From Gammaproteobacteria bacterium (GTDB lineage: Bacteria; Pseudomonadota; Gammaproteobacteria; HTCC5015), in contig JACDDA010000001.1 in assembly GCA_013817245.1 (NCBI GenBank), forward strand, positions 248,001 to 312,000: DNA of 64,000 bases, in the 5' to 3' direction. Both the position numbers and the translations under genes were made by a program. Numbering within the stretch: position 1 is the stretch's first letter; every line of letters starts with the position of its first letter. Below, in pieces: positions 1 through 64,000 of the stretch. Below the pieces are notes generated by a model. That model was not told the DNA's origin and did not search any database. It was given only the letters and a program-made list of their open reading frames with translations.

Positions 1-142
1 TACGCATTATTATTTGTGCATTTGCTAACACAATAGAACCTAATAAAAGCAACACCAGCAACGCATTTTCTAACTGTGCCCAATGCTTAGCCACACCTTG
101 CGCATAAGGTTTTGAAAAATTTATCAAACGAAGAAAATACAT
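1..142 (-). CDS. TRAP transporter small permease, DctQ family (partial, N-terminal end only)
   Basis: The reverse strand beyond the DctP stop reads as an open frame that runs off the window. It starts at an ATG at 140-142 (a TTG at 155-157 is an alternative). The readable peptide has a basic amphipathic start followed by WAQLENALLVLLLLGSIVLA, which is the typical first membrane helix of DctQ small subunits. The small permease helps the DctM large permease import organic acids with sodium, fed by the periplasmic DctP protein encoded immediately upstream. Only about 47 residues are visible, so the call rests on this helix and on gene order. Confidence 0.7.
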   Translation of the reverse strand, partial: MYFLRLINFSKPYAQGVAKHWAQLENALLVLLLLGSIVLANAQIIMR

Positions 143-160
143 AAATAAGATGATCAATAA

Positions 161-1171
161 TTATTGTTTGCGGAAATTATTGAGGGTCTTTCGCATGTCG
201 TTATACAGTGCGGCATTCAGCAAACCGCGGGCCGAAAAATCAGCCAAGACAGTGTCTGCAGCATGATACCAATGATTACGGACTTCTTGATCAGGGTTAA
301 TAGTGACGATACCATTTTTAGCTAATGCGGCTAAGGCATTTGCATCCTCCGCAGAATTGATTTTATTCAAACGTTGAAATGCCGCCGACATATGTTTTTT
401 TACAATCGCTTGATCTGTTGCCGACAATTTATTAAATACACGCTGATCTAAAACAATCATACCCGCTGTAAAAGCAACGGGGTCATTAATAAAATATTTA
501 ACTCGCGTATGCCATTGAAACGCGATCATGCCAGTAGGTGTTGCAATAATAGTATCAGCCAAACCTGTTTGCAGTGCAGTGTACGCATCCGAAATAGGTA
601 ACAACACGGGTGTAACGCCGACTTTTTCTAATACTGCGCGGGCAATTTCATCGCCTTGAGGCGCCCACACTTTTCGACCTGCTAAATCCGCTTTGCTACG
701 CACCGGATGCTGCGAAAATAAATAGGCGAAGCCACCATCACTTGTACCCAAAGTCACAAAACCTTGCTTAAGTAAACCCGCTTCTATTTTCACATCTAAT
801 GTTTTACGAATTTGGGTTATTTCTTGCATATTACGCATTTGAAACGGCACGCTGTATAAAGCCGCACCATCATAAACATCTGTCAATGCGCCCGACGTTA
901 CTGCGCCACCATGTAATTGGCCTAATTTAATTTTACGTAATACGGCTTGATCATTTCCCATAACCCCGCCCGCATAAAATTTAAACGTAACGCGATTTTG
1001 TGTTTCCTTAGCCACGGCTTCCGCACCGACGCGCATTTCACGCACCCACGTTGTGCCTTCAGGTGCGACCGTGGCCATCTTCAGTACTTGTCCTTGCGCT
1101 AATACATCAAACGATACAAGGCTGGACAATACGCTGAATGCTAATAGCAACATATTTATTTTTTTAAACAT
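161..1171 (-). CDS. TRAP transporter substrate-binding protein, DctP family
   Basis: A 336-residue periplasmic solute receptor that captures a carboxylate-type ligand and delivers it to the DctQM permease. Residues 1-25 form a Sec signal peptide ending near VLA-QGQ. The mature protein begins with LKMATVAPEGTTW, the usual first strand of DctP proteins, and contains QTGLADTIIATP and the RVFNKLSATDQAIVKKH helix typical of the family. It is followed 18 bases later by the dctQ-like gene and preceded by the TatT gene, so the three look co-transcribed. The family includes TAXI-unlike receptors for C4-dicarboxylates, keto acids and sugar acids; the actual ligand cannot be read from the sequence. Confidence 0.9.
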   Translation of the reverse strand: MFKKINMLLLAFSVLSSLVSFDVLAQGQVLKMATVAPEGTTWVREMRVGAEAVAKETQNRVTFKFYAGGVMGNDQAVLRKIKLGQLHGGAVTSGALTDVYDGAALYSVPFQMRNMQEITQIRKTLDVKIEAGLLKQGFVTLGTSDGGFAYLFSQHPVRSKADLAGRKVWAPQGDEIARAVLEKVGVTPVLLPISDAYTALQTGLADTIIATPTGMIAFQWHTRVKYFINDPVAFTAGMIVLDQRVFNKLSATDQAIVKKHMSAAFQRLNKINSAEDANALAALAKNGIVTINPDQEVRNHWYHAADTVLADFSARGLLNAALYNDMRKTLNNFRKQ

Positions 1172-1234
1172 TTTTTATTCTCGCTTTTTTATCGCTTGAA
1201 AAAACCAACACACTATTACCGAAATAATAGCTGA

Positions 1235-2101
1235 TTAAAAATAATTAGCTGACTCGTCCAGCAGCACTTTAGCTTGCTGTTGCGCGAGAACATTCATCAA
1301 AGTAAAGCCCGGCGCTTCTGGATTAGCAGCAATAACCTCATTCAACAAACGATCATGCAAAGCCTGATCAAATACACCGCGTGCGTAAAACTTCGCATAC
1401 AGTGTTTTGGCCATTAAATTACGATTTTGTGAAAGTGTGATGACTTTTTCGAAATAAATTCGACCCTGCTCAGGATTGCCACCTAACATAGCCGGTCTTG
1501 CGCTCGCCAATACGCCTAAATATAAATAAGGTTGGCCATGATCATATTCGTCGTCAAGTTCAACAATGCGCTGAAAACTCGCTTCAACCTTCGGCAAATC
1601 AATCAAAGCTTGCCAATCGCCGGTGTTTGCTTGAATCCAACCTGCCCATGCGGTTGCATGTGCATATAAACTCGGCAAGGATTTTTTATTTAATAAGGTG
1701 AGTGCCATTTGATATTCAGGCAATGGCGCATTCAACGATTTACAGAATTCTTTTTGCTCAATACATAAAGCGCGTTGTGCATAGTCCCGCGCTTTGTGAG
1801 CCATGATTTGTGCGCGCAAGGGATCATCGACAAATGACCCAGCATACGCACCGTATAAACGCGAACCCGCTAACAAAGTATCACTATTTTGCGGATCGTT
1901 ATGAATTAACCCATCAATCAACAATAAATAAGCTGGCGCACCATCGCGTACTAAAACAGGATCTCGTTGCGCCAACATGCTGTTAGCAAAACCATCTGCT
2001 AATTGACCGGTGTTGATGCAGCCCGCCAAAATCGTGGTACAAACTGCAATAAACCCAATGGGTTTAAATAAAGCTTGTACATGCATAGGTAAAACCGACA
2101 T
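1235..2101 (-). CDS. TRAP transporter TatT component family lipoprotein
   Basis: A predicted lipoprotein of about 288 residues with TPR-like helices, matching the TatT (TRAP-associated TPR protein) family. TatT proteins are periplasmic trimers thought to hold or pass ligand to the DctP receptor. The lipobox is CTTILAGC. The body holds helical repeats such as GSRLYGAYAGSFVDDPLRAQ and the conserved LDDEYDHGQPYLYLGVLASARP region with the PAMLGGNPEQGRIYFEKV repeat seen in this family. An in-frame ATG lies at 2137 but lacks a ribosome site; the ATG at 2101 has GGTGA five bases upstream. It sits directly upstream of dctP, the normal partner arrangement. Confidence 0.85.
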   Translation of the reverse strand: MSVLPMHVQALFKPIGFIAVCTTILAGCINTGQLADGFANSMLAQRDPVLVRDGAPAYLLLIDGLIHNDPQNSDTLLAGSRLYGAYAGSFVDDPLRAQIMAHKARDYAQRALCIEQKEFCKSLNAPLPEYQMALTLLNKKSLPSLYAHATAWAGWIQANTGDWQALIDLPKVEASFQRIVELDDEYDHGQPYLYLGVLASARPAMLGGNPEQGRIYFEKVITLSQNRNLMAKTLYAKFYARGVFDQALHDRLLNEVIAANPEAPGFTLMNVLAQQQAKVLLDESANYF

Positions 2102-2240
2102 AAAGATCACCGTATAATAACGAGCAAGAGGCCGCATTTTAACGGGTTTCGAGCAACACGGGGAATATTTAGCTCGTATTTTCCGATAATGAATTTGACC
2201 GAAATTTACTAGGAATTTGCCGAAAGTTTATCGGCGCCTA

Positions 2241-2269
2241 AAAATCAACGGGCCCCGCAGGGCCCGTTG
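2241..2269 (-). terminator. Rho-independent terminator of the four-gene REC operon
   Basis: A perfect 10-bp inverted repeat, CAACGGGCCC at 2246-2255 and GGGCCCGTTG at 2260-2269 with a 4-base loop. On the minus strand it is followed by ATTTTTA. It lies about 50 bases past the stop of the last response-regulator gene. On the plus strand there is no T run after it, so it acts in the minus direction. Confidence 0.85.
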
Positions 2270-2321
2270 TCGCCTCCTTGCGACGCTTGCATCACCATTC
2301 CCAAAAACTTTTCATTAACAT

Positions 2322-3260
2322 TTAATCCAATTGATTTGCACGTAACATTTCACGTGTTTGTTCATCTTGGTGCAAGCTTTCTAAGATATCGGCTGCAGTG
2401 GCAACAACTTCAATCGAATGTATATCCACTACTCCAAACCCTAAACCTACTAGCTGCGCGCCATTATTCGTGGTTATAGCGAGGCCATTAAATTGTTCAC
2501 TGACACGCCGTGCAAAATCTACTGCCTGCTGCACTTCGGTATTCGGCAAAACAATCACAATCTCCGCTTCAGCAACACTGTAAAGCCGTGCCGAACGAGG
2601 ACTTAAATGTCGAATTAATTCCACCATCAGTTTAACAGCTCGATTCACTAAAGATTCTGCTGCGCTATTTTTTAATTTCTTAAAATTGCTCGGTGTAAAT
2701 AATATAAAACTTGCCTGTTCGCCATGCTCATGCGTTTTTTGCAATAAATCCTTAACCGCTATCGCAAAACCTTCATAATTTGTAACACCTAAATTACTAT
2801 CTTGATAATGTGCTGCCGTGGCATGTTGAGCCGCATCTACTTGCGTACGGGCATTACGGATTTGCGCAATATCTTGTAGTCGTTGTTGACGTTTTGTCAC
2901 TGCAGCTTCCAATGCATTGATCAATTCATTTTCTTCACAAGGCTTCATTAGATAACGAAAAATTTGCCCCTCATTTACCACCGCAATAGCCGCTTCAATT
3001 TCCGCATGACCTGTTAACAATACACGAGGCGTTTCTGGATATAACACACGACAAGCCGTTAAAAATTCCGCCCCACTCATTTGCGGCATCCGCATATCCG
3101 ACACAATCACATCCATTTCGCCTTCGCGTGCCAACAATGCTAAACCTTCTGCGCCGCTGACAGCGGAAAACACGGTAAAATGTTTTCTTAACTGGCGCGT
3201 CAAAGCCTGCAGCACCATAGGCTCATCATCTACTAATAAAATTCTAGCTGTACTTATCAT
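2322..3260 (-). CDS. Response regulator: REC plus degenerate GGDEF-like domain
   Basis: About 312 residues. The receiver domain fills roughly residues 1-120: acidic pair in ILLVDDEP, phospho-acceptor Asp in VIVSDMRMPQMSG, then LLTGH and the KPC lysine. After a helical linker the second half (about 160-300) has the fold pattern of a GGDEF domain, but where a GGDEF motif should sit it reads YSVAEAEIVIVLPN, so the diguanylate cyclase active site is gone. It may bind a partner or nucleotide rather than make c-di-GMP. Start chosen at the ATG at 3260, 10 bases after the upstream stop; an ATG at 3287 overlaps the upstream gene. Last gene of a four-gene operon, ahead of a strong terminator. Confidence 0.8.
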   Translation of the reverse strand: MISTARILLVDDEPMVLQALTRQLRKHFTVFSAVSGAEGLALLAREGEMDVIVSDMRMPQMSGAEFLTACRVLYPETPRVLLTGHAEIEAAIAVVNEGQIFRYLMKPCEENELINALEAAVTKRQQRLQDIAQIRNARTQVDAAQHATAAHYQDSNLGVTNYEGFAIAVKDLLQKTHEHGEQASFILFTPSNFKKLKNSAAESLVNRAVKLMVELIRHLSPRSARLYSVAEAEIVIVLPNTEVQQAVDFARRVSEQFNGLAITTNNGAQLVGLGFGVVDIHSIEVVATAADILESLHQDEQTREMLRANQLD

Positions 3261-3270
3261 ACCGACGCTC

Positions 3271-4419
3271 TCATCGCACAATGACACGAAAGGGTTGCTT
3301 AATCACGTTATTAGCTGCCATAACTTTTAAACGCGCCAACATCGCTTCTGTAACTTCTTGGCCTTTCGGCACTACTAAAGCATCGTTCGTTGTTACAATA
3401 TTTTCATCAGTCGTCATATTTAACGTTAATTCACCTACCGTCACCATTTTACGTATGCCTGCCGTATCATCGGCGGCTTTAACATCTGCATACAAAGCCA
3501 CTAAAGCAGGATGATAAATGCTGGCTTTACTTTTTAATTCGTTCAACGTGGTTTGAATAGATTTGCCCCGCACTTCGCTGGCATCTAATATTTCAGATAA
3601 TTTCAACAATTGCGCGCCCAATACAACTGCATCTAATTTTTCTAGTGGCGTATTTTCATGCGCTCCCACATTGTCGGCTTGATTTTTAATCATACTAGCC
3701 ACCGCTTTTAAACGCGGTATTTTAATAATTAAATCATGCGCAACCGCAGGATGTCCCGCATAACTTTCTCGCTCTTGCGGACTCAGTGCTTGATCAGCGT
3801 AAACCTTGGCTAAAATATCTGCCGGCATAGTGACGCAACCCAACTGCGACAACATGGCGGCTAATTCAAACTGCCATTTATTTTTAACGTCTAGTTTGTT
3901 CATGCCATGTCGAACATAATGACGAATTCTAGAACTACGACTAAAGGCAGCGGGATTTACCAAACTTAAAACATCGGTTAAAACTTTAACGCTACCAAAT
4001 AAGGTTTTTTCCAATAATTCTTTTTCAACCGTGGCTAAGCGATTTTGTTCAACAGCAGTAGTTAACACTTCTAGAAAAAATTCTGGGGGGCAAGGCTTAG
4101 TTAAGAAACGAAAAATTTGTCCTTCGTTAACCGCTGACACCGCTGATTCCATATCAGATTGTCCGGTCAATAATATCCGCACGGTATGAGGAAAATGTTG
4201 TCGCACTTTAGATAAGAATTCTGCACCATTCATTTGCGGCATACGCATATCTGACACAACCACCGGAAAAGGGCCGTTCTCGCGCAGCAACTTTAATCCT
4301 TCTGCGCCGCTTTCTGCAGTGTGCACATCAAACTTATTACGCAACTGGCGCTTTAAACCAGCCAATACATTAGGCTCATCATCAACACATAATATTTTAG
4401 CTAACTCTACTTCACTCAT
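3271..4419 (-). CDS. Response regulator: REC plus degenerate HD-GYP-like domain
   Basis: A 382-residue protein. REC spans about residues 5-125, with ILCVDDEP, VVVSDMRMPQMNG and FLTKPCPP. Residues about 145-330 align by pattern with RpfG-type HD-GYP domains: the SRSSRIRHYV helix and YAGHPAVAHDLI are kept, but the metal-binding HD has become SQLG, the HHE motif reads KNQ and no GYP is present. c-di-GMP hydrolysis is therefore unlikely. Its ATG overlaps the preceding stop by 4 bases (ATGA), so translation is coupled. The receiver is very similar to that of the next gene, which suggests duplication. Expected to be phosphorylated by the kinase at the head of the operon or used as a phosphate sink. 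Confidence 0.85.
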   Translation of the reverse strand: MSEVELAKILCVDDEPNVLAGLKRQLRNKFDVHTAESGAEGLKLLRENGPFPVVVSDMRMPQMNGAEFLSKVRQHFPHTVRILLTGQSDMESAVSAVNEGQIFRFLTKPCPPEFFLEVLTTAVEQNRLATVEKELLEKTLFGSVKVLTDVLSLVNPAAFSRSSRIRHYVRHGMNKLDVKNKWQFELAAMLSQLGCVTMPADILAKVYADQALSPQERESYAGHPAVAHDLIIKIPRLKAVASMIKNQADNVGAHENTPLEKLDAVVLGAQLLKLSEILDASEVRGKSIQTTLNELKSKASIYHPALVALYADVKAADDTAGIRKMVTVGELTLNMTTDENIVTTNDALVVPKGQEVTEAMLARLKVMAANNVIKQPFRVIVR

Positions 4420-5597
4420 GATTCGCCACCCATTACTTTCGCTGCAATCTCACGCCATTCTGGTAATTTATTTTTCACACCTAATTTATCCAAATACCCT
4501 TCATCCAATTTAATTGGCGCGCCGTTTTTATCGCCCACCAAACAGATTGCAACATACAAGGCATCTAACACTTGAAAACCTTCATGCGTAACTTCCCAAG
4601 GACAACATTGATGAGCAACACCTTCCACTACCGGATAAGGCAAGCCCCACAAACCCAATAAATACGCGCCTACATGCCCGCTACGATTGCCTAATACAGC
4701 AATCTCCGCTGCATCGCGTTGCTGGTTTTGTGTTTCTAATTTTTGAATTTCGATTAATTTATCGGGCGCATGCTGCGCTAAGATCAAACGACCTACACGA
4801 TGCAACATGCCCGCCATAAACGCATCTTCAGATGGTTTTTTCTCTTTAATTAATTTTTTAGCAACATTGGCAACTTGCACACCTAAGATTTGTTCGTAAT
4901 CAATCGAAAAACCCGGCACTTTATTACCAATCGAAAAACATTTAGCCATTTCTTCAGATAACACTAAACTTTTAACAGTGCCTAAGCCTAGATATGAAAC
5001 TGCTTCTTGCACATCAGAAATATTACGAGGCAAACCAAAAAATGCACTATTAACTACTTTAAGTAGCTTAGTGGTAATGGCAATGTCTTGTTCTATAACA
5101 TTTGCGATGACTTCTATTTCACAATTCGGATCAGCTAATTGACGTGCAATTTCTGCATAGATCATCGGTCTTGCGGGCAAGGCTTCTACTGTACCGACAA
5201 TTTTCCGCAAGCCTGCATCTTCAATCATATTGTGCAGATCACATGCACGCCGAATAGCTTCAACCAGTTTTTCGGGTGCACAGGGTTTCGCCAAAAATTG
5301 ATGCGTCACCGGCAAGGCTTGCATAATGGGTTCCATATCAGCATGACCAGATAAAATAAATCGCACCATATTAGGAGAACGCTTATGAACTTCTTCTAAT
5401 AATACGGCGCCATTCATACCGGGCATGCGCATATCTGACACAATACAATCAAAATTACTTTGCGCTAATTTAGCTAATGCTTCTTGCCCAGATGAAGCAA
5501 ATTCAATATCCCATTCTTCACGATAAGGTCGCAGCATACGTTGCAAGCCGCTTAGAATATTTTCTTCATCATCTACGAATAACACGCGTTTTTTCAT
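4416..5597 (-). CDS. Response regulator: REC plus HDOD domain
   Basis: A 393-residue protein with REC at about residues 3-120 (VLFVDDEE, CIVSDMRMPGMNG, LAKPCAP) and an HDOD domain at about 135-340. HDOD hallmarks visible are LPARPMIYAEIARQLADP, the VIEQDIAITTKLLKVVNS region followed by FFGLPRNISDVQEAVSYL, and a later AGMLHRVGRLIL. HDOD domains resemble HD hydrolases but lack the metal site and usually act as protein-interaction modules in signalling and motility control. The gene lies 10 bases after the kinase gene and overlaps the next gene by 4 bases, supporting one transcript. A cytoplasmic protein: no signal or membrane segment. Confidence 0.9.
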   Translation of the reverse strand: MKKRVLFVDDEENILSGLQRMLRPYREEWDIEFASSGQEALAKLAQSNFDCIVSDMRMPGMNGAVLLEEVHKRSPNMVRFILSGHADMEPIMQALPVTHQFLAKPCAPEKLVEAIRRACDLHNMIEDAGLRKIVGTVEALPARPMIYAEIARQLADPNCEIEVIANVIEQDIAITTKLLKVVNSAFFGLPRNISDVQEAVSYLGLGTVKSLVLSEEMAKCFSIGNKVPGFSIDYEQILGVQVANVAKKLIKEKKPSEDAFMAGMLHRVGRLILAQHAPDKLIEIQKLETQNQQRDAAEIAVLGNRSGHVGAYLLGLWGLPYPVVEGVAHQCCPWEVTHEGFQVLDALYVAICLVGDKNGAPIKLDEGYLDKLGVKNKLPEWREIAAKVMGGES

Positions 5598-5607
5598 ATG
5601 AGCTTCT

Positions 5608-7716
5608 TTATTTTTCTATCGGATCAGCAGAATTAATAGGTAACACAATATGGAAAGTAGTACCTTGCCCAACCACACTTTCGACACTTAAGCGACCAGC
5701 ATGTTTATCTACAATAACGGAGTAGGCGATGGCCAAACCTTGACCCGTACCCTTACCTACTTCTTTGGTGGTAAAAAACGGATCAAAAACTTTCGTTAAA
5801 TTATCAGCGGAAATGCCGGCGCCAGTGTCTACAACCAAGACTTCAATATATTCAGCATCCAACGCATGCGTAGTAATAGTAATAGTGCCGCGCTCGCGGC
5901 CAGTCGCTTTATTCACATCACTAACAGCATGCGCTGCATTCACGATCATGTTTAATATGGTTTGATTAAACTCGCCGGGGAAACATTTAACTTTAGGTAA
6001 TGCCGGATCAAGATGCGTTTCAAGATCAGCCACGTATTTCCATTCATTTCGCGAAACGACGATGGTGTTTTCTATACATTGATTCAAATCAACGAATTCT
6101 TTTTCACCTGAGCCTGGATGCGAGAACTGCTTCATTGCTTTTACTATTTCACTTACCCGACTGACCCCTTCTAAGGCTTGCTCAGCAGCTTTTGGCATTT
6201 CTTCTAACAAATACTCTAAATCTATTTTCTTTTTGGTTTCCACTACCGCATTGGAAAAACTATTACTTACAAAATCCTGATTTGAGCTGCCCATTAAATC
6301 ATCATAAACACTCAATAATTTTTGCACATCAGTAATGCCATCTCGCAAAAACTGGATATTGTCGCCAACAAATTGAATTGGCGTATTAATTTCGTGCGCC
6401 ACACCTGCAGCCAATTGACCTATTGATTCTAGTTTTTGTGATTGCTCTAAACTTTTTTGCGCCGCTAAAAATTCTTGGTGAGATAAGTGATGACCGATCC
6501 ATTGAGTAACCATGCGTACAAAGTTTTTTTCTTCCGCATTAAAAGGTCTGTTTCTCGCTTTAACATCAAAGAAGCCTAAAGTTCCATAACGTTTTTCATT
6601 AACAATCAGCGGTGATGCCAAGTACGTGTTGAACGGAAATTTTTTATAACAGGGTTTGTCCGCAATTTCGGTTTCGGCTACATTGTGATACATCTTAATA
6701 TCGTTATCTTTTAAAGTATTATAATTATACGTATCTTCTAAATTGCGCCGATCCCCTATTTTTACACCATCCTCGGTTAAAGCATATACCACCTCATAAA
6801 TAGTGCCGGTTACTTTTCCGACTACGGCTATCGGCGTATTCATAAATAAACACGCCTGTTCAATTATTTTTTGAATTTTTTCATCTGTCGTAAAATTAGG
6901 GTCGGTGGTTACCTCATAAAGCGTTTTATAAATTTGTTCGTGTTCTTTACGTTCTGTTATTTCGCTATGCACACCCACTAATCGCGCAGGTTTGTTATCT
7001 TCCGTATATTCCACCACGCGGCCACGTACCGACATCCACACAACTGAGCCATTTTTATGCTTCATTCGAAAATCAACTTCATAAGATGGCAAGCGACCCT
7101 CTAAATGTCCTTGCAATCTTTCAGCAACAAGCGGTCGATCTTGCTCGTTAACCGAATTTAACCAATCTTCATAGGCATTGCCCATTTCACCTTCTGCATA
7201 ACCCAAAAGGATTTGCCACGGACGACTGTGATATGTAGCGTTTGTGATTAAATTCCAGTCAATAACGCCATCACCGCTGCCTTGCATGGCATAACCTAAG
7301 CGCTCTTGCGATATTACCAATTCATCTTCAGAACGTTTACGACCAATCGCTGACACTAAAACGCGTGACAATAAATCCGGACTCACGGCGCTTTTTATAA
7401 GATAGTCTTGCGCGCCAGTATTAATTGCTTCAACGCCGATTGCTTCGCTGTCGGCAGCGGTTAACACTACCATTGGCCTATGTTTGAATCTTGCGCGTAA
7501 ACGTTGAATAGTTTCCATGCCATCAGAATCAACCAACGATAAATCCACTAACATGACTTCATAGTCAGCCGTATCAGCACAGGCATCTTTAAGATTATCC
7601 ATGGTGGTAACAATATAATTATGCAATACGGAATTTTGCAGATAGCTACGAATCAATATTTGATCCATCCGCGTATCTTCAAGATGCAAAACTCTGATTG
7701 TTTGCTTGTCGTCCAT
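5608..7716 (-). CDS. Soluble hybrid sensor histidine kinase: REC-PAS-GAF-HisKA-HATPase
   Basis: A 702-residue kinase with no membrane helix. Residues about 5-125 are a receiver (VLHLEDTRMDQ, MLVDLSLVDSDGM, LTAAD, YLIKS). About 135-260 is a PAS/PAC unit ending in LVGVHSEITERK. About 270-430 is a GAF domain (TYLASPLIVNEKRYGTLGFF). The H-box reads QLAAGVAHEINTPIQF, the N-box NMIVNAAHAV, then DTGAGI and GKGTGQGLAIAYSVI of the ATPase lid. This type, with an N-terminal receiver, may itself be regulated by phosphorylation. It heads the operon with three downstream response regulators, the obvious phosphotransfer partners. Sensed signal unknown; the GAF domain could bind a small molecule or tetrapyrrole. 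Confidence 0.92.
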   Translation of the reverse strand: MDDKQTIRVLHLEDTRMDQILIRSYLQNSVLHNYIVTTMDNLKDACADTADYEVMLVDLSLVDSDGMETIQRLRARFKHRPMVVLTAADSEAIGVEAINTGAQDYLIKSAVSPDLLSRVLVSAIGRKRSEDELVISQERLGYAMQGSGDGVIDWNLITNATYHSRPWQILLGYAEGEMGNAYEDWLNSVNEQDRPLVAERLQGHLEGRLPSYEVDFRMKHKNGSVVWMSVRGRVVEYTEDNKPARLVGVHSEITERKEHEQIYKTLYEVTTDPNFTTDEKIQKIIEQACLFMNTPIAVVGKVTGTIYEVVYALTEDGVKIGDRRNLEDTYNYNTLKDNDIKMYHNVAETEIADKPCYKKFPFNTYLASPLIVNEKRYGTLGFFDVKARNRPFNAEEKNFVRMVTQWIGHHLSHQEFLAAQKSLEQSQKLESIGQLAAGVAHEINTPIQFVGDNIQFLRDGITDVQKLLSVYDDLMGSSNQDFVSNSFSNAVVETKKKIDLEYLLEEMPKAAEQALEGVSRVSEIVKAMKQFSHPGSGEKEFVDLNQCIENTIVVSRNEWKYVADLETHLDPALPKVKCFPGEFNQTILNMIVNAAHAVSDVNKATGRERGTITITTHALDAEYIEVLVVDTGAGISADNLTKVFDPFFTTKEVGKGTGQGLAIAYSVIVDKHAGRLSVESVVGQGTTFHIVLPINSADPIEK

Positions 7717-8057
7717 GCTGCTTTGGCGTCCCTGCCTGGTGGATAAGATTGTCTAACTGTGGTCTATGCGAGCTTATCGGCGACACTAAGATTTCCTTTA
7801 AGCGCTAAGCTGACCAAAAAGTTATGATCTTTGACCTTAATCTGCACGACTTTTGCCTAGCCTTCCTAAAATGTGCGTTTGCGTCGTGTGCGATTAAAGT
7901 AATACTGATAACGGCGAATCTTTCCTATGCTTTAGTTATAAATAGAATATGGCAATATACTGCAGAAGCAGGTAAAGTTTTCCGAGTAACGGTCGCCGAC
8001 ACACTGTTGCAAACCTTTCGCAATTAATAGCTTCATAATGAATTAAGGAATATTGTC
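7717..8057. promoter_or_regulatory. Divergent intergenic region between the kinase operon and fadE
   Basis: A 341-base stretch between two divergent genes that must hold both promoters. I see no open frame I trust. A weak candidate for the plus strand is TATACT at 7956-7961 with TTAGTT 18 bases upstream. No clear FadR-type palindrome is visible. The fadE start has AAGGA ten bases upstream of its ATG. The kinase start has only a poor ribosome site. Confidence 0.35.
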
Positions 8058-10520
8058 ATGATTCTCGTCACGTGGTGGTTGCTTTTTATTGGCCTAATCT
8101 TGGGATTAGCTTACTGGCGCAGTCCATTAAAATTGAATACTGCGATATTTGTTGCCTTAGCCGCGAGTTACTTTATTAGTGGTCAACGCTTCGACGTGCT
8201 TGCTGTCATACTATTTATTACCGCAGCCTTTTTTATATTCCTTAGTATTACACCGCTACGTCGCCAGCTACTCAGTCGACCCGCTTTTCATATTCTTAAA
8301 AAAGCCATGCCGCATATGTCCAATACCGAACGTGAAGCTTTAGAAGCAGGTAGCGTTTGGTTTGAAGGTGAGTTATTCAGCGGCAAACCGAATTGGTTGC
8401 GTTTAAAAAATGCACCCTCGCCTAATTTACGCCCTGATGAACAAGCATTTTTAGATGGCCCAGTTGAACAGTTATGCAGCATGCTCAATGATTGGCAATT
8501 CAGCTATGAGTACGCCGATTTACCGAAAGATGTTTACGAATTTATTCATAAGAATAAATTTCTAGCGATGATTATTCCCAAAAGTTACGGCGGTTTAGAA
8601 TTTTCTGCGTACGCACAATCACGCGTCTTAACTAAAGTCGCCAACGTAAATTATATCGCCGGTAATTACATCACCGTACCTAACTCGTTAGGGCCGGGAG
8701 AATTGTTAATGAAATATGGCACCCAAGCTCAAAAAGATCATTACCTACCGCGCTTATCAATTGGTCAAGAAATACCTTGTTTTGGTTTAACTTCACCGCG
8801 AGCGGGTTCGGATGCAAGCGCAATCACTGATACAGGTGTGATTTGCAAAGGGATGTTTGAAGGCAAAGAAATTATCGGCGTTAAATTAAATTTTAGTAAA
8901 CGCTACATAACACTCGCACCCGTTGCGACTGTGATTGGTTTAGCATTTAAATTATATGATCCAGAACATTTAGTGGGCGCACAAGAAAGTTATGGCATTA
9001 CGTGCGCACTTATTCCACGTAAAACGCCCGGCATCGACATTGGTCGTCGTCATTTTCCGGTGGGTGCGCCATTTTTAAACGGACCTATTCACGGTCATGA
9101 TGTATTTATTCCACTCGATTATATTATTGGTGGCATGAACATGGCAGGCAAAGGCTGGCGCATGTTGGTGGAATGTTTATCGGTAGGTCGATCCGTGTCA
9201 TTACCGTCGTTAGCGTTATCCGGCTCCAAACGCGCCGTTGCCGCGACGGGTGCTTACACACGCATTCGTCAACAATTTAATGTACCGATTGCAAAATTTG
9301 AAGGTGTGCAAGAAGCATTGGCGACAATGGCAGCGTACACCTATATTATTGATGCAGCTGTTTCTTGTACTACCACCGCGATTGCACATGGTGCAGAACC
9401 TTCCGTGCCATCGGCTATTTTAAAATATCATTGCACCGAACTTGGCCGCAAAATTTGTAACCATGCCATGGATATTCACGGTGGCAAAGGTGCAATGAAA
9501 GGTCCAAAAAATTATTTAAGTTGGGGCTATGAAATTATTCCTGTTGCCATCACCGTCGAAGGTGCGAATATTTTAACGCGCAGTTTAATTATTTTTGGTC
9601 AAGGCGCCATTCGTTGTCATCCTTATATATTCAAAGAGATGCAAGCTTTCCAAATGGGCGGTGCGGAAGGTTTACGTAATTTCGATGAATGCTTAATTGC
9701 ACATGTTGGCGGTGTTTTCAGCAATGGTGTACGCGCGCTCGCGCTTGGTTTAACGAATGCTCGTCTTGCACAAGTACCTTTTAGTGATGCGACCCGTCGT
9801 TATTATCAAAAACTTGAACGCTACTCTGCGGTTTTTGCACTAACAGCAGATATGTGCATGGGCTTGCTCGGTGGTTCACTGAAATTTCGTGAGATGTTAT
9901 CTGCGCGCTTAGGCGATATGTTGAGCAGCTTGTATCTGACATCCATGGTTTTAAAACATTATGCTGACCAAGGCTCGCATCAAGAAGACCTACCGATTGT
10001 ACGTTGGGCTTGCGATCATTTGCTGTATCAATTTGAAGAGCAATTAGATCAACTATTATTAAATTTGCCGGTATTTAGACCTCTTGTTTGGAAATTACGT
10101 TGGCTCGCCTTCCCGTTAGGTCGTCGTCAAACGTTGCCGCTGGATCGTTTAAGTATTAGCGTTGCGGAATTAATTACCAAAACTAGCGCGTCGCGTGATC
10201 GACTTACACACGGTATGTACGCAACCGCAAATCCAAATAATCCAGTAGGTGAATTAAATAACTTACTGATTGAAACGGAGGCATTAGTTGGCCTGCATAA
10301 AAAAATTCGTGATGCGGTTAAAAATGGCACGATCACCAATCTTGCAGGTGCCGGTCAAATTACGGCAGCACAAACAGCAGGAGTGATTAACAATCAAGAA
10401 GCGCAGCAATTAAAAGATTACGACCAGCGCATTATGGAAAACATTATCGCGGTTGATGACTTTGCGTATGATGCGCTCGGCACGCATCCTCTTAATCACC
10501 AACCGCCTGTGGTTAATTAA
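8058..10520 (+). CDS. fadE: Acyl-CoA dehydrogenase FadE
   Basis: An 820-residue enzyme, close to the 814 residues of E. coli FadE. It catalyses the first step of fatty acid beta-oxidation, making trans-2-enoyl-CoA with FAD. Two or three N-terminal hydrophobic segments (about residues 3-66) anchor it to the inner membrane. The catalytic core contains FGLTSPRAGSDASAI, the substrate and flavin-binding signature of the family, MDIHGGKGAMKGPKNYL, and TVEGANILTRSLIIFGQG. The C-terminal DUF1974-type extension (DDFAYDALGTHP) is also characteristic. Monocistronic: a strong terminator follows. A ribosome site AAGGA precedes the ATG. Confidence 0.95.
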   Translation: MILVTWWLLFIGLILGLAYWRSPLKLNTAIFVALAASYFISGQRFDVLAVILFITAAFFIFLSITPLRRQLLSRPAFHILKKAMPHMSNTEREALEAGSVWFEGELFSGKPNWLRLKNAPSPNLRPDEQAFLDGPVEQLCSMLNDWQFSYEYADLPKDVYEFIHKNKFLAMIIPKSYGGLEFSAYAQSRVLTKVANVNYIAGNYITVPNSLGPGELLMKYGTQAQKDHYLPRLSIGQEIPCFGLTSPRAGSDASAITDTGVICKGMFEGKEIIGVKLNFSKRYITLAPVATVIGLAFKLYDPEHLVGAQESYGITCALIPRKTPGIDIGRRHFPVGAPFLNGPIHGHDVFIPLDYIIGGMNMAGKGWRMLVECLSVGRSVSLPSLALSGSKRAVAATGAYTRIRQQFNVPIAKFEGVQEALATMAAYTYIIDAAVSCTTTAIAHGAEPSVPSAILKYHCTELGRKICNHAMDIHGGKGAMKGPKNYLSWGYEIIPVAITVEGANILTRSLIIFGQGAIRCHPYIFKEMQAFQMGGAEGLRNFDECLIAHVGGVFSNGVRALALGLTNARLAQVPFSDATRRYYQKLERYSAVFALTADMCMGLLGGSLKFREMLSARLGDMLSSLYLTSMVLKHYADQGSHQEDLPIVRWACDHLLYQFEEQLDQLLLNLPVFRPLVWKLRWLAFPLGRRQTLPLDRLSISVAELITKTSASRDRLTHGMYATANPNNPVGELNNLLIETEALVGLHKKIRDAVKNGTITNLAGAGQITAAQTAGVINNQEAQQLKDYDQRIMENIIAVDDFAYDALGTHPLNHQPPVVN

Positions 10521-10535
10521 TAACCGAGAGTAAAT

Positions 10536-10566
10536 AAAAAATGGCCGGGGTAACCGGCCATTTTTT
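10536..10566. terminator. Bidirectional terminator between fadE and the convergent periplasmic gene
   Basis: Perfect 13-bp arms AAAAAATGGCCGG (10536-10548) and CCGGCCATTTTTT (10554-10566) with a 5-base loop. A GC core is flanked by A and T runs on both sides, so it serves both the plus-strand fadE and the minus-strand gene ending at 10581. Confidence 0.93.
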
Positions 10567-10580
10567 ATATTCATTTATTA

Positions 10581-12122
10581 TTATTTACGTGTCTTCACCG
10601 TGCCTAAATATTGATTACCATTCGGCGTTAGCCAATACACACGTAAACGATATTCACGCTGGCCTGTTTCCGGATACTGGAATACGCCATAGGTCACTAT
10701 ATATTGCTGTCCAGTTTCGCTATGCACAAAAAACCACTCATCAGCTTTAATGCCTTCATCCCCCGCTATAACAGGAAATACATACGGCTGCCAAAGTTGT
10801 TGTGGATTTTGCTTAAATAAACGATAGCTATAACGTTTTCCTTGCGCTGTTTCTTGCCAAAGCCGCGCAATGATTTCATCTTTACCATCATTATCAATGT
10901 CTGCCTTATACAAAAAAGGACTTTGTATATAAGGCTCGTATAAGGACATTTGATTTTGTGGCACTGCAAAACGCAAAGTACCCGCATCCGCGACTTCTTT
11001 TTCATCGCCTACTTGGCCCTGCTTTTGTACCGCTGCATCAATGCCAGACAACAAACTATTACAAACCGCTGCGTTACAATCAGTAGAGACTTGTAACTCT
11101 ACACTTGTTTGCGGCGCAACTTCACAACGCTGTTGATAACCACCATCTTTTTTGAAATCATAAATCTTAATAACATACGAGCGCCGCGCATCGGGGATTT
11201 TCTCTAGCAAATAATTTCGGTCATTAAAGCGCAATAATTGCAAATCAGCCTCGCCACATAACTGTCCTGGCTGCATATAACGATCTAACAAAGCATTATT
11301 TAAAACACTGCTAACATCATTAGCTATTTTTACGAATACATGACGTTTGCAGTTATCAACAGATGAACGACTCGCATAATGCTCTTCTAAAGAGCCATCG
11401 TTATCCAAATCAATTCGGCTATAAGCAATAGAGCCTTGGGCTTTTTCTAGCATATTATGAAACATAGGGTGCTTTACGACGCCTACTAAGCTTTTTGCAG
11501 GTACCGCTTCTGTTTTTAAAACAGGATCGAATAAATTTTCAAAATCATAATTTAAATTATTATGAATTAAATATTTACTCATATCACAAACATCGTTAAC
11601 CGCCGCACCATAAATACTAGCTGCCACTCGCAGTGGCAGTACGGTTTTGATTTTTTTCTTACGAACTAACGCTGCATATTGCTGATACGCTTGTGTATAC
11701 GCTACGCGGTTTTGAGGATTCGGTTTTTTGAGCTCTGCTTTATAATAAACATCACCCAAACCTAAATAGGCAGTGTGGTATTCTGGATTTAAAAGGATGA
11801 CTCTTTTAAATAAATCAGCAGCCTCTAAATATCGATCATCGCGCTGCAATAACATATAGGCATAATCGTGGAGTAATTTCTGATAAGCCGCCGGTTCATA
11901 AGCCGGTGGTATTACCGTTAATACATCTGCAATTCCGGCTTCTTGTAAAGTACTAATAGCCGCCGATACATCGCCTGTTTTATCACGAACCCGCAGTGCG
12001 ACTTCATGGGCTTTTTGTAATTTGGCACTTTTAGCAGCCGTTAATTGCACTGCGGCAACGGCGGGATTGATCACACAAAGACTGATCAACACTATCCCAC
12101 AAATCATTTTTATTTTCTGCAT
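10581..12122 (-). CDS. Periplasmic TPR-like protein of unknown function with DxDxDG motifs
   Basis: A 513-residue protein I do not recognise. Residues 1-23 are a signal peptide ending at AVA-AVQ. Residues about 85-150 contain TPR-like helices (YLEAADLFKRVILLNPEYHTAYLGLGDVYY). The rest is beta-rich and carries two calcium-loop-like motifs, DLDNDGSLEE and DIDNDGKDEI, as found in FG-GAP/VCBS-type repeats, plus several Cys residues that could pair in the periplasm. The start at 12122 is chosen because GGGGAG lies 8 bases upstream and a signal peptide follows; the open frame extends 26 codons further upstream without support. Stand-alone gene; no neighbour suggests a role. Confidence 0.75.
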   Translation of the reverse strand: MQKIKMICGIVLISLCVINPAVAAVQLTAAKSAKLQKAHEVALRVRDKTGDVSAAISTLQEAGIADVLTVIPPAYEPAAYQKLLHDYAYMLLQRDDRYLEAADLFKRVILLNPEYHTAYLGLGDVYYKAELKKPNPQNRVAYTQAYQQYAALVRKKKIKTVLPLRVAASIYGAAVNDVCDMSKYLIHNNLNYDFENLFDPVLKTEAVPAKSLVGVVKHPMFHNMLEKAQGSIAYSRIDLDNDGSLEEHYASRSSVDNCKRHVFVKIANDVSSVLNNALLDRYMQPGQLCGEADLQLLRFNDRNYLLEKIPDARRSYVIKIYDFKKDGGYQQRCEVAPQTSVELQVSTDCNAAVCNSLLSGIDAAVQKQGQVGDEKEVADAGTLRFAVPQNQMSLYEPYIQSPFLYKADIDNDGKDEIIARLWQETAQGKRYSYRLFKQNPQQLWQPYVFPVIAGDEGIKADEWFFVHSETGQQYIVTYGVFQYPETGQREYRLRVYWLTPNGNQYLGTVKTRK

Positions 12123-12256
12123 TACACTAACTCCCCAATAATCCCAATGGCGATTAGAAAATTCGGCCTGAGGTTTTATAACATGCTTAACAACCAGCAC
12201 CCATCATCAAGAATATTTCTCTATCCGTCAAAATAATAACCCCGGTGAATTACCCC

Positions 12257-12397
12257 ATGAATCATCCAAGTGACGAAATTTCCACGGACCTGACAGATTC
12301 TAGGAAAGCGCTGATAGGCATAACAAGCAGAACATCAACAAAATCAAGGCACAAAGGGGTTGTAGATATTGGCAAGAAATTTGCTGTGTATAGATAA
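12257..12397 (+). CDS. Possible small protein (46 residues), unsupported by homology
   Basis: An ATG at 12257 has GGTGA eight bases upstream and opens a 46-codon frame ending in TAA at 12395-12397. The peptide is polar, starts MNHPSDEISTDLTD and ends in the basic run KGVVDIGKKFAVYR. No membrane or signal segment is seen. The frame sits in an otherwise empty region. It could well be chance; only the ribosome site and the location speak for it. Confidence 0.2.
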   Translation: MNHPSDEISTDLTDSRKALIGITSRTSTKSRHKGVVDIGKKFAVYR

Positions 12398-12571
12398 CTC
12401 AGTGTTGTGCCGCCACGCGAGCTACGCCACTAAGTTAGGCTAGATTAAATTGAGTTAGGACGAGTGATTATAGTCAATTTGTTTTTAAGGAATTGGCAGC
12501 GCCACACGTGTCGATTCCATAAGGTTCGGTGCTTTTTTTCAACCGCCCTGTTAACCGTGTCTCCCAGGAAA

Positions 12572-12623
12572 CCTGAAATCCTCCCACATCCCTAATACTT
12601 CGGTGTTAGGGATGGATTTCAGG
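12572..12623. repeat. Nested inverted repeat downstream of sohB (REP-like or terminator)
   Basis: Two stacked inverted repeats: outer CCTGAAATC (12572-12580) with GATTTCAGG (12615-12623), inner CATCCCTAA (12587-12595) with TTAGGGATG (12606-12614), a 6-base bulge on one side and a loop of 10 bases. It begins 15 bases past the sohB stop. It lacks a T run on either side, so a classic terminator is uncertain; a palindromic mobile repeat or an mRNA 3' stabilising structure fits as well. Confidence 0.7.
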
Positions 12624-12638
12624 ACTTTCCCTGTTCAA

Positions 12639-13733
12639 TTATTGATAATCAACGCGGCTTGAACCACGCTCCAACCATTTCATTAATAAACCATCCGCCG
12701 CCGTTTGTAGGCTTAAACTTAAACGGTCACTGAAAGATTTTTTAATTTCATAACTCACCGCATAAACTTCTGCAGTAGCACAACGTTTTTGAATATATTC
12801 ATCACTGGTCATTAACTCGTCGATCAAACCTTGCGCGATCGCTTGCGAACCAAACCAGATTTCACCGGTAGCCACCTGCTCGATATTTAATTGGGGACGA
12901 TGCTCCAAAACAAACTGTTTAAATAACAAATGAGTTTCATTTAATTCTTGCTGAAACTTGCTGCGACCTTTTTCTGTATTTTCGCCAAACATAGTGACGG
13001 TACGTTTGTAATCACCGGCCGTAAACAATTCATAATCGACGTCATAACGCTTTAATAAGCGATTAAAATTGGGTAATTGCGCCATCACACCGATCGAACC
13101 CAAAATCGCAAACGGTGCTGCTAAAATACGATGACCTAAACACGCCATCATATAACCGCCGCTTGCAGCTACTTTGTCCACGCAAATCGTCAAATGCAAA
13201 CCATGATTTACAATACGTTGTAATTGCGATGATGCTAAACCATACGCATGCACCATGCCGCCCGGGCTTTCTAAGCGCAACACTACTTCATCATTTTTTT
13301 CGGCTGCGGCTATCAAAGCGGAAATTTCTTCACGTAACGCTTCAACCGCACTAGCACGTATATCACCATCAAAATCTAAAACAAATACGCAAGGTTTACG
13401 CAGCGATTGAAGTTCGCTTTCTGTTTTGGTTTTATCTTTATCTATTGCCTGGCTCGCAAGTTTAAGGGCTTTAGCCGTTTCTTTTTGTTCCGCTTTGTGT
13501 TTTTTATGTTCGATTTTTTGCTCAATTTTAAGCGCGGCTTTATCCAGTACGGCATATTTTATTGCGTCACCTAGATCATCAAAGCGCGCGTTCAAATGTT
13601 TAATTTCGATACTGCCGTCTCGGCCTTTATCCCGACTACGACTCGCCACAATCACCACAATCATGACAATAAATACCACTAAAAAAGTCAGTGCTTTTAA
13701 AGCAAATAAACCGTATTGACTCCAAAACTCCAT
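12639..13733 (-). CDS. sohB: Inner-membrane peptidase SohB (S49 family)
   Basis: A 364-residue protease of the signal-peptide-peptidase A family; E. coli SohB has 349 residues. One N-terminal membrane helix (about residues 8-30) places the catalytic part in the periplasm. The charged linker (KIEQKIEHKKHKAEQKE) is typical. The serine nucleophile is in VAASGGYMMACLG and the lysine base in TAGDYKRTVT; the preceding LRLESPGGMVHAYG strand is also conserved. A GAGGAG ribosome site precedes the ATG. It has no partner genes in an operon and is followed by a nested palindrome. Confidence 0.93.
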   Translation of the reverse strand: MEFWSQYGLFALKALTFLVVFIVMIVVIVASRSRDKGRDGSIEIKHLNARFDDLGDAIKYAVLDKAALKIEQKIEHKKHKAEQKETAKALKLASQAIDKDKTKTESELQSLRKPCVFVLDFDGDIRASAVEALREEISALIAAAEKNDEVVLRLESPGGMVHAYGLASSQLQRIVNHGLHLTICVDKVAASGGYMMACLGHRILAAPFAILGSIGVMAQLPNFNRLLKRYDVDYELFTAGDYKRTVTMFGENTEKGRSKFQQELNETHLLFKQFVLEHRPQLNIEQVATGEIWFGSQAIAQGLIDELMTSDEYIQKRCATAEVYAVSYEIKKSFSDRLSLSLQTAADGLLMKWLERGSSRVDYQ

Positions 13734-13814
13734 TGCAGACTCCTCAGAATAGGTGCGGCATTGTAGCGCGCTGCTGGTACGGTATCACCCACACTATTTT
13801 TTAAATTCCAATAA

Positions 13815-13842
13815 AAAAGCCAAGGCTTGCGCCTTGGCTTTT
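13815..13842. terminator. Terminator after the small repeat lipoprotein gene
   Basis: Arms AAAAGCCAAGGC (13815-13826) and GCCTTGGCTTTT (13831-13842) around a TTGC loop. On the minus strand the stem is followed by a T run, 25 bases past the stop of the lipoprotein gene. The symmetric A/T flanks allow bidirectional use, but no plus-strand gene ends here. Confidence 0.9.
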
Positions 13843-13867
13843 AGTCTTACCGCAGTAAATTTAAAAC

Positions 13868-14086
13868 TTACGCAGCAGGAGCGACTACAGTTGCAGGTGC
13901 TTCAACAACAGGAGCAGTTTCGCCGTCAACAGTAGTAACAGCAGCTTCTTCACCAGGTGCTACTACAGTTACAGGTGCTTCAACAACTGGAACTTCAGCA
14001 GGTGCTTCAGCTGATTCTTTGTTACAACCAACTAAAGCCAATACCATGGTTGCTGCTAATACTTGTAATAAAGTAGTGAATTTCAT
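13868..14086 (-). CDS. Small lipoprotein with a repeated VVEAPxTVVAP motif
   Basis: A 72-residue predicted lipoprotein. Signal MKFTTLLQVLAATMVLALVG leads to the lipobox Cys at residue 21. The mature part is almost only Ala, Pro, Glu and Val, with VVEAPVTVVAPGEE and later VVEAPATVVAPAA as an internal repeat. Such extended, acidic, Pro-rich tails are seen in small envelope lipoproteins that may bind the cell wall or act as spacers; no family is recognised. Start fixed by GGGAG seven bases before the ATG at 14086. Own terminator downstream, so probably a separately expressed and possibly abundant product. Confidence 0.75.
   Translation of the reverse strand: MKFTTLLQVLAATMVLALVGCNKESAEAPAEVPVVEAPVTVVAPGEEAAVTTVDGETAPVVEAPATVVAPAA
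13881..13991. repeat. 33-base direct repeat inside the small lipoprotein gene
   Basis: Copies at 13881-13913 and 13959-13991 differ at three positions by eye and share an exact 16-base core, CAGGTGCTTCAACAAC (13894-13909 and 13972-13987). The copies are 78 bases apart, in frame, and encode the repeated VVEAPxTVV unit. Recombination between them would remove 26 codons in frame. Confidence 0.85.
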
Positions 14087-14225
14087 TGTAAATCTCCCAC
14101 ATTGAGCATGTTCAAAAAAAAATAAGTTTGGGGTAAAGCGGTGCGTAGCATAATACAAATCTTGCTGGGGAACTACTAAGAACGGTCTTTTTCTAAGGTT
14201 TTAAAGCTAATTACTTCGTCAAGAC

Positions 14226-15020
14226 TCAGAAGTGATTCTTCCAGTGACGCAAATGCGTAAATACATCCAAAATCGTGGTTAACGGCTGCCCTGCGTGTTT
14301 CTCGGCGCTTGCCCGTATGGTCGCGCTATCCGCGCGTAAAAAAGGGTTAGTTGCCCATTCTTCACCCAGCGTAAACGGCACGGTGGCGTAACCTTGAGCC
14401 CGTAATGCCTGCACCCGTTCAATTCGTTGCTGCAGATTTTTATTATCGGGTTCCACATGCTGCGCAAAAGCCAGATTGACCGCCGTGTACTCATGACCGC
14501 AATAAACTAAGGTATCAGCAGGCAATCCGGCAATTTGCGTCAAGGAAGCCAGCATTTGCGCAGGGCTGCCCTCAAAAAGCCGACCACAACCACCTCCAAA
14601 TAATGTGTCGCCCCCAAATAACAGCGGTACTTCAGCGGCCGCCGAGAATAAATAGGCAATATGTCCTAAGGTATGCCCCGGAACCGCCAAAACCGCGACC
14701 CTAAACGGCAAACCCGGCAATGATAATTGCTCGCCGCCTTTCAGTGCTCGACTGCGACCCGGGATATTTTCATTAAAAGGTCCCCACACTTCTGCCTGCG
14801 GATAGTGCTCTAGTAAAGTCAAAATACCGCCTACATGATCACGATGATGATGCGTCACCAAAATCGCGCTTAACTGTAAGCGTCGAGCCTGCAGTGCACT
14901 TAGAATCACGGTCGCATCGCCTGGATCGACCACCACTGCATGTGAATTACCCGCTTGCGTGAGTAGCCACAAATAATTATCCGTAAAGGCAGGAATGCAG
15001 CTCACATCCAACGGCGTCAT
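14226..15020 (-). CDS. gloB: Hydroxyacylglutathione hydrolase (glyoxalase II)
   Basis: A 264-residue metallo-beta-lactamase-fold enzyme that hydrolyses S-lactoylglutathione to lactate and glutathione, the second step of methylglyoxal detoxification. The N-terminal VSCIPAFTDNYLWLL is diagnostic of GloB. Metal ligands are in THHHRDHVGG, in VPGHTLGHIAY and in CGHEYTAVNLAFA; GGDTLFGGGCGRLFEG is the usual loop. Start set at 15020, with AGGAG seven bases upstream and the expected length (E. coli 251); the open frame reaches 15104 without support. It is divergent from the dienelactone hydrolase gene. Confidence 0.95.
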   Translation of the reverse strand: MTPLDVSCIPAFTDNYLWLLTQAGNSHAVVVDPGDATVILSALQARRLQLSAILVTHHHRDHVGGILTLLEHYPQAEVWGPFNENIPGRSRALKGGEQLSLPGLPFRVAVLAVPGHTLGHIAYLFSAAAEVPLLFGGDTLFGGGCGRLFEGSPAQMLASLTQIAGLPADTLVYCGHEYTAVNLAFAQHVEPDNKNLQQRIERVQALRAQGYATVPFTLGEEWATNPFLRADSATIRASAEKHAGQPLTTILDVFTHLRHWKNHF

Positions 15021-15174
15021 TATTTCTCCTGATTTTTTCTTCATTTCCACGGCAGCGTCAAAATAACTAAAGTCCGTAGCAAAGCCGATACAGAAATAAC
15101 CCACTATAGAATAGTTTTTGGAGCAAGATGTGTCCGCTCGCTACAATACATAAAAATCACATAAGGAATTCAGT

Positions 15175-15894
15175 ATGGCTATCAAAACCCGCAGCGTCGA
15201 ATATTATGATGGCGATACTTTGCTCGAAGCTTATATTGCATTTGATGATCGCTATAACACACCACGTCCAGGTGTCTTGGTGTCACATGCGTGGGTCGGT
15301 CGTGATGTTTTATTTTGCCAAAAGGCCGAAGCCCTTGCTGCCTTAGGTTATGTGGGTTTTGCGCTAGATATGTACGGCAAAAATATTCGCGGTCAATCGC
15401 CCGCCGAAAATGCTGCCTTGATGCAACCTTTTATTAGCGACCGCAGTTTATTACAGCGTCGCATCAGTCTCGCACTCAGTACACTAAAACAACAAGCTGA
15501 AGTTGATGAGCATAAAACGGCTGCATTGGGTTATTGTTTTGGTGGTATGTGTGTGCTGGATTTAGCGCGCAGTGGCGCGACAGTCGACGGCGTCATTTGT
15601 ACACACGGCTTATTAAGTGCGCCACAAAATATTTCGACTAATTCAACGGCCAAAATATTAATATTACACGGCGATCAAGATCCCTTATCGCCATTATCAC
15701 AAGTCATGCAACTTAGCGAAGAATTAAAAACCGCCAATGCCGATTGGCAAATACATATTTACAGCAATACTCAACACGCTTTTACTAATCCTGCAGCGAA
15801 TGCACCTCAAAACGGGATGCAATACAATTCAATCGCAGCGGAGCGTGCTTGGCAAAGTACGCAAAATTTCTTAACGGAAATATTTTCAGCTTAA
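15175..15894 (+). CDS. Dienelactone hydrolase family protein
   Basis: A 239-residue alpha/beta hydrolase. The catalytic triad is visible: nucleophilic Cys in ALGYCFGGMCVLDLAR, Asp in LHGDQDPLSPL and His in NTQHAFTNP. The oxyanion region reads LVSHAWVGRD. Members of this family hydrolyse dienelactone in chlorocatechol breakdown, but most chromosomal copies like this one have unknown ester or lactone substrates. No signal peptide, so it is cytoplasmic. AAGGA precedes the ATG. No aromatic-degradation operon surrounds it, so a pathway cannot be assigned. Confidence 0.9.
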   Translation: MAIKTRSVEYYDGDTLLEAYIAFDDRYNTPRPGVLVSHAWVGRDVLFCQKAEALAALGYVGFALDMYGKNIRGQSPAENAALMQPFISDRSLLQRRISLALSTLKQQAEVDEHKTAALGYCFGGMCVLDLARSGATVDGVICTHGLLSAPQNISTNSTAKILILHGDQDPLSPLSQVMQLSEELKTANADWQIHIYSNTQHAFTNPAANAPQNGMQYNSIAAERAWQSTQNFLTEIFSA

Positions 15895-15925
15895 ATATTT
15901 AAACGAACCGCTGATTTATGATTGA

Positions 15926-16726
15926 TCAGTCGATTCTGACACGTTGTACAAACATTCTCGCTAAGGATGGACTAAAGCGATTTAAATACCACGCAAATAA
16001 TGGTTTGCCTTTAGCAATTAAAACTTCATGTTGTTGTTTTTGCATGGCACGAATAATCGCTGCGGCACATTCTGGCGGCATAATACCTTGCGCCGTCGAT
16101 TCATCCATATGACCATGTTGATCACCATCAGCCGTTAACGCTTTTTCTGACATGCCGGTTCTTACAAAACCGGGACACACTACCGTAACCGCTATGCCTT
16201 TATCCGCATTTTCGGCACGCAAACTATTCATAAAACCCAACAAAGCATGTTTAGAGGCTGAATAAGTCGAGCGATATTGGGTCGCAACTTTGCCCATCAC
16301 ACTCGCAACTGCAACCACATATCCCTGGCGGCGCTTTTGCATAATGGGTAATAAACCTTTGGTTAACGCAATCGGCGCGAAGAAGTTAATTTCCATCAAC
16401 TCACGATCGGTTTTAGAGCGCGTATCCGCGGCCAACGCCCGTTGACTCACGCCCGCATTATTAATTAATACATCTACATACGTAAATTGCTGAATCACAT
16501 GCGTCAATGCAGTCTGCACACTCATCGGATCAGCCAAATCAAACGCCAAAACGGTATGCCGCTCAGGGTTACTACACACTTGCACTACGCGTTTCAGACG
16601 CTGCTCATCTCGTCCCGATAAAATTAACCGCGCACCTTTCTGACTCAGCTGCACCGCTAACGCAGAACCAATACCGGCTGAAGCACCCGTTATCCAAATA
16701 ATTTTATTTTTAAAAACAAAAGCCAT
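15926..16726 (-). CDS. Short-chain dehydrogenase/reductase, SDR family
   Basis: A 266-residue classical SDR. The NAD(P)-binding motif is ITGASAGIGSALA (TGxxxGIG), followed by the structural NNAGVSQ, the catalytic Ser in VASVMGK and the YSASKHA tyrosine-lysine pair. SGRDEQRL after the second strand has an Arg that favours NADP(H). The later PGFVRTGMSEKAL is typical of the DltE/YqjQ-like branch. The C-terminus (RFSPSLARMFVQRV) is hydrophobic and basic and may touch the membrane. Convergent with the dienelactone hydrolase gene, 31 bases apart. Substrate unknown. Confidence 0.9.
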   Translation of the reverse strand: MAFVFKNKIIWITGASAGIGSALAVQLSQKGARLILSGRDEQRLKRVVQVCSNPERHTVLAFDLADPMSVQTALTHVIQQFTYVDVLINNAGVSQRALAADTRSKTDRELMEINFFAPIALTKGLLPIMQKRRQGYVVAVASVMGKVATQYRSTYSASKHALLGFMNSLRAENADKGIAVTVVCPGFVRTGMSEKALTADGDQHGHMDESTAQGIMPPECAAAIIRAMQKQQHEVLIAKGKPLFAWYLNRFSPSLARMFVQRVRID

Positions 16727-16837
16727 ATGTTTGCACCGCGCAAGATCGAGACTAGAATCGACTTAGGCTGCTCACGTGTACTTGTTAGCAACCCACTTCA
16801 GCCAATATAACCCTTTGTTTCTACAAGGAATAGCCCC

Positions 16838-17395
16838 ATGCATGCTCTGCTAGCTAATATCACTAAAATATTAATGATTTTTTTGTTTCTGTTCACACAA
16901 CAGGCCTATGCTGAAAACTCAGGACCTGAGTTTAACGCTGCCAATATCCAACAAGCTTTACGGACGCTGGATACATTAGCCAGTCATTTCAAAAACTCTC
17001 CTGCTGCGGCGAATGCTATTAACTCTAACGACATCACCAGCTTAATCAACAATCCACAAAATCAAGCACAAGCCATAACGCTGTTAAAACAAAATGGTTA
17101 TAACAATCCACAAGATTGGAGTGTGATCATCCAACGAACCTTAGCCGCTTATGGCGCTTATCAATTAAAAGGACAACAAAAAACAGTAGATGCACAAATG
17201 CAAAACATCTTGCAACAGATGCAACAAAATCCTGCGGTCACCGCCGAACAACGCACACAAATGCAGGCTACGTTACAAAATGCACAACAAGCACTGGCTA
17301 ATGCATCCGATGCCGACATTAAAACGATAACGCCTTTGATAAAGGACATAGAGACAACGATGGCTAAACACAGTGATTATTTGCCGGGACTTTAA
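16838..17395 (+). CDS. Small secreted Gln/Asn-rich helical protein, unknown function
   Basis: A 185-residue protein I do not recognise. Residues 1-25 form a signal peptide ending AYA-ENS. The mature part is almost wholly helical and rich in Gln, Asn and Ala, for example QMQNILQQMQQNPAVTAEQR, with few aromatic residues. The C-terminal helix pattern could form a coiled bundle. AAGGAAT precedes the ATG at a somewhat long spacing. It is a single gene with a shared terminator about 85 bases downstream. A periplasmic chaperone or stress protein is one possibility, but nothing in the neighbourhood supports it. Confidence 0.75.
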   Translation: MHALLANITKILMIFLFLFTQQAYAENSGPEFNAANIQQALRTLDTLASHFKNSPAAANAINSNDITSLINNPQNQAQAITLLKQNGYNNPQDWSVIIQRTLAAYGAYQLKGQQKTVDAQMQNILQQMQQNPAVTAEQRTQMQATLQNAQQALANASDADIKTITPLIKDIETTMAKHSDYLPGL

Positions 17396-17478
17396 TAGGA
17401 AGCACGAAATAAATAGAGACGACTTAGCTCAGTAATTTCCAAAAACTACTAGATAGAAATTTTTAACGCTATAAAAAC

Positions 17479-17502
17479 AAAGGGCGACCGAAGTCGCCCT
17501 TT
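17479..17502. terminator. Bidirectional terminator between the small secreted protein and the TonB receptor
   Basis: Arms AAAGGGCGAC (17479-17488) and GTCGCCCTTT (17493-17502) with a CGAA loop. T-rich sequence follows in both directions (TATCTTTTT on plus, TGTTTTTAT on minus). It lies 24 bases beyond the TonB receptor stop on the minus strand. Confidence 0.9.
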
Positions 17503-17526
17503 ATCTTTTTCACTTCTGATATCAGA

Positions 17527-19959
17527 TTAGAAACTAAAAGTAGCTTCTACGCCGTATTCAGATGGTGCGCTCACTTGCGCGATTGCAACACCTAATTGGC
17601 CAATAACATCTTGAGCATTGGTCAAGTACTCTTCTCCAGTTACGTTCTTGCCATAAACTGCTACTTCCAAGGTACCTTCAGCCGATTCCCAGCCACCACG
17701 TAGATTTACTAAGCCATAAGCTTCTTGCAAATCGAATGGGGCATTCGCTGCTTGAAAATAAACGTCATCTTGCCATACATAATCAGCACGGAACTTATAA
17801 GAAGCGCCTGTAGCTAACATCCACGTGTACTGACCACCAATATTAACGGACCATTCTGGAGTATTAGCAAAGGTATCGTCTTCGTCTAAACCATATTGTT
17901 CAGCTAAAGCATAGGCAGCATCATAAGAAATACCTTGATCAGCCACAATGTCATTAGCAGTACTAACTAACGAACTATTATCTAACTCATCGTACTTGGT
18001 TTTGGTATAGCCAAGACCCGCCATAATATTTAAAGCTTCAGTAGCCTCAACAGTTAATTCAGCTTCAAAACCATAGAGTGAAGACTCGCCTGCATTAGCT
18101 GTTTCAAAGAAACCGCCTTGCGTTACTAATACCTGCATGTCTTCATACTTACTAAAGAAAACCGCCGTATTTAAGCGAATAGTATTATCAGCTAACTGAG
18201 TTTTATAACCGAACTCTAACGTACCTACTTTCTCAGGTTCGTAAGATTTTGGTTTAGTCCATTGGCCAAACTCATTAGGAAAAGGACGACCATTAAAACC
18301 ACCACTGCGGAAACCTTGCGCATAGGTTACATACGCCAAATCTCCATTGCTAAGCTTATAATCCAAACCTAACTTCGGATCAAAAGTGGTCCACTCTTCC
18401 GTATCTGTTGGAACAAAATTAATACACGTAGCGGTGTTTGGATTACTAGGACCACAGATATTTCTAGCATCTAAAGTGTATACAATTGCAGGTGGTAAAC
18501 CAGGCGGTGTTTGAAAAGGATTAAATGCAACTACACCATCACGGTTATCAATAAACATTTTATAGGTTTGTTCTTTTTCTTCCTGGTTGTAACGGAAGCC
18601 TAAGGTACCTTTCAACGCCTCAGTGAAACTATAAGTGGCTTGACCAAAAATAGCTTGGCTCGTTATATCTAAATCATAGACTTGATGACTAGCCACGATA
18701 TCGTAACCATTGCGTCTATCAGTAGGATTAGAACTGTTATTGACATTAGAAGCATTTACCCGTGAACCATTATTAATGGCATTGTCATAATCAACTTTTT
18801 CATTGTAATAGAATAAACCAGCTAACCAAACTAACGAATCCGTAGAGCCGCTGAATTGAAATTCTTGGCTTACTTGATCTTGGGTTGTTGCAAAATAATT
18901 GTCATAGTAAGGATTCGCACTACCATCAAAGTCATTGGTCACATATTGTTCCAATTCACGCTTCGAGGTAATTGACTTCACTGCAAATGAGTCTAAGTCC
19001 CAATTTAAAGTTAACGCTGCACCTGAAGAATCAGTGTTATTTGTGGGATCAATAGATACATGACTATCGGTATCCGGACTAATTTTAGTGGCTACCGCAG
19101 CTGCTAAATCAGCCGCAGGGACCGTTAAATTAACGGGATTTTGTGTGGTTTTGTACAACGGTGAACGACCATACGGATTGAATCCCAACAACAGTGTAGA
19201 TGCTGAAGTACCACGACCTTGGAAATCATCTACTGCTAATAATGCAGTAAACGAATCAGACGCTTCCCACAATAATTTAACTTTAGCTGATTGATTGTCG
19301 ATCGCGCTTAATTGTTTATCACTGCCGACGATGTCTTGAAAACCATCTTGTTGTTTAACATTCGCAACAATACGCGCAGCAATGGTTTCGCTGATTGGCA
19401 AGTTCACTGCCGCATCAACACCAATTAAACTGCGTGAACCCGCTGATACTCTTGCTTTGCCAGACACGCCGTCAAAGTTAGGATCTTGGGTTACGACGTT
19501 AATCGCGCCGCCGATAGTATTACGACCAAACAAGGTACCTTGTGGACCGCGCAATACTTCAATGCGTTTTAAATCTACTGAATCTAAGTTGGCGCCGGAC
19601 ATACGACCTAAATACACGCCATCAGAATACATGCCTACGCCAGGATCAGTCGCAGGATTGCTGTCGACTTGGCCTACGCCGCGAATGAAGAAATACGCAT
19701 CGTTACCACCGGTAGGACCGCTGGTTTGTGACAGGTTTGGCGTAAACGCAACCACGTCACTTACTTGTGCCACTGATAATTCTTTCAACGCATTCGCATC
19801 AAAAGCACTGACGGCAATAGGCGTATCTTGCAATTTCGTTTCACGCTTTTCTGCAGTTACTACGACTTCATCAAGAGCAGCGTGTGCTACTGGCATGCCG
19901 ATCAAGCCGGTCATCGCCAACGCAAGTGCTGCGCTTAATGGGTTTTGAAGATATTTCAT
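17527..19959 (-). CDS. TonB-dependent outer-membrane receptor
   Basis: An 810-residue receptor for uptake across the outer membrane powered by TonB-ExbBD. Signal peptide about 1-27 (GMPVAHA-ALD). The TonB box region is LDEVVVTAEKRE, followed by a plug (about 40-160) with IRGVGQVDSNPATDPGVGMY and VLRGPQGTLFGRNTIGG. The rest is a beta barrel ending in the aromatic signature GVEATFSF. The plug pattern matches the large receptor group found with steroid, terpene and glycan users; the ligand is unknown. About 200 bases separate it from the thiolase gene upstream on the same strand. Confidence 0.93.
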   Translation of the reverse strand: MKYLQNPLSAALALAMTGLIGMPVAHAALDEVVVTAEKRETKLQDTPIAVSAFDANALKELSVAQVSDVVAFTPNLSQTSGPTGGNDAYFFIRGVGQVDSNPATDPGVGMYSDGVYLGRMSGANLDSVDLKRIEVLRGPQGTLFGRNTIGGAINVVTQDPNFDGVSGKARVSAGSRSLIGVDAAVNLPISETIAARIVANVKQQDGFQDIVGSDKQLSAIDNQSAKVKLLWEASDSFTALLAVDDFQGRGTSASTLLLGFNPYGRSPLYKTTQNPVNLTVPAADLAAAVATKISPDTDSHVSIDPTNNTDSSGAALTLNWDLDSFAVKSITSKRELEQYVTNDFDGSANPYYDNYFATTQDQVSQEFQFSGSTDSLVWLAGLFYYNEKVDYDNAINNGSRVNASNVNNSSNPTDRRNGYDIVASHQVYDLDITSQAIFGQATYSFTEALKGTLGFRYNQEEKEQTYKMFIDNRDGVVAFNPFQTPPGLPPAIVYTLDARNICGPSNPNTATCINFVPTDTEEWTTFDPKLGLDYKLSNGDLAYVTYAQGFRSGGFNGRPFPNEFGQWTKPKSYEPEKVGTLEFGYKTQLADNTIRLNTAVFFSKYEDMQVLVTQGGFFETANAGESSLYGFEAELTVEATEALNIMAGLGYTKTKYDELDNSSLVSTANDIVADQGISYDAAYALAEQYGLDEDDTFANTPEWSVNIGGQYTWMLATGASYKFRADYVWQDDVYFQAANAPFDLQEAYGLVNLRGGWESAEGTLEVAVYGKNVTGEEYLTNAQDVIGQLGVAIAQVSAPSEYGVEATFSF

Positions 19960-20156
19960 AGGACATCCCCCTAATGGACGTTTAATTGGGTATTAAAAAT
20001 CGATCTGTGAAAGTACCAAGTGCTATCGGTGTTCAAGATGGGAACACCACGTGGCAGCCATAGTAATGGGACAATCTATGAACTTCAAGCTATTGCCTAT
20101 TGCTGAATCAACAGTCGCTGTTTATTCGACAACCAATATGCCTTATTAATTCGTGA

Positions 20157-21362
20157 TTAATCTAAGCGCTCAATGACGGTGGCAATACCTTGACCAACAC
20201 CGATACACATCGTCGCTAGCGCATAACGGCCTTTGCTTGCTTCCAATTGACGCAAGGCTGTCAACGCAATACGCGCGCCTGATGCACCCAATGGATGACC
20301 AATAGCAATCGCCCCGCCATTCGGGTTAACTCGTTGATCATTAAAAGGTAATTGCATGGATTTAAGACAACCCAAGACTTGGGTTGCGAATGCTTCGTTC
20401 AATTCCAATACGTCCATTTGAGCAAGTGACAAACCTGCGCGCGCGAGTGCTTTTGCAGATGCGGGCACAGGACCAAGCCCCATCACACGAGGTGGCACGC
20501 CGGCAATTGCGCCTGCCAAAATTCGGGCGCGAGGTTTTAAACCCGCTTTTTCACCGGCTTGTTTGCTGCCAATTAATAAAGCGACGGCACCATCATTAAT
20601 GCCCGAAGCGTTACCCGCAGTGACTACACCGCCTTCATAAAGTGCTTTTAAAGCGGCTAATTTATCGACCGTGCTTTCAGGGCGAGGATGTTCGTCTTCG
20701 CTAATAATGAGAGGTGGTTTTTTACGGCCTTGCGAAACTTCGACGGGGACAATTTCATCTTTAAAATAGCCGCGAGTTTTCGCCGCAGCATATTTAGCTT
20801 GCGACGCGGCAGCGAATATATCGCTGTCTTCACGACTAATATTTAAATCTTTAGCGACGTTATCGGCGGTTTCCGGCATCGCATCATTACCAAACGCGCT
20901 GATTAATGCTGGATTCGGAAATCGCGCGCCAATAGTGGAATCATAAATTTCCATATTTCGACTATAAGCGCCCTCCGCTTTTGCCATTACAAAAGGCGCG
21001 CGACTCATGGATTCTACGCCGCCTACTATATAGAACGCGCCATCGCCAACGGTTACTGCGCGCGCGGCATCTAATAATGCAGCCATACTGCTGCCACATA
21101 AACGATTCAAGGTTACGCCACCGGTTTCAATAGGCAAACCCGCCATCAAACCGGCCATCCGCGCCACATTGCGGCAATCTTCGCCCGCCTGATTCGTTAC
21201 GCCCACGACTACGTCTTCGATCAATTGATGATTAAAAACATTGCGGGCAGCTAAGGTTTTAATGACGTGCGTTAATAAATCATCTGAACGAACTGCGGCT
21301 AAACCGCCGGCGTGGCGTCCGAAAGGGGTGCGTACACCATCATATATATAGGCATCTAACAT
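20157..21362 (-). CDS. Acetyl-CoA acyltransferase (thiolase), PcaF/PaaJ-like
   Basis: A 401-residue thiolase that splits a 3-ketoacyl-CoA with CoA. The acyl-accepting Cys is in TLNRLCGSSMAALL, with GGVESMSRAPFVM, the NPNGGAIAIGHPLGASGAR His motif and the second Cys in ATMCIGVGQG. From memory, the start AYIYDGVRTPFGRHAGG and TNQAGEDCRNVARMAGL closely follow 3-oxoadipyl-CoA thiolases (PaaJ, PcaF) more than FadA. The ATG at 21362 is used: it has AGGAG 10 bases upstream, whereas a TTG at 21383 would include the ribosome site. No paa or pca genes are near, so general beta-oxidation remains possible. Confidence 0.9.
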   Translation of the reverse strand: MLDAYIYDGVRTPFGRHAGGLAAVRSDDLLTHVIKTLAARNVFNHQLIEDVVVGVTNQAGEDCRNVARMAGLMAGLPIETGGVTLNRLCGSSMAALLDAARAVTVGDGAFYIVGGVESMSRAPFVMAKAEGAYSRNMEIYDSTIGARFPNPALISAFGNDAMPETADNVAKDLNISREDSDIFAAASQAKYAAAKTRGYFKDEIVPVEVSQGRKKPPLIISEDEHPRPESTVDKLAALKALYEGGVVTAGNASGINDGAVALLIGSKQAGEKAGLKPRARILAGAIAGVPPRVMGLGPVPASAKALARAGLSLAQMDVLELNEAFATQVLGCLKSMQLPFNDQRVNPNGGAIAIGHPLGASGARIALTALRQLEASKGRYALATMCIGVGQGIATVIERLD

Positions 21363-21583
21363 GCGAGCATTACTCCTGGTCAATCAACGGCTCAACATAA
21401 AACGAGCCGAATTGTCCCATATTTTGCAGCGCGCTGTCGCAGCCGCTAAAACATCGCACGCTATTTCGAAATATATTGACGGAAAATAATGTCCGCACAG
21501 AAGAAATCAATAACCGCAGCAATGCGCAGGAAACAGCTTTATCCTGTTTTCTGTACTTTTAAAAATTCGGGTAATTAACCGCT

Positions 21584-21847
21584 TTAATTAGCAGCGCTAT
21601 CGCTCTGAGCCGCTTGCTCGATTTGATCGATTTGGCCATCAATCGCTACTTTCGATGCTTGCAAACCTTTAGGGCCTCGCTCTACATCATAAGTGACTGC
21701 TTGACCGCGCGCTAAGGTGCGATAACCTTCTGATTGAATCGCGGAAAAGTGCACGAAAATATCTTCGCCACCTTCTTGGGGTTCAATAAAACCAAAACCT
21801 TTAGCGTTATTAAACCACTTCACAATGCCCAAATAATTGCTGTTCAT
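21584..21847 (-). CDS. Cold shock domain protein (CspA family)
   Basis: An 87-residue single-strand nucleic-acid-binding protein. RNP1 reads KGFGFIEP and RNP2 DIFVHFSAI, and the [10 protein letters not shown] start is that of all Csp proteins. It acts as an RNA chaperone that keeps mRNA unfolded. It is longer than the usual 67-70 residues owing to an acidic Gln/Ala-rich tail (about residues 68-87), as in CspD-like members. GAGG lies about eight bases before the ATG. No terminator was seen in the roughly 40 bases downstream that I examined closely. Confidence 0.93.
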
Positions 21848-22043
21848 AGCCCATCCTCGCTACGTTATTTATGCCCTAGATCTCATTAAACCGAGCGCGC
21901 CTCCCAAATCCATACGCACTTGATTTAACTAACCTCAAGATTTTAGCCAATCATTTGGGTCTGCGCCATTGTAATAACAAAGAAAAGCCACGAAATAAAG
22001 CACCGCGACGAACCTGAACAGAGCGCGGATTGAATTCAGCAAG

Positions 22044-22946
22044 TTGGCTCGTTACCATGCAGTCCCACTGTCGTTTTGGAATCCTCTGGTGCATTCACTT
22101 AAATCTATTTTCATCACGCTGTACGTGTTTGCTAACGGTGTTATCAGTGCAGATGCAGCACATCATTTATGGCGCGACGGATTTAATATTGCTTGGCTAG
22201 GCGCGTTACTGGGTTCATTGTCCGTATTGTTATTTTTTCTTTGTATTCAACTCGCACCGATCGCACGTAATCAACGTTATTCCAACCCTGTGATTACGGC
22301 GTTATTAATCGCGGGCGCCTGCGCCATTTTCGGCAACATGACCACGCTTAATCACAGCGGTACTTTAAGCCTACTCTATATAATAATGATTTTTGCAGGT
22401 TGGCTACTCTACGAGTTTTGGTATGTAACACTGCCCGCAATAAAAACGCCCTTGCTCAATGTCGGCAACGTCTTACCGAGTTTTAGTTTACAAGATGTGC
22501 GCGGTATTGATTACAACAGTGCATCGCTCGGTTATGGCCACTATACTTTATGGATTTTTTATCGCGGCAACAGCTGCCCTTTTTGTACAAAACTATTACA
22601 GCAACTCGCCGTGCGACAAGAAGACTTCATTGAACAAGGCATTGAATTAGTTTTCATCAGCTCTCAAGCGGCGATTTTCACCCAAGGCATCGCTAAACAG
22701 TTTCAATTCCCCACTACTTTTTTAATCGACCATGAAAATAAACTCGCACAAACCCTGGGCATTAATCTGCCGCACGCTTTACCTTTAGGCATGGCATTTT
22801 TAGGTTTTGGTACGGAAACCATTATCCCTACCAGCATTCTGACCGATGCTAGTCTTAATATTATTCATGTCGACATCAGTGATCATTCACGCCTGCGCAG
22901 TGAAATTAATGAGATACTCGAACTTATTCCGCAACGCAGTGTTTAA
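22044..22946 (+). CDS. Membrane-anchored redoxin (peroxiredoxin-like, AhpC/TSA family)
   Basis: Up to 300 residues. The first half holds about four hydrophobic segments (roughly 20-40, 48-72, 82-100, 108-128). The second half is a thioredoxin-fold domain beginning VGNVLPSFSLQDV, with a redox motif RGNSCPFC (CxxC) and then LVFISSQ. The pattern resembles the PRX-like group with RGxWCPxC. It may reduce peroxides or oxidised thiols at the membrane. The frame has no early ATG: TTG at 22044 or GTG at 22089 (GGA nine bases upstream) are possible starts. It is 31 bases before the ABC genes and probably in one operon with them. Confidence 0.75.
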   Translation: MARYHAVPLSFWNPLVHSLKSIFITLYVFANGVISADAAHHLWRDGFNIAWLGALLGSLSVLLFFLCIQLAPIARNQRYSNPVITALLIAGACAIFGNMTTLNHSGTLSLLYIIMIFAGWLLYEFWYVTLPAIKTPLLNVGNVLPSFSLQDVRGIDYNSASLGYGHYTLWIFYRGNSCPFCTKLLQQLAVRQEDFIEQGIELVFISSQAAIFTQGIAKQFQFPTTFLIDHENKLAQTLGINLPHALPLGMAFLGFGTETIIPTSILTDASLNIIHVDISDHSRLRSEINEILELIPQRSV

Positions 22947-22977
22947 TTTGCGTCGCTTCATCAGCAAAAGATAATTT

Positions 22978-23865
22978 ATGAACCCGATTATTGCCGTACA
23001 ACATTTACGCAAAGAATTTCCCGAAACCGTTGCAGTCAATGACATCAGTTTTAGCGTCCCGCCCGGCATTTGTTTTGGACTGCTAGGCCCTAACGGCGCG
23101 GGCAAAACCACGACCATTGAAATGTTAGAAGGCATTTTAAAACCTACGTCGGGCAGCATCTTATATAAAGGCGAAATCGCCGGCGCCCGTTTTCGCGAAG
23201 AATCTGGCATTCAATTTCAAAATACCGCGCTGCAAGATCATCTGACCGTGCGTGATCATTTAAACTTTTTTCATCGTTTATATACGCGCACTTTGCCGCT
23301 CACTGAAATCATTGAAGATTGTTCTTTGCAAAGTTTGCTCGATCGCGATGCGCGCAAATTATCCGGCGGACAACGTCAACGTTTATTGCTCGCCATCGCA
23401 TTAATTAATGATCCCGACATTATTTTTATGGATGAACCTACGACGGGCATGGATCCACAAGCGCGGCGTAATTTTTGGGATTTAATGAACCGTATTAAAA
23501 TAAGAAAAAAAACCATTATTCTCACCACACACTACATGGAAGAAGCTTTCCAGTTATGTGAACACATCGCTATTATGGATCACGGCAATATTATCGCCGA
23601 AGGCAAACCTAACGATTTATTGTCACATCACTTTGGTGATACAGTAATCGAATTACCCAAAACCGCTTTCACCAATAATGCAAACACGGTTTGGCCATTT
23701 CCGTTATTAGAAAAAGGCGAAGCCGTTGAGTTGTTAGTTCATAACGTTGATGACGCAATTAAAACCTTGATCCAACACGCAGTGCCGCTCAATCAAATTA
23801 TGGTGCGACCGCGCACCTTAGAAGATTTATTTTTACAATTGACCGGCAAGGAACTCAGAGCATGA
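22978..23865 (+). CDS. ABC-2 type exporter, ATP-binding protein
   Basis: A 295-residue ATPase with Walker A GPNGAGKTT, a Q-loop at IQFQNTAL, signature LSGGQRQR, Walker B IIFMDEPTTG and the switch His in LTTHYMEEA. The C-terminal tail, ending with RTLEDLFLQLTGKEL, is the hallmark of DrrA/NatA-type exporters. It drives the permease encoded by the next gene, with which it overlaps by 4 bases. Substrates of this family include drugs, lipids and ions; none can be inferred here. Confidence 0.93.
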   Translation: MNPIIAVQHLRKEFPETVAVNDISFSVPPGICFGLLGPNGAGKTTTIEMLEGILKPTSGSILYKGEIAGARFREESGIQFQNTALQDHLTVRDHLNFFHRLYTRTLPLTEIIEDCSLQSLLDRDARKLSGGQRQRLLLAIALINDPDIIFMDEPTTGMDPQARRNFWDLMNRIKIRKKTIILTTHYMEEAFQLCEHIAIMDHGNIIAEGKPNDLLSHHFGDTVIELPKTAFTNNANTVWPFPLLEKGEAVELLVHNVDDAIKTLIQHAVPLNQIMVRPRTLEDLFLQLTGKELRA

Positions 23866-24875
23866 TTCAACGTACCCTTGCCATTTTACGCGCGCGCAAT
23901 TTAGAATTTTTACGCGATCGCGCTAGTCTTAGTTGGAACTTAGCGTTTCCTTTTTTATTGATTTTTGGTTTGGCGCTGACTTTTTCTAACCAAGACAAAC
24001 CGGTGTATAAAGTCGGGATTTTACCACACGACGTCAGCAGCAATAATTTCAATTTTCAAAAAACTCGTTTTATTGACTTTGTACCGGAAATTAACGAAGC
24101 CGAATCCATTACCAAAGTTGCACGTCATCAAATCGATTTGCTGATTGACGTTAATCAACAACCTGCACGTTACTGGATAAATCCCACCTCTAAAAATGGT
24201 TATTTTGCTGAACAATTATTTTTACGCTCAGTAAATGATCAAGCCCAACGTATTAACGTCGAAGGCAAAGCGATTGGTTATGTGGATTGGTTAGTGCCGG
24301 GCGTTTTAGCCATGAACATGATGTTTTCGTGCTTGTTCGGCATTGGTTATGTCATCGTGCGTTATCGTAAAACCGGTTACTTAAAACGTTTATCTGCCAC
24401 GCCCGTAACAGCGACTGAATTTTTAATTGCGCAGATTCTTTCGCGCGTTGGTTTAACGCTTATTACCGTGGTAATTGTTTATGCGGGCATTAGTATATTT
24501 GTTGATTTTCCGATGCACGGCAATCATTTCTTATTATTACTGGTAGCAGCGCTCGGCGCTATTTCACTGACTTCATTAGCCTTATGTTTTTCTGCGCGAG
24601 GTGCTAGCGAAGAACTCGCCAATGGTTTAATTAATTTAGCGCTGTGGCCGATGATGATGTTTTCCGGCGTCTGGTTTTCTTTAGAAGGCACTGCTAAGCC
24701 TATCCAATGGTTATCACAAGTTTTTCCTCTTACGCATATGGTTAACGCCGCGCGCGCCATCATGTTAGAAGGTGCTGGCTTTGCTCAAATATGGCTGAAC
24801 TTAACCGTGCTAGCCAGCATGAGTTTAATATTTATTATTATAGGTACTTGTTTATTTCGCTGGACCAATGACTAA
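23862..24875 (+). CDS. ABC-2 type exporter, permease protein
   Basis: A 337-residue inner-membrane protein. One helix at about 22-40 is followed by a periplasmic loop of about 110 residues, then five helices from about residue 145 (WLVPGVLAMNMMFSCLFGIGYV onward split into the usual ABC-2 block). The motif KRLSATPVTATEFLIAQ between helices is typical of ABC2_membrane exporters, as is PMMMFSGVWFSLEG. Translation is coupled to the ATPase through ATGA. It is followed after 47 bases by the TVP38-oxidoreductase gene on the same strand. Confidence 0.9.
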   Translation: MIQRTLAILRARNLEFLRDRASLSWNLAFPFLLIFGLALTFSNQDKPVYKVGILPHDVSSNNFNFQKTRFIDFVPEINEAESITKVARHQIDLLIDVNQQPARYWINPTSKNGYFAEQLFLRSVNDQAQRINVEGKAIGYVDWLVPGVLAMNMMFSCLFGIGYVIVRYRKTGYLKRLSATPVTATEFLIAQILSRVGLTLITVVIVYAGISIFVDFPMHGNHFLLLLVAALGAISLTSLALCFSARGASEELANGLINLALWPMMMFSGVWFSLEGTAKPIQWLSQVFPLTHMVNAARAIMLEGAGFAQIWLNLTVLASMSLIFIIIGTCLFRWTND

Positions 24876-24922
24876 ATAAACAGCGACTAACTAAAACCTC
24901 GTAAGTTCCAAAAGGATTTTTT

Positions 24923-27064
24923 ATGCAAGCCAAACGCTGGGTACTTGCAAGTATCGTTATTTCACTCATTATAATATTTTATGTTTTTGATCTGGGGCAA
25001 TACTTCAATATCGCCGTCATGCGACAACAGCAAAGCGTTATTCAAGATTATTATCTCGCCCATCCTTTTTTAGCGATCAGTGGATTTTTCTTTTTTTATC
25101 TCACCGCCGCCGCTTTATCATTACCCGGTGCGGGATTTTTAAGTTTGTTAGCAGGCGCAGTTTTTGGTGTAACTATCGGCACCATCATAGTTTCTTTTGG
25201 CTCTACTCTTGGTGCGACTTTGGCGTTTTTAGGCGCGCGATTTTTATTTCGGGAAAATATAGAAGCGCGTTTCGGTCGTTATTTAAAAAACATCAATGAA
25301 GGCTTAGATCGCGATGGTGCTTTGTATTTATTTAGCTTGCGTTTAATTCCTTTATTTCCATTTTTTATTATCAATCCCGTTATGGGTATAACCCGCATTA
25401 AAACCTGGACTTTTATGTGGGTGAGTCAATTAGGTATGCTCGCTGCGACTATTATTTATGTGAACGCTGGCACTCAATTAGCGAGTTTAACGACGCATAA
25501 ATCCATTGTATCCAGCGACGTATGGATTTCATTGGGACTGTTATGTCTGTTCCCGTGGTTAGCAAAATTTTGCATTAGCCGCTGGCAAAACATGCGGGCT
25601 TATCGTCACTTTAAAAAACCAAAAAAATTCGATTACAACATCGTAGTGATTGGCGCAGGCTCTGCTGGCTTAGTCAGCGCTTACATCGCCGCAACGGTTA
25701 ACGCCAAAGTAGCGCTCATTGAAAAACATAAAATGGGTGGTGACTGTTTAAATACGGGCTGCGTGCCTTCTAAAGCTTTATTACGCACTGCTAAATTACG
25801 TCATCAAATGCAACACGCCAGTCGTTATGGTTTAGAAGACATTACTGTTGACACGCCGTTTGCTAAAACCCTCGCGCGCGTACACGACATCATCAAAAAA
25901 ATTGAACCACATGATTCGGTAGAACGTTACACCGCATTAGGCGTAGATTGCATTCAAGGCGAAGCACACATCATTTCGCCATGGGAAGTACGTGTTGATA
26001 ATAAAACGCTGACCACGCGTAATATCATTATCGCCACGGGCGCATCACCGATGCCGCTGGATATTAAAGACTTAGATAAAGTCGCGCATTACACGTCTGA
26101 TACGATTTGGAATATTAAAGAACAACCAAAAAATTTAATTGTTATGGGCGGCGGCCCGATCGGTTGCGAATTAGCGCAATGTTTTGCGCGCTTAGGTAGC
26201 AAGGTTACTATTGTCACTCAAGGTGCGCGTTTATTACCAAAAGAAGATTTAGAGGTCAGTCAAACATTAGAAGCGGCCTTCATGCAGGAAGGCATTCTTA
26301 TTGAAAAAGGTTTTACTGCCGATCATGTGAGTGCAGATGCGCACGATAATAAACATTTACATTGCGTGAATGCTAAAGGAGAAATAATCACCTTAGCGTG
26401 TGATGCACTGTTGATCGCGGTGGGTCGTAAAGCAAATACACCCAATTTAGATTTAGAAAAACTCGGCATTCGATGTCGCGACAATGGCACCATTTTAACG
26501 AATGATTATTTGCAAACAGATGTGCCGAATATTTACGCCTGCGGTGACGTGACTAGCCCTTACCAATTTACTCATACGGCATCACATCAAGCGTGGTATT
26601 GCGCAGTCAATGCTTTATTCGGCACGTTTAAAAAATTTCGCGTCGATTATTCAGTGATCCCGTGGTGTACTTTTACGGATCCTGAAATTGCGCATGTCGG
26701 ACTTAACGAATCCATGGCGCTCGAACAACAGATTCCGTATGAAATCACACGTTATGAATTAAATGATTTAGATCGTGCAATCGCGGATAGCGCGACGCAA
26801 GGCTTTGTCAAAATATTGACGCCACCAGGTAAAGATCGCATTTTAGGCATCACTATCGTGGGCGAACACGCGGGGGATTTATTAGCTGAATGCGTATTAG
26901 CCATGAAACATGGAATAGGCTTAAACAAATTACTCGGCACTATCCATATATACCCGACATTAGCGGAAGCCAATAAATATGCGGCCGGTAACTGGAAAAA
27001 AGCGCACAAACCGGCACTTATTTTGCGTGGCTTACGCCGCTATCATCAATGGCGGCGGCATTAA
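24923..27064 (+). CDS. Bifunctional TVP38/TMEM64 membrane protein - FAD-dependent oxidoreductase
   Basis: A 713-residue fusion. Residues about 1-220 form a TVP38/TMEM64 (VTT, DedA-like) membrane domain with FGSTLGATLAFLGARFLFRE and RLIPLFPFFIINPVMGI. Residues about 235-713 are a pyridine nucleotide-disulfide oxidoreductase: FAD site VVIGAGSAGLVSA, redox disulfide GGDCLNTGCVPSK, NAD(P) site MGGGPIGCELAQCF and IYACGDVTSP, then the dimerisation domain with GTIHIYPTLAEA. The oxidoreductase resembles mercuric reductase without the heavy-metal HMA domain. Proteins of this layout are known, but the reaction is not. Ribosome site AAAGGA precedes the ATG. Confidence 0.92.
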   Translation: MQAKRWVLASIVISLIIIFYVFDLGQYFNIAVMRQQQSVIQDYYLAHPFLAISGFFFFYLTAAALSLPGAGFLSLLAGAVFGVTIGTIIVSFGSTLGATLAFLGARFLFRENIEARFGRYLKNINEGLDRDGALYLFSLRLIPLFPFFIINPVMGITRIKTWTFMWVSQLGMLAATIIYVNAGTQLASLTTHKSIVSSDVWISLGLLCLFPWLAKFCISRWQNMRAYRHFKKPKKFDYNIVVIGAGSAGLVSAYIAATVNAKVALIEKHKMGGDCLNTGCVPSKALLRTAKLRHQMQHASRYGLEDITVDTPFAKTLARVHDIIKKIEPHDSVERYTALGVDCIQGEAHIISPWEVRVDNKTLTTRNIIIATGASPMPLDIKDLDKVAHYTSDTIWNIKEQPKNLIVMGGGPIGCELAQCFARLGSKVTIVTQGARLLPKEDLEVSQTLEAAFMQEGILIEKGFTADHVSADAHDNKHLHCVNAKGEIITLACDALLIAVGRKANTPNLDLEKLGIRCRDNGTILTNDYLQTDVPNIYACGDVTSPYQFTHTASHQAWYCAVNALFGTFKKFRVDYSVIPWCTFTDPEIAHVGLNESMALEQQIPYEITRYELNDLDRAIADSATQGFVKILTPPGKDRILGITIVGEHAGDLLAECVLAMKHGIGLNKLLGTIHIYPTLAEANKYAAGNWKKAHKPALILRGLRRYHQWRRH

Positions 27065-27182
27065 CAAATCTACCGCATCAGCAAGTCGGTCATAGACTCT
27101 CATTAGTCGGGAATATTCAGCTTGGCCTGAAACTTGCCGATACTTACGTTAAGGATATTCTTAACTTAACGGACTCAACCAC

Positions 27183-30100
27183 GTGCGCCTTGATAAAAAA
27201 AATTTACGTAACTGCGTTGCGTGCCTATTACTCGGTGTTTTTAGTCTATCAGTGCAAGCTGTACAAATTACTTCGCGAGTCGGTCACCAGCATGATGATG
27301 CGGAAGAAAGTAATCCGCCTAGCGGCAGTATAGATCGTAATAGCAATAATCTAAGAATGGGATACGTAGGCGTTGCTGCACAACAAGTGGGTATGCGTTT
27401 TCCAACCGTTGCGATCCCGCAAGGTGCCACTATTATTAATGCTTATATTGATTTCCGTGCAGACCAAAACAATAGCAATATCAATAATTTTGTCTTAAAA
27501 GGCGAAGCAACTAATAATGCCGCCCGTTTTAATAATACTGCCGGCGATATTTCTGGAAGACTTCGTACCACTGCATCGGTTGATTGGTTAAATGTACCTG
27601 CGTGGACAGCAGGTAATCAATATCAAACAACGAATATTACTTCTATCGTACAAGAGATTGTAAACCGTGTAGGTTGGAGTAGTGGTAATGCTATGGGTAT
27701 TTTTGTGGAACCTGGCAGTGGCTGCATCAACTCCACGTGTTCTCGCATCGCCGTTTCATATAACGGCAGCAGCGCCACAGCGCCGCAATTGGTAGTCAAC
27801 TATACCTTGGGACCTTTAATTGTTAATACCCAAGAAGTCTGTGGCAGCACGAGTTTTATTAGGATAGTTTTTTCTAAAAATTTAAATGCTGCTAGCGCAC
27901 AAACAGCAGCTAATTATCAAATCAATAACGGTATTACGATATTGGGTGCCGTTTTAGGGGCAGACAATCGCACCGTGACACTCACAACTTCAGCAATGAC
28001 CACTGGCGTTAATTACATCGTTACTGTCAATAATGTACGAGATACTTTAAGTAATGCAATTGAACCTAATTCCACAACTAATTTTATTTTAAATTTTAAT
28101 GGCCTAGTGGGTCAGTATTACGACAACGCTGATTTTACGAATCTCGTCTTAACGCGCACCGATAATACGGTCAATTTTAATTGGGTTAATGCAGCACCAG
28201 ATCCCCTTCTCGGTGCAGATACTTTTAGTGTACGTTGGACCGGCTTTGTAGAAGCACCCACTACCGGCACTTATTTATTTCACACTTACAGCGATGATGG
28301 TGTGCGCTTGTATGTGAATGGCAGCTTGGTGATTAATAATTGGACCGATCATTCACGCACCAAAGATACCAGCACCGGCATCGCTTTAACAGCCGGACAA
28401 AAATATGCTGTTACCTTAGAATTTGTTGAAAATACTGGTCAAGCCGAAATAGATTTAGCATGGACGCCACCGAGTGTAGCCGAACAAATTATTCCGAATA
28501 GCAATTTATTTCGTTGTTACAACGATACCGTTGCGCCCGTCATGAACAGTGCAACCTTGCTGTGCTCAACTAATAATCGCGTCTATGTTACCTTTAATGA
28601 AAGCGTGTCTAGCAGTACCGCACAAAACATCGCTAATTATACAATCAACAATGGTTTAACTATTACTAGCGCGGCGTTACAAAGCGATCAACGCACGGTT
28701 ATTTTAAATACCTCGGCGATGAGCGACTACACCAGCTACACACTCACGGTAAACGGCATACAAGATTTAGCCGGTAACACGATTGCGGCAAACTCCACAG
28801 CTTATTTCACTTATCACGGCGGTATACAAACCGCGGGGTTATTAGGCGATTACTACACTCAAAATGGCGTACCACGCGCTTACTTTACCGGCACTGTTGT
28901 ATCACGCACCGATGCTACGGTGGGTTTTGACTGGGGTAATGGAATTCCGATAACAGGAGTAGCCGCCGATGATTTTTCAGTGCGTTGGACTGGTTATGTG
29001 CGTGCAACTACAACAGGTAATTATATTTTCCGCACACGTTCTGACGACGGTATACGTTTATATATAAACAGTAATTTGGTTATTAATAACTGGACTGATC
29101 ATGGTCCGACGAATAACGACAGTGCGGCTATTGCTTTAACAGCAGGGCAATATTATCCAGTTACAATGGAATTTTATGAACGCGGCGGTGGTGCGGTTGC
29201 ACAACTTTCTTGGCAACCGCCCAGTGGTAGTTTTGCGATTATTCCTGCATCACAACTAAGTCATTGCGCAATTACTTCTGATTTACGTCTCGAAGCTTAT
29301 TATGCGATGGAAAGCGCGAGTTGGAATGGCACCGCCAATGAAGTTCGCGACGCTAGCGGCAATGCTTTGCATGGTCGTTCTTACGCCAATCCCACTACCG
29401 CCATTACCACTCCTGCATTAAGTGGAAATCCTGGCACTTGTCGTTATGCAAATTTTAATAATGTGAGCTCACAATATCTGAGTGTGAATAACGCAACGCC
29501 GTTAAATATGAGCACCGCATTTACCGTTGCAACATGGATCAATCCTAATTCATTACCGGCTAGTGATTACATGACCGTTTTATCAAAAGATGAAAATTAT
29601 GAAATTCATCTTGATCCTGCCGGTAATGTTTTTTGGTGGTGGCAAAATAGCGCGACTGCCGCGCGTAACATTACCTCCAGCGGAGTTACGATTAATCCGG
29701 CGGGCGGTTGGTATCATGTCGCGATTAGTTACGCCAGCAGCGGCCAACAAACTATTTATATTAATGGTGTTGCAAGAGGCACCGCCGCCTACGCTGAAAC
29801 ATTAGCGAACAATACGGATCCATTACAAATCGGCAGTGATCAAACCGCACCGGGACGTTTTTTTAATGGACAAATTGATGAAGTTTATATTGCGTCAAAA
29901 GCCTACAGCGCCACTGAAATACAATATTTAATGAGCTTAACGCATCCCTGCACCATCACATCAGATCACATTGCAATTTCACATGCAGGCACGGGCATTA
30001 CGTGTATGCCCGCGCCGATAACCGTGCGCGTACATCAAGGCGATCATTCCATTGATACGAGTTATACCGGCACTTTATCACTCGCAACATCAACAGGACG

Positions 30101-32108
30101 CGGTGATTGGGCTTTATTAAGCGGTAACGGTACCGTCAACAATGGCGCTTTAAATGATGGCGCGGCTACTTATAACTTAGTGGGCGCTGATGCCGGTCAA
30201 GTACAATTGTCTTTAAAAAATACCACTGCTGAAACCGTCAACATTAATATTACTGACGGCAGCATTTCCGAAACCACAGGCACGGCTACTGCAAGCGAAG
30301 ATGCGAATCTGGTTTTTTCTGCAACCGGTTTTATTTTTCGCGTGAATGGTGCTGTTGGTAATATCGGTACACAAATCGCCGGTAAAGCATCGAATGTAGC
30401 ACCGGGAAATCAAACCTTAGATCTTCAAGCCATTCGCACCAGTGATACCACTGGCGCTTGCGAAGCAGCATTAATTGGTAACAACACTATTCAAATGGCA
30501 TTTGAATGTCAAAATCCAACAACCTGTGCAAGCAATGCTCTGTCGATTAATGGCACGACGGTTACCGGCAATCCCAATGCGAGCATTTCCACTTATAGCA
30601 ACGTCACTATGGATTTTGGTAATGCGTCGGTTAACAGCTCTGCTGTCGTTTTACGTTACGATGATGCGGGTCAAATTCGTTTACATGCGCGTTACAACAT
30701 GCCATTAGGTGATGGCACAACGCCATCTGGTAATTATATGCAAGGCAGTAGCAATGCATTTGTCGTCAGACCTTTTGGTGTTTATGTAAACGCGGTCGGA
30801 AATCCTGCTGCCACCTCTGCGACCGGCAGTGTTTACACTCGCGCGGGTGTAAATTTCACCGCCACCGCCACCGGTGTTTTATGGCAAGCCGCTGATGACA
30901 CGAACAATGATGGTATTCCTGACGGCCACAATGATAACAATGCCGCAAACAATGCCAATCTTAGTAACAACACGGCTGCACTAAACTTTGGGCGTGAAAG
31001 TGAAACGCTGAATTTATCTGCAAATTTAATTTTACCGTCACCCGGTACCAATCCTATATTAGCCGGCACTACTAACCTGACTATTTTTAATAACGGTCAA
31101 AGCAGCGCTAACAATTTAGCTTACAACGAAGTGGGTATTATCGAATTAGATGCCGCATTAACCGACAATGATTATTTAGGCAGTGGTCAACGTTTGTACG
31201 GCAAGAGTGGTTACGTCGGCCGATTTACGCCTGATCATTTTGCAATACGTTCGGGCACCACACACACCCATCGCATTAGCAGTGCGTGCGTAAGTGCTGC
31301 AACCTTTACGTACATGGAAGAAGACTTTCAACTTAATTATATTCTGACGGCGCAAAATGTTAGCAACGCCACCACTCAAAATTACACGGGTGCCTTTGCG
31401 AAATTAAATCCTGTCCTCACCAGCAATTGGAATTTCGGCGCAATCGATAGCGCAACGCCCACGCCATTAAATTCACGTATCGTCGCCAACACTATTACGG
31501 GCGCATGGAATAATGGTGATGTAAATGCATTTGCTAATATCACCTTGCGCCGCAGCACGCCGGTTGATGGCCCATTTAATAATTTAGCTATTGGTGTTGC
31601 GCCACTTGATAGCGATAACATTCAACTGGCAACAACGGGACTTAATTTAGACACCGACAATAACAGTAGCAATGATCGCGGCTTACTCGATACGCTCGCA
31701 GTACGTTATGGTCGTGCACGCTTAAACGCAGTGTTTGGTACCGAGTTATTAGCGCAAGCCTTACCCATCTATGCAGAATATTTTAACGGTACGCAGTTTA
31801 TTCGTAACATCAGTGATAGTTGCACTAGTTATAACAACAGCCAATTAACGTTTAGTAATCGCCAAGGTTTGAGCAGTGATCCTATCAAATCAGGTTCGGG
31901 TACATTCTCAACGGGTCAATACAGCACACCGTTATTATTAAATTCAGCAGGACAATCCGGTTCGGTAGATGTGTTATGGACAGTACCAACTTATTTACAA
32001 TTCGATTGGGATAATAATGGCAGCTACACTGACAACCCTAGCAACAAAGCCACCTTTGGTATTTACGGCGGCACTAATCGACAAATTTATACACGAGAGC
32101 TCTATTAA
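27183..32108 (+). CDS. mshQ: MshQ-like giant surface protein with PA14, LamG-like and DUF6701 regions
   Basis: A 1641-residue secreted protein starting at GTG 27183. Signal peptide about 1-26 (FSLSVQA-VQI). About 27-208: beta domain also found in PilY1-type proteins. About 212-303: Ig-like unit; 306-445: PA14; 450-548: second Ig-like; 550-690: second PA14 (SDDGIRLYINSNLVINNW against SDDGVRLYVNGSLVINNW); 700-925: LamG-like sugar-binding fold; 930-1641: the long Cys-containing DUF6701 region typical of MshQ. Such proteins sit with MSHA pili and probably act as tip or surface adhesin. Unlike known loci it is not the last gene of the operon: it lies on the opposite strand and converges on it. Confidence 0.85.
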   Translation: MRLDKKNLRNCVACLLLGVFSLSVQAVQITSRVGHQHDDAEESNPPSGSIDRNSNNLRMGYVGVAAQQVGMRFPTVAIPQGATIINAYIDFRADQNNSNINNFVLKGEATNNAARFNNTAGDISGRLRTTASVDWLNVPAWTAGNQYQTTNITSIVQEIVNRVGWSSGNAMGIFVEPGSGCINSTCSRIAVSYNGSSATAPQLVVNYTLGPLIVNTQEVCGSTSFIRIVFSKNLNAASAQTAANYQINNGITILGAVLGADNRTVTLTTSAMTTGVNYIVTVNNVRDTLSNAIEPNSTTNFILNFNGLVGQYYDNADFTNLVLTRTDNTVNFNWVNAAPDPLLGADTFSVRWTGFVEAPTTGTYLFHTYSDDGVRLYVNGSLVINNWTDHSRTKDTSTGIALTAGQKYAVTLEFVENTGQAEIDLAWTPPSVAEQIIPNSNLFRCYNDTVAPVMNSATLLCSTNNRVYVTFNESVSSSTAQNIANYTINNGLTITSAALQSDQRTVILNTSAMSDYTSYTLTVNGIQDLAGNTIAANSTAYFTYHGGIQTAGLLGDYYTQNGVPRAYFTGTVVSRTDATVGFDWGNGIPITGVAADDFSVRWTGYVRATTTGNYIFRTRSDDGIRLYINSNLVINNWTDHGPTNNDSAAIALTAGQYYPVTMEFYERGGGAVAQLSWQPPSGSFAIIPASQLSHCAITSDLRLEAYYAMESASWNGTANEVRDASGNALHGRSYANPTTAITTPALSGNPGTCRYANFNNVSSQYLSVNNATPLNMSTAFTVATWINPNSLPASDYMTVLSKDENYEIHLDPAGNVFWWWQNSATAARNITSSGVTINPAGGWYHVAISYASSGQQTIYINGVARGTAAYAETLANNTDPLQIGSDQTAPGRFFNGQIDEVYIASKAYSATEIQYLMSLTHPCTITSDHIAISHAGTGITCMPAPITVRVHQGDHSIDTSYTGTLSLATSTGRGDWALLSGNGTVNNGALNDGAATYNLVGADAGQVQLSLKNTTAETVNINITDGSISETTGTATASEDANLVFSATGFIFRVNGAVGNIGTQIAGKASNVAPGNQTLDLQAIRTSDTTGACEAALIGNNTIQMAFECQNPTTCASNALSINGTTVTGNPNASISTYSNVTMDFGNASVNSSAVVLRYDDAGQIRLHARYNMPLGDGTTPSGNYMQGSSNAFVVRPFGVYVNAVGNPAATSATGSVYTRAGVNFTATATGVLWQAADDTNNDGIPDGHNDNNAANNANLSNNTAALNFGRESETLNLSANLILPSPGTNPILAGTTNLTIFNNGQSSANNLAYNEVGIIELDAALTDNDYLGSGQRLYGKSGYVGRFTPDHFAIRSGTTHTHRISSACVSAATFTYMEEDFQLNYILTAQNVSNATTQNYTGAFAKLNPVLTSNWNFGAIDSATPTPLNSRIVANTITGAWNNGDVNAFANITLRRSTPVDGPFNNLAIGVAPLDSDNIQLATTGLNLDTDNNSSNDRGLLDTLAVRYGRARLNAVFGTELLAQALPIYAEYFNGTQFIRNISDSCTSYNNSQLTFSNRQGLSSDPIKSGSGTFSTGQYSTPLLLNSAGQSGSVDVLWTVPTYLQFDWDNNGSYTDNPSNKATFGIYGGTNRQIYTRELY

Positions 32109-32167
32109 TAGATAACTAGGAATAAATAAAACTAATGGTTACTGCGGTTATATAAACACTGGCGCTA

Positions 32168-32497
32168 TTACTTAACAGTAGAATAAGTTCGCGTTTTCAT
32201 ATTTTCCAAACTGCCGCCATTTTCAACGCGTTTATAACCCATGTCTGCTAAAGTATCTTGAGCAATTCCAGAACGGCGACCACTGCGGCAATACAAGACG
32301 ATGGTGGCATTTTTATCTTTTGTTACTTCTTGAATACGTTTATCAATTTCATCAAACGGAATATTCACTGCATTATCAATATGGCCAGCCGCATATTCAG
32401 TAGCAGTGCGCACATCAATAATAATGACGGGCTGTGCGGCAAAACCCAAGTTAAAAAAAGCTTGGTTTATAATCAATAACATCAGTAATTTTTTCAT
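32168..32497 (-). CDS. Periplasmic rhodanese-like protein
   Basis: A 109-residue single-domain sulfurtransferase. Signal peptide about 1-20 (NLGFA-AQP). The rhodanese fold shows IIDVRTATEYAAGHIDNAVN and the active-site loop LYCRSGRRSG with the persulfide-carrying Cys. Its size and location match PspE/GlpE-type proteins. It follows mshP by 43 bases on the same strand and so may be a late passenger of the MSHA operon; a role in disulfide or sulfur handling of the Cys-containing pilins is conceivable but unproven. Convergent with the mshQ-like gene. Confidence 0.9.
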   Translation of the reverse strand: MKKLLMLLIINQAFFNLGFAAQPVIIIDVRTATEYAAGHIDNAVNIPFDEIDKRIQEVTKDKNATIVLYCRSGRRSGIAQDTLADMGYKRVENGGSLENMKTRTYSTVK

Positions 32498-32540
32498 GGC
32501 ACTGTCCTAAAAAGTTTTAATGACATCTAATAAAAAATAA

Positions 32541-32948
32541 TTAAGGGTTTTTGATAGAAACACGCACTTGACGATTAACCGCATTGGGAACTGCAAACGC
32601 ACCTGAACTAGCAGTGGCGGTAATATTAAATACGGTATAAGCATCCGCTAATATACCTTCATCAAAGGTACCATCAGCGCTACATGCTATTGTTACCGTG
32701 TAATTTTCAATCACCATGCTGGTAGTAATACCAGCGCAGCCTGCATTCGCCACAATTCGCGACATCGCATAATCTGCGCCCGCACGTGCGGCAAAATAAG
32801 CTTGCGTGCGTTGTACGGCATACGCACTAGACATGCTTTGTGAAACGCTCATGCGCGCCACACTTAAGCCCAACACCGACAAAGCCACCAAGATAAAAAT
32901 CACCATGATGATGCTGATGCCTTGTTGTGATTTTAATAATGTTTTCAT
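32541..32948 (-). CDS. mshP: MSHA biogenesis protein MshP
   Basis: A 135-residue minor pilin-like protein of the PilX type. The N-terminus QQGISIIMVIFILVALSVLGLS is the hydrophobic helix with the pre-pilin cleavage region (G before I). YFAARAGADYAMSRI is the conserved MshP/PilX helix. Two Cys residues (GCAG and ACSAD) probably form a disulfide. It overlaps the mshO stop by 4 bases. MshP is expected to join the pilus tip complex with MshO, D and C. Confidence 0.92.
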   Translation of the reverse strand: MKTLLKSQQGISIIMVIFILVALSVLGLSVARMSVSQSMSSAYAVQRTQAYFAARAGADYAMSRIVANAGCAGITTSMVIENYTVTIACSADGTFDEGILADAYTVFNITATASSGAFAVPNAVNRQVRVSIKNP

Positions 32949-33802
32949 GGAACGTTCGCCACATGCACTTGATGCAATAAAGATACGTCGGCCGCATTAT
33001 TTTGTAATTGCAAATGAATGCTGACCAACCCATGACGTGCACCGGCGCCATTGACATAAGAAAACTGACAACCCACAACATTCACCGCTAAGCGTCTGCC
33101 CGTCACGCTGAACGTTGCGAGCGGTTGCGTAGCATTAATGCTATATCCGGCATAGCGCAATAACTCGCCCGTACCCAAATCACACACGTAACTCACCGGT
33201 TGATCGACGACAAAAAAACGTTGTTGTGCAGTAGGTGGAATCGGAAAAGGAAATGACCAACCCGCCCCATTATTAAATGTAATTTGATTGCCGCTTACCG
33301 CAGTGATCGCTGCTGCGTTAGCGCCGCTATACGCATTAAAAGCACCTACACCCGTGCCGGTGTTATAAATCACTAAACAATCTGAATTACCATTTAAACA
33401 ATTTGCTAAACCCGCAGGCCCAGGAGTGATGACGCCATTAATGCCACCTAATACATCAAAGCTATCGGTAGCACCATTGGTTAAAGGATTGCCCGTGCCG
33501 TTAACTTCCATACGCGCACGAAAGCGTCCACCCGTAGTCGTATTTAAATATTCCAAGCTGGTGCGGGTGCCACTGCTGCTAATCCGAATACTATTAGGTA
33601 ATGCTGTACGCAGTTCGCGTGACATACGTTGTAAAGCAATATCCGCTTGATCAACTAATTCACCGCGAGCGGCAATATCGGCAAAACTGCGCATCGGCAT
33701 CACTATGAATTGGGTCGTGATCACACTGAGTATGGTAAGCAAGACCATTACCGTGATCAGCTCAACTAATGTAAATCCATTTTGCGAACGCAGGCTAGTC
33801 AT
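32945..33802 (-). CDS. mshO: MSHA biogenesis protein MshO (minor pilin)
   Basis: A 285-residue prepilin-like protein with the type III methylation motif NGFTLVELITVMVLLTIL. It belongs to the PilW group by length and position. The start is the ATG at 33802, one base after the mshD stop, with GAGGT about ten bases upstream; an open frame extends 18 codons further into mshD. The globular part is rich in Asn and Gly and has Cys pairs (LANCLNGNSDCL; VSYVCDLG). Overlaps mshP by 4 bases, so translation is coupled. Confidence 0.92.
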   Translation of the reverse strand: MTSLRSQNGFTLVELITVMVLLTILSVITTQFIVMPMRSFADIAARGELVDQADIALQRMSRELRTALPNSIRISSSGTRTSLEYLNTTTGGRFRARMEVNGTGNPLTNGATDSFDVLGGINGVITPGPAGLANCLNGNSDCLVIYNTGTGVGAFNAYSGANAAAITAVSGNQITFNNGAGWSFPFPIPPTAQQRFFVVDQPVSYVCDLGTGELLRYAGYSINATQPLATFSVTGRRLAVNVVGCQFSYVNGAGARHGLVSIHLQLQNNAADVSLLHQVHVANVP

Positions 33803-33803
33803 C

Positions 33804-34301
33804 TTAATAATTACCTCGATAACCACTAATGCGCAAAGTGATGGGATAGACATCATGGGTCACGAGTACATTGACTTGTTGCAGTGCAGCTGCATTCGCG
33901 CCACTGCCTAATGACGCGGAGCTCACCGTTACGCGCACATTAAAATTACTTAACCCTGCTAAGGCATTACCCAATTGATCGCGCGCGCCGCTCGTATCAT
34001 TTATACAATTATAATCCTGCACATCATCATACAAGTCTCGTGAGGCTTCTTCGCAACTCGCGGTCTCACCGCCGTCAGGATCTTGAAAATCTTTTAATAA
34101 AGCTTCTTCTAAATAACCTTGTGCAATCGCCACTCCTTGTACACGCAAGACTGGATCCGCACTGGCAATAACCGCTTTTTGAAAAACGCCCAACATCGTA
34201 CCGGCTACGGCTGTAATCACCACAATGACTACAATCATTTCAATTAAAGTAAACCCTTGCAGCGCACGATCATTAATTATTTTATAACGATGGCGCATCA
34301 T
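33804..34301 (-). CDS. mshD: MSHA pilin protein MshD (minor pilin)
   Basis: A 165-residue prepilin with QGFTLIEMIVVIVVITAVAG after a basic leader of about 15 residues. The body contains an acidic stretch with two Cys (GGETASCEEASRDLYDDVQD) and the MshD-type QLGNALAGLSNFNVRVTV. ATG at 34301 overlaps the mshC stop (ATGA); the next codon is also ATG. Minor pilins of this set prime pilus assembly. Confidence 0.92.
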   Translation of the reverse strand: MMRHRYKIINDRALQGFTLIEMIVVIVVITAVAGTMLGVFQKAVIASADPVLRVQGVAIAQGYLEEALLKDFQDPDGGETASCEEASRDLYDDVQDYNCINDTSGARDQLGNALAGLSNFNVRVTVSSASLGSGANAAALQQVNVLVTHDVYPITLRISGYRGNY

Positions 34302-34762
34302 TGCACCCAACCTGTTTCAGGTTCTACTTGAATAGTGCCACTGCCAAGCGTAATCGTAACGCCACTGCTAGGCACACCTTGTCGATCAAAAGAAAAATTA
34401 CTCGCAGATACCGCAACTCCAGTGGGCGGTGCTTCTGCATAAACGCCGCCACCCGGACGATTTAATGCTTGTGTAAAAGCACCTGTCGCACTTAAGCAGT
34501 CACTGCTAACACCCACATCAGCGCGCAACATTAAGCGGTAACCGAAATTACCCGTAGCGACATTCACATCACACGCAGACACTAAGGCAAATTTTTGAGC
34601 GAAACGAATTGACGCGCGCATTTCTTCACGAAATGCACCTTCACGAATAGGATTTAAATTTAAGCGACCGTAAGCGACCACAGACAATATACCTAACAGC
34701 ACCATGATGGCGATCATTTCCACCATCGTAAACCCCGTCATGCGTTTAGGTATAACGCTCAT
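34298..34762 (-). CDS. mshC: MSHA pilin protein MshC (minor pilin)
   Basis: A 154-residue prepilin: short leader MSVIPKRMTG then FTMVEMIAIMVLLGILSVV. The GspH-like body has two Cys (SACDVN and SSDCLSATG). Start taken at 34762 because the leader then has normal length; 15 further upstream codons are open but unsupported. It begins 131 bases after the mshA stop, beyond a terminator, so its expression probably depends on read-through or a separate weak promoter. Confidence 0.9.
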   Translation of the reverse strand: MSVIPKRMTGFTMVEMIAIMVLLGILSVVAYGRLNLNPIREGAFREEMRASIRFAQKFALVSACDVNVATGNFGYRLMLRADVGVSSDCLSATGAFTQALNRPGGGVYAEAPPTGVAVSASNFSFDRQGVPSSGVTITLGSGTIQVEPETGWVQ

Positions 34763-34850
34763 ATCATTGTCCAATGAATTACCTATAGATGCTTCAATAA
34801 ACAGCAAAGCCTATGCCACGCTTGCGAATAGCTGAAGCAGCAAAATAATA

Positions 34851-34873
34851 AAAGGGGCATAAAGCCCCCTTTA
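34851..34873 (-). terminator. Intra-operon terminator after the major pilin gene mshA
   Basis: Inverted repeat AAAGGGG (34852-34858) and CCCCTTT (34867-34873), which on the minus strand is followed by TATTATTTT. It starts about 20 bases past the mshA stop. A partial terminator here would allow much more mshA than mshCDOP mRNA, as pilin stoichiometry requires. Confidence 0.8.
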
Positions 34874-34893
34874 TCACTATCGGTAATGGATCA

Positions 34894-35289
34894 TTAACCC
34901 CTGGTACAGATCACATTAACCGTGCGCGTTAACGTACTAGCTGTGTGCGTTAAAGTGCATGGTTGTGTCGTCCCTATGGCAGTAGGACCACATACCGCTG
35001 TATCTGACAGCGCGTAACCTGCAGGTGGTGCGCCTGTTTGAAATAAGCCACCTAAACTAGAACACGCAGTCGCAACGGCATTAATAGAAACGGCAGGTGT
35101 AGTCGTCACATCTGCAGCATAATTAATAGCACTTGCAGCAGCCATTTCAGACGCCACACCATCGATCGCAGCAGCTTGTGCTGCACCGCTTAAGTCTTGA
35201 TATTTAGCAGTGGCAACTGCACCTAAAATACCTAATAACACCATAACAACTACTAACTCAATTAAAGTAAAACCACTTTGATTACGCAT
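34894..35289 (-). CDS. mshA: MSHA major pilin MshA
   Basis: A 131-residue type IV pilin. Leader MRNQSG is followed by FTLIELVVVMVLLGILGAVA, cleaved after Gly and methylated at Phe. The next helix reads KYQDLSGAAQAAAIDGVASE, typical of MshA. Four Cys follow (TACSSL, AVCGP, QPCTL, VICTRG), more than the usual two, so two disulfides are possible. AGGAG eight bases before the ATG at 35289 fixes the start. It is flanked by a 140-base leader and a terminator, giving it an independent expression unit within the operon. Confidence 0.93.
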   Translation of the reverse strand: MRNQSGFTLIELVVVMVLLGILGAVATAKYQDLSGAAQAAAIDGVASEMAAASAINYAADVTTTPAVSINAVATACSSLGGLFQTGAPPAGYALSDTAVCGPTAIGTTQPCTLTHTASTLTRTVNVICTRG

Positions 35290-35429
35290 TTTAAAACTCC
35301 TAGCTGACTCAGCTTTTTTTATGAACGGGCCGCAACCCACATTTCGTGCCGCAGCACGCTCCTTTCTTACGCTTTGCATTACTCTTTGAAATTTAACGGC
35401 TTAACTTATGAAATCTTAAGTGCAATTCA
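35290..35429 (-). promoter_or_regulatory. Leader region of mshA with a small hairpin
   Basis: A 140-base gap in an otherwise tightly packed operon, directly before the major pilin. It holds the inverted repeat CGTGC (35345-35349) and GCACG (35354-35358) with a 4-base loop. This is the likely site of a separate mshA promoter or of mRNA-level control, but I could not find a convincing sigma-70 or sigma-54 element. Confidence 0.4.
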
Positions 35430-36044
35430 TCACATTTTTTCTATAAATATCAAAATAGCTAAAGCAATTGAATAAACAGCCCCACCAAATACCACAGGAT
35501 GTTTTTCCACCCAACGATCCGGCGCGTCATACACTTTATTTAATTTACTTTCAAACGTTACCGTATCAATCCAATAATTACCCAACACCTCTAAACGCTT
35601 TAATACACTGGGTCTAACCATGACGACTAAACTAAATACCATACCGAATACAGCAATAATTAAGCCATAACCTATTAACACATCTAGCAACATTGCTATT
35701 CTAAAATCATCTAATGACATACTGAGCGCCGGCTCCCAGCTAGATTTAGAAAAACGCTGAATAGTAATGCCGCGAATCAGCCACACAATAAACCCCGACA
35801 TTGCAAACAATACAGATCCAGAAATAATATGATGCCGATAAATAAATTTTTCGCTGGCAAAGGATTTATCCGCTAAATTTTTTACTTGTTCATTACTCCA
35901 AAAACCAATCCAACGACTAGTTTTTTTATTAAACGTTAAAAAATGAGTCGGCGCGATCATCGCCCATAGACCAATTAACATTACAGCGACTAAACCCGTT
36001 AGCCACCATGCGTATAACACTGCGTATATAAAATAGTTTTCCAT
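35430..36044 (-). CDS. Unrecognised four-helix membrane protein in the MSHA operon
   Basis: A 204-residue inner-membrane protein I do not recognise. Hydrophobic helices lie at about residues 5-30, 70-92, 115-142 and 184-201. The first loop (about 32-65) is soluble and aromatic (TSRWIGFWSNEQVKN), and the third loop is basic (RPSVLKRLEVLGNYW). It has no prepilin motif. It sits 27 bases after mshF and 140 bases before mshA, the place of mshB in known MSHA loci. It could be an assembly or stability factor for the pilus, or an unrelated insertion; codon use and direction fit the operon. Confidence 0.75.
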   Translation of the reverse strand: MENYFIYAVLYAWWLTGLVAVMLIGLWAMIAPTHFLTFNKKTSRWIGFWSNEQVKNLADKSFASEKFIYRHHIISGSVLFAMSGFIVWLIRGITIQRFSKSSWEPALSMSLDDFRIAMLLDVLIGYGLIIAVFGMVFSLVVMVRPSVLKRLEVLGNYWIDTVTFESKLNKVYDAPDRWVEKHPVVFGGAVYSIALAILIFIEKM

Positions 36045-36071
36045 AACATTACTCCATCCTTTTTTCTAAAA

Positions 36072-36587
36072 TTAATTCAATTGGCGAACTTGCTCCGGCA
36101 TGTTGCCAGTAGACTCTACCGGCGCCACTACAGGCACCAGCATTGGCACATATTCATTTTGGGTTTTTTGCGCGGGCGGTTGGGGGCTTATTTTGTAATG
36201 CCATTCACGGATTTTTTCATTATGAAAAAAATCCGTTTGTTTAAAACGATAAACCACATATTGCTTACTCAAATCAAAATACCATTGCCCGCCTGGAATA
36301 GCGTCACTGCTGGAGGCATATTCACCCGCATAATGAATGGGCGCTACTTGTAAAGCATTAAATGGATTGCTGTTCTGAGGTAGTACTTCTGCATGTTCCA
36401 ACATTTTTCTGAAATGATAAATCTGCAAACCTTGTCTTAATAAAGATAAGGTTTGGTCAATACCGCTAAGTTCAATTTCTTTTTCTAAGCTTTGCAAGCG
36501 CGACAACATTGCCCACGTGACCATGCCCGCCAATAAAAACCCCAAGGCGTATTGCAGATATTTTTCGGATCTTTTATCCATGTTCAT
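36072..36587 (-). CDS. mshF: MSHA biogenesis protein MshF
   Basis: About 171 residues with one N-terminal membrane helix (QYALGFLLAGMVTWAML, about 12-30), then a short coiled region and a soluble part with the motif AIPGGQWYFDLSKQYVVYRF, which is the conserved core of MshF. Two possible ATGs exist (36587 and 36581) and neither has a clear ribosome site; translation is probably coupled to mshG, whose stop is 8 bases upstream. Its role in pilus assembly is not well known. Ends in a Pro/Gln-rich tail. Confidence 0.85.
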   Translation of the reverse strand: MNMDKRSEKYLQYALGFLLAGMVTWAMLSRLQSLEKEIELSGIDQTLSLLRQGLQIYHFRKMLEHAEVLPQNSNPFNALQVAPIHYAGEYASSSDAIPGGQWYFDLSKQYVVYRFKQTDFFHNEKIREWHYKISPQPPAQKTQNEYVPMLVPVVAPVESTGNMPEQVRQLN

Positions 36588-36595
36588 ATAAGAAT

Positions 36596-37819
36596 CTATT
36601 TTTTCACCATGTCGACGACATTCCACATCGGCAATAAAATACCCAACATCAACAATAAAACTAAGGCGGCCATACAAATAACTAGAATGGGTTCAATGAG
36701 AGAATTAATATGCTTAACGTCATATTCAACTTCACGCTCATAAAATCCAGAGACTTCTTTAAGCATATCGTCCAAACGTCCGGTTTCTTCGCCTACTGCT
36801 AACATTTGTAAAGCGAGGCCGGTAAATACGCCACTTTTACGCGCGGTGCGGGTGATAGGTTCACCGCGCTCGATAGCGTCGCGCATGGCGATAATTTTAC
36901 GGCTGATATATTCATTACCCACCGCATACGCAGTAACGGTAATCGCTTGTAAAATCGGCACGCCGGCATTCAGCGCTAAAGCCAAGGTGCGGGCAAAACG
37001 CGCTAAGGTTGCACGCAAAACGATATCGCCAATTTTTGGAAACTGTAATTTAGTTTTATCCCACCACAATAAACCTTCATCCGTTTCAATATGGCGCTTA
37101 AAACTCACTACAGCAGAAATAATGGTCAACAACATTAACCACCAATAATTCACCATGAAACCTGAAATGCCCATAATTATTTTGGTTGGCAAAGGTAATT
37201 CCAAACCATTTGCACCATAAAAACCGGCGAACTTTGGAATTACAAACGTCATGACAATCACAAATGCAACCGCCATGGTCATCATTACAAACATTGGATA
37301 ACGTAACGCTTGTTTTATTTGCCGCAGTGTTTCTCTATCGCTTTCTAAATAATCGTGCATTTGCAAAAACACATCTTCTAAACGACCGGTAGTTTCACCG
37401 ACGCGAATCATGTTGATATATAAAGGTCCAAAGGTTTTAGGATGACGCGCCATTGACGTTGATAACTCACGACCTGTTTCAAGATCATCGGCTACTTGTG
37501 AAATGGTTTCAGCAAAACGCGGATTGCGCGCCGACTCAGCTAACAAACGAAAACCTCGAATAATAGGAATACCGGCTTTTTGAATCGCATGACATTGACG
37601 TGAAAACAAAATAATGTCGTCATCGCTGGGTAAGTCCCAACCCATTTTTCTTTTTATATCTTTCCAGGCATCAGGTTTTTCAATATGGAGTTCTATGGAA
37701 ATAGGAAAAACGCCGTTTTGAATCAACATATTAGCAGCTGAATCCACTGCGCTTGCGTCCAGCGAACCTTGCACCGCTTCGCCTGCTTGCGTTCTACCGT
37801 TGTAAAGATATTTTGGCAT
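36596..37819 (-). CDS. mshG: MSHA inner-membrane platform protein MshG (GspF/PilC family)
   Basis: A 407-residue platform protein with two GspF domains and membrane helices near about 170-195, 220-240 and 380-400. It couples the motor MshE to pilus growth. Typical repeats are FSRQCHAIQKAGIPIIRG and the second copy FARTLALALNAGVPILQA, each followed by the LxxxxEE/GExTGRL motif (RVGETTGRLEDVF and AVGEETGRLDDML). AGGAA precedes the ATG at 37819; five more upstream codons are open but less likely. Confidence 0.95.
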   Translation of the reverse strand: MPKYLYNGRTQAGEAVQGSLDASAVDSAANMLIQNGVFPISIELHIEKPDAWKDIKRKMGWDLPSDDDIILFSRQCHAIQKAGIPIIRGFRLLAESARNPRFAETISQVADDLETGRELSTSMARHPKTFGPLYINMIRVGETTGRLEDVFLQMHDYLESDRETLRQIKQALRYPMFVMMTMAVAFVIVMTFVIPKFAGFYGANGLELPLPTKIIMGISGFMVNYWWLMLLTIISAVVSFKRHIETDEGLLWWDKTKLQFPKIGDIVLRATLARFARTLALALNAGVPILQAITVTAYAVGNEYISRKIIAMRDAIERGEPITRTARKSGVFTGLALQMLAVGEETGRLDDMLKEVSGFYEREVEYDVKHINSLIEPILVICMAALVLLLMLGILLPMWNVVDMVKK

Positions 37820-37840
37820 AAGAATTCCTAGCAACCCTGC

Positions 37841-39574
37841 TTAAAGCTCATCTTCAATACGCTCCACACTGATGCGCATTAATTCTTCGACCGTGGTTAA
37901 ACCTGACTCTATAAGCTTTAATGCGCGTTGATGCATAGGCACAAACGTTTTGTGGTGTTTAGCGGCTTGTGAAAATGCCACCGAATCATCGGCACGCAAT
38001 GCATTTAACATAGCGGTGTCCGGTTCTAAAAATTCATACACACCTACGCGCCCTTTGTAACCAGTGTGATTACAATGCGCACAACCTTTACCTTGCTTAA
38101 CAGTGTCAAAATTTACTTTTCCTTTCATCGTGGCATCTAACCAAACTTTTTCACGCGGATTAAAGGCTCGTTTTTCACCGCATGACTGACACACTCGCCG
38201 CACCAAACGCTGTGCAACAATCGCTTGCAAAGAAGACGCTACTAAAAATCCGGGGGCACCCATGTCTAATAAACGATCAATCGTGCTGACTGCATCATTG
38301 GTATGCAACGTCGACATGACTAAGTGGCCAGTCATAGCGGCACGTAAACCAATATCAACGGTTTCTTGATCACGCATTTCACCAATCAAAATGATATCGG
38401 GATCTTGACGCAAAGCAGCGCGTAATATTTCGACGAATCCTAAGCCTATTTTATGTTTTACTTGGACTTGATTAATGCGCGACATGCGATATTCGACAGG
38501 ATCTTCAGCCGTAATAATTTTTTTACCCGGCTGGTTTAATTCCTGTAATGCAGCATACAGCGTGGTGGTTTTTCCTGAACCCGTAGGACCTGTCACTAAA
38601 ATCAAACCATGTGGTCGATGCATAACGGTGCGAAAGTGTGCGACTAAATCAGATTCCATGCCCAACGATTCTAAACCTAATAAATCATTGCTTTGATCCA
38701 ACAAGCGCATCACCACTGATTCGCCGTATTGCACTGGCATAGTCGATAAACGCACATCAATGTTACGTTGCTTAACGCGAATATGAAAACGTCCATCTTG
38801 TGGAATGCGTTTTTCTGAAATATCTAAGCCACCCATGATTTTCAAACGCAAAACTACCGCAGATGAAATTCGAATTTGATCCATCACTTGCTCATATAAA
38901 ACACCATCAACACGCTGACGAATTCGCAGGACGCGCTCGTCGGGTTCAATATGAATATCGGATGCATTCATTTGTACTGCATCTTCAAAAATAGATTTTA
39001 AAAGTTTCGCTACAGGTGCATCATCATCGGACGATGATTCTAATAATTGAGTTAAATCAAAATCGCCGTCGGATAATTCTCGGCCTAATTCTTTCGCTAA
39101 GCTGCTAATCTCACTGGTGCGGCGATACACCATATCAAACGTGACTAATAAATCCGCTTCGCGGATTAAAGCGATTTCCGCTTGTTGGCCTAACGATTTA
39201 ACAATTTCGTCATATGCATATAAATCGGTAGGATCTGCCATGCCGACCACAAAACGACCGTTTTCTGCTTTTAATACTAAAGCTCGATAACGCCTCGCTA
39301 TTGTCTCCGGAATTTTTTTAACTATCTCTGGATCAAATTCATAATGTTTTAAATCAATTAAAGCCACGCCTAACTGTTTAGATAAAAACTGCAAAAATGC
39401 TTCTTCTTCGACATAACCCAAGTCAATTAAGGTGTTGCCTAATTTTCGGCCAAACTTTTTTTGTTCTTTTAATGCTAACTCAAGCTGCTCTTGGCTAATG
39501 ATGGCATTTTGTACCAGCAAATCCCCAATTCGAATTTTTTTTCTAACGTCTGTTGATTGCGTCCCTACTTGCAT
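37841..39574 (-). CDS. mshE: MSHA pilus extension ATPase MshE with c-di-GMP-binding N-terminal domain
   Basis: A 577-residue secretion ATPase of the GspE/PilB type that drives pilus polymerisation. Residues about 14-150 match the MshEN domain: RIGDLLVQNAIIS and RKLGNTLIDLGYVEEE are the two paired motifs through which such domains bind c-di-GMP. The motor domain has Walker A GPTGSGKTTT, the Asp box ITAEDPVEYR, Walker B ILIGEMRDQET and His box MTGHLVMSTLHTND. Two CxxC pairs (CQSCGEK, CAHCNHTG) make a zinc site. Its activity is therefore expected to rise with c-di-GMP, favouring attachment. Confidence 0.96.
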   Translation of the reverse strand: MQVGTQSTDVRKKIRIGDLLVQNAIISQEQLELALKEQKKFGRKLGNTLIDLGYVEEEAFLQFLSKQLGVALIDLKHYEFDPEIVKKIPETIARRYRALVLKAENGRFVVGMADPTDLYAYDEIVKSLGQQAEIALIREADLLVTFDMVYRRTSEISSLAKELGRELSDGDFDLTQLLESSSDDDAPVAKLLKSIFEDAVQMNASDIHIEPDERVLRIRQRVDGVLYEQVMDQIRISSAVVLRLKIMGGLDISEKRIPQDGRFHIRVKQRNIDVRLSTMPVQYGESVVMRLLDQSNDLLGLESLGMESDLVAHFRTVMHRPHGLILVTGPTGSGKTTTLYAALQELNQPGKKIITAEDPVEYRMSRINQVQVKHKIGLGFVEILRAALRQDPDIILIGEMRDQETVDIGLRAAMTGHLVMSTLHTNDAVSTIDRLLDMGAPGFLVASSLQAIVAQRLVRRVCQSCGEKRAFNPREKVWLDATMKGKVNFDTVKQGKGCAHCNHTGYKGRVGVYEFLEPDTAMLNALRADDSVAFSQAAKHHKTFVPMHQRALKLIESGLTTVEELMRISVERIEDEL

Positions 39575-39583
39575 CTCACACCT

Positions 39584-40879
39584 CTATTGACTCAGCGCCG
39601 CGAGTCTTTCAACGACATAATGTTGTGCGGCAATATTTAAGCCGCCATATTGCTGCGCTTTTTCATAAGCTTGTTTGGCATTTTTAGGATCCGCTATTTG
39701 CTCTAAACCAATCGCTAAACCTAACCACCACGCGGCTTGCGCAGGTGCATCACTTAAAGCTTGTTGGTAATAAGCAACCGATTCTGTAGGACGTTGCAAA
39801 CGTTGATAAGCTGCGCCTAATAAAGCAAAAAATTCTGGATCATTTTTTACATAAGGCTTAGCGGCTTCTAAAACATCGACCGCGCGCGCAATCTCATTAC
39901 GATCAATTAATAAACGTGCATATAAATGATTCAACCGTGTGTGACTAGGCGCTAACGCCAAACCTTGCTCAACAACTGTAAAAGCCTCGTTTGCTTTACC
40001 ATAATCTAAATACAAAGCCGCTAATTGAATTCGAATATCGGTCTGATCGGCTTGTAGACTTAAACTTTGTTGATACAAATCAATTGCGCTAAAACCGTCT
40101 CGACTCACTAATGCGTTTAATCCCTGTTCATTAAGTTCTTTATAGCTAGGTTTATTAAAATTACGTTTAACGCCCTCCGTGCGAGCAAGCTTTTGGCTTT
40201 CGGAGATCGCAATCGTTTTTCCAGCGGATTGTACAACTTGCGCGTCATTCAATGTTTGCACATCTAAAATCCAGCGAAAACCATACACATCACTAGCAGG
40301 CAGCAATAATTTTTGCGTTTGTATAGCTGCGCGGTGTTGAATTTTAATGATTACTTCATCTGCATTTTGTTCAAGCTGAACAGCCAGCAGAGGATTTTTT
40401 ATTAAAGCAGCAGACGCAGCCGCAGCCGCAGCCGCATTAAATTCTGCTTGCTGCACTTTAATTATCAGCATGTTGTCATTTTGTAGCATCGAAAATTTAT
40501 CGGCCGCAATGACTTTTTCGGACTCTAGCGTTAAACGTAAACCTTGTTCAGTGTTCATCCAGACAATATTCAGCGCTATATTCGGCGTGATATGCACTTC
40601 ATTAGCTGGCAATAATTCTGTTTTACTCAAAACCGGTGTCTGCACCGATTTTATAAATTCTGGTTTATAAAAATAATCTGCTTTAGGCGCTAATACTGAC
40701 GCTAATAACGCTACGGACGCCGTGCTGCTAAGAATTAGCACCAACCATTTGGCCGCTTGCCAATTAAAACGCCCATTTAAATGTTGGCGCCAATCGCTGC
40801 GAGTGGCATAAGTCAACGTAGACGTTTCACGTTTTTGACGACGCTCTAAATCTTTTAACATTTGATTAATAATGCTCAT
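39584..40879 (-). CDS. mshN: MSHA biogenesis protein MshN (TPR)
   Basis: A 431-residue protein. It begins MSIINQMLKDLERRQ, the conserved cytoplasmic start of MshN, followed by a membrane helix at about 37-57. The periplasmic part has a secretin-associated beta region and, from about residue 265, TPR repeats (ALVSRDGFSAIDLYQQSLSL; YQRLQRPTESVAYYQQALS). A poly-Ala run (about 155-165) is coded by a short hexamer repeat. Start at 40879 overlaps mshM by 4 bases. Probably links the secretin to the inner membrane machinery. Confidence 0.9.
   Translation of the reverse strand: MSIINQMLKDLERRQKRETSTLTYATRSDWRQHLNGRFNWQAAKWLVLILSSTASVALLASVLAPKADYFYKPEFIKSVQTPVLSKTELLPANEVHITPNIALNIVWMNTEQGLRLTLESEKVIAADKFSMLQNDNMLIIKVQQAEFNAAAAAAASAALIKNPLLAVQLEQNADEVIIKIQHRAAIQTQKLLLPASDVYGFRWILDVQTLNDAQVVQSAGKTIAISESQKLARTEGVKRNFNKPSYKELNEQGLNALVSRDGFSAIDLYQQSLSLQADQTDIRIQLAALYLDYGKANEAFTVVEQGLALAPSHTRLNHLYARLLIDRNEIARAVDVLEAAKPYVKNDPEFFALLGAAYQRLQRPTESVAYYQQALSDAPAQAAWWLGLAIGLEQIADPKNAKQAYEKAQQYGGLNIAAQHYVVERLAALSQ
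40416..40436. repeat. Short GCAGCC hexamer tract in mshN
   Basis: Three and a half copies of GCAGCC in a row, encoding part of an alanine run in MshN. Loss or gain of a unit would keep the frame and change the run by two residues. Confidence 0.7.
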
Positions 40880-41790
40880 TGCAGACTCATCCACCAAGAC
40901 GCTACTGCTAAAGCAAAACAACATAAACTTAATATTATTACCACATCAACGCCATGCCATTCTAAAAAAGAAATAGGATCTAAACCTTCGGTATCTTCTG
41001 CGGCTGCGCTAACATGCTGCGGGGAAATAACCGAGTCACCTTTACCATAAGCTACCAACATTGATTTTCCGCATAAAATATTAATTAAGCGTGGCACACC
41101 GCGACTGGCTCTATATAATTGATTTACTGCGGGTCTAGAGAATAAAAATTCTCCTTTATATCCCGCGACACTCAGACGATGGCGCACGTAACCTGCGACC
41201 CGTTGAATATCTAAAGCGCCTAAATGCACTGAATAAACAATACGTTGACGTAATTGTCGAATATGTGGTTCGTTTAACTTTTTATCTAACTCCGGCTGAC
41301 CGAATAAAACAACTTGTAATAATTTACGCTTCTCGGTTTCTAAATTAGTTAACAGACGTAATGCTTCTAAGGTTTTATCGGGCATGGCTTGCACTTCGTC
41401 CAAACACAACACGACTTGTTTTCCAGACGTACTTAATTCAATCAACCGTTCGTAAATATGATTAACTAAACGATTATGGTCCTGCAGTTTATTGCTAGAA
41501 ATTCCTAACTCTGCACCTATAGCCATGCGCAATCCACTGGGGCTTAAATAGGGATTGGGAACATACGCGGTGTAAAAACGCTGTGTGTCTAATCTGTTTA
41601 ATAATTCGCGACACAATAAGGTTTTACCCGTGCCAACTTCGCCTACGACTTTGACAAATCCTTCGCCGCTTTCTAAGGCAATTAACAACGTATTTAAGGC
41701 TTGTTGCTGCCCTTCGTGACAAAAAAAGTATTGCGTGTCAGGCGACAAGGAAAATGGTTTTTCTTTTAAGCCAAAATAATTTTCGTACAT
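40876..41790 (-). CDS. mshM: MSHA biogenesis ATPase MshM (ExeA/GspA-like)
   Basis: A 304-residue AAA+ ATPase beginning MYENYFGLKEKPFSLSPD, the hallmark of the ExeA/MshM family. Walker A is GEVGTGKT, Walker B VVLCLDEVQAM, and the sensor region is RASRGVPRLINILC. A single C-terminal membrane helix (about 280-300, IILSLCCFALAVASWWM) anchors it. It is thought to help secretin assembly or pass through peptidoglycan with MshL. Coupled to mshN by ATGA overlap and 12 bases from mshL. Confidence 0.95.
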   Translation of the reverse strand: MYENYFGLKEKPFSLSPDTQYFFCHEGQQQALNTLLIALESGEGFVKVVGEVGTGKTLLCRELLNRLDTQRFYTAYVPNPYLSPSGLRMAIGAELGISSNKLQDHNRLVNHIYERLIELSTSGKQVVLCLDEVQAMPDKTLEALRLLTNLETEKRKLLQVVLFGQPELDKKLNEPHIRQLRQRIVYSVHLGALDIQRVAGYVRHRLSVAGYKGEFLFSRPAVNQLYRASRGVPRLINILCGKSMLVAYGKGDSVISPQHVSAAAEDTEGLDPISFLEWHGVDVVIILSLCCFALAVASWWMSLQ

Positions 41791-41802
41791 GACTATCAGC
41801 CG

Positions 41803-43515
41803 TTAACGGAAATTACTAATGCGTTGTTTGACTTGTTCTCTATCATTATCCCAAACTTCATTGGCTCCATCATCGATTACAGTGGGCTTGAGCAGTATTA
41901 CCAATTCATTACGTTTTTTGATCGATTGCGTATGTTTAAATAAATGACCTATCAAAGGTAAATCTTTTAGAAATGGCAAACCACCTTCATTTTTAATCGT
42001 GTAATCTTTCATCAAACCGCCTATGACTACGATTTGCTGATTTTTAGCTTTGATAATTGAATCTGATTCTCTAACCGTACTAAAAGCCAGAGGTAAAACT
42101 TGTGTCTGATTAGCTAAAGTAATTTGTTTTATCTGATCTTTTACTTCGCTTACAGAAGGATGCACATGCAATATCACATCACCATTTTCATCAATTTGTG
42201 GCGTGACATCTAAAGCAATGCCTGAGAAAAATGGCGTTAATGTAATTTCTGGTGTAGTCGTTGTGCTGGTACCGGTTGTGGTCGTAGATTTAACTTCAGT
42301 GACAAAATATTCATCCGAGCCCACTTTAATAACTGCTTTTTGATTATTAACCGTAGAAATGCGCGGACTCGACAAGACATTGGCAGTGCCTTGCGTATCT
42401 AACAAACGCAGTATTACTTCAAAATCATTGCCCGTTACTGCATATGTAAACACATTACCAAAGCCTTTGATGATGTCAGAGCCTAATGCCCCAGGCAAAG
42501 TGCTCGCCAAGCTGTTGTCATAAAACTCTGAATTGCCATTAACTAATTCAATTTGACTTGCGGTTCTATTAGTTGAACCACTTTGATTTAAAGCGACCCA
42601 GTTAATGCCCGCTTGATGCGTCTCACTTAATTCGACTTCAATTATTTTTGCTTCTAAAATAACTTGTCTATGCAATGAAGTATTGGCGGTCGCTAAAAAA
42701 CGACCCACGTCACGCAACTCAGCAGGCAAGGCGCGCACGACCACTAAACCGGCTTGTGCATTTGTCACCACACTGCGACCTGCTGATTCTCCAATGATAG
42801 AACGCAAGCTAGCTTCTAAATTACCCCAGAAATCCATTTTATTTTCGGTTCTTAATTTTGTTGATTCAAAAGCTTGCGCACTGCTGCTGTCGTTTCGGTT
42901 ACTTGAGTTATTACTACTGCCGTTGTTATTAGTATCGGCTAATTGTCCTGAGGTCACGCGCATATTCGATTCGCCGCGTCGATCTATATTTAAATAATTC
43001 ACATAAAATATTTTTGATTGTAGACGAGCGGGCAACACCATATAACTATTACCTTGACGCTCATATTCATATCCATAGACTTCTCGTACAATTTCCATTA
43101 ACTCTGGAATGCTAATGCGCTTTAGATCCAACGTAATCACACCCACTACATCGGGATGCACGATCATATTAATAGATGAATCTTGGATTAAACTCATAAA
43201 AAATGTTTTTGCGGGAAGTTTTGCTACATTAATATCAAAACGTTCTTGTTCTAGCTTTTTAATGCCAGCCGTTTTATTGCTATCGCTCACCACATACCCC
43301 GGCAACATAGCGTCTTGAACAGCAGCGGGTGGCGCGCCCGGAATTTCGCTATCCACTTTTTTATCAACTGTTAAAGCTTCGGCAATATAAGCTTCTGGTC
43401 CGCGTTTTTTAGCTTTAGTGTTTTGCTCATCGGATTTTTTAGGCGTTGAATTACAAGCTGCTAAAAATATAGTCAGCGCTACTATTAAAATTTTAAACAC
43501 AAAATAGTGTTTCAT
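41803..43515 (-). CDS. mshL: MSHA outer-membrane secretin MshL
   Basis: A 570-residue secretin lipoprotein. Lipobox LTIFLAAC gives an acylated Cys at residue about 21. An N-terminal STN-like/N0 domain (about 85-170) follows, then a low-complexity Asn/Ser linker (NNNGSSNNSSNRNDSSS), an N1-type domain and the secretin core (about 280-550) with VILEAKIIEVELSETHQAGINW and VIGGLMKDYTIKNEGGLPFLKDLPLIG. Forms the ring through which the pilus leaves the cell. Overlaps mshK by 4 bases. Confidence 0.95.
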   Translation of the reverse strand: MKHYFVFKILIVALTIFLAACNSTPKKSDEQNTKAKKRGPEAYIAEALTVDKKVDSEIPGAPPAAVQDAMLPGYVVSDSNKTAGIKKLEQERFDINVAKLPAKTFFMSLIQDSSINMIVHPDVVGVITLDLKRISIPELMEIVREVYGYEYERQGNSYMVLPARLQSKIFYVNYLNIDRRGESNMRVTSGQLADTNNNGSSNNSSNRNDSSSAQAFESTKLRTENKMDFWGNLEASLRSIIGESAGRSVVTNAQAGLVVVRALPAELRDVGRFLATANTSLHRQVILEAKIIEVELSETHQAGINWVALNQSGSTNRTASQIELVNGNSEFYDNSLASTLPGALGSDIIKGFGNVFTYAVTGNDFEVILRLLDTQGTANVLSSPRISTVNNQKAVIKVGSDEYFVTEVKSTTTTGTSTTTTPEITLTPFFSGIALDVTPQIDENGDVILHVHPSVSEVKDQIKQITLANQTQVLPLAFSTVRESDSIIKAKNQQIVVIGGLMKDYTIKNEGGLPFLKDLPLIGHLFKHTQSIKKRNELVILLKPTVIDDGANEVWDNDREQVKQRISNFR

Positions 43516-43886
43516 CGCGGCATATCCTTTTGCTCTTCTTTCAATATTTTAGTATGCATATTAACTGCGAAGCGCGAACCTGCGCTTTGCAATACTACTT
43601 TATTAGCTTCAATTGCCATGACTTCTGCACCGGCAACACGATCGCCAACGCTAACTAGTTTTTCATTCAAAATAGCGATTCGCCGTTCTGGCGAAATAAA
43701 AATAGACTGTAAGCGCCATGGTGATTGCACTTCACCACTACGCACAACATGATTGCTAGCGCTAACCGCTTGTGCAGGACGTAGTGGATCACGCAAACCC
43801 TCTACCGCATACGCTAAGCAGCCGTAACCATAGCCAAAACCAAAACATAAAACTGCCGCGACAATCATGAAAAATGATTTATACAC
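43512..43886 (-). CDS. mshK: MSHA biogenesis protein MshK
   Basis: A 124-residue PilP-like protein. Signal or anchor helix about 5-27, then the short conserved start of the mature part GLRDPLRPAQ, and a small beta domain (LQSIFISPERRIAILNEKLVSVGDRVAG) that in PilP-type proteins contacts the secretin. It ends with a Lys-rich tail. Overlaps mshJ by 8 bases and mshL by 4, so all three are translationally coupled. Confidence 0.88.
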   Translation of the reverse strand: MYKSFFMIVAAVLCFGFGYGYGCLAYAVEGLRDPLRPAQAVSASNHVVRSGEVQSPWRLQSIFISPERRIAILNEKLVSVGDRVAGAEVMAIEANKVVLQSAGSRFAVNMHTKILKEEQKDMPR

Positions 43887-44598
43887 CTATCCATCCCTCC
43901 GTAAGACTCATCGTTTCTAACTCTAACCGCATGATGGCACGCGGATAATCTTTGGTGCGGATGTCTACCGCTTGCCAACGAATATGCCAACTCATTTTTT
44001 CTAATTGCTGAACATAGGCCAGCATATCTAAATAACTACCTTCAACTTCTAATTCAAAACGATGCCGATACACATTAGGCAACGTTGGCTTATCCGCTGG
44101 CGGAGTGTCGCCGACCGTGGTGATATTGATGGCTTGGTTGTCAGTTAAAAACACGGGTAAAGATTTTTTTAATTCTATTCTTAGTAGACTTAAACTGTTT
44201 TGAGCTTGGAGCATATCTCGCAGTGCTTTAACCATTTGTTGCGACGACACAAATGACAAAGCTTTGCTTTCCAATTCTTTATCTATGCGCTGCATTTCAA
44301 TTTCTAATTGCGCTAGATGTTGACGTTCACGCGCCGTGGGATCTTGTGCAAGTTTTTCTCGTAGTGCGGTTTGCAGAACTATTTGTTGTTTTAATTTATT
44401 CTCAATGTCAGCAATTTTTGCTGCATTATTTTTGCGTGCTTGAAGTTGATCTGACAATAAAGCCTGATCCCACAGAAACAATACAATCAATGCTCCGCTT
44501 ACCGCGATAATCAGTCGCTCTCTAAAACTCAACGCGTTGATTTTATGCGTGTATTCGGTGTATTTTTTACGTCCGGATAAGCTTCTGAATAAGTTCAT
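43879..44598 (-). CDS. mshJ: MSHA biogenesis protein MshJ (PilO-like)
   Basis: A 239-residue bitopic protein: short cytoplasmic start, one membrane helix (about 30-48), a coiled coil at about 50-115 (LEIEMQRIDKELESKALSF) and a ferredoxin-like C-terminal domain (about 150-235) as in PilO. It forms the alignment complex with the PilM/PilN-like proteins of the two genes upstream, transmitting between motor and secretin. Overlaps both neighbours. Confidence 0.9.
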   Translation of the reverse strand: MNLFRSLSGRKKYTEYTHKINALSFRERLIIAVSGALIVLFLWDQALLSDQLQARKNNAAKIADIENKLKQQIVLQTALREKLAQDPTARERQHLAQLEIEMQRIDKELESKALSFVSSQQMVKALRDMLQAQNSLSLLRIELKKSLPVFLTDNQAINITTVGDTPPADKPTLPNVYRHRFELEVEGSYLDMLAYVQQLEKMSWHIRWQAVDIRTKDYPRAIMRLELETMSLTEGWIGV

Positions 44599-45242
44599 TT
44601 CGTCTTATTCTCCTTAATCCAAGCGATCATTTTTAATTCTTCATCTTTAATCGTTTCAGTAGCTAAAACGAAATTAAGTTGGCCGCTATTCTTTTCATCG
44701 CGCATCGCCATTACGGTACGAAAATCACGACCATTAAAACCAACCGAACGGCTTAAGTCTGCCAAAAACTGTGGCAAAGCACTTGCACTGGAGGTCGCGC
44801 CTTCGATTAATAATTCATTGCCTTTGCTATGAATATAAAAATGATCTACCCATAACCCCATTGGCACTTGTTCCGCCAAACCTTTTAACAACACTGAAAA
44901 TTGAGCTTGTGGTTCTTCCATAGGTTGTTGAATGTGACTTAACAACAGACGTTTGCGTTCCATACGCAATTCAGCAGCACGCACCGAACGCTGCATAGAA
45001 ACATCTACTTTTTGTGTTTGGATGGCGGCTTGCATGGTTTGCACATCGTGCTCCATTGCCGTCAGAGATTCTTGATACGCTTGTGCGTGAGCGTTTCTAG
45101 AATAATTAAACGCCGCCAAGCTGGCAGAAGTAATAACAATAAATAATAAACTTCCCGCCAATAACAAAAATATATGTTGCGCAGATAACTGAATGATGGG
45201 TGCGCGAAATTGGTCTTGGTAAAAATTAATGTGCTGTTTCAT
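44595..45242 (-). CDS. mshI2: MSHA biogenesis protein MshI2 (PilN-like)
   Basis: A 215-residue protein with the PilN pattern: cytoplasmic start MKQHINFYQDQFR (the INFY element binds the PilM-like partner), a membrane helix at about 27-48, a coiled region and a periplasmic ferredoxin-like domain with LLKGLAEQVPMGLWVDHFYI. It overlaps the PilM-like gene before it and mshJ after it by 4 bases each. In Vibrio cholerae only mshI is named; the split nomenclature mshI1/mshI2 follows other marine gammaproteobacteria. Confidence 0.85.
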   Translation of the reverse strand: MKQHINFYQDQFRAPIIQLSAQHIFLLLAGSLLFIVITSASLAAFNYSRNAHAQAYQESLTAMEHDVQTMQAAIQTQKVDVSMQRSVRAAELRMERKRLLLSHIQQPMEEPQAQFSVLLKGLAEQVPMGLWVDHFYIHSKGNELLIEGATSSASALPQFLADLSRSVGFNGRDFRTVMAMRDEKNSGQLNFVLATETIKDEELKMIAWIKENKTK

Positions 45243-46210
45243 GCGGCCACCTCTTTTTCTAAAGCCGCCGCACGTGTTGCCATACCCATTAGCACACAGG
45301 TGTCTAAATTAATTTTGTCTGGCAAAACCAAACGTGAAAACGGCAAAGTGGCTGTATTAAAAGGCAATAATTGCATATTTAAATTGCGCAACATTTGCGT
45401 TAAACGCTCATCTTCTAATGCTGGTGCTAATAAGGAAATTTTGGGTGGTGCTTGTTTGAAATTAACTTCAAAAAAATCTAATGAGCGCTGTACTTCTAAC
45501 ACCAGACGATCTAACCAGGCGTTATCGACACTGCCGGCTTGCATAGCATCTGCATGACCCCAATCTAAACGACGGCTAATATGAAACAGTCCTTGTTTAA
45601 TCATCACCAACAAACCTTCATGCGCATTCAACATGACAGCTAACACACCATTCTCATGGCCATTTTCTATTTGCTGTAGTTGTTGCACCAAACTATGACG
45701 ACAAGCCAACTCCGCAACATCAATCACGTCAGGTTGTAAGCCGCTGGCTAATAAACCATCCAGTCGAAGCTGAATAACATCACGATGAGCAACAGCTGCA
45801 AAATAACGATGCTCGCCTTCAATTACACGACCCGGACTTTCAAATACTTCGATCACTGCTTGATCAAGCGCAAAAGGTAAAAATTCACGTAACTTCCAAC
45901 CAGCAGCTGCGCGCAACTCTATTGGTGATAATTTCGGTAAGGCAAGTTGATGTAATTGATAATCTGAAAACGGCAACGCCAAGTGAACACGTGCGCCGCG
46001 CAATTGTTGTTTATTAACCCATGCAGCTAAAACGTCTGCCCACTCCATCGATTCGCAGGCTAATTGATGAATTTCACAGGCCGTTTTACTGTTAGGTGTA
46101 GCAGGAACACCGTGCAATACCGCCAGCATTAAACCGTGCTCAGCGAAACTTAACGCCACGTGCGCTTTATTCGTTGTCGGTTTTTGCCATTTTTTCCACA
46201 CAGCCTGCAT
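45239..46210 (-). CDS. mshI1: MSHA biogenesis protein MshI1 (PilM-like)
   Basis: A 323-residue cytoplasmic protein of the PilM/actin-like ATPase group, first gene of the visible MSHA operon. Recognisable parts are the start KAHVALSFAEHGLMLAVLHG, VHLALPFSDYQLHQLALPKL and AAGWKLREFLPFALDQAV, which follow the MshI pattern. It recruits the INFY motif of the MshI2 protein to the inside of the inner membrane. AGGA about five bases upstream supports the ATG at 46210. No mshH/csrD gene precedes it in this window. Confidence 0.88.
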   Translation of the reverse strand: MQAVWKKWQKPTTNKAHVALSFAEHGLMLAVLHGVPATPNSKTACEIHQLACESMEWADVLAAWVNKQQLRGARVHLALPFSDYQLHQLALPKLSPIELRAAAGWKLREFLPFALDQAVIEVFESPGRVIEGEHRYFAAVAHRDVIQLRLDGLLASGLQPDVIDVAELACRHSLVQQLQQIENGHENGVLAVMLNAHEGLLVMIKQGLFHISRRLDWGHADAMQAGSVDNAWLDRLVLEVQRSLDFFEVNFKQAPPKISLLAPALEDERLTQMLRNLNMQLLPFNTATLPFSRLVLPDKINLDTCVLMGMATRAAALEKEVAA

Positions 46211-46453
46211 CCTTTCCTATTATGTTGCTTCCCTAATCGCTCTAATCCTCAGAGCTTGCGCTTTACAGCGGCATCGCCGCCTACTTCTTGACACTTTTAT
46301 GTCAGTGTTCGTTAATTCCTTTAGGTAATGAAGTCACTAGAACCGTTTTAATGCCGTGTTATAGTAAGCGCCCGGTTAACAGTTCCTTGGCAACTTACCG
46401 GAAAAACCGCGAAATCATCGCAACCTAATCACGATAACCTGCAGGTTCGACCA
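46211..46453. promoter_or_regulatory. Divergent promoter region of the MSHA operon and the MDR gene
   Basis: A 243-base gap between divergent genes. Two elements are visible on the plus strand: a TTGACA at about 46288 inside the small palindrome TGACACTTTTATGTCA, and a TATAGT at about 46360 in GTGTTATAGT that would suit a -10 box for the MDR gene. The minus-strand MSHA promoter should also be here; I could not identify it with confidence. Confidence 0.4.
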
Positions 46454-47404
46454 ATGCGCGCCATGGTGCTTAAATTTTACGGCGGCCCCGAAGCCTTCGT
46501 ACTCGAAAATCTTCCTACGCCTATCGCAGGAGATGATGAATTACTTATCAAGATTCACGCCAGTTCTGTAAATCCTTCTGATGTCAAAATTCGGCGCGGC
46601 GATATTAAAATTTTTTCGGGTAAACGTTATCCGAAGATTTCAATCTTGGGGTACGACATTGCCGGTGAAGTGGTTGAAGTCGGCAAGAATGTGCAGGGCT
46701 TTCGTACCGGTGATGCGGTTTATGCTTTATCACAAGGCAAACAAGGCGGTGGTTATGCCGAATACGTGGCGCTGCCCGCTAAACAAGTCGCACACAAACC
46801 GCATAATTTAGATTTTCTACAAGCTGCAAGCGTACCGCTAGGCGCACTCACTGCGTGGCAAGCACTCAAATTTAGCCATCGCACACTGGCTGGCCACGAC
46901 ATACTTATTAATGGTGCCTGTGGCGGTGTTGGTATTTATGCCGTGCAGCTCGCGAAACACCTAGGCGCCAATATTACGGCGGTCGCGCATCCTGAACATC
47001 AACAACTGATGCGGGATTTTGGCGCTGATCGTGTGTTGGATTACAGTGTTGACGACTTTATGCACTATGCCGGTTCGTATGATTTAATTTTTGATGTCGC
47101 CGCAAAACGCAGTTATGCAGAATGTAAATCCAAACTTAAACCCAAAGGTCGCTATCTCACCACGGTACCAAATAATTTCACGATGTTGCATATTGTTATG
47201 ACGCATTTACGTCCTGGCAAAAAAGCCGCCTTTTTAATAGCGGCCGCAGAAGGCTCGCGTCTCGCTGAAATTTCGCAACTCATTGAAAAAAATATCTTAC
47301 GCCCCATCGTCGACCAAGTGTTTCCCTTAGAACAAATTGGCGCAGCCCAAACCTATTACGAAACTGGTAACACCCAAGGACGTAATGTCATCCAAATCAT
47401 TTAA
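46454..47404 (+). CDS. NAD(P)-dependent alcohol dehydrogenase / quinone oxidoreductase-like MDR protein
   Basis: A 316-residue medium-chain dehydrogenase/reductase without the catalytic zinc ligands of alcohol dehydrogenases. The GroES-like part carries LIKIHASSVNPSDVKIRRGD and ILGYDIAGEVVEVGKNVQGF; the nucleotide site is INGACGGVGIYAVQLAKHLG. The tail ETGNTQGRNVIQII is typical of reductases that release NADPH to quinones or enones. A single gene, divergent from the MSHA operon. Substrate unknown; a role in oxidative or electrophile stress is common for the family. Confidence 0.9.
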   Translation: MRAMVLKFYGGPEAFVLENLPTPIAGDDELLIKIHASSVNPSDVKIRRGDIKIFSGKRYPKISILGYDIAGEVVEVGKNVQGFRTGDAVYALSQGKQGGGYAEYVALPAKQVAHKPHNLDFLQAASVPLGALTAWQALKFSHRTLAGHDILINGACGGVGIYAVQLAKHLGANITAVAHPEHQQLMRDFGADRVLDYSVDDFMHYAGSYDLIFDVAAKRSYAECKSKLKPKGRYLTTVPNNFTMLHIVMTHLRPGKKAAFLIAAAEGSRLAEISQLIEKNILRPIVDQVFPLEQIGAAQTYYETGNTQGRNVIQII

Positions 47405-47437
47405 ACTTCGTGCTCAAAATATATTAGCGGATTAATT

Positions 47438-49501
47438 ATGTTTAGAACTCTTGTGCTTTTGCTCGTGTTCATCAGCACCTCTGTGCTTGCTGATGATGGA
47501 ACTAACCCCACTTCTTTAGAAGAAATCAAAGTCACTGCCGAAAAACGTGATCTATCGATCATGACACCCAAAACCCAACAGTTACTAAAAACGGCGGGCA
47601 CCCATGGCGATCCTTTAGTCGCGGTTTTTAGCTTGCCCGGCGTAACCTTTGTGAGTGATACACAAAGCGCGCCGGCCGTGCGTGGTGCTGCGCCCGAAGA
47701 CAATAGTTATGTGATCGATTTTATTCCGGCTAGTTATGTTTTCCATATGTTTGGCGACAGTATTTTTAATGAAAATGTTATTTATGATTTTGATTTAATC
47801 CCAGCTGCATTTGGCAATGAATACGCGAATGCCACCGGCGCGGTGATTGATGTAACGTTACGTAATCCAAAACAAACGGATTTTACGGCAACTTTAGATT
47901 GGAGTTTTTTACGCACCGGCGTTTTAATTGAAAGTGCGCTCAGTGAAAACCAAGCATTTTATGCTTCTTATCGGCGCAGTTTAATTGACCAATTTTATCC
48001 AGAAAGCGAACAAGACAAGCTCGAAAAAGAAGAAGGTATAAAAGTTAATAGCTTGCCCGTTTCAACAGACTATCAAGTTAAATATCGCTGGATGGCTAGC
48101 GACCAACATAATGTTAGCGTGGTCTTAGCCGGTGCTAGCGATGAGGTCGCTGCTACTTTAAAACAAAATTCTAATGATGTGTTGCGTGATCCCGATTTAT
48201 TAGGCTTCGCTAAAATTGCATTAGGATTTGATAGCCAAGGTTTAATTTGGGATTGGGATAGCGATCAATATCATACACAACTTAAAACCGCGCTTAGTCA
48301 TATCAATACGCAATATGCGGTTAGTTATGGCAGCGCGCAATATCAAAACACCGATGCCAACAGTACCATTTTAAAAACCGAACTGGGTTTTATTATTAAT
48401 GCGCAACATCAAGCCATTATTGGCGGCGGTTTTGATAATACCGATTATGCTTATACGCTAGACGCTAAAATTAGACCTTGCGGTTTTTTTGTAGCCGATT
48501 GCGCAACCACAGACGCGATCCGTTACACATTAAACGATCAGTTGACCATTAATACCGTAGATTTATATATTGAAGACCAATGGCAAATAACGTCACGCTT
48601 AAGTATTACGCCAGGATTACATTACAGCCAAGATGATTACTTAAAAGAAAATATTACTGAACCGCGAGTGCGCGCCCTATTTCGCATGACCGATGATTGG
48701 CGTATCACTGCCGCCTTCGGTCGTTATCATCAACGTCCGCAATTATTTGAAATATTACCGACGATTGGCAATCCTGAATTACATTCACCCAAAGCGACGC
48801 ATTATGTCGCGGGTCTAGAACATGATTTTTCTGATGGCTGGAGTTGGAAATCAGAAATTTATTATAAAAAACTTTATGACTTAGTCTTAAGTTTAGATCC
48901 TGCGACGGATCTTGATGCGGCTAATAACTATAGCAATGATGCTGCAGGCAAAGCGTACGGTGTAGAATTTTTCTTGAACAAAAACTTTACCGAACATTGG
49001 TATGGCTGGACTTCGTTAAGCCTTGCTAAAACCGAACGCCATAATGAACGCACAGGTGAAACGCGTCCGTTTGATTACGATAAACCGGTTATTTTAAATA
49101 TAGTGGCTAACTACCAATGGAATCCTAATTGGTTACTGGGAATTAAATGGAGTGTGCAAAGTGGCACTTTATATACACCGATTGTAGATGTGCAAACGAA
49201 CGCTAACAATCCTGCGATAATTGATCCGATCTACGGCGAGATTAATTCCGAACGCTTGCCGTTTTATCATCGTTTAGATATTCGCTTAGAACGAAATTTT
49301 AATTTTCCACGTAATCAATTATCTTTATTTGTGGATTTATTAAACGCGTATGGTCAACGCAATGTCGATGGCTATTATTTATCATCCAATGGCAATAGCA
49401 CGGAGTCAGCTACTCCTGATGGTTTTGGCCAAAATGTGCCGGTTTCAGCTACCGAAGGCATAGGATTTTTCCCTTCGATTGGCGTAAAAATGACCTTCTG
49501 A
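47438..49501 (+). CDS. TonB-dependent receptor plug-containing outer-membrane protein
   Basis: A 687-residue receptor. Signal peptide about 1-18 (STSVLA-DDG), TonB-box-like LEEIKVTAEKRD, plug domain (about 40-150) with VFSLPGVTFVSDTQSAPAVRG, and a beta barrel ending in the aromatic GVKMTF. The plug differs from the first receptor in this window: the usual LRGPQGTLYG turn is replaced by LIPAAFGNEYANATGAVIDV, as in the group of CirA/OMR-like receptors that take unknown ligands. It starts 33 bases after the MDR gene and may be co-transcribed with it. Confidence 0.88.
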   Translation: MFRTLVLLLVFISTSVLADDGTNPTSLEEIKVTAEKRDLSIMTPKTQQLLKTAGTHGDPLVAVFSLPGVTFVSDTQSAPAVRGAAPEDNSYVIDFIPASYVFHMFGDSIFNENVIYDFDLIPAAFGNEYANATGAVIDVTLRNPKQTDFTATLDWSFLRTGVLIESALSENQAFYASYRRSLIDQFYPESEQDKLEKEEGIKVNSLPVSTDYQVKYRWMASDQHNVSVVLAGASDEVAATLKQNSNDVLRDPDLLGFAKIALGFDSQGLIWDWDSDQYHTQLKTALSHINTQYAVSYGSAQYQNTDANSTILKTELGFIINAQHQAIIGGGFDNTDYAYTLDAKIRPCGFFVADCATTDAIRYTLNDQLTINTVDLYIEDQWQITSRLSITPGLHYSQDDYLKENITEPRVRALFRMTDDWRITAAFGRYHQRPQLFEILPTIGNPELHSPKATHYVAGLEHDFSDGWSWKSEIYYKKLYDLVLSLDPATDLDAANNYSNDAAGKAYGVEFFLNKNFTEHWYGWTSLSLAKTERHNERTGETRPFDYDKPVILNIVANYQWNPNWLLGIKWSVQSGTLYTPIVDVQTNANNPAIIDPIYGEINSERLPFYHRLDIRLERNFNFPRNQLSLFVDLLNAYGQRNVDGYYLSSNGNSTESATPDGFGQNVPVSATEGIGFFPSIGVKMTF

Positions 49502-49613
49502 TAGGCCCAATCAGCAGTATCTCTCGTATGTTATAAGCACTTACTGTAAGCTGCGCGCCTTCATCTTATAGCTTCAGCGCCGCTGTACTTCATTATTGGT
49601 AAGGATCTCAGTC

Positions 49614-50936
49614 ATGACATTTGCTTCTTTAGGTTTATCTGAACCTTTACTTCGTGCCGTCAGCGAAAAAAATTACACCGAACCATCGCCCATTCAAATT
49701 AAAGCTATTCCTGCCGTATTAGCGGGACGTGATGTGATGGCGGCGGCACAAACCGGCACCGGCAAAACCGCAGGTTTTACTTTGCCGTTATTACAACGCT
49801 TAAGTGAAAACAATGCTGCGCATGCGCCGAATTCAGTGCGCGCATTAATTTTAACACCGACACGCGAATTGGCTGCTCAAGTAGGCGAAAGCGTTAAATA
49901 TTACGGTAAACATTTGCCGCTGCGCTCGATGGTGGTTTTTGGTGGTGTAAAAATTAATCCGCAAATGATGCAATTACGGCGCGGCGTTGATGTGTTGGTT
50001 GCCACACCCGGCCGCTTATTAGATTTGTTTCAACAAAATGCAGTAAAACTTAATCAAGTGCAGATTTTAGTATTAGACGAAGCTGATCGCATGTTAGACA
50101 TGGGGTTTATCAATGACATTAAAAAAATCCTCGTCGCGTTACCGAAACAACGCCAAAATTTAATGTTCTCTGCTACTTTTTCGGATGATATTCGTCGTTT
50201 AACGCAAGGCTTATTAAACAATCCAGTGGAGATTGAAGTCAGTCCGCGTAATGCTGCGGCCAATACCGTTACACAATGGGTGCATCCCGTTGATAAAAGT
50301 CGCAAAGCTGCCTTGCTCAGTCATTTGTTAATTAATAATAGTTGGAATCAAATCTTAGTTTTTTCGCGAACCAAACATGGCGCCAATCATTTAACCGAAA
50401 AATTAAACAAAGATGGCATTAAAGCCACCGCAATTCACGGCAACAAAACTCAATCAGCGCGCACCAAAGCATTAGCCGATTTTAAAAGTGGTAAAGTTCG
50501 TGTATTGGTTGCGACCGATATTGCTGCTCGCGGTTTAGATATTAGTCAATTACCCATGGTGATTAATTTTGATCTGCCCAACATAGCCGAAGATTATGTG
50601 CATCGTATCGGTCGCACCGGTCGTGCAGGTGCCGATGGCCAAGCCTTTTCACTGGTTAGCGCCGATGAAAAAGATTATTTATCCAGCATTGAAAAATTAA
50701 TTCGTCAAACTTTGTTACGCAAAGTGGTAGATGGTTATGAACCGAATCACAATGTGCCGCAAACACCCGCCGGCGATAAAGCCAGACCACGTTCACAAGC
50801 AAGACCTAATAGCCCGAAAAAACCCGCGTCACAAGCACCGCGCTCGGCAAAACCTGCTGCGCCCAATCAACGCCGCACTACCACTTCTGCAAAACCACAA
50901 AACAGAAAACCAAAACCCCAAGGTCGCAAACCTTAA
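49614..50936 (+). CDS. rhlE: DEAD-box RNA helicase, RhlE type
   Basis: A 440-residue ATP-dependent RNA helicase. Motifs in order: Q motif with [22 protein letters not shown], Ia [68 protein letters not shown] and [14 protein letters not shown]. The Pro/Lys/Arg-rich tail (about 375-440) probably binds RNA. ARGLDI plus the short N-terminus point to RhlE. ATG 49614 is used because AAGGA lies upstream; an open TTG at 49596 would contain that site. Confidence 0.93.
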
Positions 50937-50950
50937 AAATGTAAATCGAA

Positions 50951-51433
50951 TTAAAAACCGGCTTCTGCTGCAAGATCTTGCGCAATTTTCGCCGGCGTAT
51001 CATTGGGAGCATAACGTTTGCGCACGTCGCCCTGCGCATCTACCCAAAATTTTGTGAAATTCCATTTAATAGATTCAGTACCTAAAATACCTTTTTTCGC
51101 TTTTTTTAAATGCTCATACAAAGGATGCGCATGTTCGCCATTGACATCAATTTTTGCAAACATCGGGAAGCTCACATTAAAGCGCGTCGTGCAAAAGTTT
51201 TTTATTTCGGCTTCTTCGCCAGGCTCTTGATGACCAAATTGATCGCATGGAAAACCTAAGACTACCAAGCCTTTGCTTTTATATTGTTGGGACAAGGTTT
51301 CTAGGCCTTCATACTGTGGCGTAAAACCACATTTACTCGCAACATTTACAATCAATAAATGTTTGCCTTTGTAAGGCGCTAACGTGGCTTCTTCGCCATC
51401 TATCGTAATCAATGGAATATCATAAAGACTCAT
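50951..51433 (-). CDS. Glutathione peroxidase family protein (BtuE-like)
   Basis: A 160-residue thioredoxin-fold peroxidase. The peroxidatic Cys is in NVASKCGFTPQYEGL, the Gln in VLGFPCDQFGHQEP and the Trp in KWNFTKFWVDAQG, giving the Cys-Gln-Trp catalytic triad. A second Cys in the FPCDQFG motif allows a thioredoxin-linked mechanism common in bacteria. It removes hydrogen or lipid peroxides in the cytoplasm. The stop lies 14 bases from the convergent helicase gene with no clear terminator between. Confidence 0.93.
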   Translation of the reverse strand: MSLYDIPLITIDGEEATLAPYKGKHLLIVNVASKCGFTPQYEGLETLSQQYKSKGLVVLGFPCDQFGHQEPGEEAEIKNFCTTRFNVSFPMFAKIDVNGEHAHPLYEHLKKAKKGILGTESIKWNFTKFWVDAQGDVRKRYAPNDTPAKIAQDLAAEAGF

Positions 51434-51490
51434 ACAGGATTCCTTTTGCTGCGCTGAATTTCCAGGTATTCATATTAATAAAATATTGAG

Positions 51491-51970
51491 CTATTTTTTA
51501 TCCGGTGCGCCGGTTTCTTTTTTATCAACAATAATTTTGTACACTTTAAAGACTGAGCAGTGCCAGCCACAGCGCACAGTTTGATAGACAATCGTACCTT
51601 CACCTTGGTACGCAACAATCATCCGTGCTGTGTCATTGCCACGGTGAAACGGAATAAATGCTTTGCCCGTCAGATGAGCGCGGCGCGTGGTAGGCTGGCC
51701 AATCAAAGCAACCACTTCTTTATCTGTCATATTGATTTTTATTTTAGAAAATTTACTGCCAGCAGTAATTTTGCCTTCTATACCACCATCGGCATTAACC
51801 GTACCGCGTGCCGTTTTAGCTGTTTTAGCCGGTTTTTGAGCAGCTGTAGTGCTTGCCTCATTCTGCGTAGGTGCCGCTTCTGGTTTTGCTGAACGACTGC
51901 ACCCATTTAAAATAAACAGTGCTGTCACACTTATTAATCCCAATTGAATATATTTTTTAGTATTACGCAT
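51491..51970 (-). CDS. BamE/SmpA-domain lipoprotein
   Basis: A 159-residue outer-envelope lipoprotein with lipobox ILNGCSRS at residue about 24. A low-complexity Ala/Lys/Thr linker (about 28-55) leads to a small domain with INMTDKEVVALIGQPTTR, the pattern of SmpA/OmlA/BamE-type folds (helix pair then IGxP). The domain ends VYQTVRCGWHCSVFKVYKI, with two Cys that may form a disulfide. It is not the canonical BamE (longer linker, different sequence) and its partner is unknown. Confidence 0.8.
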   Translation of the reverse strand: MRNTKKYIQLGLISVTALFILNGCSRSAKPEAAPTQNEASTTAAQKPAKTAKTARGTVNADGGIEGKITAGSKFSKIKINMTDKEVVALIGQPTTRRAHLTGKAFIPFHRGNDTARMIVAYQGEGTIVYQTVRCGWHCSVFKVYKIIVDKKETGAPDKK

Positions 51971-52011
51971 GTTGATACTCCGTTAAATTAATAAATAAAA
52001 TCTAATATTCA

Positions 52012-53469
52012 TTACTCGCTTTTTTTCCAAGCAGGCGCGTTTAAGCGCCGTCTACCATCACTCGACATCATCACATCTTTTTCATCTAAGGCTTCTTTAT
52101 CCCACAGCTGACAGGTTACTTGTTTATGTTTTTGATCTAGGCCTTCGCAATAATTTGTATATTCACATAAACGTACTTGTTGACCAAAACCGGTTTTAAT
52201 TTTAATAAACCAATCAGGATCTGCCATCGCTTGCCGAGCTAAGCCAATGATATCGGCTTGGTTCGTGGCTAATAAATTTTCTGCTTGCGTAAAATTATGA
52301 ATGCCGCCGGCTACTACAATCGGGGTCCTTAAACCCGCGGCGCGCACTGCGTGATGAATCGCTGCGGTCGCTTCCACGTTTCGCCCAAAGGGGCCAAATT
52401 CATCAGAAATATTTTGTGGCATGCATTCATAACCACTAGGACCCGTGTATGGATACGCCGCACTTCCCACTTTAGGTTGTTTAGCATCATCAAATTTTCC
52501 GCCGCGTGATAAAGATAAAAAATCCATACCAGCTTTGGCAAATTCAACCCCGAAATAAATCGCATCTTCAACGTGATTGCCTTGGTCTATAATTTCATCG
52601 CTTAAAAAACGACAGCCTACCGTGTAATTGTTACCAACACGTTCACGAACACGGCGAAATACTTCTAGGGGTAGGCGCGCGCGTTGTTCACGCACACCGC
52701 CATAACCATCTGTGCGCGTGTTTTTTGCTGAAATAAAAGAGGCCATAGTATAAGCATGAGCGTAATGCAGTTCTACGCCATCAAAATTAGCGCGTTGCGC
52801 GCGTTCTGCTGCGCTGGCAAACAAATCTGGCAATACGGTGGGCAACGCCTTGATATGGGGCAATTCAAGATCAGTCACGCGTTCGCGATAACCCATACGC
52901 AAACTTTCTAATTCACGTTCATTTAATATAGTATCCAATGCATCATCTTTAAGACTCGCTAAATGCTCGCGGATTTTTTCTTCTGGCCAATTTTGCGCGC
53001 CGAGTTTTTCACGATGCTCATCGGTTATTGTTAAAAACCGCTGAAAATATTTAGCCACATCGGGACGTCGACGGATGTTTAAGAAATCGATAATTTGAAT
53101 AAATAATTTTGTTTGACCCGCACTCGCGCGCTGCACCGTTTGTGTTAGTTCTTGTAAACCTGCGATAAAACGATCATCACCAATGCGTAACAAAGGGCCA
53201 CTCGGCACATCACGAATACCCGTCGCTTCAATCACAATCGCGCCGGGTTGTCCTTGCGCAAAACGCTCATACCAGGCTAGCACTTCATCAGTGACATACC
53301 CCTCTTCATTGGAACGCCACGGCACCATCGCAGGAATCCACGTGCGTTGCTCAAGACGGGTCGCGCCCACTTGAATAGGCGTAAACAATCGCGAAGCCGC
53401 CGCTTCTTCCCGTGTCGGCCAATATCCGGGCTGGGGATGAAACATAATTTTTTGGGGCGGTTTCCACAT
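52012..53469 (-). CDS. NADH:flavin oxidoreductase, Old Yellow Enzyme family
   Basis: A 485-residue FMN protein made of a single TIM barrel without the FeS/FAD extension of 2,4-dienoyl-CoA reductases. Conserved parts are GVELHYAHAYTMASFISAKN followed by TRTDGYGG (His pair and loop), PIVVAGGI with the phosphate-binding loop and IGLARQAMADPDW. The C-terminus has a Cys cluster (LCEYTNYCEG and TCQLWDK) that could bind metal or an iron-sulfur cluster; a classic CxxCxxxC is not complete. Function probably reduction of an activated alkene. The start is taken from the open frame; upstream Met options are few. Confidence 0.88.
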   Translation of the reverse strand: MWKPPQKIMFHPQPGYWPTREEAAASRLFTPIQVGATRLEQRTWIPAMVPWRSNEEGYVTDEVLAWYERFAQGQPGAIVIEATGIRDVPSGPLLRIGDDRFIAGLQELTQTVQRASAGQTKLFIQIIDFLNIRRRPDVAKYFQRFLTITDEHREKLGAQNWPEEKIREHLASLKDDALDTILNERELESLRMGYRERVTDLELPHIKALPTVLPDLFASAAERAQRANFDGVELHYAHAYTMASFISAKNTRTDGYGGVREQRARLPLEVFRRVRERVGNNYTVGCRFLSDEIIDQGNHVEDAIYFGVEFAKAGMDFLSLSRGGKFDDAKQPKVGSAAYPYTGPSGYECMPQNISDEFGPFGRNVEATAAIHHAVRAAGLRTPIVVAGGIHNFTQAENLLATNQADIIGLARQAMADPDWFIKIKTGFGQQVRLCEYTNYCEGLDQKHKQVTCQLWDKEALDEKDVMMSSDGRRRLNAPAWKKSE

Positions 53470-53700
53470 CGTTTGCTACCTCTAATCCAACATTCGAAGG
53501 GCAGCAAAGGTAGCATGTATGCCTGCCAGGTGCATCTTACGTAGCGTTAAAAATCCACCCAAATCATTGCTTACATTAATTAAATTGTTCGGCAGTATGT
53601 TCCCGCACAAAACCGATAACCCGTTATTTAAATCAGAAAGTACGATGTGGGTTTCGTGGCAGAATATCGACTTAGCTCAATTCAATAGTTAGGATGCGTT

Positions 53701-55107
53701 ATGCAAGGACATCGTTGCTCTTTTCACCCCACCGAATATGCTGACTGGGCCTGCCATGAATCTGCGCGTTTTTATTGTAGTAAGTGCATGCCTGCCGCGG
53801 ACTCCGGCGAACCGGCGCGTTGTTTACTCACCGACATTCCTTTAGCCCGACAAGCACATCACAATATCACGCCTTTTTGGAGCAAGATTAATAGCTTTAT
53901 CTTTTATGCATTTAAGCCTAATTGTTTAATCCTAAGCCTTGCGATCACTGCGCTTGTTTTTATTAGTGCAAGCAATAAAACTTTTTTAATATTTTCAATG
54001 CTAATCTCGATGATAGCTTTATCGGCCTATGCTTTCTTAATAATAGATGCCGTTGCGCAAGGTAAAAGCAAAGCGCCTTCATTGTTCGATATTTTTTCGA
54101 TAGACAGTATCGCGTTGCTCGCCAAATATGCTTTTGCGCAAATTATATTAGGCGTAGTCGCCGGCGTGCTGATTGCTTTATTAGGAAAATTTGTTTTATT
54201 AATAACAGTAGTGATGATTGTTTTGTATGCGATTTTTCCCGCAAGCGCTTTGTTATTGGCGACACAAAAAAATCTCTCATCAGCGATCAATCCAGTAGAA
54301 ATTTATTCATTGATTCAAAACATGGGCAGTGGCTATTTAATTTTATACGGTTTAAGCATCGCCTTATTAAGCTTAATTGTGTACACGCCGATCGCGCTTT
54401 TTTCCATAACCGACCCAAGAACCCTATTGGTATCTGTTAGCGCGTCACTCAGTTTAACAACCTGCGCGCTGTCGGCTATGGCGGGTTATGCTATTTACCA
54501 ATATCAATTAGCGTTAGGTTATAGCGCTATAGAAGAAGACACTAAAAAAATCTATAACAAACAATTAAAAAGTCAGCAGTTAATCGCGCGCGCGAATGCC
54601 TATGTAATCGAAGGCCGTTTTGCAGAAGCTATTGAGATGCTGGCAAAAGCGGCCATAGAGCAACCCGATAATTTTGATATTAAACGCCGCACCAATGCTT
54701 TAATGGCGCACGTTCATCATGAAAAGCTAAACGATTATAGTCGTCAATTAATTATCGAGCTCATAGAAAAAAATCAAGTCGCCAGAGCCTGTGATGTTTT
54801 TTTAGATACGATTGCATCTGACAAATTGTTTCACATCGACGACGTCAATGTTTGTTTTGCGCTAATAGAGCCGCTTTACACGCGCGGACATTACAAACCG
54901 GCGATTAACTTAATTGTGCGCTTAGCTAAATTGCAAAGAGACTTTCCAAAACTTGCTGAAGCTTATCTTACGGCCGCACGAATTTATGTAGAACACTGGG
55001 CGCTGCCCGACAAGGCAGAGCCGTACATTAAATATTTATTAAAAACGCCCGGCATTGACGGTGGTATACGCCAAGCCGCCGAACGACTTGAACGCACGCT
55101 GCAATAA
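53701..55107 (+). CDS. B-box-like zinc-binding membrane protein with TPR C-terminus
   Basis: A 468-residue protein I do not recognise as a named family. Residues about 4-45 carry Cys and His at spacings like a B-box zinc finger (CSFHPTEYADWACHESARF then YCSKC). Four or more membrane helices follow (about 75-115, 133-185, 205-230, 240-270). From about 290 to 468 it is soluble and helical with TPR-like repeats (GRFAEAIEMLAKAAIEQPDN). It ends at the base before the stop of the convergent rhomboid gene, and their C-terminal parts share a pattern. AGGA seven bases before the ATG supports the start. Confidence 0.7.
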   Translation: MQGHRCSFHPTEYADWACHESARFYCSKCMPAADSGEPARCLLTDIPLARQAHHNITPFWSKINSFIFYAFKPNCLILSLAITALVFISASNKTFLIFSMLISMIALSAYAFLIIDAVAQGKSKAPSLFDIFSIDSIALLAKYAFAQIILGVVAGVLIALLGKFVLLITVVMIVLYAIFPASALLLATQKNLSSAINPVEIYSLIQNMGSGYLILYGLSIALLSLIVYTPIALFSITDPRTLLVSVSASLSLTTCALSAMAGYAIYQYQLALGYSAIEEDTKKIYNKQLKSQQLIARANAYVIEGRFAEAIEMLAKAAIEQPDNFDIKRRTNALMAHVHHEKLNDYSRQLIIELIEKNQVARACDVFLDTIASDKLFHIDDVNVCFALIEPLYTRGHYKPAINLIVRLAKLQRDFPKLAEAYLTAARIYVEHWALPDKAEPYIKYLLKTPGIDGGIRQAAERLERTLQ

Positions 55108-56574
55108 TTAATTTAAACTGCGCAATAACGCGGCTGCTTGCTCTGCTGATAAGCTTTTTGAAAAGTCGTTAGTTACTCGCTTTAAATACAGCTTAGCCTG
55201 CACGGTGTCACGATTCGCTAAACAGGCTTGACCCATACGTAAAAAAATACTACCTAATTTATCCGCATAACGCGCTTCGGTCTCGTAACGTTTTACTAAG
55301 ATCGCTGCGTCTTCTACACGGCCTTGTTTTATTAAAACATTAATTAACTGAAAATCAGCGGTATCATCAATTGGTTTGCCAACAATACGCTCATAATCCA
55401 TGCGTGCGCGCAATAACATATCGACATCATCTGGATGCGTGGTTTTAAAAGAAAATAATTTTTGTGCAATTTTTCCCAAGGTGTCGGAATTGGGTTCGTT
55501 TTTATACAAATCAAATCCTAAGCGTAGCAAACGAAAATCATTGGGTTTAGTGCGGAATACTGCACGCAATTCATGGCGGGCTTTTTCAAAATCCAAATGT
55601 TCCATTGCTCGATAAATACGATCTAAGGCTTGATGATATTCTTTATCCGGTTCTTGATGCTCGACATAAGCTTCGTCTACTTTTAACCACTGCATACGAC
55701 GCGCCGCGAATACCAAAAGAAAACCTGTCAACAAGCCACCTAAATGTGCAAACCGTGCGACATGATCGGCGCTAGTGAAATATTGATAAAGTTCATAACC
55801 GCCCCAATACAACAACATTAAGGCAGCAGGCGCTTTAAAATATTGATTATAAAAACCTAAAGTAAAAAAGAATTTAATGGGTCGCAAACCATATAGACCT
55901 AAATACATACCCAACAAACCAAACACGGCACCCGAAGCTCCTACATGCGGAACAAGAGAACTGCTTGCTACTGCCCAGGTTACAAGCCAACCAGCAAGTC
56001 CTGTTACATGATACAAACCCAAATACCACCAGCGGCCTAACGCGACTTCTAAAGAAAAACCAAAAATAAACAGAAATACCATATTAAAAAATACATGCCC
56101 CCAATCCGCATGCACATACAGCGCGGTAAAAGCACGCGTAACATTCGCCTGTGCGGGTACAAAACCATAACGTAAAACACTATAGTCGCCATGCAAACGA
56201 TTAAAGGGTATGCGTGCATTTTTCCAAGCTTCAGGGGTGTACTGCTTCCAAAAATACTGATCCACTAAATATTCGCCAAACGCTTTATCTTGCGCAGCCA
56301 ATTGCTGCAGCATGATGGTTTGCATATCAAGATTAGTTTCTTGCGTTATAGCGTCTAATTCAGGGCGTTGGTTATCTTGTAGGTAATCAACATAAACATC
56401 TCGCTCATAAGCGAATAACTTATTTTCCGCATAACTCGTTTGAATTTTTTGGCTCAGCGCAGTGTCGTGTAAAAAACACGCCATAAACACCAGCAAACAC
56501 GTCAACACTAATGCCAAGGTAATCAGAGGCGGACGATGAGAATCTAAAGGTTGTTCAACAGGAATAATTAACAT
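55108..56574 (-). CDS. Rhomboid family intramembrane serine protease with TPR-like C-terminus
   Basis: A 488-residue protein. Membrane helix at about 15-37, then a soluble insert of about 100 residues, then the rhomboid core (about 145-290): HADWGHVFFNMVFLFIFGF, the nucleophile loop HVGASGAVFGLLGMYLG and the catalytic His in VARFAHLGGLLTGF. The C-terminal part (about 300-488) is helical with TPR character (EKARHELRAVFRTKPNDFRL). It cleaves membrane proteins within the bilayer. It abuts the B-box-like gene tail to tail with no base between the two stops; a shared task is possible. Confidence 0.9.
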   Translation of the reverse strand: MLIIPVEQPLDSHRPPLITLALVLTCLLVFMACFLHDTALSQKIQTSYAENKLFAYERDVYVDYLQDNQRPELDAITQETNLDMQTIMLQQLAAQDKAFGEYLVDQYFWKQYTPEAWKNARIPFNRLHGDYSVLRYGFVPAQANVTRAFTALYVHADWGHVFFNMVFLFIFGFSLEVALGRWWYLGLYHVTGLAGWLVTWAVASSSLVPHVGASGAVFGLLGMYLGLYGLRPIKFFFTLGFYNQYFKAPAALMLLYWGGYELYQYFTSADHVARFAHLGGLLTGFLLVFAARRMQWLKVDEAYVEHQEPDKEYHQALDRIYRAMEHLDFEKARHELRAVFRTKPNDFRLLRLGFDLYKNEPNSDTLGKIAQKLFSFKTTHPDDVDMLLRARMDYERIVGKPIDDTADFQLINVLIKQGRVEDAAILVKRYETEARYADKLGSIFLRMGQACLANRDTVQAKLYLKRVTNDFSKSLSAEQAAALLRSLN

Positions 56575-56673
56575 GGGTGGTCGCGTTCGCGCTCAATTTT
56601 GATTCAAGCTAATGTAAACAAGCGCTTACAGCAACACAAGGTGAGTAAGCCGGAAAAAGACCAAAGGGGGAAA

Positions 56674-56750
56674 TGGTAGCTACGGTTGGACTTGAACCAA
56701 CGACCCCCGCATTATGAATGCGGTGCTCTAACCAGCTGAGCTACGTAGCC
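56674..56750 (-). tRNA. tRNA-Met (CAT), elongator
   Basis: A 77-base tRNA with encoded CCA end. Acceptor GGCTACG pairs with CGTAGCT (one wobble G-U at the tip). The D-arm holds AGCTCAGCTGGTTAGAGC, the anticodon stem is CCGCA/TGCGG around TTCATAA, so the anticodon is CAT, and the T-arm has GGTTCAAGTCC. The 5' end GGCTACGTAGCTCAG matches elongator rather than initiator tRNA-Met. Located just downstream of ychF, as in Pseudomonas. Confidence 0.95.
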
Positions 56751-56869
56751 AAAAACTGCGCTTGTCGACGATCTCAACAAGCCTATGAGGAGGCGCAAGA
56801 TAGCCCAAAATTGTCAGGGCTGCAAGGCAGTGAGCCCGTAAAATCAAATGCTATAAGGCAATATTTTTA

Positions 56870-57961
56870 TTACACATTAAAACGGAAGTGAACCACATCA
56901 CCTTCTTGCATAATGTATTCCTTGCCTTCCAAGCGCCATTTACCTGCATCTTTAGCGCCTTGCTCGCCACGGCCCTGAATAAAATCCGTGTAAGCAATTA
57001 CTTCAGCGCGAATAAAACCTTTTTCAAAATCGGTATGAATACAACCCGCACCTTGTGGTGCAGTTGCGCCTTGTTTAACCGTCCAAGCGCGTACTTCTTT
57101 AACGCCTGCGGTGAAAAAAGTCTGCAAGCCCAACAAATGATAACCCGCGCGAATGACGCGATTTAATCCAGGTTCGGTTAAACCCATGTCACGCAAAAAA
57201 TCGACTTTATCTGCTTCATCTAATAACGCAATTTCCGCTTCAATCGCCGCGCACACCGGTACCACATCGGCGCCTTCCGCTGCTGCGCGTGCACGCAAGG
57301 CATCTAATAGAGGATTATTTTCAAAACCATCGTCGTTAACGTTAGCGATATACATCATCGGCTTTGCGCTAATCATGCCGAGCTCGCGCGCGCTGCGACG
57401 TTGCTCTTCATCCATTACTAATGTTCGCGCTGGATGACCGGCACCTAAATGATCTTTTAATTGTTCGAGTAATTTTGCACGCGCGACTAATTTTTTATCG
57501 CCTGACTTTGCATTGCGCACGGCTTTGTCATAACTTTTTTCAGCTGTTTCTAAGTCAGCCAACATTAATTCGGTATTAATAATTTCGATGTCTGACAAAG
57601 GATCAACTTTACCGGCCACATGAATAATATCGTCATTAATAAAACAACGTACCACATGCGCGATCGCATCAGTTTCACGTATATGTGATAAAAATTGATT
57701 ACCTAAACCTTCGCCTTTAGAAGCGCCGGCAACTAAACCCGCAATATCAACAAATTCCATCGCGGTAGGATAAATTTTTTGAGGTTTTACAATGGCGGCT
57801 AAATCATCTAACCGTGGATCAGGTACTGCAACAATTCCCACATTCGGATCAATCGTACAAAACGGATAGTTTTCTGCAGGAATGGCTGCTTTAGTTAAGG
57901 CGTTAAACAACGTGGATTTGCCAACGTTAGGTAAGCCTACAATGCCGCATTTAAAACCCAT
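56870..57961 (-). CDS. ychF: Redox-regulated ATPase YchF
   Basis: A 363-residue Obg-family P-loop protein with ATP rather than GTP preference. G1 is [14 protein letters not shown]3 [19 protein letters not shown]; the NKxD motif is replaced ([10 protein letters not shown]), as in YchF. The C-terminal TGS domain contains [14 protein letters not shown]. It binds ribosomes and is involved in stress control and translation. It lies 35 bases after pth, in a conserved order with rplY and prs. Confidence 0.97.
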
Positions 57962-57996
57962 AATGTATTACTCGGTCGCGAAGAATAAAAAAAATA

Positions 57997-58593
57997 TTAA
58001 CTGTGTAATTGATGCATGGCGTGTTCAAGTCGGCCACTTAAAATATCGCTTTGTAAATCTACTGCCTTATCCATGGCGTGATTAATAGCTTGCTGATCGG
58101 CTTTGCTGGCGTTTTTCAACACATAATCCAACACTAAATTTTTATCGCCAGGATGACCAATGCCAATTCGTAAACGCCAAAAATCTTTACTGTTTACTGC
58201 GCTAATAATATCGCGCAATCCATTATGACCACCGTGGCCACCGCTATTTTTTAAACGGGCGGTACCCGGTGGTAAATCTAATTCATCATGCGCGACTAAT
58301 ATATTAGCCGCTGGTACTTTATAAAATTGGGCAACCGCTGATACTGCGCGACCGCTGTCATTCATATAGGTCGTCGGTTTTAATAAAAATAATTTACGGC
58401 CTTCGTAATCAACGTCGGCAAATTCCCCGTGAAATTTACTTTGAGTACGAAACGTCGCATTTAAACGGCGTGCCAGCGTATCTAAAAACCAAAACCCGGC
58501 GTTATGCCGGGTTGCTTCATACTTGCTACCTGGATTGCCAAGGCCTACAACCAACAGCAATCCAGATTCTACTTGAGCAAATTGAGGGGCCAT
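57997..58593 (-). CDS. pth: Peptidyl-tRNA hydrolase
   Basis: A 198-residue enzyme that frees tRNA from stalled peptidyl-tRNA. The active site region GLGNPGSKYEATRHNAGFW contains the catalytic His; Asn residues in TYMNDSG and the SGGHGGHNGLRDI motif bind substrate; RIGIGHPGDKNLVLDYVL closes the domain. Length is normal (E. coli 194). It follows rplY by 24 bases and precedes ychF, a common arrangement. Confidence 0.97.
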   Translation of the reverse strand: MAPQFAQVESGLLLVVGLGNPGSKYEATRHNAGFWFLDTLARRLNATFRTQSKFHGEFADVDYEGRKLFLLKPTTYMNDSGRAVSAVAQFYKVPAANILVAHDELDLPPGTARLKNSGGHGGHNGLRDIISAVNSKDFWRLRIGIGHPGDKNLVLDYVLKNASKADQQAINHAMDKAVDLQSDILSGRLEHAMHQLHS

Positions 58594-58617
58594 TCAACCG
58601 GCCTTTGGTCTCACGAC

Positions 58618-59244
58618 TTAAGCAGGTTCGCCGCCTACAGCAGGCTCATCTTCTACCGCTGCACGACTCTTTTGAATAGTAACTACCGCTGTGTCATGTT
58701 CATGGACATCACCATGCGACAACGCAACCAAAGAAACGCCTTTCGGTAATTTCACTTCGGTTAAATGAATCGAATGACCTAAAGTTAAACCTTGTATGTC
58801 AACTTCAATGTATTCTGGCAAATCTTTTGGTAAGCAAGAAATTTCTACGTCAGAGAGTACTTTATTTAATACGCCGCCTTGTTTGATTGCCTCATTCTTA
58901 GCTTCATTAATAAAATGCAAAGGTACATGTACGTGCAAAGCTTTGCCTTTACTGACGCGTTGAAAATCTAAATGCAATAAATACGCGCGATACGGATGAC
59001 GTTGAAGGTCACGTAAAATAACTTGTTCTTCCACTTTGCCAACTTTAATAGTCAGAATGTGCGAATAGAACGATTCATTGTGCAATTGATGTTGCACTTC
59101 GTGTTGCACCAAAGAAATATTGGTGGCTTCTTTGTTATCGCCATAAATAATGGCAGGTACCTTATTGGCATGACGTAGGCGGCGGCTCGCACCTTTACCT
59201 TGGTCAGTACGCAACTCGGCATCCAGAATGAATGCTGTGCTCAT
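58618..59244 (-). CDS. rplY: 50S ribosomal protein L25 (general stress protein Ctc)
   Basis: A 208-residue long-form L25 with two parts: N-terminal L25 domain that binds 5S rRNA (about 1-95; LRTDQGKGASRRLRHANKVP and LHLDFQRVSKGKALHVHVPL) and the C-terminal TL5/CTC beta domain (about 100-190; SVDIQ-like EVDIQGLTLGHSIHLTEV). ATG 59244 has AGGAG before it; an open frame of 32 more codons upstream lies in the leader. Its leader contains a strong hairpin, see the separate entry. Confidence 0.96.
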   Translation of the reverse strand: MSTAFILDAELRTDQGKGASRRLRHANKVPAIIYGDNKEATNISLVQHEVQHQLHNESFYSHILTIKVGKVEEQVILRDLQRHPYRAYLLHLDFQRVSKGKALHVHVPLHFINEAKNEAIKQGGVLNKVLSDVEISCLPKDLPEYIEVDIQGLTLGHSIHLTEVKLPKGVSLVALSHGDVHEHDTAVVTIQKSRAAVEDEPAVGGEPA

Positions 59245-59322
59245 GATGAACTCCTGATAATGGATGAATGTCCGTCCGCAACCGCGACCAGTTACGAACA
59301 GCCCTTGCCGGCTATGGCAGTG

Positions 59323-59353
59323 GGGGCGCGATGATAACATCGCCCCGAAGGGC
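59323..59353 (-). promoter_or_regulatory. Structured leader upstream of rplY with two competing hairpins
   Basis: In minus-strand sense, hairpin A is GCCC-TTCG-GGGC (59353-59342), with a stable TTCG tetraloop. Hairpin B pairs GGGGC GATG with CATC G..CCCC (59346-59323) around a TTAT loop and a 2-base bulge. B uses the GGGC arm of A, so the two exclude each other. They lie about 80 bases before the rplY start. A possible switch or protein-binding site for L25; unproven. Confidence 0.45.
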
Positions 59354-59412
59354 TTACTAGCGTGGGATTAGCCTAAAATCGGCTGAGAATAAGGCAAAAC
59401 AAAATTAACTGC

Positions 59413-60351
59413 TTAGTCCATATACATGCTGCTGACCGATTCGTCCTGATGGATCCGGCGAATGGTTTCAGCCAGCATATTGGCTACGGTTAGCTGCCGA
59501 ATGGTAGGCAACGCTTTGGCTTCTTCAGTCAGCGGAATGGTGTCGCTGACCACTAACTCATCCAAGCTCGATTTGCGGATATTGTCCAAGGCTGCGCCCG
59601 ATAAAACGGGATGGGTTACATAAGCAACCACTTTGGTCGCACCGTGTTCTTTTAAAGCATCAGCGGCTTTGCACAAAGTGCCGGCCGTATCGACCATATC
59701 GTCGACGATGACGCAGCTGCGGCCAGCCACATCACCAATAATATGCATTACTTGCGAGACGTTCGCCTTGGGACGACGTTTATCGATAATCGCTAAATCG
59801 GCATCATCTAATTGTTTGGCAATGGCGCGCGCGCGCACCACACCGCCGACATCGGGTGATACCACCATTACATTTGGGTATTTTTGGCGCCAAATATCAG
59901 CGATCAACAAAGGCGAGCCGTAAACGTTATCCACCGGAATATCGAAGAAACCTTGAATTTGCTCGGCGTGCAGGTCTATCGTTAAAACTCGATCCACACC
60001 TACGGAGGTCAACATATTGGCCACCACTTTAGCGGTAATGGCCACGCGCGAAGAACGCACGCGCCGATCTTGGCGTGAATAACCCATATAAGGAATGACA
60101 GCCGTGATGCGATCCGCTGAAGAGCGACGCAGGGCGTCTACCATAATCATCAATTCCATTAAATTGCGATTGGTAGGCTTAGAAGTAGATTGGATAATAA
60201 AAACGTCTTGGCCGCGGACATTTTCTTCAATTTCGACCATGACTTCGCCGTCACTGAATTGACCGACCAAGGCTTTACCAAGGGGAATACGTAACTCACG
60301 GGCAACTGCTAATGCTAAAGCAGGGTTGGCATTGCCGGTGAATAACATCAT
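59413..60351 (-). CDS. prs: Ribose-phosphate pyrophosphokinase
   Basis: A 312-residue enzyme that makes PRPP from ribose 5-phosphate and ATP for nucleotides, His, Trp and NAD. The start [13 protein letters not shown] matches relatives; then [16 protein letters not shown], the flexible loop [10 protein letters not shown], the metal site [12 protein letters not shown] and the PRPP signature [18 protein letters not shown] 60351 has AGGTGA upstream and family length; a GTG at 60387 (GAGG upstream) would add 12 residues and cannot be excluded. tRNA-Gln lies immediately upstream on the same strand. Confidence 0.95.
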
Positions 60352-60423
60352 GCCTGCGTCACCTGTTTTAAGTTTTTTTTCTACCACGCAATCCTCGTCA
60401 TGTGATGGACAAGAATAAAAATA

Positions 60424-60498
60424 TGGCTGGGGCGGAAGGATTCGAACCTACGCATGACGGGATCAAAACCCGTTGCCTTACCGCTTGGCGACGCCCCA
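60424..60498 (-). tRNA. tRNA-Gln (TTG)
   Basis: A 75-base tRNA with encoded CCA. Acceptor TGGGGCG/CGCCCCA with discriminator G, D-arm TCGCCAAGCGGTAAGGCA, anticodon stem ACGGG/CCCGT around TTTTGAT giving anticodon TTG, and T-arm AGGTTCGAATCCT. It lies between ispE and prs with 30 and 72 bases to the neighbours, a placement conserved in many gammaproteobacteria, so it is probably processed from a common transcript. Confidence 0.96.
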
Positions 60499-60528
60499 AC
60501 AGAGATCCATTGTCGATCGCTGGAAATT

Positions 60529-61392
60529 TTACAAATCATCCAGCAAAAAATGCAAAGTTGAACGATTCATACCGCGTGTGAGCACGCCTCGAAAATCTGA
60601 GGGCAACTGTTTTTGCAATGCTGCTAAACAGTTTTCAGCCAGCGCACGTTCTGTAAAAAACCCAAACACCGTGCTGCCTGTGCCGCTCATATACGCGCGG
60701 GTATGACCATTTAACCATGCCATCGCCTCACCAATAAGTGGGTAGTGGCGAATGGTGACCGGCTCGCAAACATTGCGACAGGCCCCCGACAAAAGGTCGC
60801 GTATTGTGCTAGGCGGACAGTCACGTGTCAAATGAGGATCTTGAAATATCGTCGCAGTGGCGACACTCACTGGCGGCAAAATCAATAATAAGTACTGTTC
60901 CGGTAATGTGATGGGTGTGAGCTGTTCGCCAACACCTTCCGCCCACGCCGCATGACCTTGCACAAACACGGGCACATCCGCGCCTAAGCTCAAACCAAGC
61001 TGGGCGAGTTCTGTCAGTGTTAGTTGAGTATTCCATAAATGATTTAACGCCACCAAGGTAGTCGCAGCATCCGAACTACCACCACCTAAACCACCACCTA
61101 ATGGAATATTTTTTTGCAAACGAATATTCGCGCCTTGCGTTACGCGAGTATGCGTTTGTAATAAACGTGCGGCACGCACGGTTAAATCATGATCAGGATT
61201 AACATTCGGCAAAGGCGTAAGTAATTGCACCTGCGCATCATCAGTGAGTTCAAATTGTAAGGTGTCTCCGAATTCGACAAATTGAAACGCCGTTTGTAAT
61301 TCATGATAACCGTCAGCACGTCTACCGGTAATATGCAAAAACCAATTTATTTTAGCGGGTGCTGGCCAAACCAAATTAAATTTATTGATCAT
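60529..61392 (-). CDS. ispE: 4-diphosphocytidyl-2-C-methyl-D-erythritol kinase
   Basis: A 287-residue GHMP kinase of the MEP isoprenoid pathway. The start WPAPAKINWFLHITGRRADGYHEL and the ATP loop KNIPLGGGLGGGSSDAATTL are diagnostic; YMSGTGSTVFGFF is motif 3. Length matches E. coli IspE (283). It follows lolB by 3 bases and precedes tRNA-Gln. Confidence 0.97.
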   Translation of the reverse strand: MINKFNLVWPAPAKINWFLHITGRRADGYHELQTAFQFVEFGDTLQFELTDDAQVQLLTPLPNVNPDHDLTVRAARLLQTHTRVTQGANIRLQKNIPLGGGLGGGSSDAATTLVALNHLWNTQLTLTELAQLGLSLGADVPVFVQGHAAWAEGVGEQLTPITLPEQYLLLILPPVSVATATIFQDPHLTRDCPPSTIRDLLSGACRNVCEPVTIRHYPLIGEAMAWLNGHTRAYMSGTGSTVFGFFTERALAENCLAALQKQLPSDFRGVLTRGMNRSTLHFLLDDL

Positions 61393-61395
61393 TTA

Positions 61396-62037
61396 TTATT
61401 GAATGTCTTTAGTTGTCGTTATTTTAAAATCACGAATCACTAACTTTAAAGTTACATCAGGATGTTTTAACACCAACTGTTTTGGCAAACTAATGCCGCG
61501 CACTTGTTGATAATCAACATACGTTACATCCCACTCGCCTTTTTGACAATGCGCTAAACGACCAGCTGCATCCCATGCTAAAACCTGCGCTTGACCCGGC
61601 AAACCTAATACCCACGCTTGCAAATCAGCCACCGGAATTAACCAACCGGTTTGCTGCCAAATTAATAATTCTGGATTGCTTGCTTGTGACACGCCCTCTG
61701 CACTGATGAGCTCAATCACGTCCGCATTTTTTCTTAATTGTAAATTACCACGTCCTAAGGGGCCGACGATTTGCAAATCAAAATCTGCCGTACTCGCCAC
61801 GTTTGCTTGTTGCCAATGTACTGTCACCGTGCCCGTTTCATTAGCAGTGACAATGCCTAAACGTCCGCTGAATTGCCATTGTTGAATTTGCGCAACACTT
61901 TGTTGATGGAGTTTCCATGCATGCTGCGGATCATTCGTCGTGGGCAGTGTTGATTTTAAAACGGGTGTGCAGGCGGCGCTTATAAATAATAAACAACTAA
62001 CCGCAATAGGTTTCCGAAAAGAATACCAATAGTTCAT
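61396..62037 (-). CDS. lolB: Outer-membrane lipoprotein receptor LolB
   Basis: A 213-residue lipoprotein that receives lipoproteins from LolA and inserts them into the outer membrane. Lipobox LFISAAC; the mature protein has QQWQFSGRLGIVTANETGTV and WQQTGWLIPVADLQAWVLGL, the conserved LolB strands. Start chosen at 62037 to give a normal signal peptide; 20 more codons are open upstream, overlapping the TPR gene. Adjacent to ispE as usual in this group. Confidence 0.93.
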   Translation of the reverse strand: MNYWYSFRKPIAVSCLLFISAACTPVLKSTLPTTNDPQHAWKLHQQSVAQIQQWQFSGRLGIVTANETGTVTVHWQQANVASTADFDLQIVGPLGRGNLQLRKNADVIELISAEGVSQASNPELLIWQQTGWLIPVADLQAWVLGLPGQAQVLAWDAAGRLAHCQKGEWDVTYVDYQQVRGISLPKQLVLKHPDVTLKLVIRDFKITTTKDIQ

Positions 62038-62056
62038 TATGATGCTAATTTTTAAT

Positions 62057-63820
62057 CTAGAAAGGAACGTTGAATTGACGCATCGTATCACGAACATGCG
62101 TATCGTTCGGCGTTTGTTCTAAAGCTTTGCGCCAGATCATTTCAGCCGCTTGATGCTCGCCTGCTACCCACAAGACTTCGCCTAAATGTGCTGCAATTTC
62201 AGTATCGTATTGCAATATTAATGCGCGCTTTAAAAAAATAGCGGCTTCGCGATATTTTCCCATGCGATACAACACCCAGCCTAAACTATCGGTAATCGCA
62301 GCATCATCTGGTTTTAACTTCAACGCTTTATCTACCAACATAAACGCTTCTTGATAACGTGTTGTGTGGTTGGCCAACAAATAACCCAACGCATTCATAG
62401 CGCTGGCGTTTTCAGGTTCTTTTTTTAACACCGCGCGTAAATCCGCTTCGGCTACTAATGGCTGGCCTAAGGTTTCAGCTATTAAAGCGCGGTTATATAA
62501 TATATCGCCATTATCGGGATATTCTTTTAATGCGGTAGTTAATGCCGCAAAAGCCTCTTCTGTTTTTTTCGCTTCGCGGAATAATTGCGCTTCTGTTAAC
62601 CAAAAACGTATTCTGAAAGCATCGGTTATTTCATTTGCGCGCCATTGCTGAATCAAAATTAAAGCATCGTTAATTTTACCGACGCGTGCCATCGCATGTA
62701 ACATGCGCAGTCTTGCTTCTAAAACATATTTACTTTCTTCGCTAACGGCTTGATAAGCCGTAATGGCAGCAGCATCACTGCCGCTGCCCTCAGCAAGACG
62801 GCCGAGAAAATAATGTGCTTCATCACTGCGTTGATTGAGCGCCAACATTTTACGCAATTGTTTTTCTGCTACGACGGTGCGCCCCATGTCCATGGCTAAC
62901 AAAGCATCGCTTAATAATAAATCACCGTCATTCGGTGCTTGTTGTAACAATAACTGATATTGCTCACTGGCTTGCGGATAACGTTTGCTAGACATTAATA
63001 ACAAGGCATAAGCTGAGCGTAATTCGAAATCTTTCGGCTGGGTTAATAAAGCTTTTTCTAACAATGCTAAAGCCGCTTCCGTTTGATCTAGCTGCCGCAA
63101 TAAACGCGCTTGTAAAATTAACGCTGCACTTAAGTCTGGTTTTAGGGTTAAGGCCGCTTTACTTAAATGCAATGCGGCTTCGTAACGTTGAAAAATCGCC
63201 GCCAAACTTGCGTAAGCAAATAACGCATGCGGATTGCTACGATAATCAACAATGAGTTCAGCCATCCGTTGCAATGCTAACGTGGCATCCGATTCGATCG
63301 CTAACAACGTTGCCACCGACATAAAACCTTTCGCGTCATCAGTTAACGCTAAGATCGCACGCATCGCCGTACGTGCTTGCGGTAAATCGTTCACACGCAA
63401 GGCCAACATGGCATTAAATTGCCATGCCTCGACATTATCCGGCGCTAATGCAACCCAGCGTTGTGACGCTTGATAAGCATGTGCATTATCTTTAGCGTAA
63501 ACGCCGATATGCACGACGCGTTCTGCTAACACCGCGTCATCAATCAAGTCTGCAGCCGCAGTTAAATGCTGCATGGCCACTGGCCAATCTTCATTGCGCA
63601 CCGCCACTTCGCCCATCAGAAAATGCGCGATCGCTTGATCTTCAGTGGAAGGATTAATCTGCGCGGGTCGAATGCGCGGCTGATCCAAATAATAGGGTGC
63701 CGACGCTATCGTCATCGGTACAGGCACAGTGCTGGCACAACCGCTAAGCACCAGGCTAAACACTGGGCTGATCAGGATGGCCATCAACAGTCGTGCGTTA
63801 TGAATATAAGTACGTGGCAT
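62057..63820 (-). CDS. TPR-repeat lipoprotein upstream of lolB
   Basis: A 587-residue lipoprotein (lipobox VLSGCAST, Cys at about 28) made almost entirely of TPR repeats, for example YASLAAIFQRYEAALHLSKA, ALALLEKALLTQPKDFELRS and a last repeat SLGWVLYRMGKYREAAIFLK. Its position directly upstream of lolB and its size correspond to the PA4667-type TPR protein of Pseudomonas. Role unknown; perhaps in envelope assembly. A TTTATAGT about 10 bases upstream of the ATG may be part of its promoter. Confidence 0.88.
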   Translation of the reverse strand: MPRTYIHNARLLMAILISPVFSLVLSGCASTVPVPMTIASAPYYLDQPRIRPAQINPSTEDQAIAHFLMGEVAVRNEDWPVAMQHLTAAADLIDDAVLAERVVHIGVYAKDNAHAYQASQRWVALAPDNVEAWQFNAMLALRVNDLPQARTAMRAILALTDDAKGFMSVATLLAIESDATLALQRMAELIVDYRSNPHALFAYASLAAIFQRYEAALHLSKAALTLKPDLSAALILQARLLRQLDQTEAALALLEKALLTQPKDFELRSAYALLLMSSKRYPQASEQYQLLLQQAPNDGDLLLSDALLAMDMGRTVVAEKQLRKMLALNQRSDEAHYFLGRLAEGSGSDAAAITAYQAVSEESKYVLEARLRMLHAMARVGKINDALILIQQWRANEITDAFRIRFWLTEAQLFREAKKTEEAFAALTTALKEYPDNGDILYNRALIAETLGQPLVAEADLRAVLKKEPENASAMNALGYLLANHTTRYQEAFMLVDKALKLKPDDAAITDSLGWVLYRMGKYREAAIFLKRALILQYDTEIAAHLGEVLWVAGEHQAAEMIWRKALEQTPNDTHVRDTMRQFNVPF

Positions 63821-64000
63821 AGCTCAACTATAAATCAGAATTCCCAGAAAAATCTGTCTCATTATTCATCCATCGATAAATTTCAATCAATAACTGCCAG
63901 CATTTGCGTTACCAGCTCACACATTGGCGGCCTAACAGCCACTTTTTGAATCGCCTCAGCCTAATTAATTCCCGGCTTGTCGGCGGTTTGTTGATCTATT

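Follow-up and report, generated by a model that had tools for sequence, protein, structure and literature searches.

For most bacterial rhomboids, neither a substrate nor a partner is known to us. GlpG combines a six-helix core with a Ser-His dyad. Rhombosortase is a bacterial rhomboid that comparative genomics has paired with other proteins, and the excerpt of PMC3237569 used here describes a many-to-one pairing, the other proteins being marked by a C-terminal signal (GlyGly-CTERM). YqgP (GluP) of Bacillus subtilis has a C-terminal TPR domain, described as extracellular, together with a cytosolic N-terminal domain of 177 residues (1-177), and this TPR-bearing rhomboid can cooperate with FtsH in the quality control of membrane proteins; the excerpt of PMC7231995 used here terms the functions of bacterial rhomboids largely elusive. 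For mycobacterial rhomboids of the Rv0110 type, a table in the excerpted part of PMC2989971 places a B-box motif within the protein, which means that elsewhere a single chain can hold both a finger and a rhomboid. The only rhomboid that we looked at ourselves for such a fusion, from an actinobacterial plasmid (L245), has no finger, and the support for the fusion is the published table.

Here, we describe a rhomboid subfamily that probably has a partner dedicated to it. It was found in the window, i.e. the whole stretch of 64,000 nucleotides that was analysed, in a genome of 2.27 Mb (G000). The rhomboid gene is called R and its neighbour B; among the papers listed by searches of the open-licence PubMed Central literature, none describes the pair. 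The features are as follows.

53701-55107, forward strand: gene B, an open reading frame for 468 amino acids, with a B-box-like N-terminal finger followed by six membrane helices and a C-terminal TPR-type domain
53701-53850, forward strand: B-box-like zinc finger of B (residues 1-50), in which C6, H9, C18, C26, C29 and C41 are kept, C21 is replaced by S and C44 by T
54556-55104, forward strand: C-terminal TPR-type domain of B (residues 286-468), ten helices in the model, with a profile match to the C-terminus of R
55105-55110, no strand assigned: touching stops, the TAA of B followed by TTA (the TAA of R on the reverse strand), read from the sequence
55108-56574, reverse strand: gene R, a 488-residue rhomboid with a long first periplasmic loop and a C-terminal TPR-type domain, based on the open reading frame, PF01694 and the model
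55114-55656, reverse strand: C-terminal TPR-type domain of R (residues 307-487), ten helices in the model, with a profile match to the C-terminus of B
55690-56535, reverse strand: rhomboid core of R (residues about 14-295) with catalytic S214 and H277, based on the GlpG alignment

The coordinates, strands and lengths given in the first-pass annotation are right, and so are the touching convergent stops: the junction reads ...CTGCAA TAA / TTA ATT..., with zero bases between the genes. At 52012-53469, on the strand opposite to B, its other neighbour encodes a 485-residue protein of the NADH:flavin oxidoreductase family (PF00724).

R is a rhomboid by every feature tested, and its sequence predicts an active protease. 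PF01694 scores 89.5 bits (cut-off 22.6), in agreement with the original rhomboid call. S214 and H277 are kept in 59/59 aligned R proteins including that of the window, an alignment in which at least three members (L016, L089, L097) were not seen adjoining B and outside of which L102, L101 and L078 stand. The AlphaFold2 model built from these 59 sequences has a mean pLDDT of 91.8 and matches GlpG with a VIA-align Z of 16.9 (rmsd 3.0, 168 residues). R differs from GlpG in having a helical first loop of ~100 residues, a dedicated neighbour gene and, at the C-terminus, a TPR-type domain of ~180 residues. In the model, this first periplasmic loop (residues 37-130, 56185-56466) takes the form of a helical insert, with E57, W117 and R121 conserved. 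The two long R proteins for which no B was detected, those of G341 (L102, 1465-2916) and G245 (contig C170), belong to one genus; the one that was read, from G341, has neither the catalytic His nor the GASGA motif and looks like a pseudo-rhomboid.

By the membership tests applied, R is neither GlpG, nor rhombosortase, nor YqgP-type. As a GlpG equivalog (TIGR04239) it scores 8.8 bits against a cut-off of 250, and as a rhombosortase (TIGR03902) 19.2 bits against a cut-off of 84; among NCBIfam families, none reaches its cut-off on the B or R protein of the window. R resembles rhombosortase in being a bacterial rhomboid with a pairing seen by comparative genomics, whereas its pairing is with one partner family, encoded by the adjoining gene. 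YqgP and R have the C-terminal TPR domain in common (PMC7231995, excerpt), but the large cytosolic N-terminal domain is absent from R, where the first helix begins at residue 17 and only about 16 residues precede it, and the TPR-type domain of R is probably cytosolic. In addition, a B-type partner does not feature in the excerpted description of YqgP.

B consists of a finger, a membrane part and a TPR-type domain, and no named family reaches its cut-off on the window protein. The AlphaFold2 model, based on an alignment of 67 sequences, has a mean pLDDT of 92.0 and places membrane helices at residues 73-89, 93-119, 134-161, 163-189, 210-233 and 239-267. DUF4013 (PF13197) reaches 16.6 bits on window B (cut-off 26.9) and weakly matches the membrane part in 12/67 members at E<=0.01 (best E 1.7e-4); a scan of the B family gave no match to a protease family. 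Foldseek searches of the PDB with the B and R models yielded nothing below E 0.001. The description of both proteins as membrane proteins with a C-terminal TPR-like region is borne out by the models, both of which have six helices in the membrane and a TPR-type domain of ten helices. TPR chains dominate the structural matches to the C-termini of both proteins, covering residues 284-468 of B and 308-488 of R, and the six-helix part of B is hardly covered by this comparison. Pfam TPR_14 was found at E<=0.01 in 47/67 B and 21/59 R proteins.

The B-box assignment made at first pass is weak on the window protein, for which PF00643 gives 12.3 bits (cut-off 24.1), and good for the family: zf-B_box matches 23/67 members at E<=0.01, the best at 1.5e-6. 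Among the 67 aligned B proteins, all eight finger ligands are present in 43 and at most one in 21. Three are intermediate, namely the window protein (6/8), one cut short where its contig ends and one that has no genuine finger. Both ligands lost in window B presumably belong to one metal site of the cross-brace finger, and for this reason the finger of window B looks caught between the full and the lost state. As 21/67 B proteins lack it, the finger is dispensable to the pair and not an essential part of the module. Unlike in the Rv0110-type rhomboids, for which the excerpted table of PMC2989971 places finger and protease in one protein, the finger here is found on a separate six-helix TPR protein.

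We compared the C-terminal regions of the two proteins in more than one way. BLASTP of B against R gave no C-terminal match (best E 0.35, in the membrane part). The profile alignment of these regions that the first-pass annotation had proposed as a check, built here from 32 B and 29 R sequences, matched end to end at 98.6% probability (E 1.1e-15, 180 columns), and on window columns at 98.5% (E 1.9e-15, 170 columns, 19% identity). Of the landmarks that had been matched by eye, EQPDNFDIKRR/TKPNDFRLLRL and DKAEPYIKYLLK/VQAKLYLKRVTN fall in register, but the second pair, LIEKNQVARACDVF/LIKQGRVEDAAILV, is one hairpin off, as LIKQGRVEDAAILV aligns with LIEPLYTRGHYKPAINLI and not with LIEKNQVARACDVF. 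The C-termini of B and R are each other's best match among the domains tried, end to end, with a profile score of 100.9 compared to 81.0 for B-YbgF (115 columns), 65.5 for R-YbgF, 65.3 for B-BamD and 59.7 for R-BamD. However, the control pair YbgF-BamD scores 100.3, so that B and R are no more alike than two TPR families can be; the likeness does not by itself single out the pair, and its value as pair-specific evidence is weakened. Within 31 genomes (29 with B), the R C-terminal profile found the B partner in seven, as the top non-rhomboid match in 7/7, and the B C-terminal profile found the R partner in nine, in seven of them (the window among these) as the top non-B match. In the remaining genomes of the 31 the C-terminal profiles missed the partner, and other TPR proteins scored in several.

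The linkage of the two genes was examined in several genome sets. A search of 94 relatives with the B protein matched six genomes, all of which (6/6) encode a long rhomboid, and R adjoins B in these six except in G004, where both genes lie at contig ends. Among 369 genomes of the class, a near-full-length R was found in 32, and B is present as well in 30 of these, with E<=1e-40 in 28 and a weaker match in two. With a strong B defined by E<=1e-40 and R counted if full-length, 28 genomes have both, four have R without a strong B, two have a strong B without R and 335 have neither (Fisher p 1.8e-35); weaker B matches in genomes without a long R (G183, G169, G035) were kept out of the strong-B count. 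The four with R and no strong B comprise G010 and G223, which have a weaker B near R, and G341 and G245, in which no B was detected. In the 30 class genomes with both genes, these are neighbours in 27 (23 convergent, four on one strand), lie at contig ends in one and are apart in two.

Named genomes gave a similar account in 62 B loci, counted as loci, with at least three assemblies contributing two each (L178/L179, L182/L184, L223/L234) and at least eight genomes in common with the class set. R adjoins B in 50 of them: 29 are convergent, 20 have R followed by B, mostly with overlapping frames, and one has B followed by R. Of the other 12 loci, three end at B and nine have no R there; R lies elsewhere in the genome for four of these nine, and for five a long R was not found in the genome (L186 and L202, both among the nine, have less than 1.8 kb of contig beyond B). 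In a fresh sample of 398 genomes of the phylum, 16 genomes with B had not been used before, after leaving out G593 as overlapping L195; in 13/16 the distance from B to R is below 1.5 kb, the view of the other three being limited to 1.5 kb. The pair is carried by many gamma- and betaproteobacteria, the named carriers including Cellvibrio, Pseudoteredinibacter, Endozoicomonas, Reinekea, Thalassolituus, Aliikangiella, Thiohalophilus, Accumulibacter and Propionivibrio.

A conserved third gene did not emerge, the best neighbour families being AAA ATPase (7/62), cNMP-binding (7/62) and rhodanese (6/62). The AAA ATPase gene lies upstream of B (L173, L176, L177, L178, L180, L184, L191), in some cases with the rhodanese gene in between, and the gene for the cNMP-binding protein lies beyond R in its seven named loci. 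Single variations on the arrangement were also seen. In one family (L274-L277, from G420, G428, G507 and G424), a small gene for a secreted protein, BON-domain-like by eye, stands between B and R; G237 (L058) has two tandem B genes beside one R, and G038 has apparently two B-R pairs split over contigs.

The first-pass annotation had also suggested a co-occurrence search, and would have given up its proposal in the face of neither profile similarity nor co-occurrence. B and R strongly co-occur and adjoin, and the C-terminal match has an E of about 1e-15, which contradicts that outcome on both counts. Its reasoning, from a common domain in neighbouring proteins to a partner or substrate relation, is partly supported: the relation is backed by linkage and by the matched evolution described below, and the shared domain is the weaker leg, since TPR domains are common.

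In convergent pairs, the median stop-to-stop gap, with overlaps included, gaps derived from coordinates and G010 excluded, is 12 nt for 23 class pairs and 23 nt for 29 named pairs. Convergent neighbours have no common transcript, so the commonest arrangement by itself gives no coupled expression, and intrinsic terminators and promoters around the pair did not stand above shuffled sequence. Where R precedes B, the start of B lies before or within the stop of R in 16/20 loci, and this operon-form overlap of the frames suggests coupled synthesis of R and B.

We also found that the distances within the B and R families are correlated, with coefficients of 0.86 in 19 genomes and of 0.83 in 17 genomes; in the latter set the partial correlation given rpoB is likewise 0.83 (permutation p 0.0002), compared to 0.11 for the control BamD-YbgF given rpoB. 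The mirror-tree controls themselves were weak (BamD-YbgF 0.09, BamD-rpoB -0.05), and some BamD frames used for these trees extended into other sequence and were trimmed only via gap columns. As the rpoB, BamD and YbgF trees agree poorly, the control for species history is weak, and the correlation shows a common history of change or transfer of B and R, not more. A linked pair that is transferred together could show this correlation as well.

Taken together, B and R very probably work as one unit. Our preferred reading, to which we give a probability of about one half, is that the two form one membrane module, with R as the part that cuts and B as a dedicated non-catalytic partner that directs or gates R. 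Here, B would sit beside R in the inner membrane with both TPR-type domains facing the cytosol, and would recruit, present or gate the membrane proteins that R, as an active intramembrane serine protease, would cut; it would act by way of its membrane helices, the TPR-type domain and also, in most lineages, the zinc finger. The predicted cytosolic position of both domains follows from the even number of helices in the models (six each) and the usual rhomboid orientation. A physical complex of B and R and the recruiting or gating role of B are likewise predicted. What has been computed for the pair is its domain anatomy, intact catalytic residues, adjacency through three arrangements, overlapping operon frames and matched evolution. 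A subunit role of B is favoured by the overlapping frames, the long-lived one-to-one partnership, the TPR-type domain that R itself carries and the lack of a protease match in B, while the 9/62 B loci that do not end at B and still have no adjoining R count against the module. More specifically, and more tentatively, with somewhat less than even odds, the pair might form a two-subunit intramembrane protease, in which an as yet unnamed rhomboid subfamily is joined by a zinc-finger six-helix TPR companion through which cytosolic information or substrates reach the active site.

The main rival to this partnership, which we consider unlikely, is that B is the principal substrate of R, cut within one of its membrane helices upon a signal so that the cytosolic finger or the TPR-type domain is set free or destroyed. 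Such a relation would leave the same traces of linkage, co-occurrence and matched evolution, and the TPR-bearing rhomboid YqgP is described in the excerpt of PMC7231995 as cutting a polytopic transporter, MgtE. A simple substrate relation leaves the TPR-type domain of R unexplained, however, and B has six helices with probably cytosolic termini, whereas known rhomboid substrates mostly have one or few membrane helices. The choice between partner and substrate lies beyond what sequence decides. It is rather improbable that B and R serve a common pathway without contact, for example as independent parts of membrane stress response or protein quality control: linkage alone does speak for shared function and not for contact, but the overlapping frames in 16/20 loci and the correlation of 0.83 fit a complex better.

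B as a brake or safety subunit that keeps R inactive until needed appears very unlikely. The R that was read from the genus with R and no B found (G341) has lost its catalytic His, but this is one evolutionary event at most, and a pure brake does not account for the 5/62 B loci in whose genomes a long R was not found. Chance gene order, combined with a C-terminal likeness that is generic to TPR domains, is hardly credible as the explanation of the pair. TPR domains are common and the B-R score of 100.9 equals the 100.3 of YbgF-BamD, as such an accident would have it, but adjacency in 27/30, 50/62 and 13/16 cases, through three arrangements and with outer neighbours that change, contradicts it already.

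Returning to the two-part module, the cooperation of YqgP with FtsH and the B-box of Rv0110-type rhomboids bear on B and R as analogies. R represents a TPR-bearing type of rhomboid that is distinct from GlpG and YqgP, and its partner is fixed by gene order across gamma- and betaproteobacteria, which opens the function of this rhomboid to direct experiment. If the two-subunit reading is true, bacteria would have in this pair their own counterpart to client-directing rhomboid assemblies, one whose built-in metal site has been lost in some lineages.
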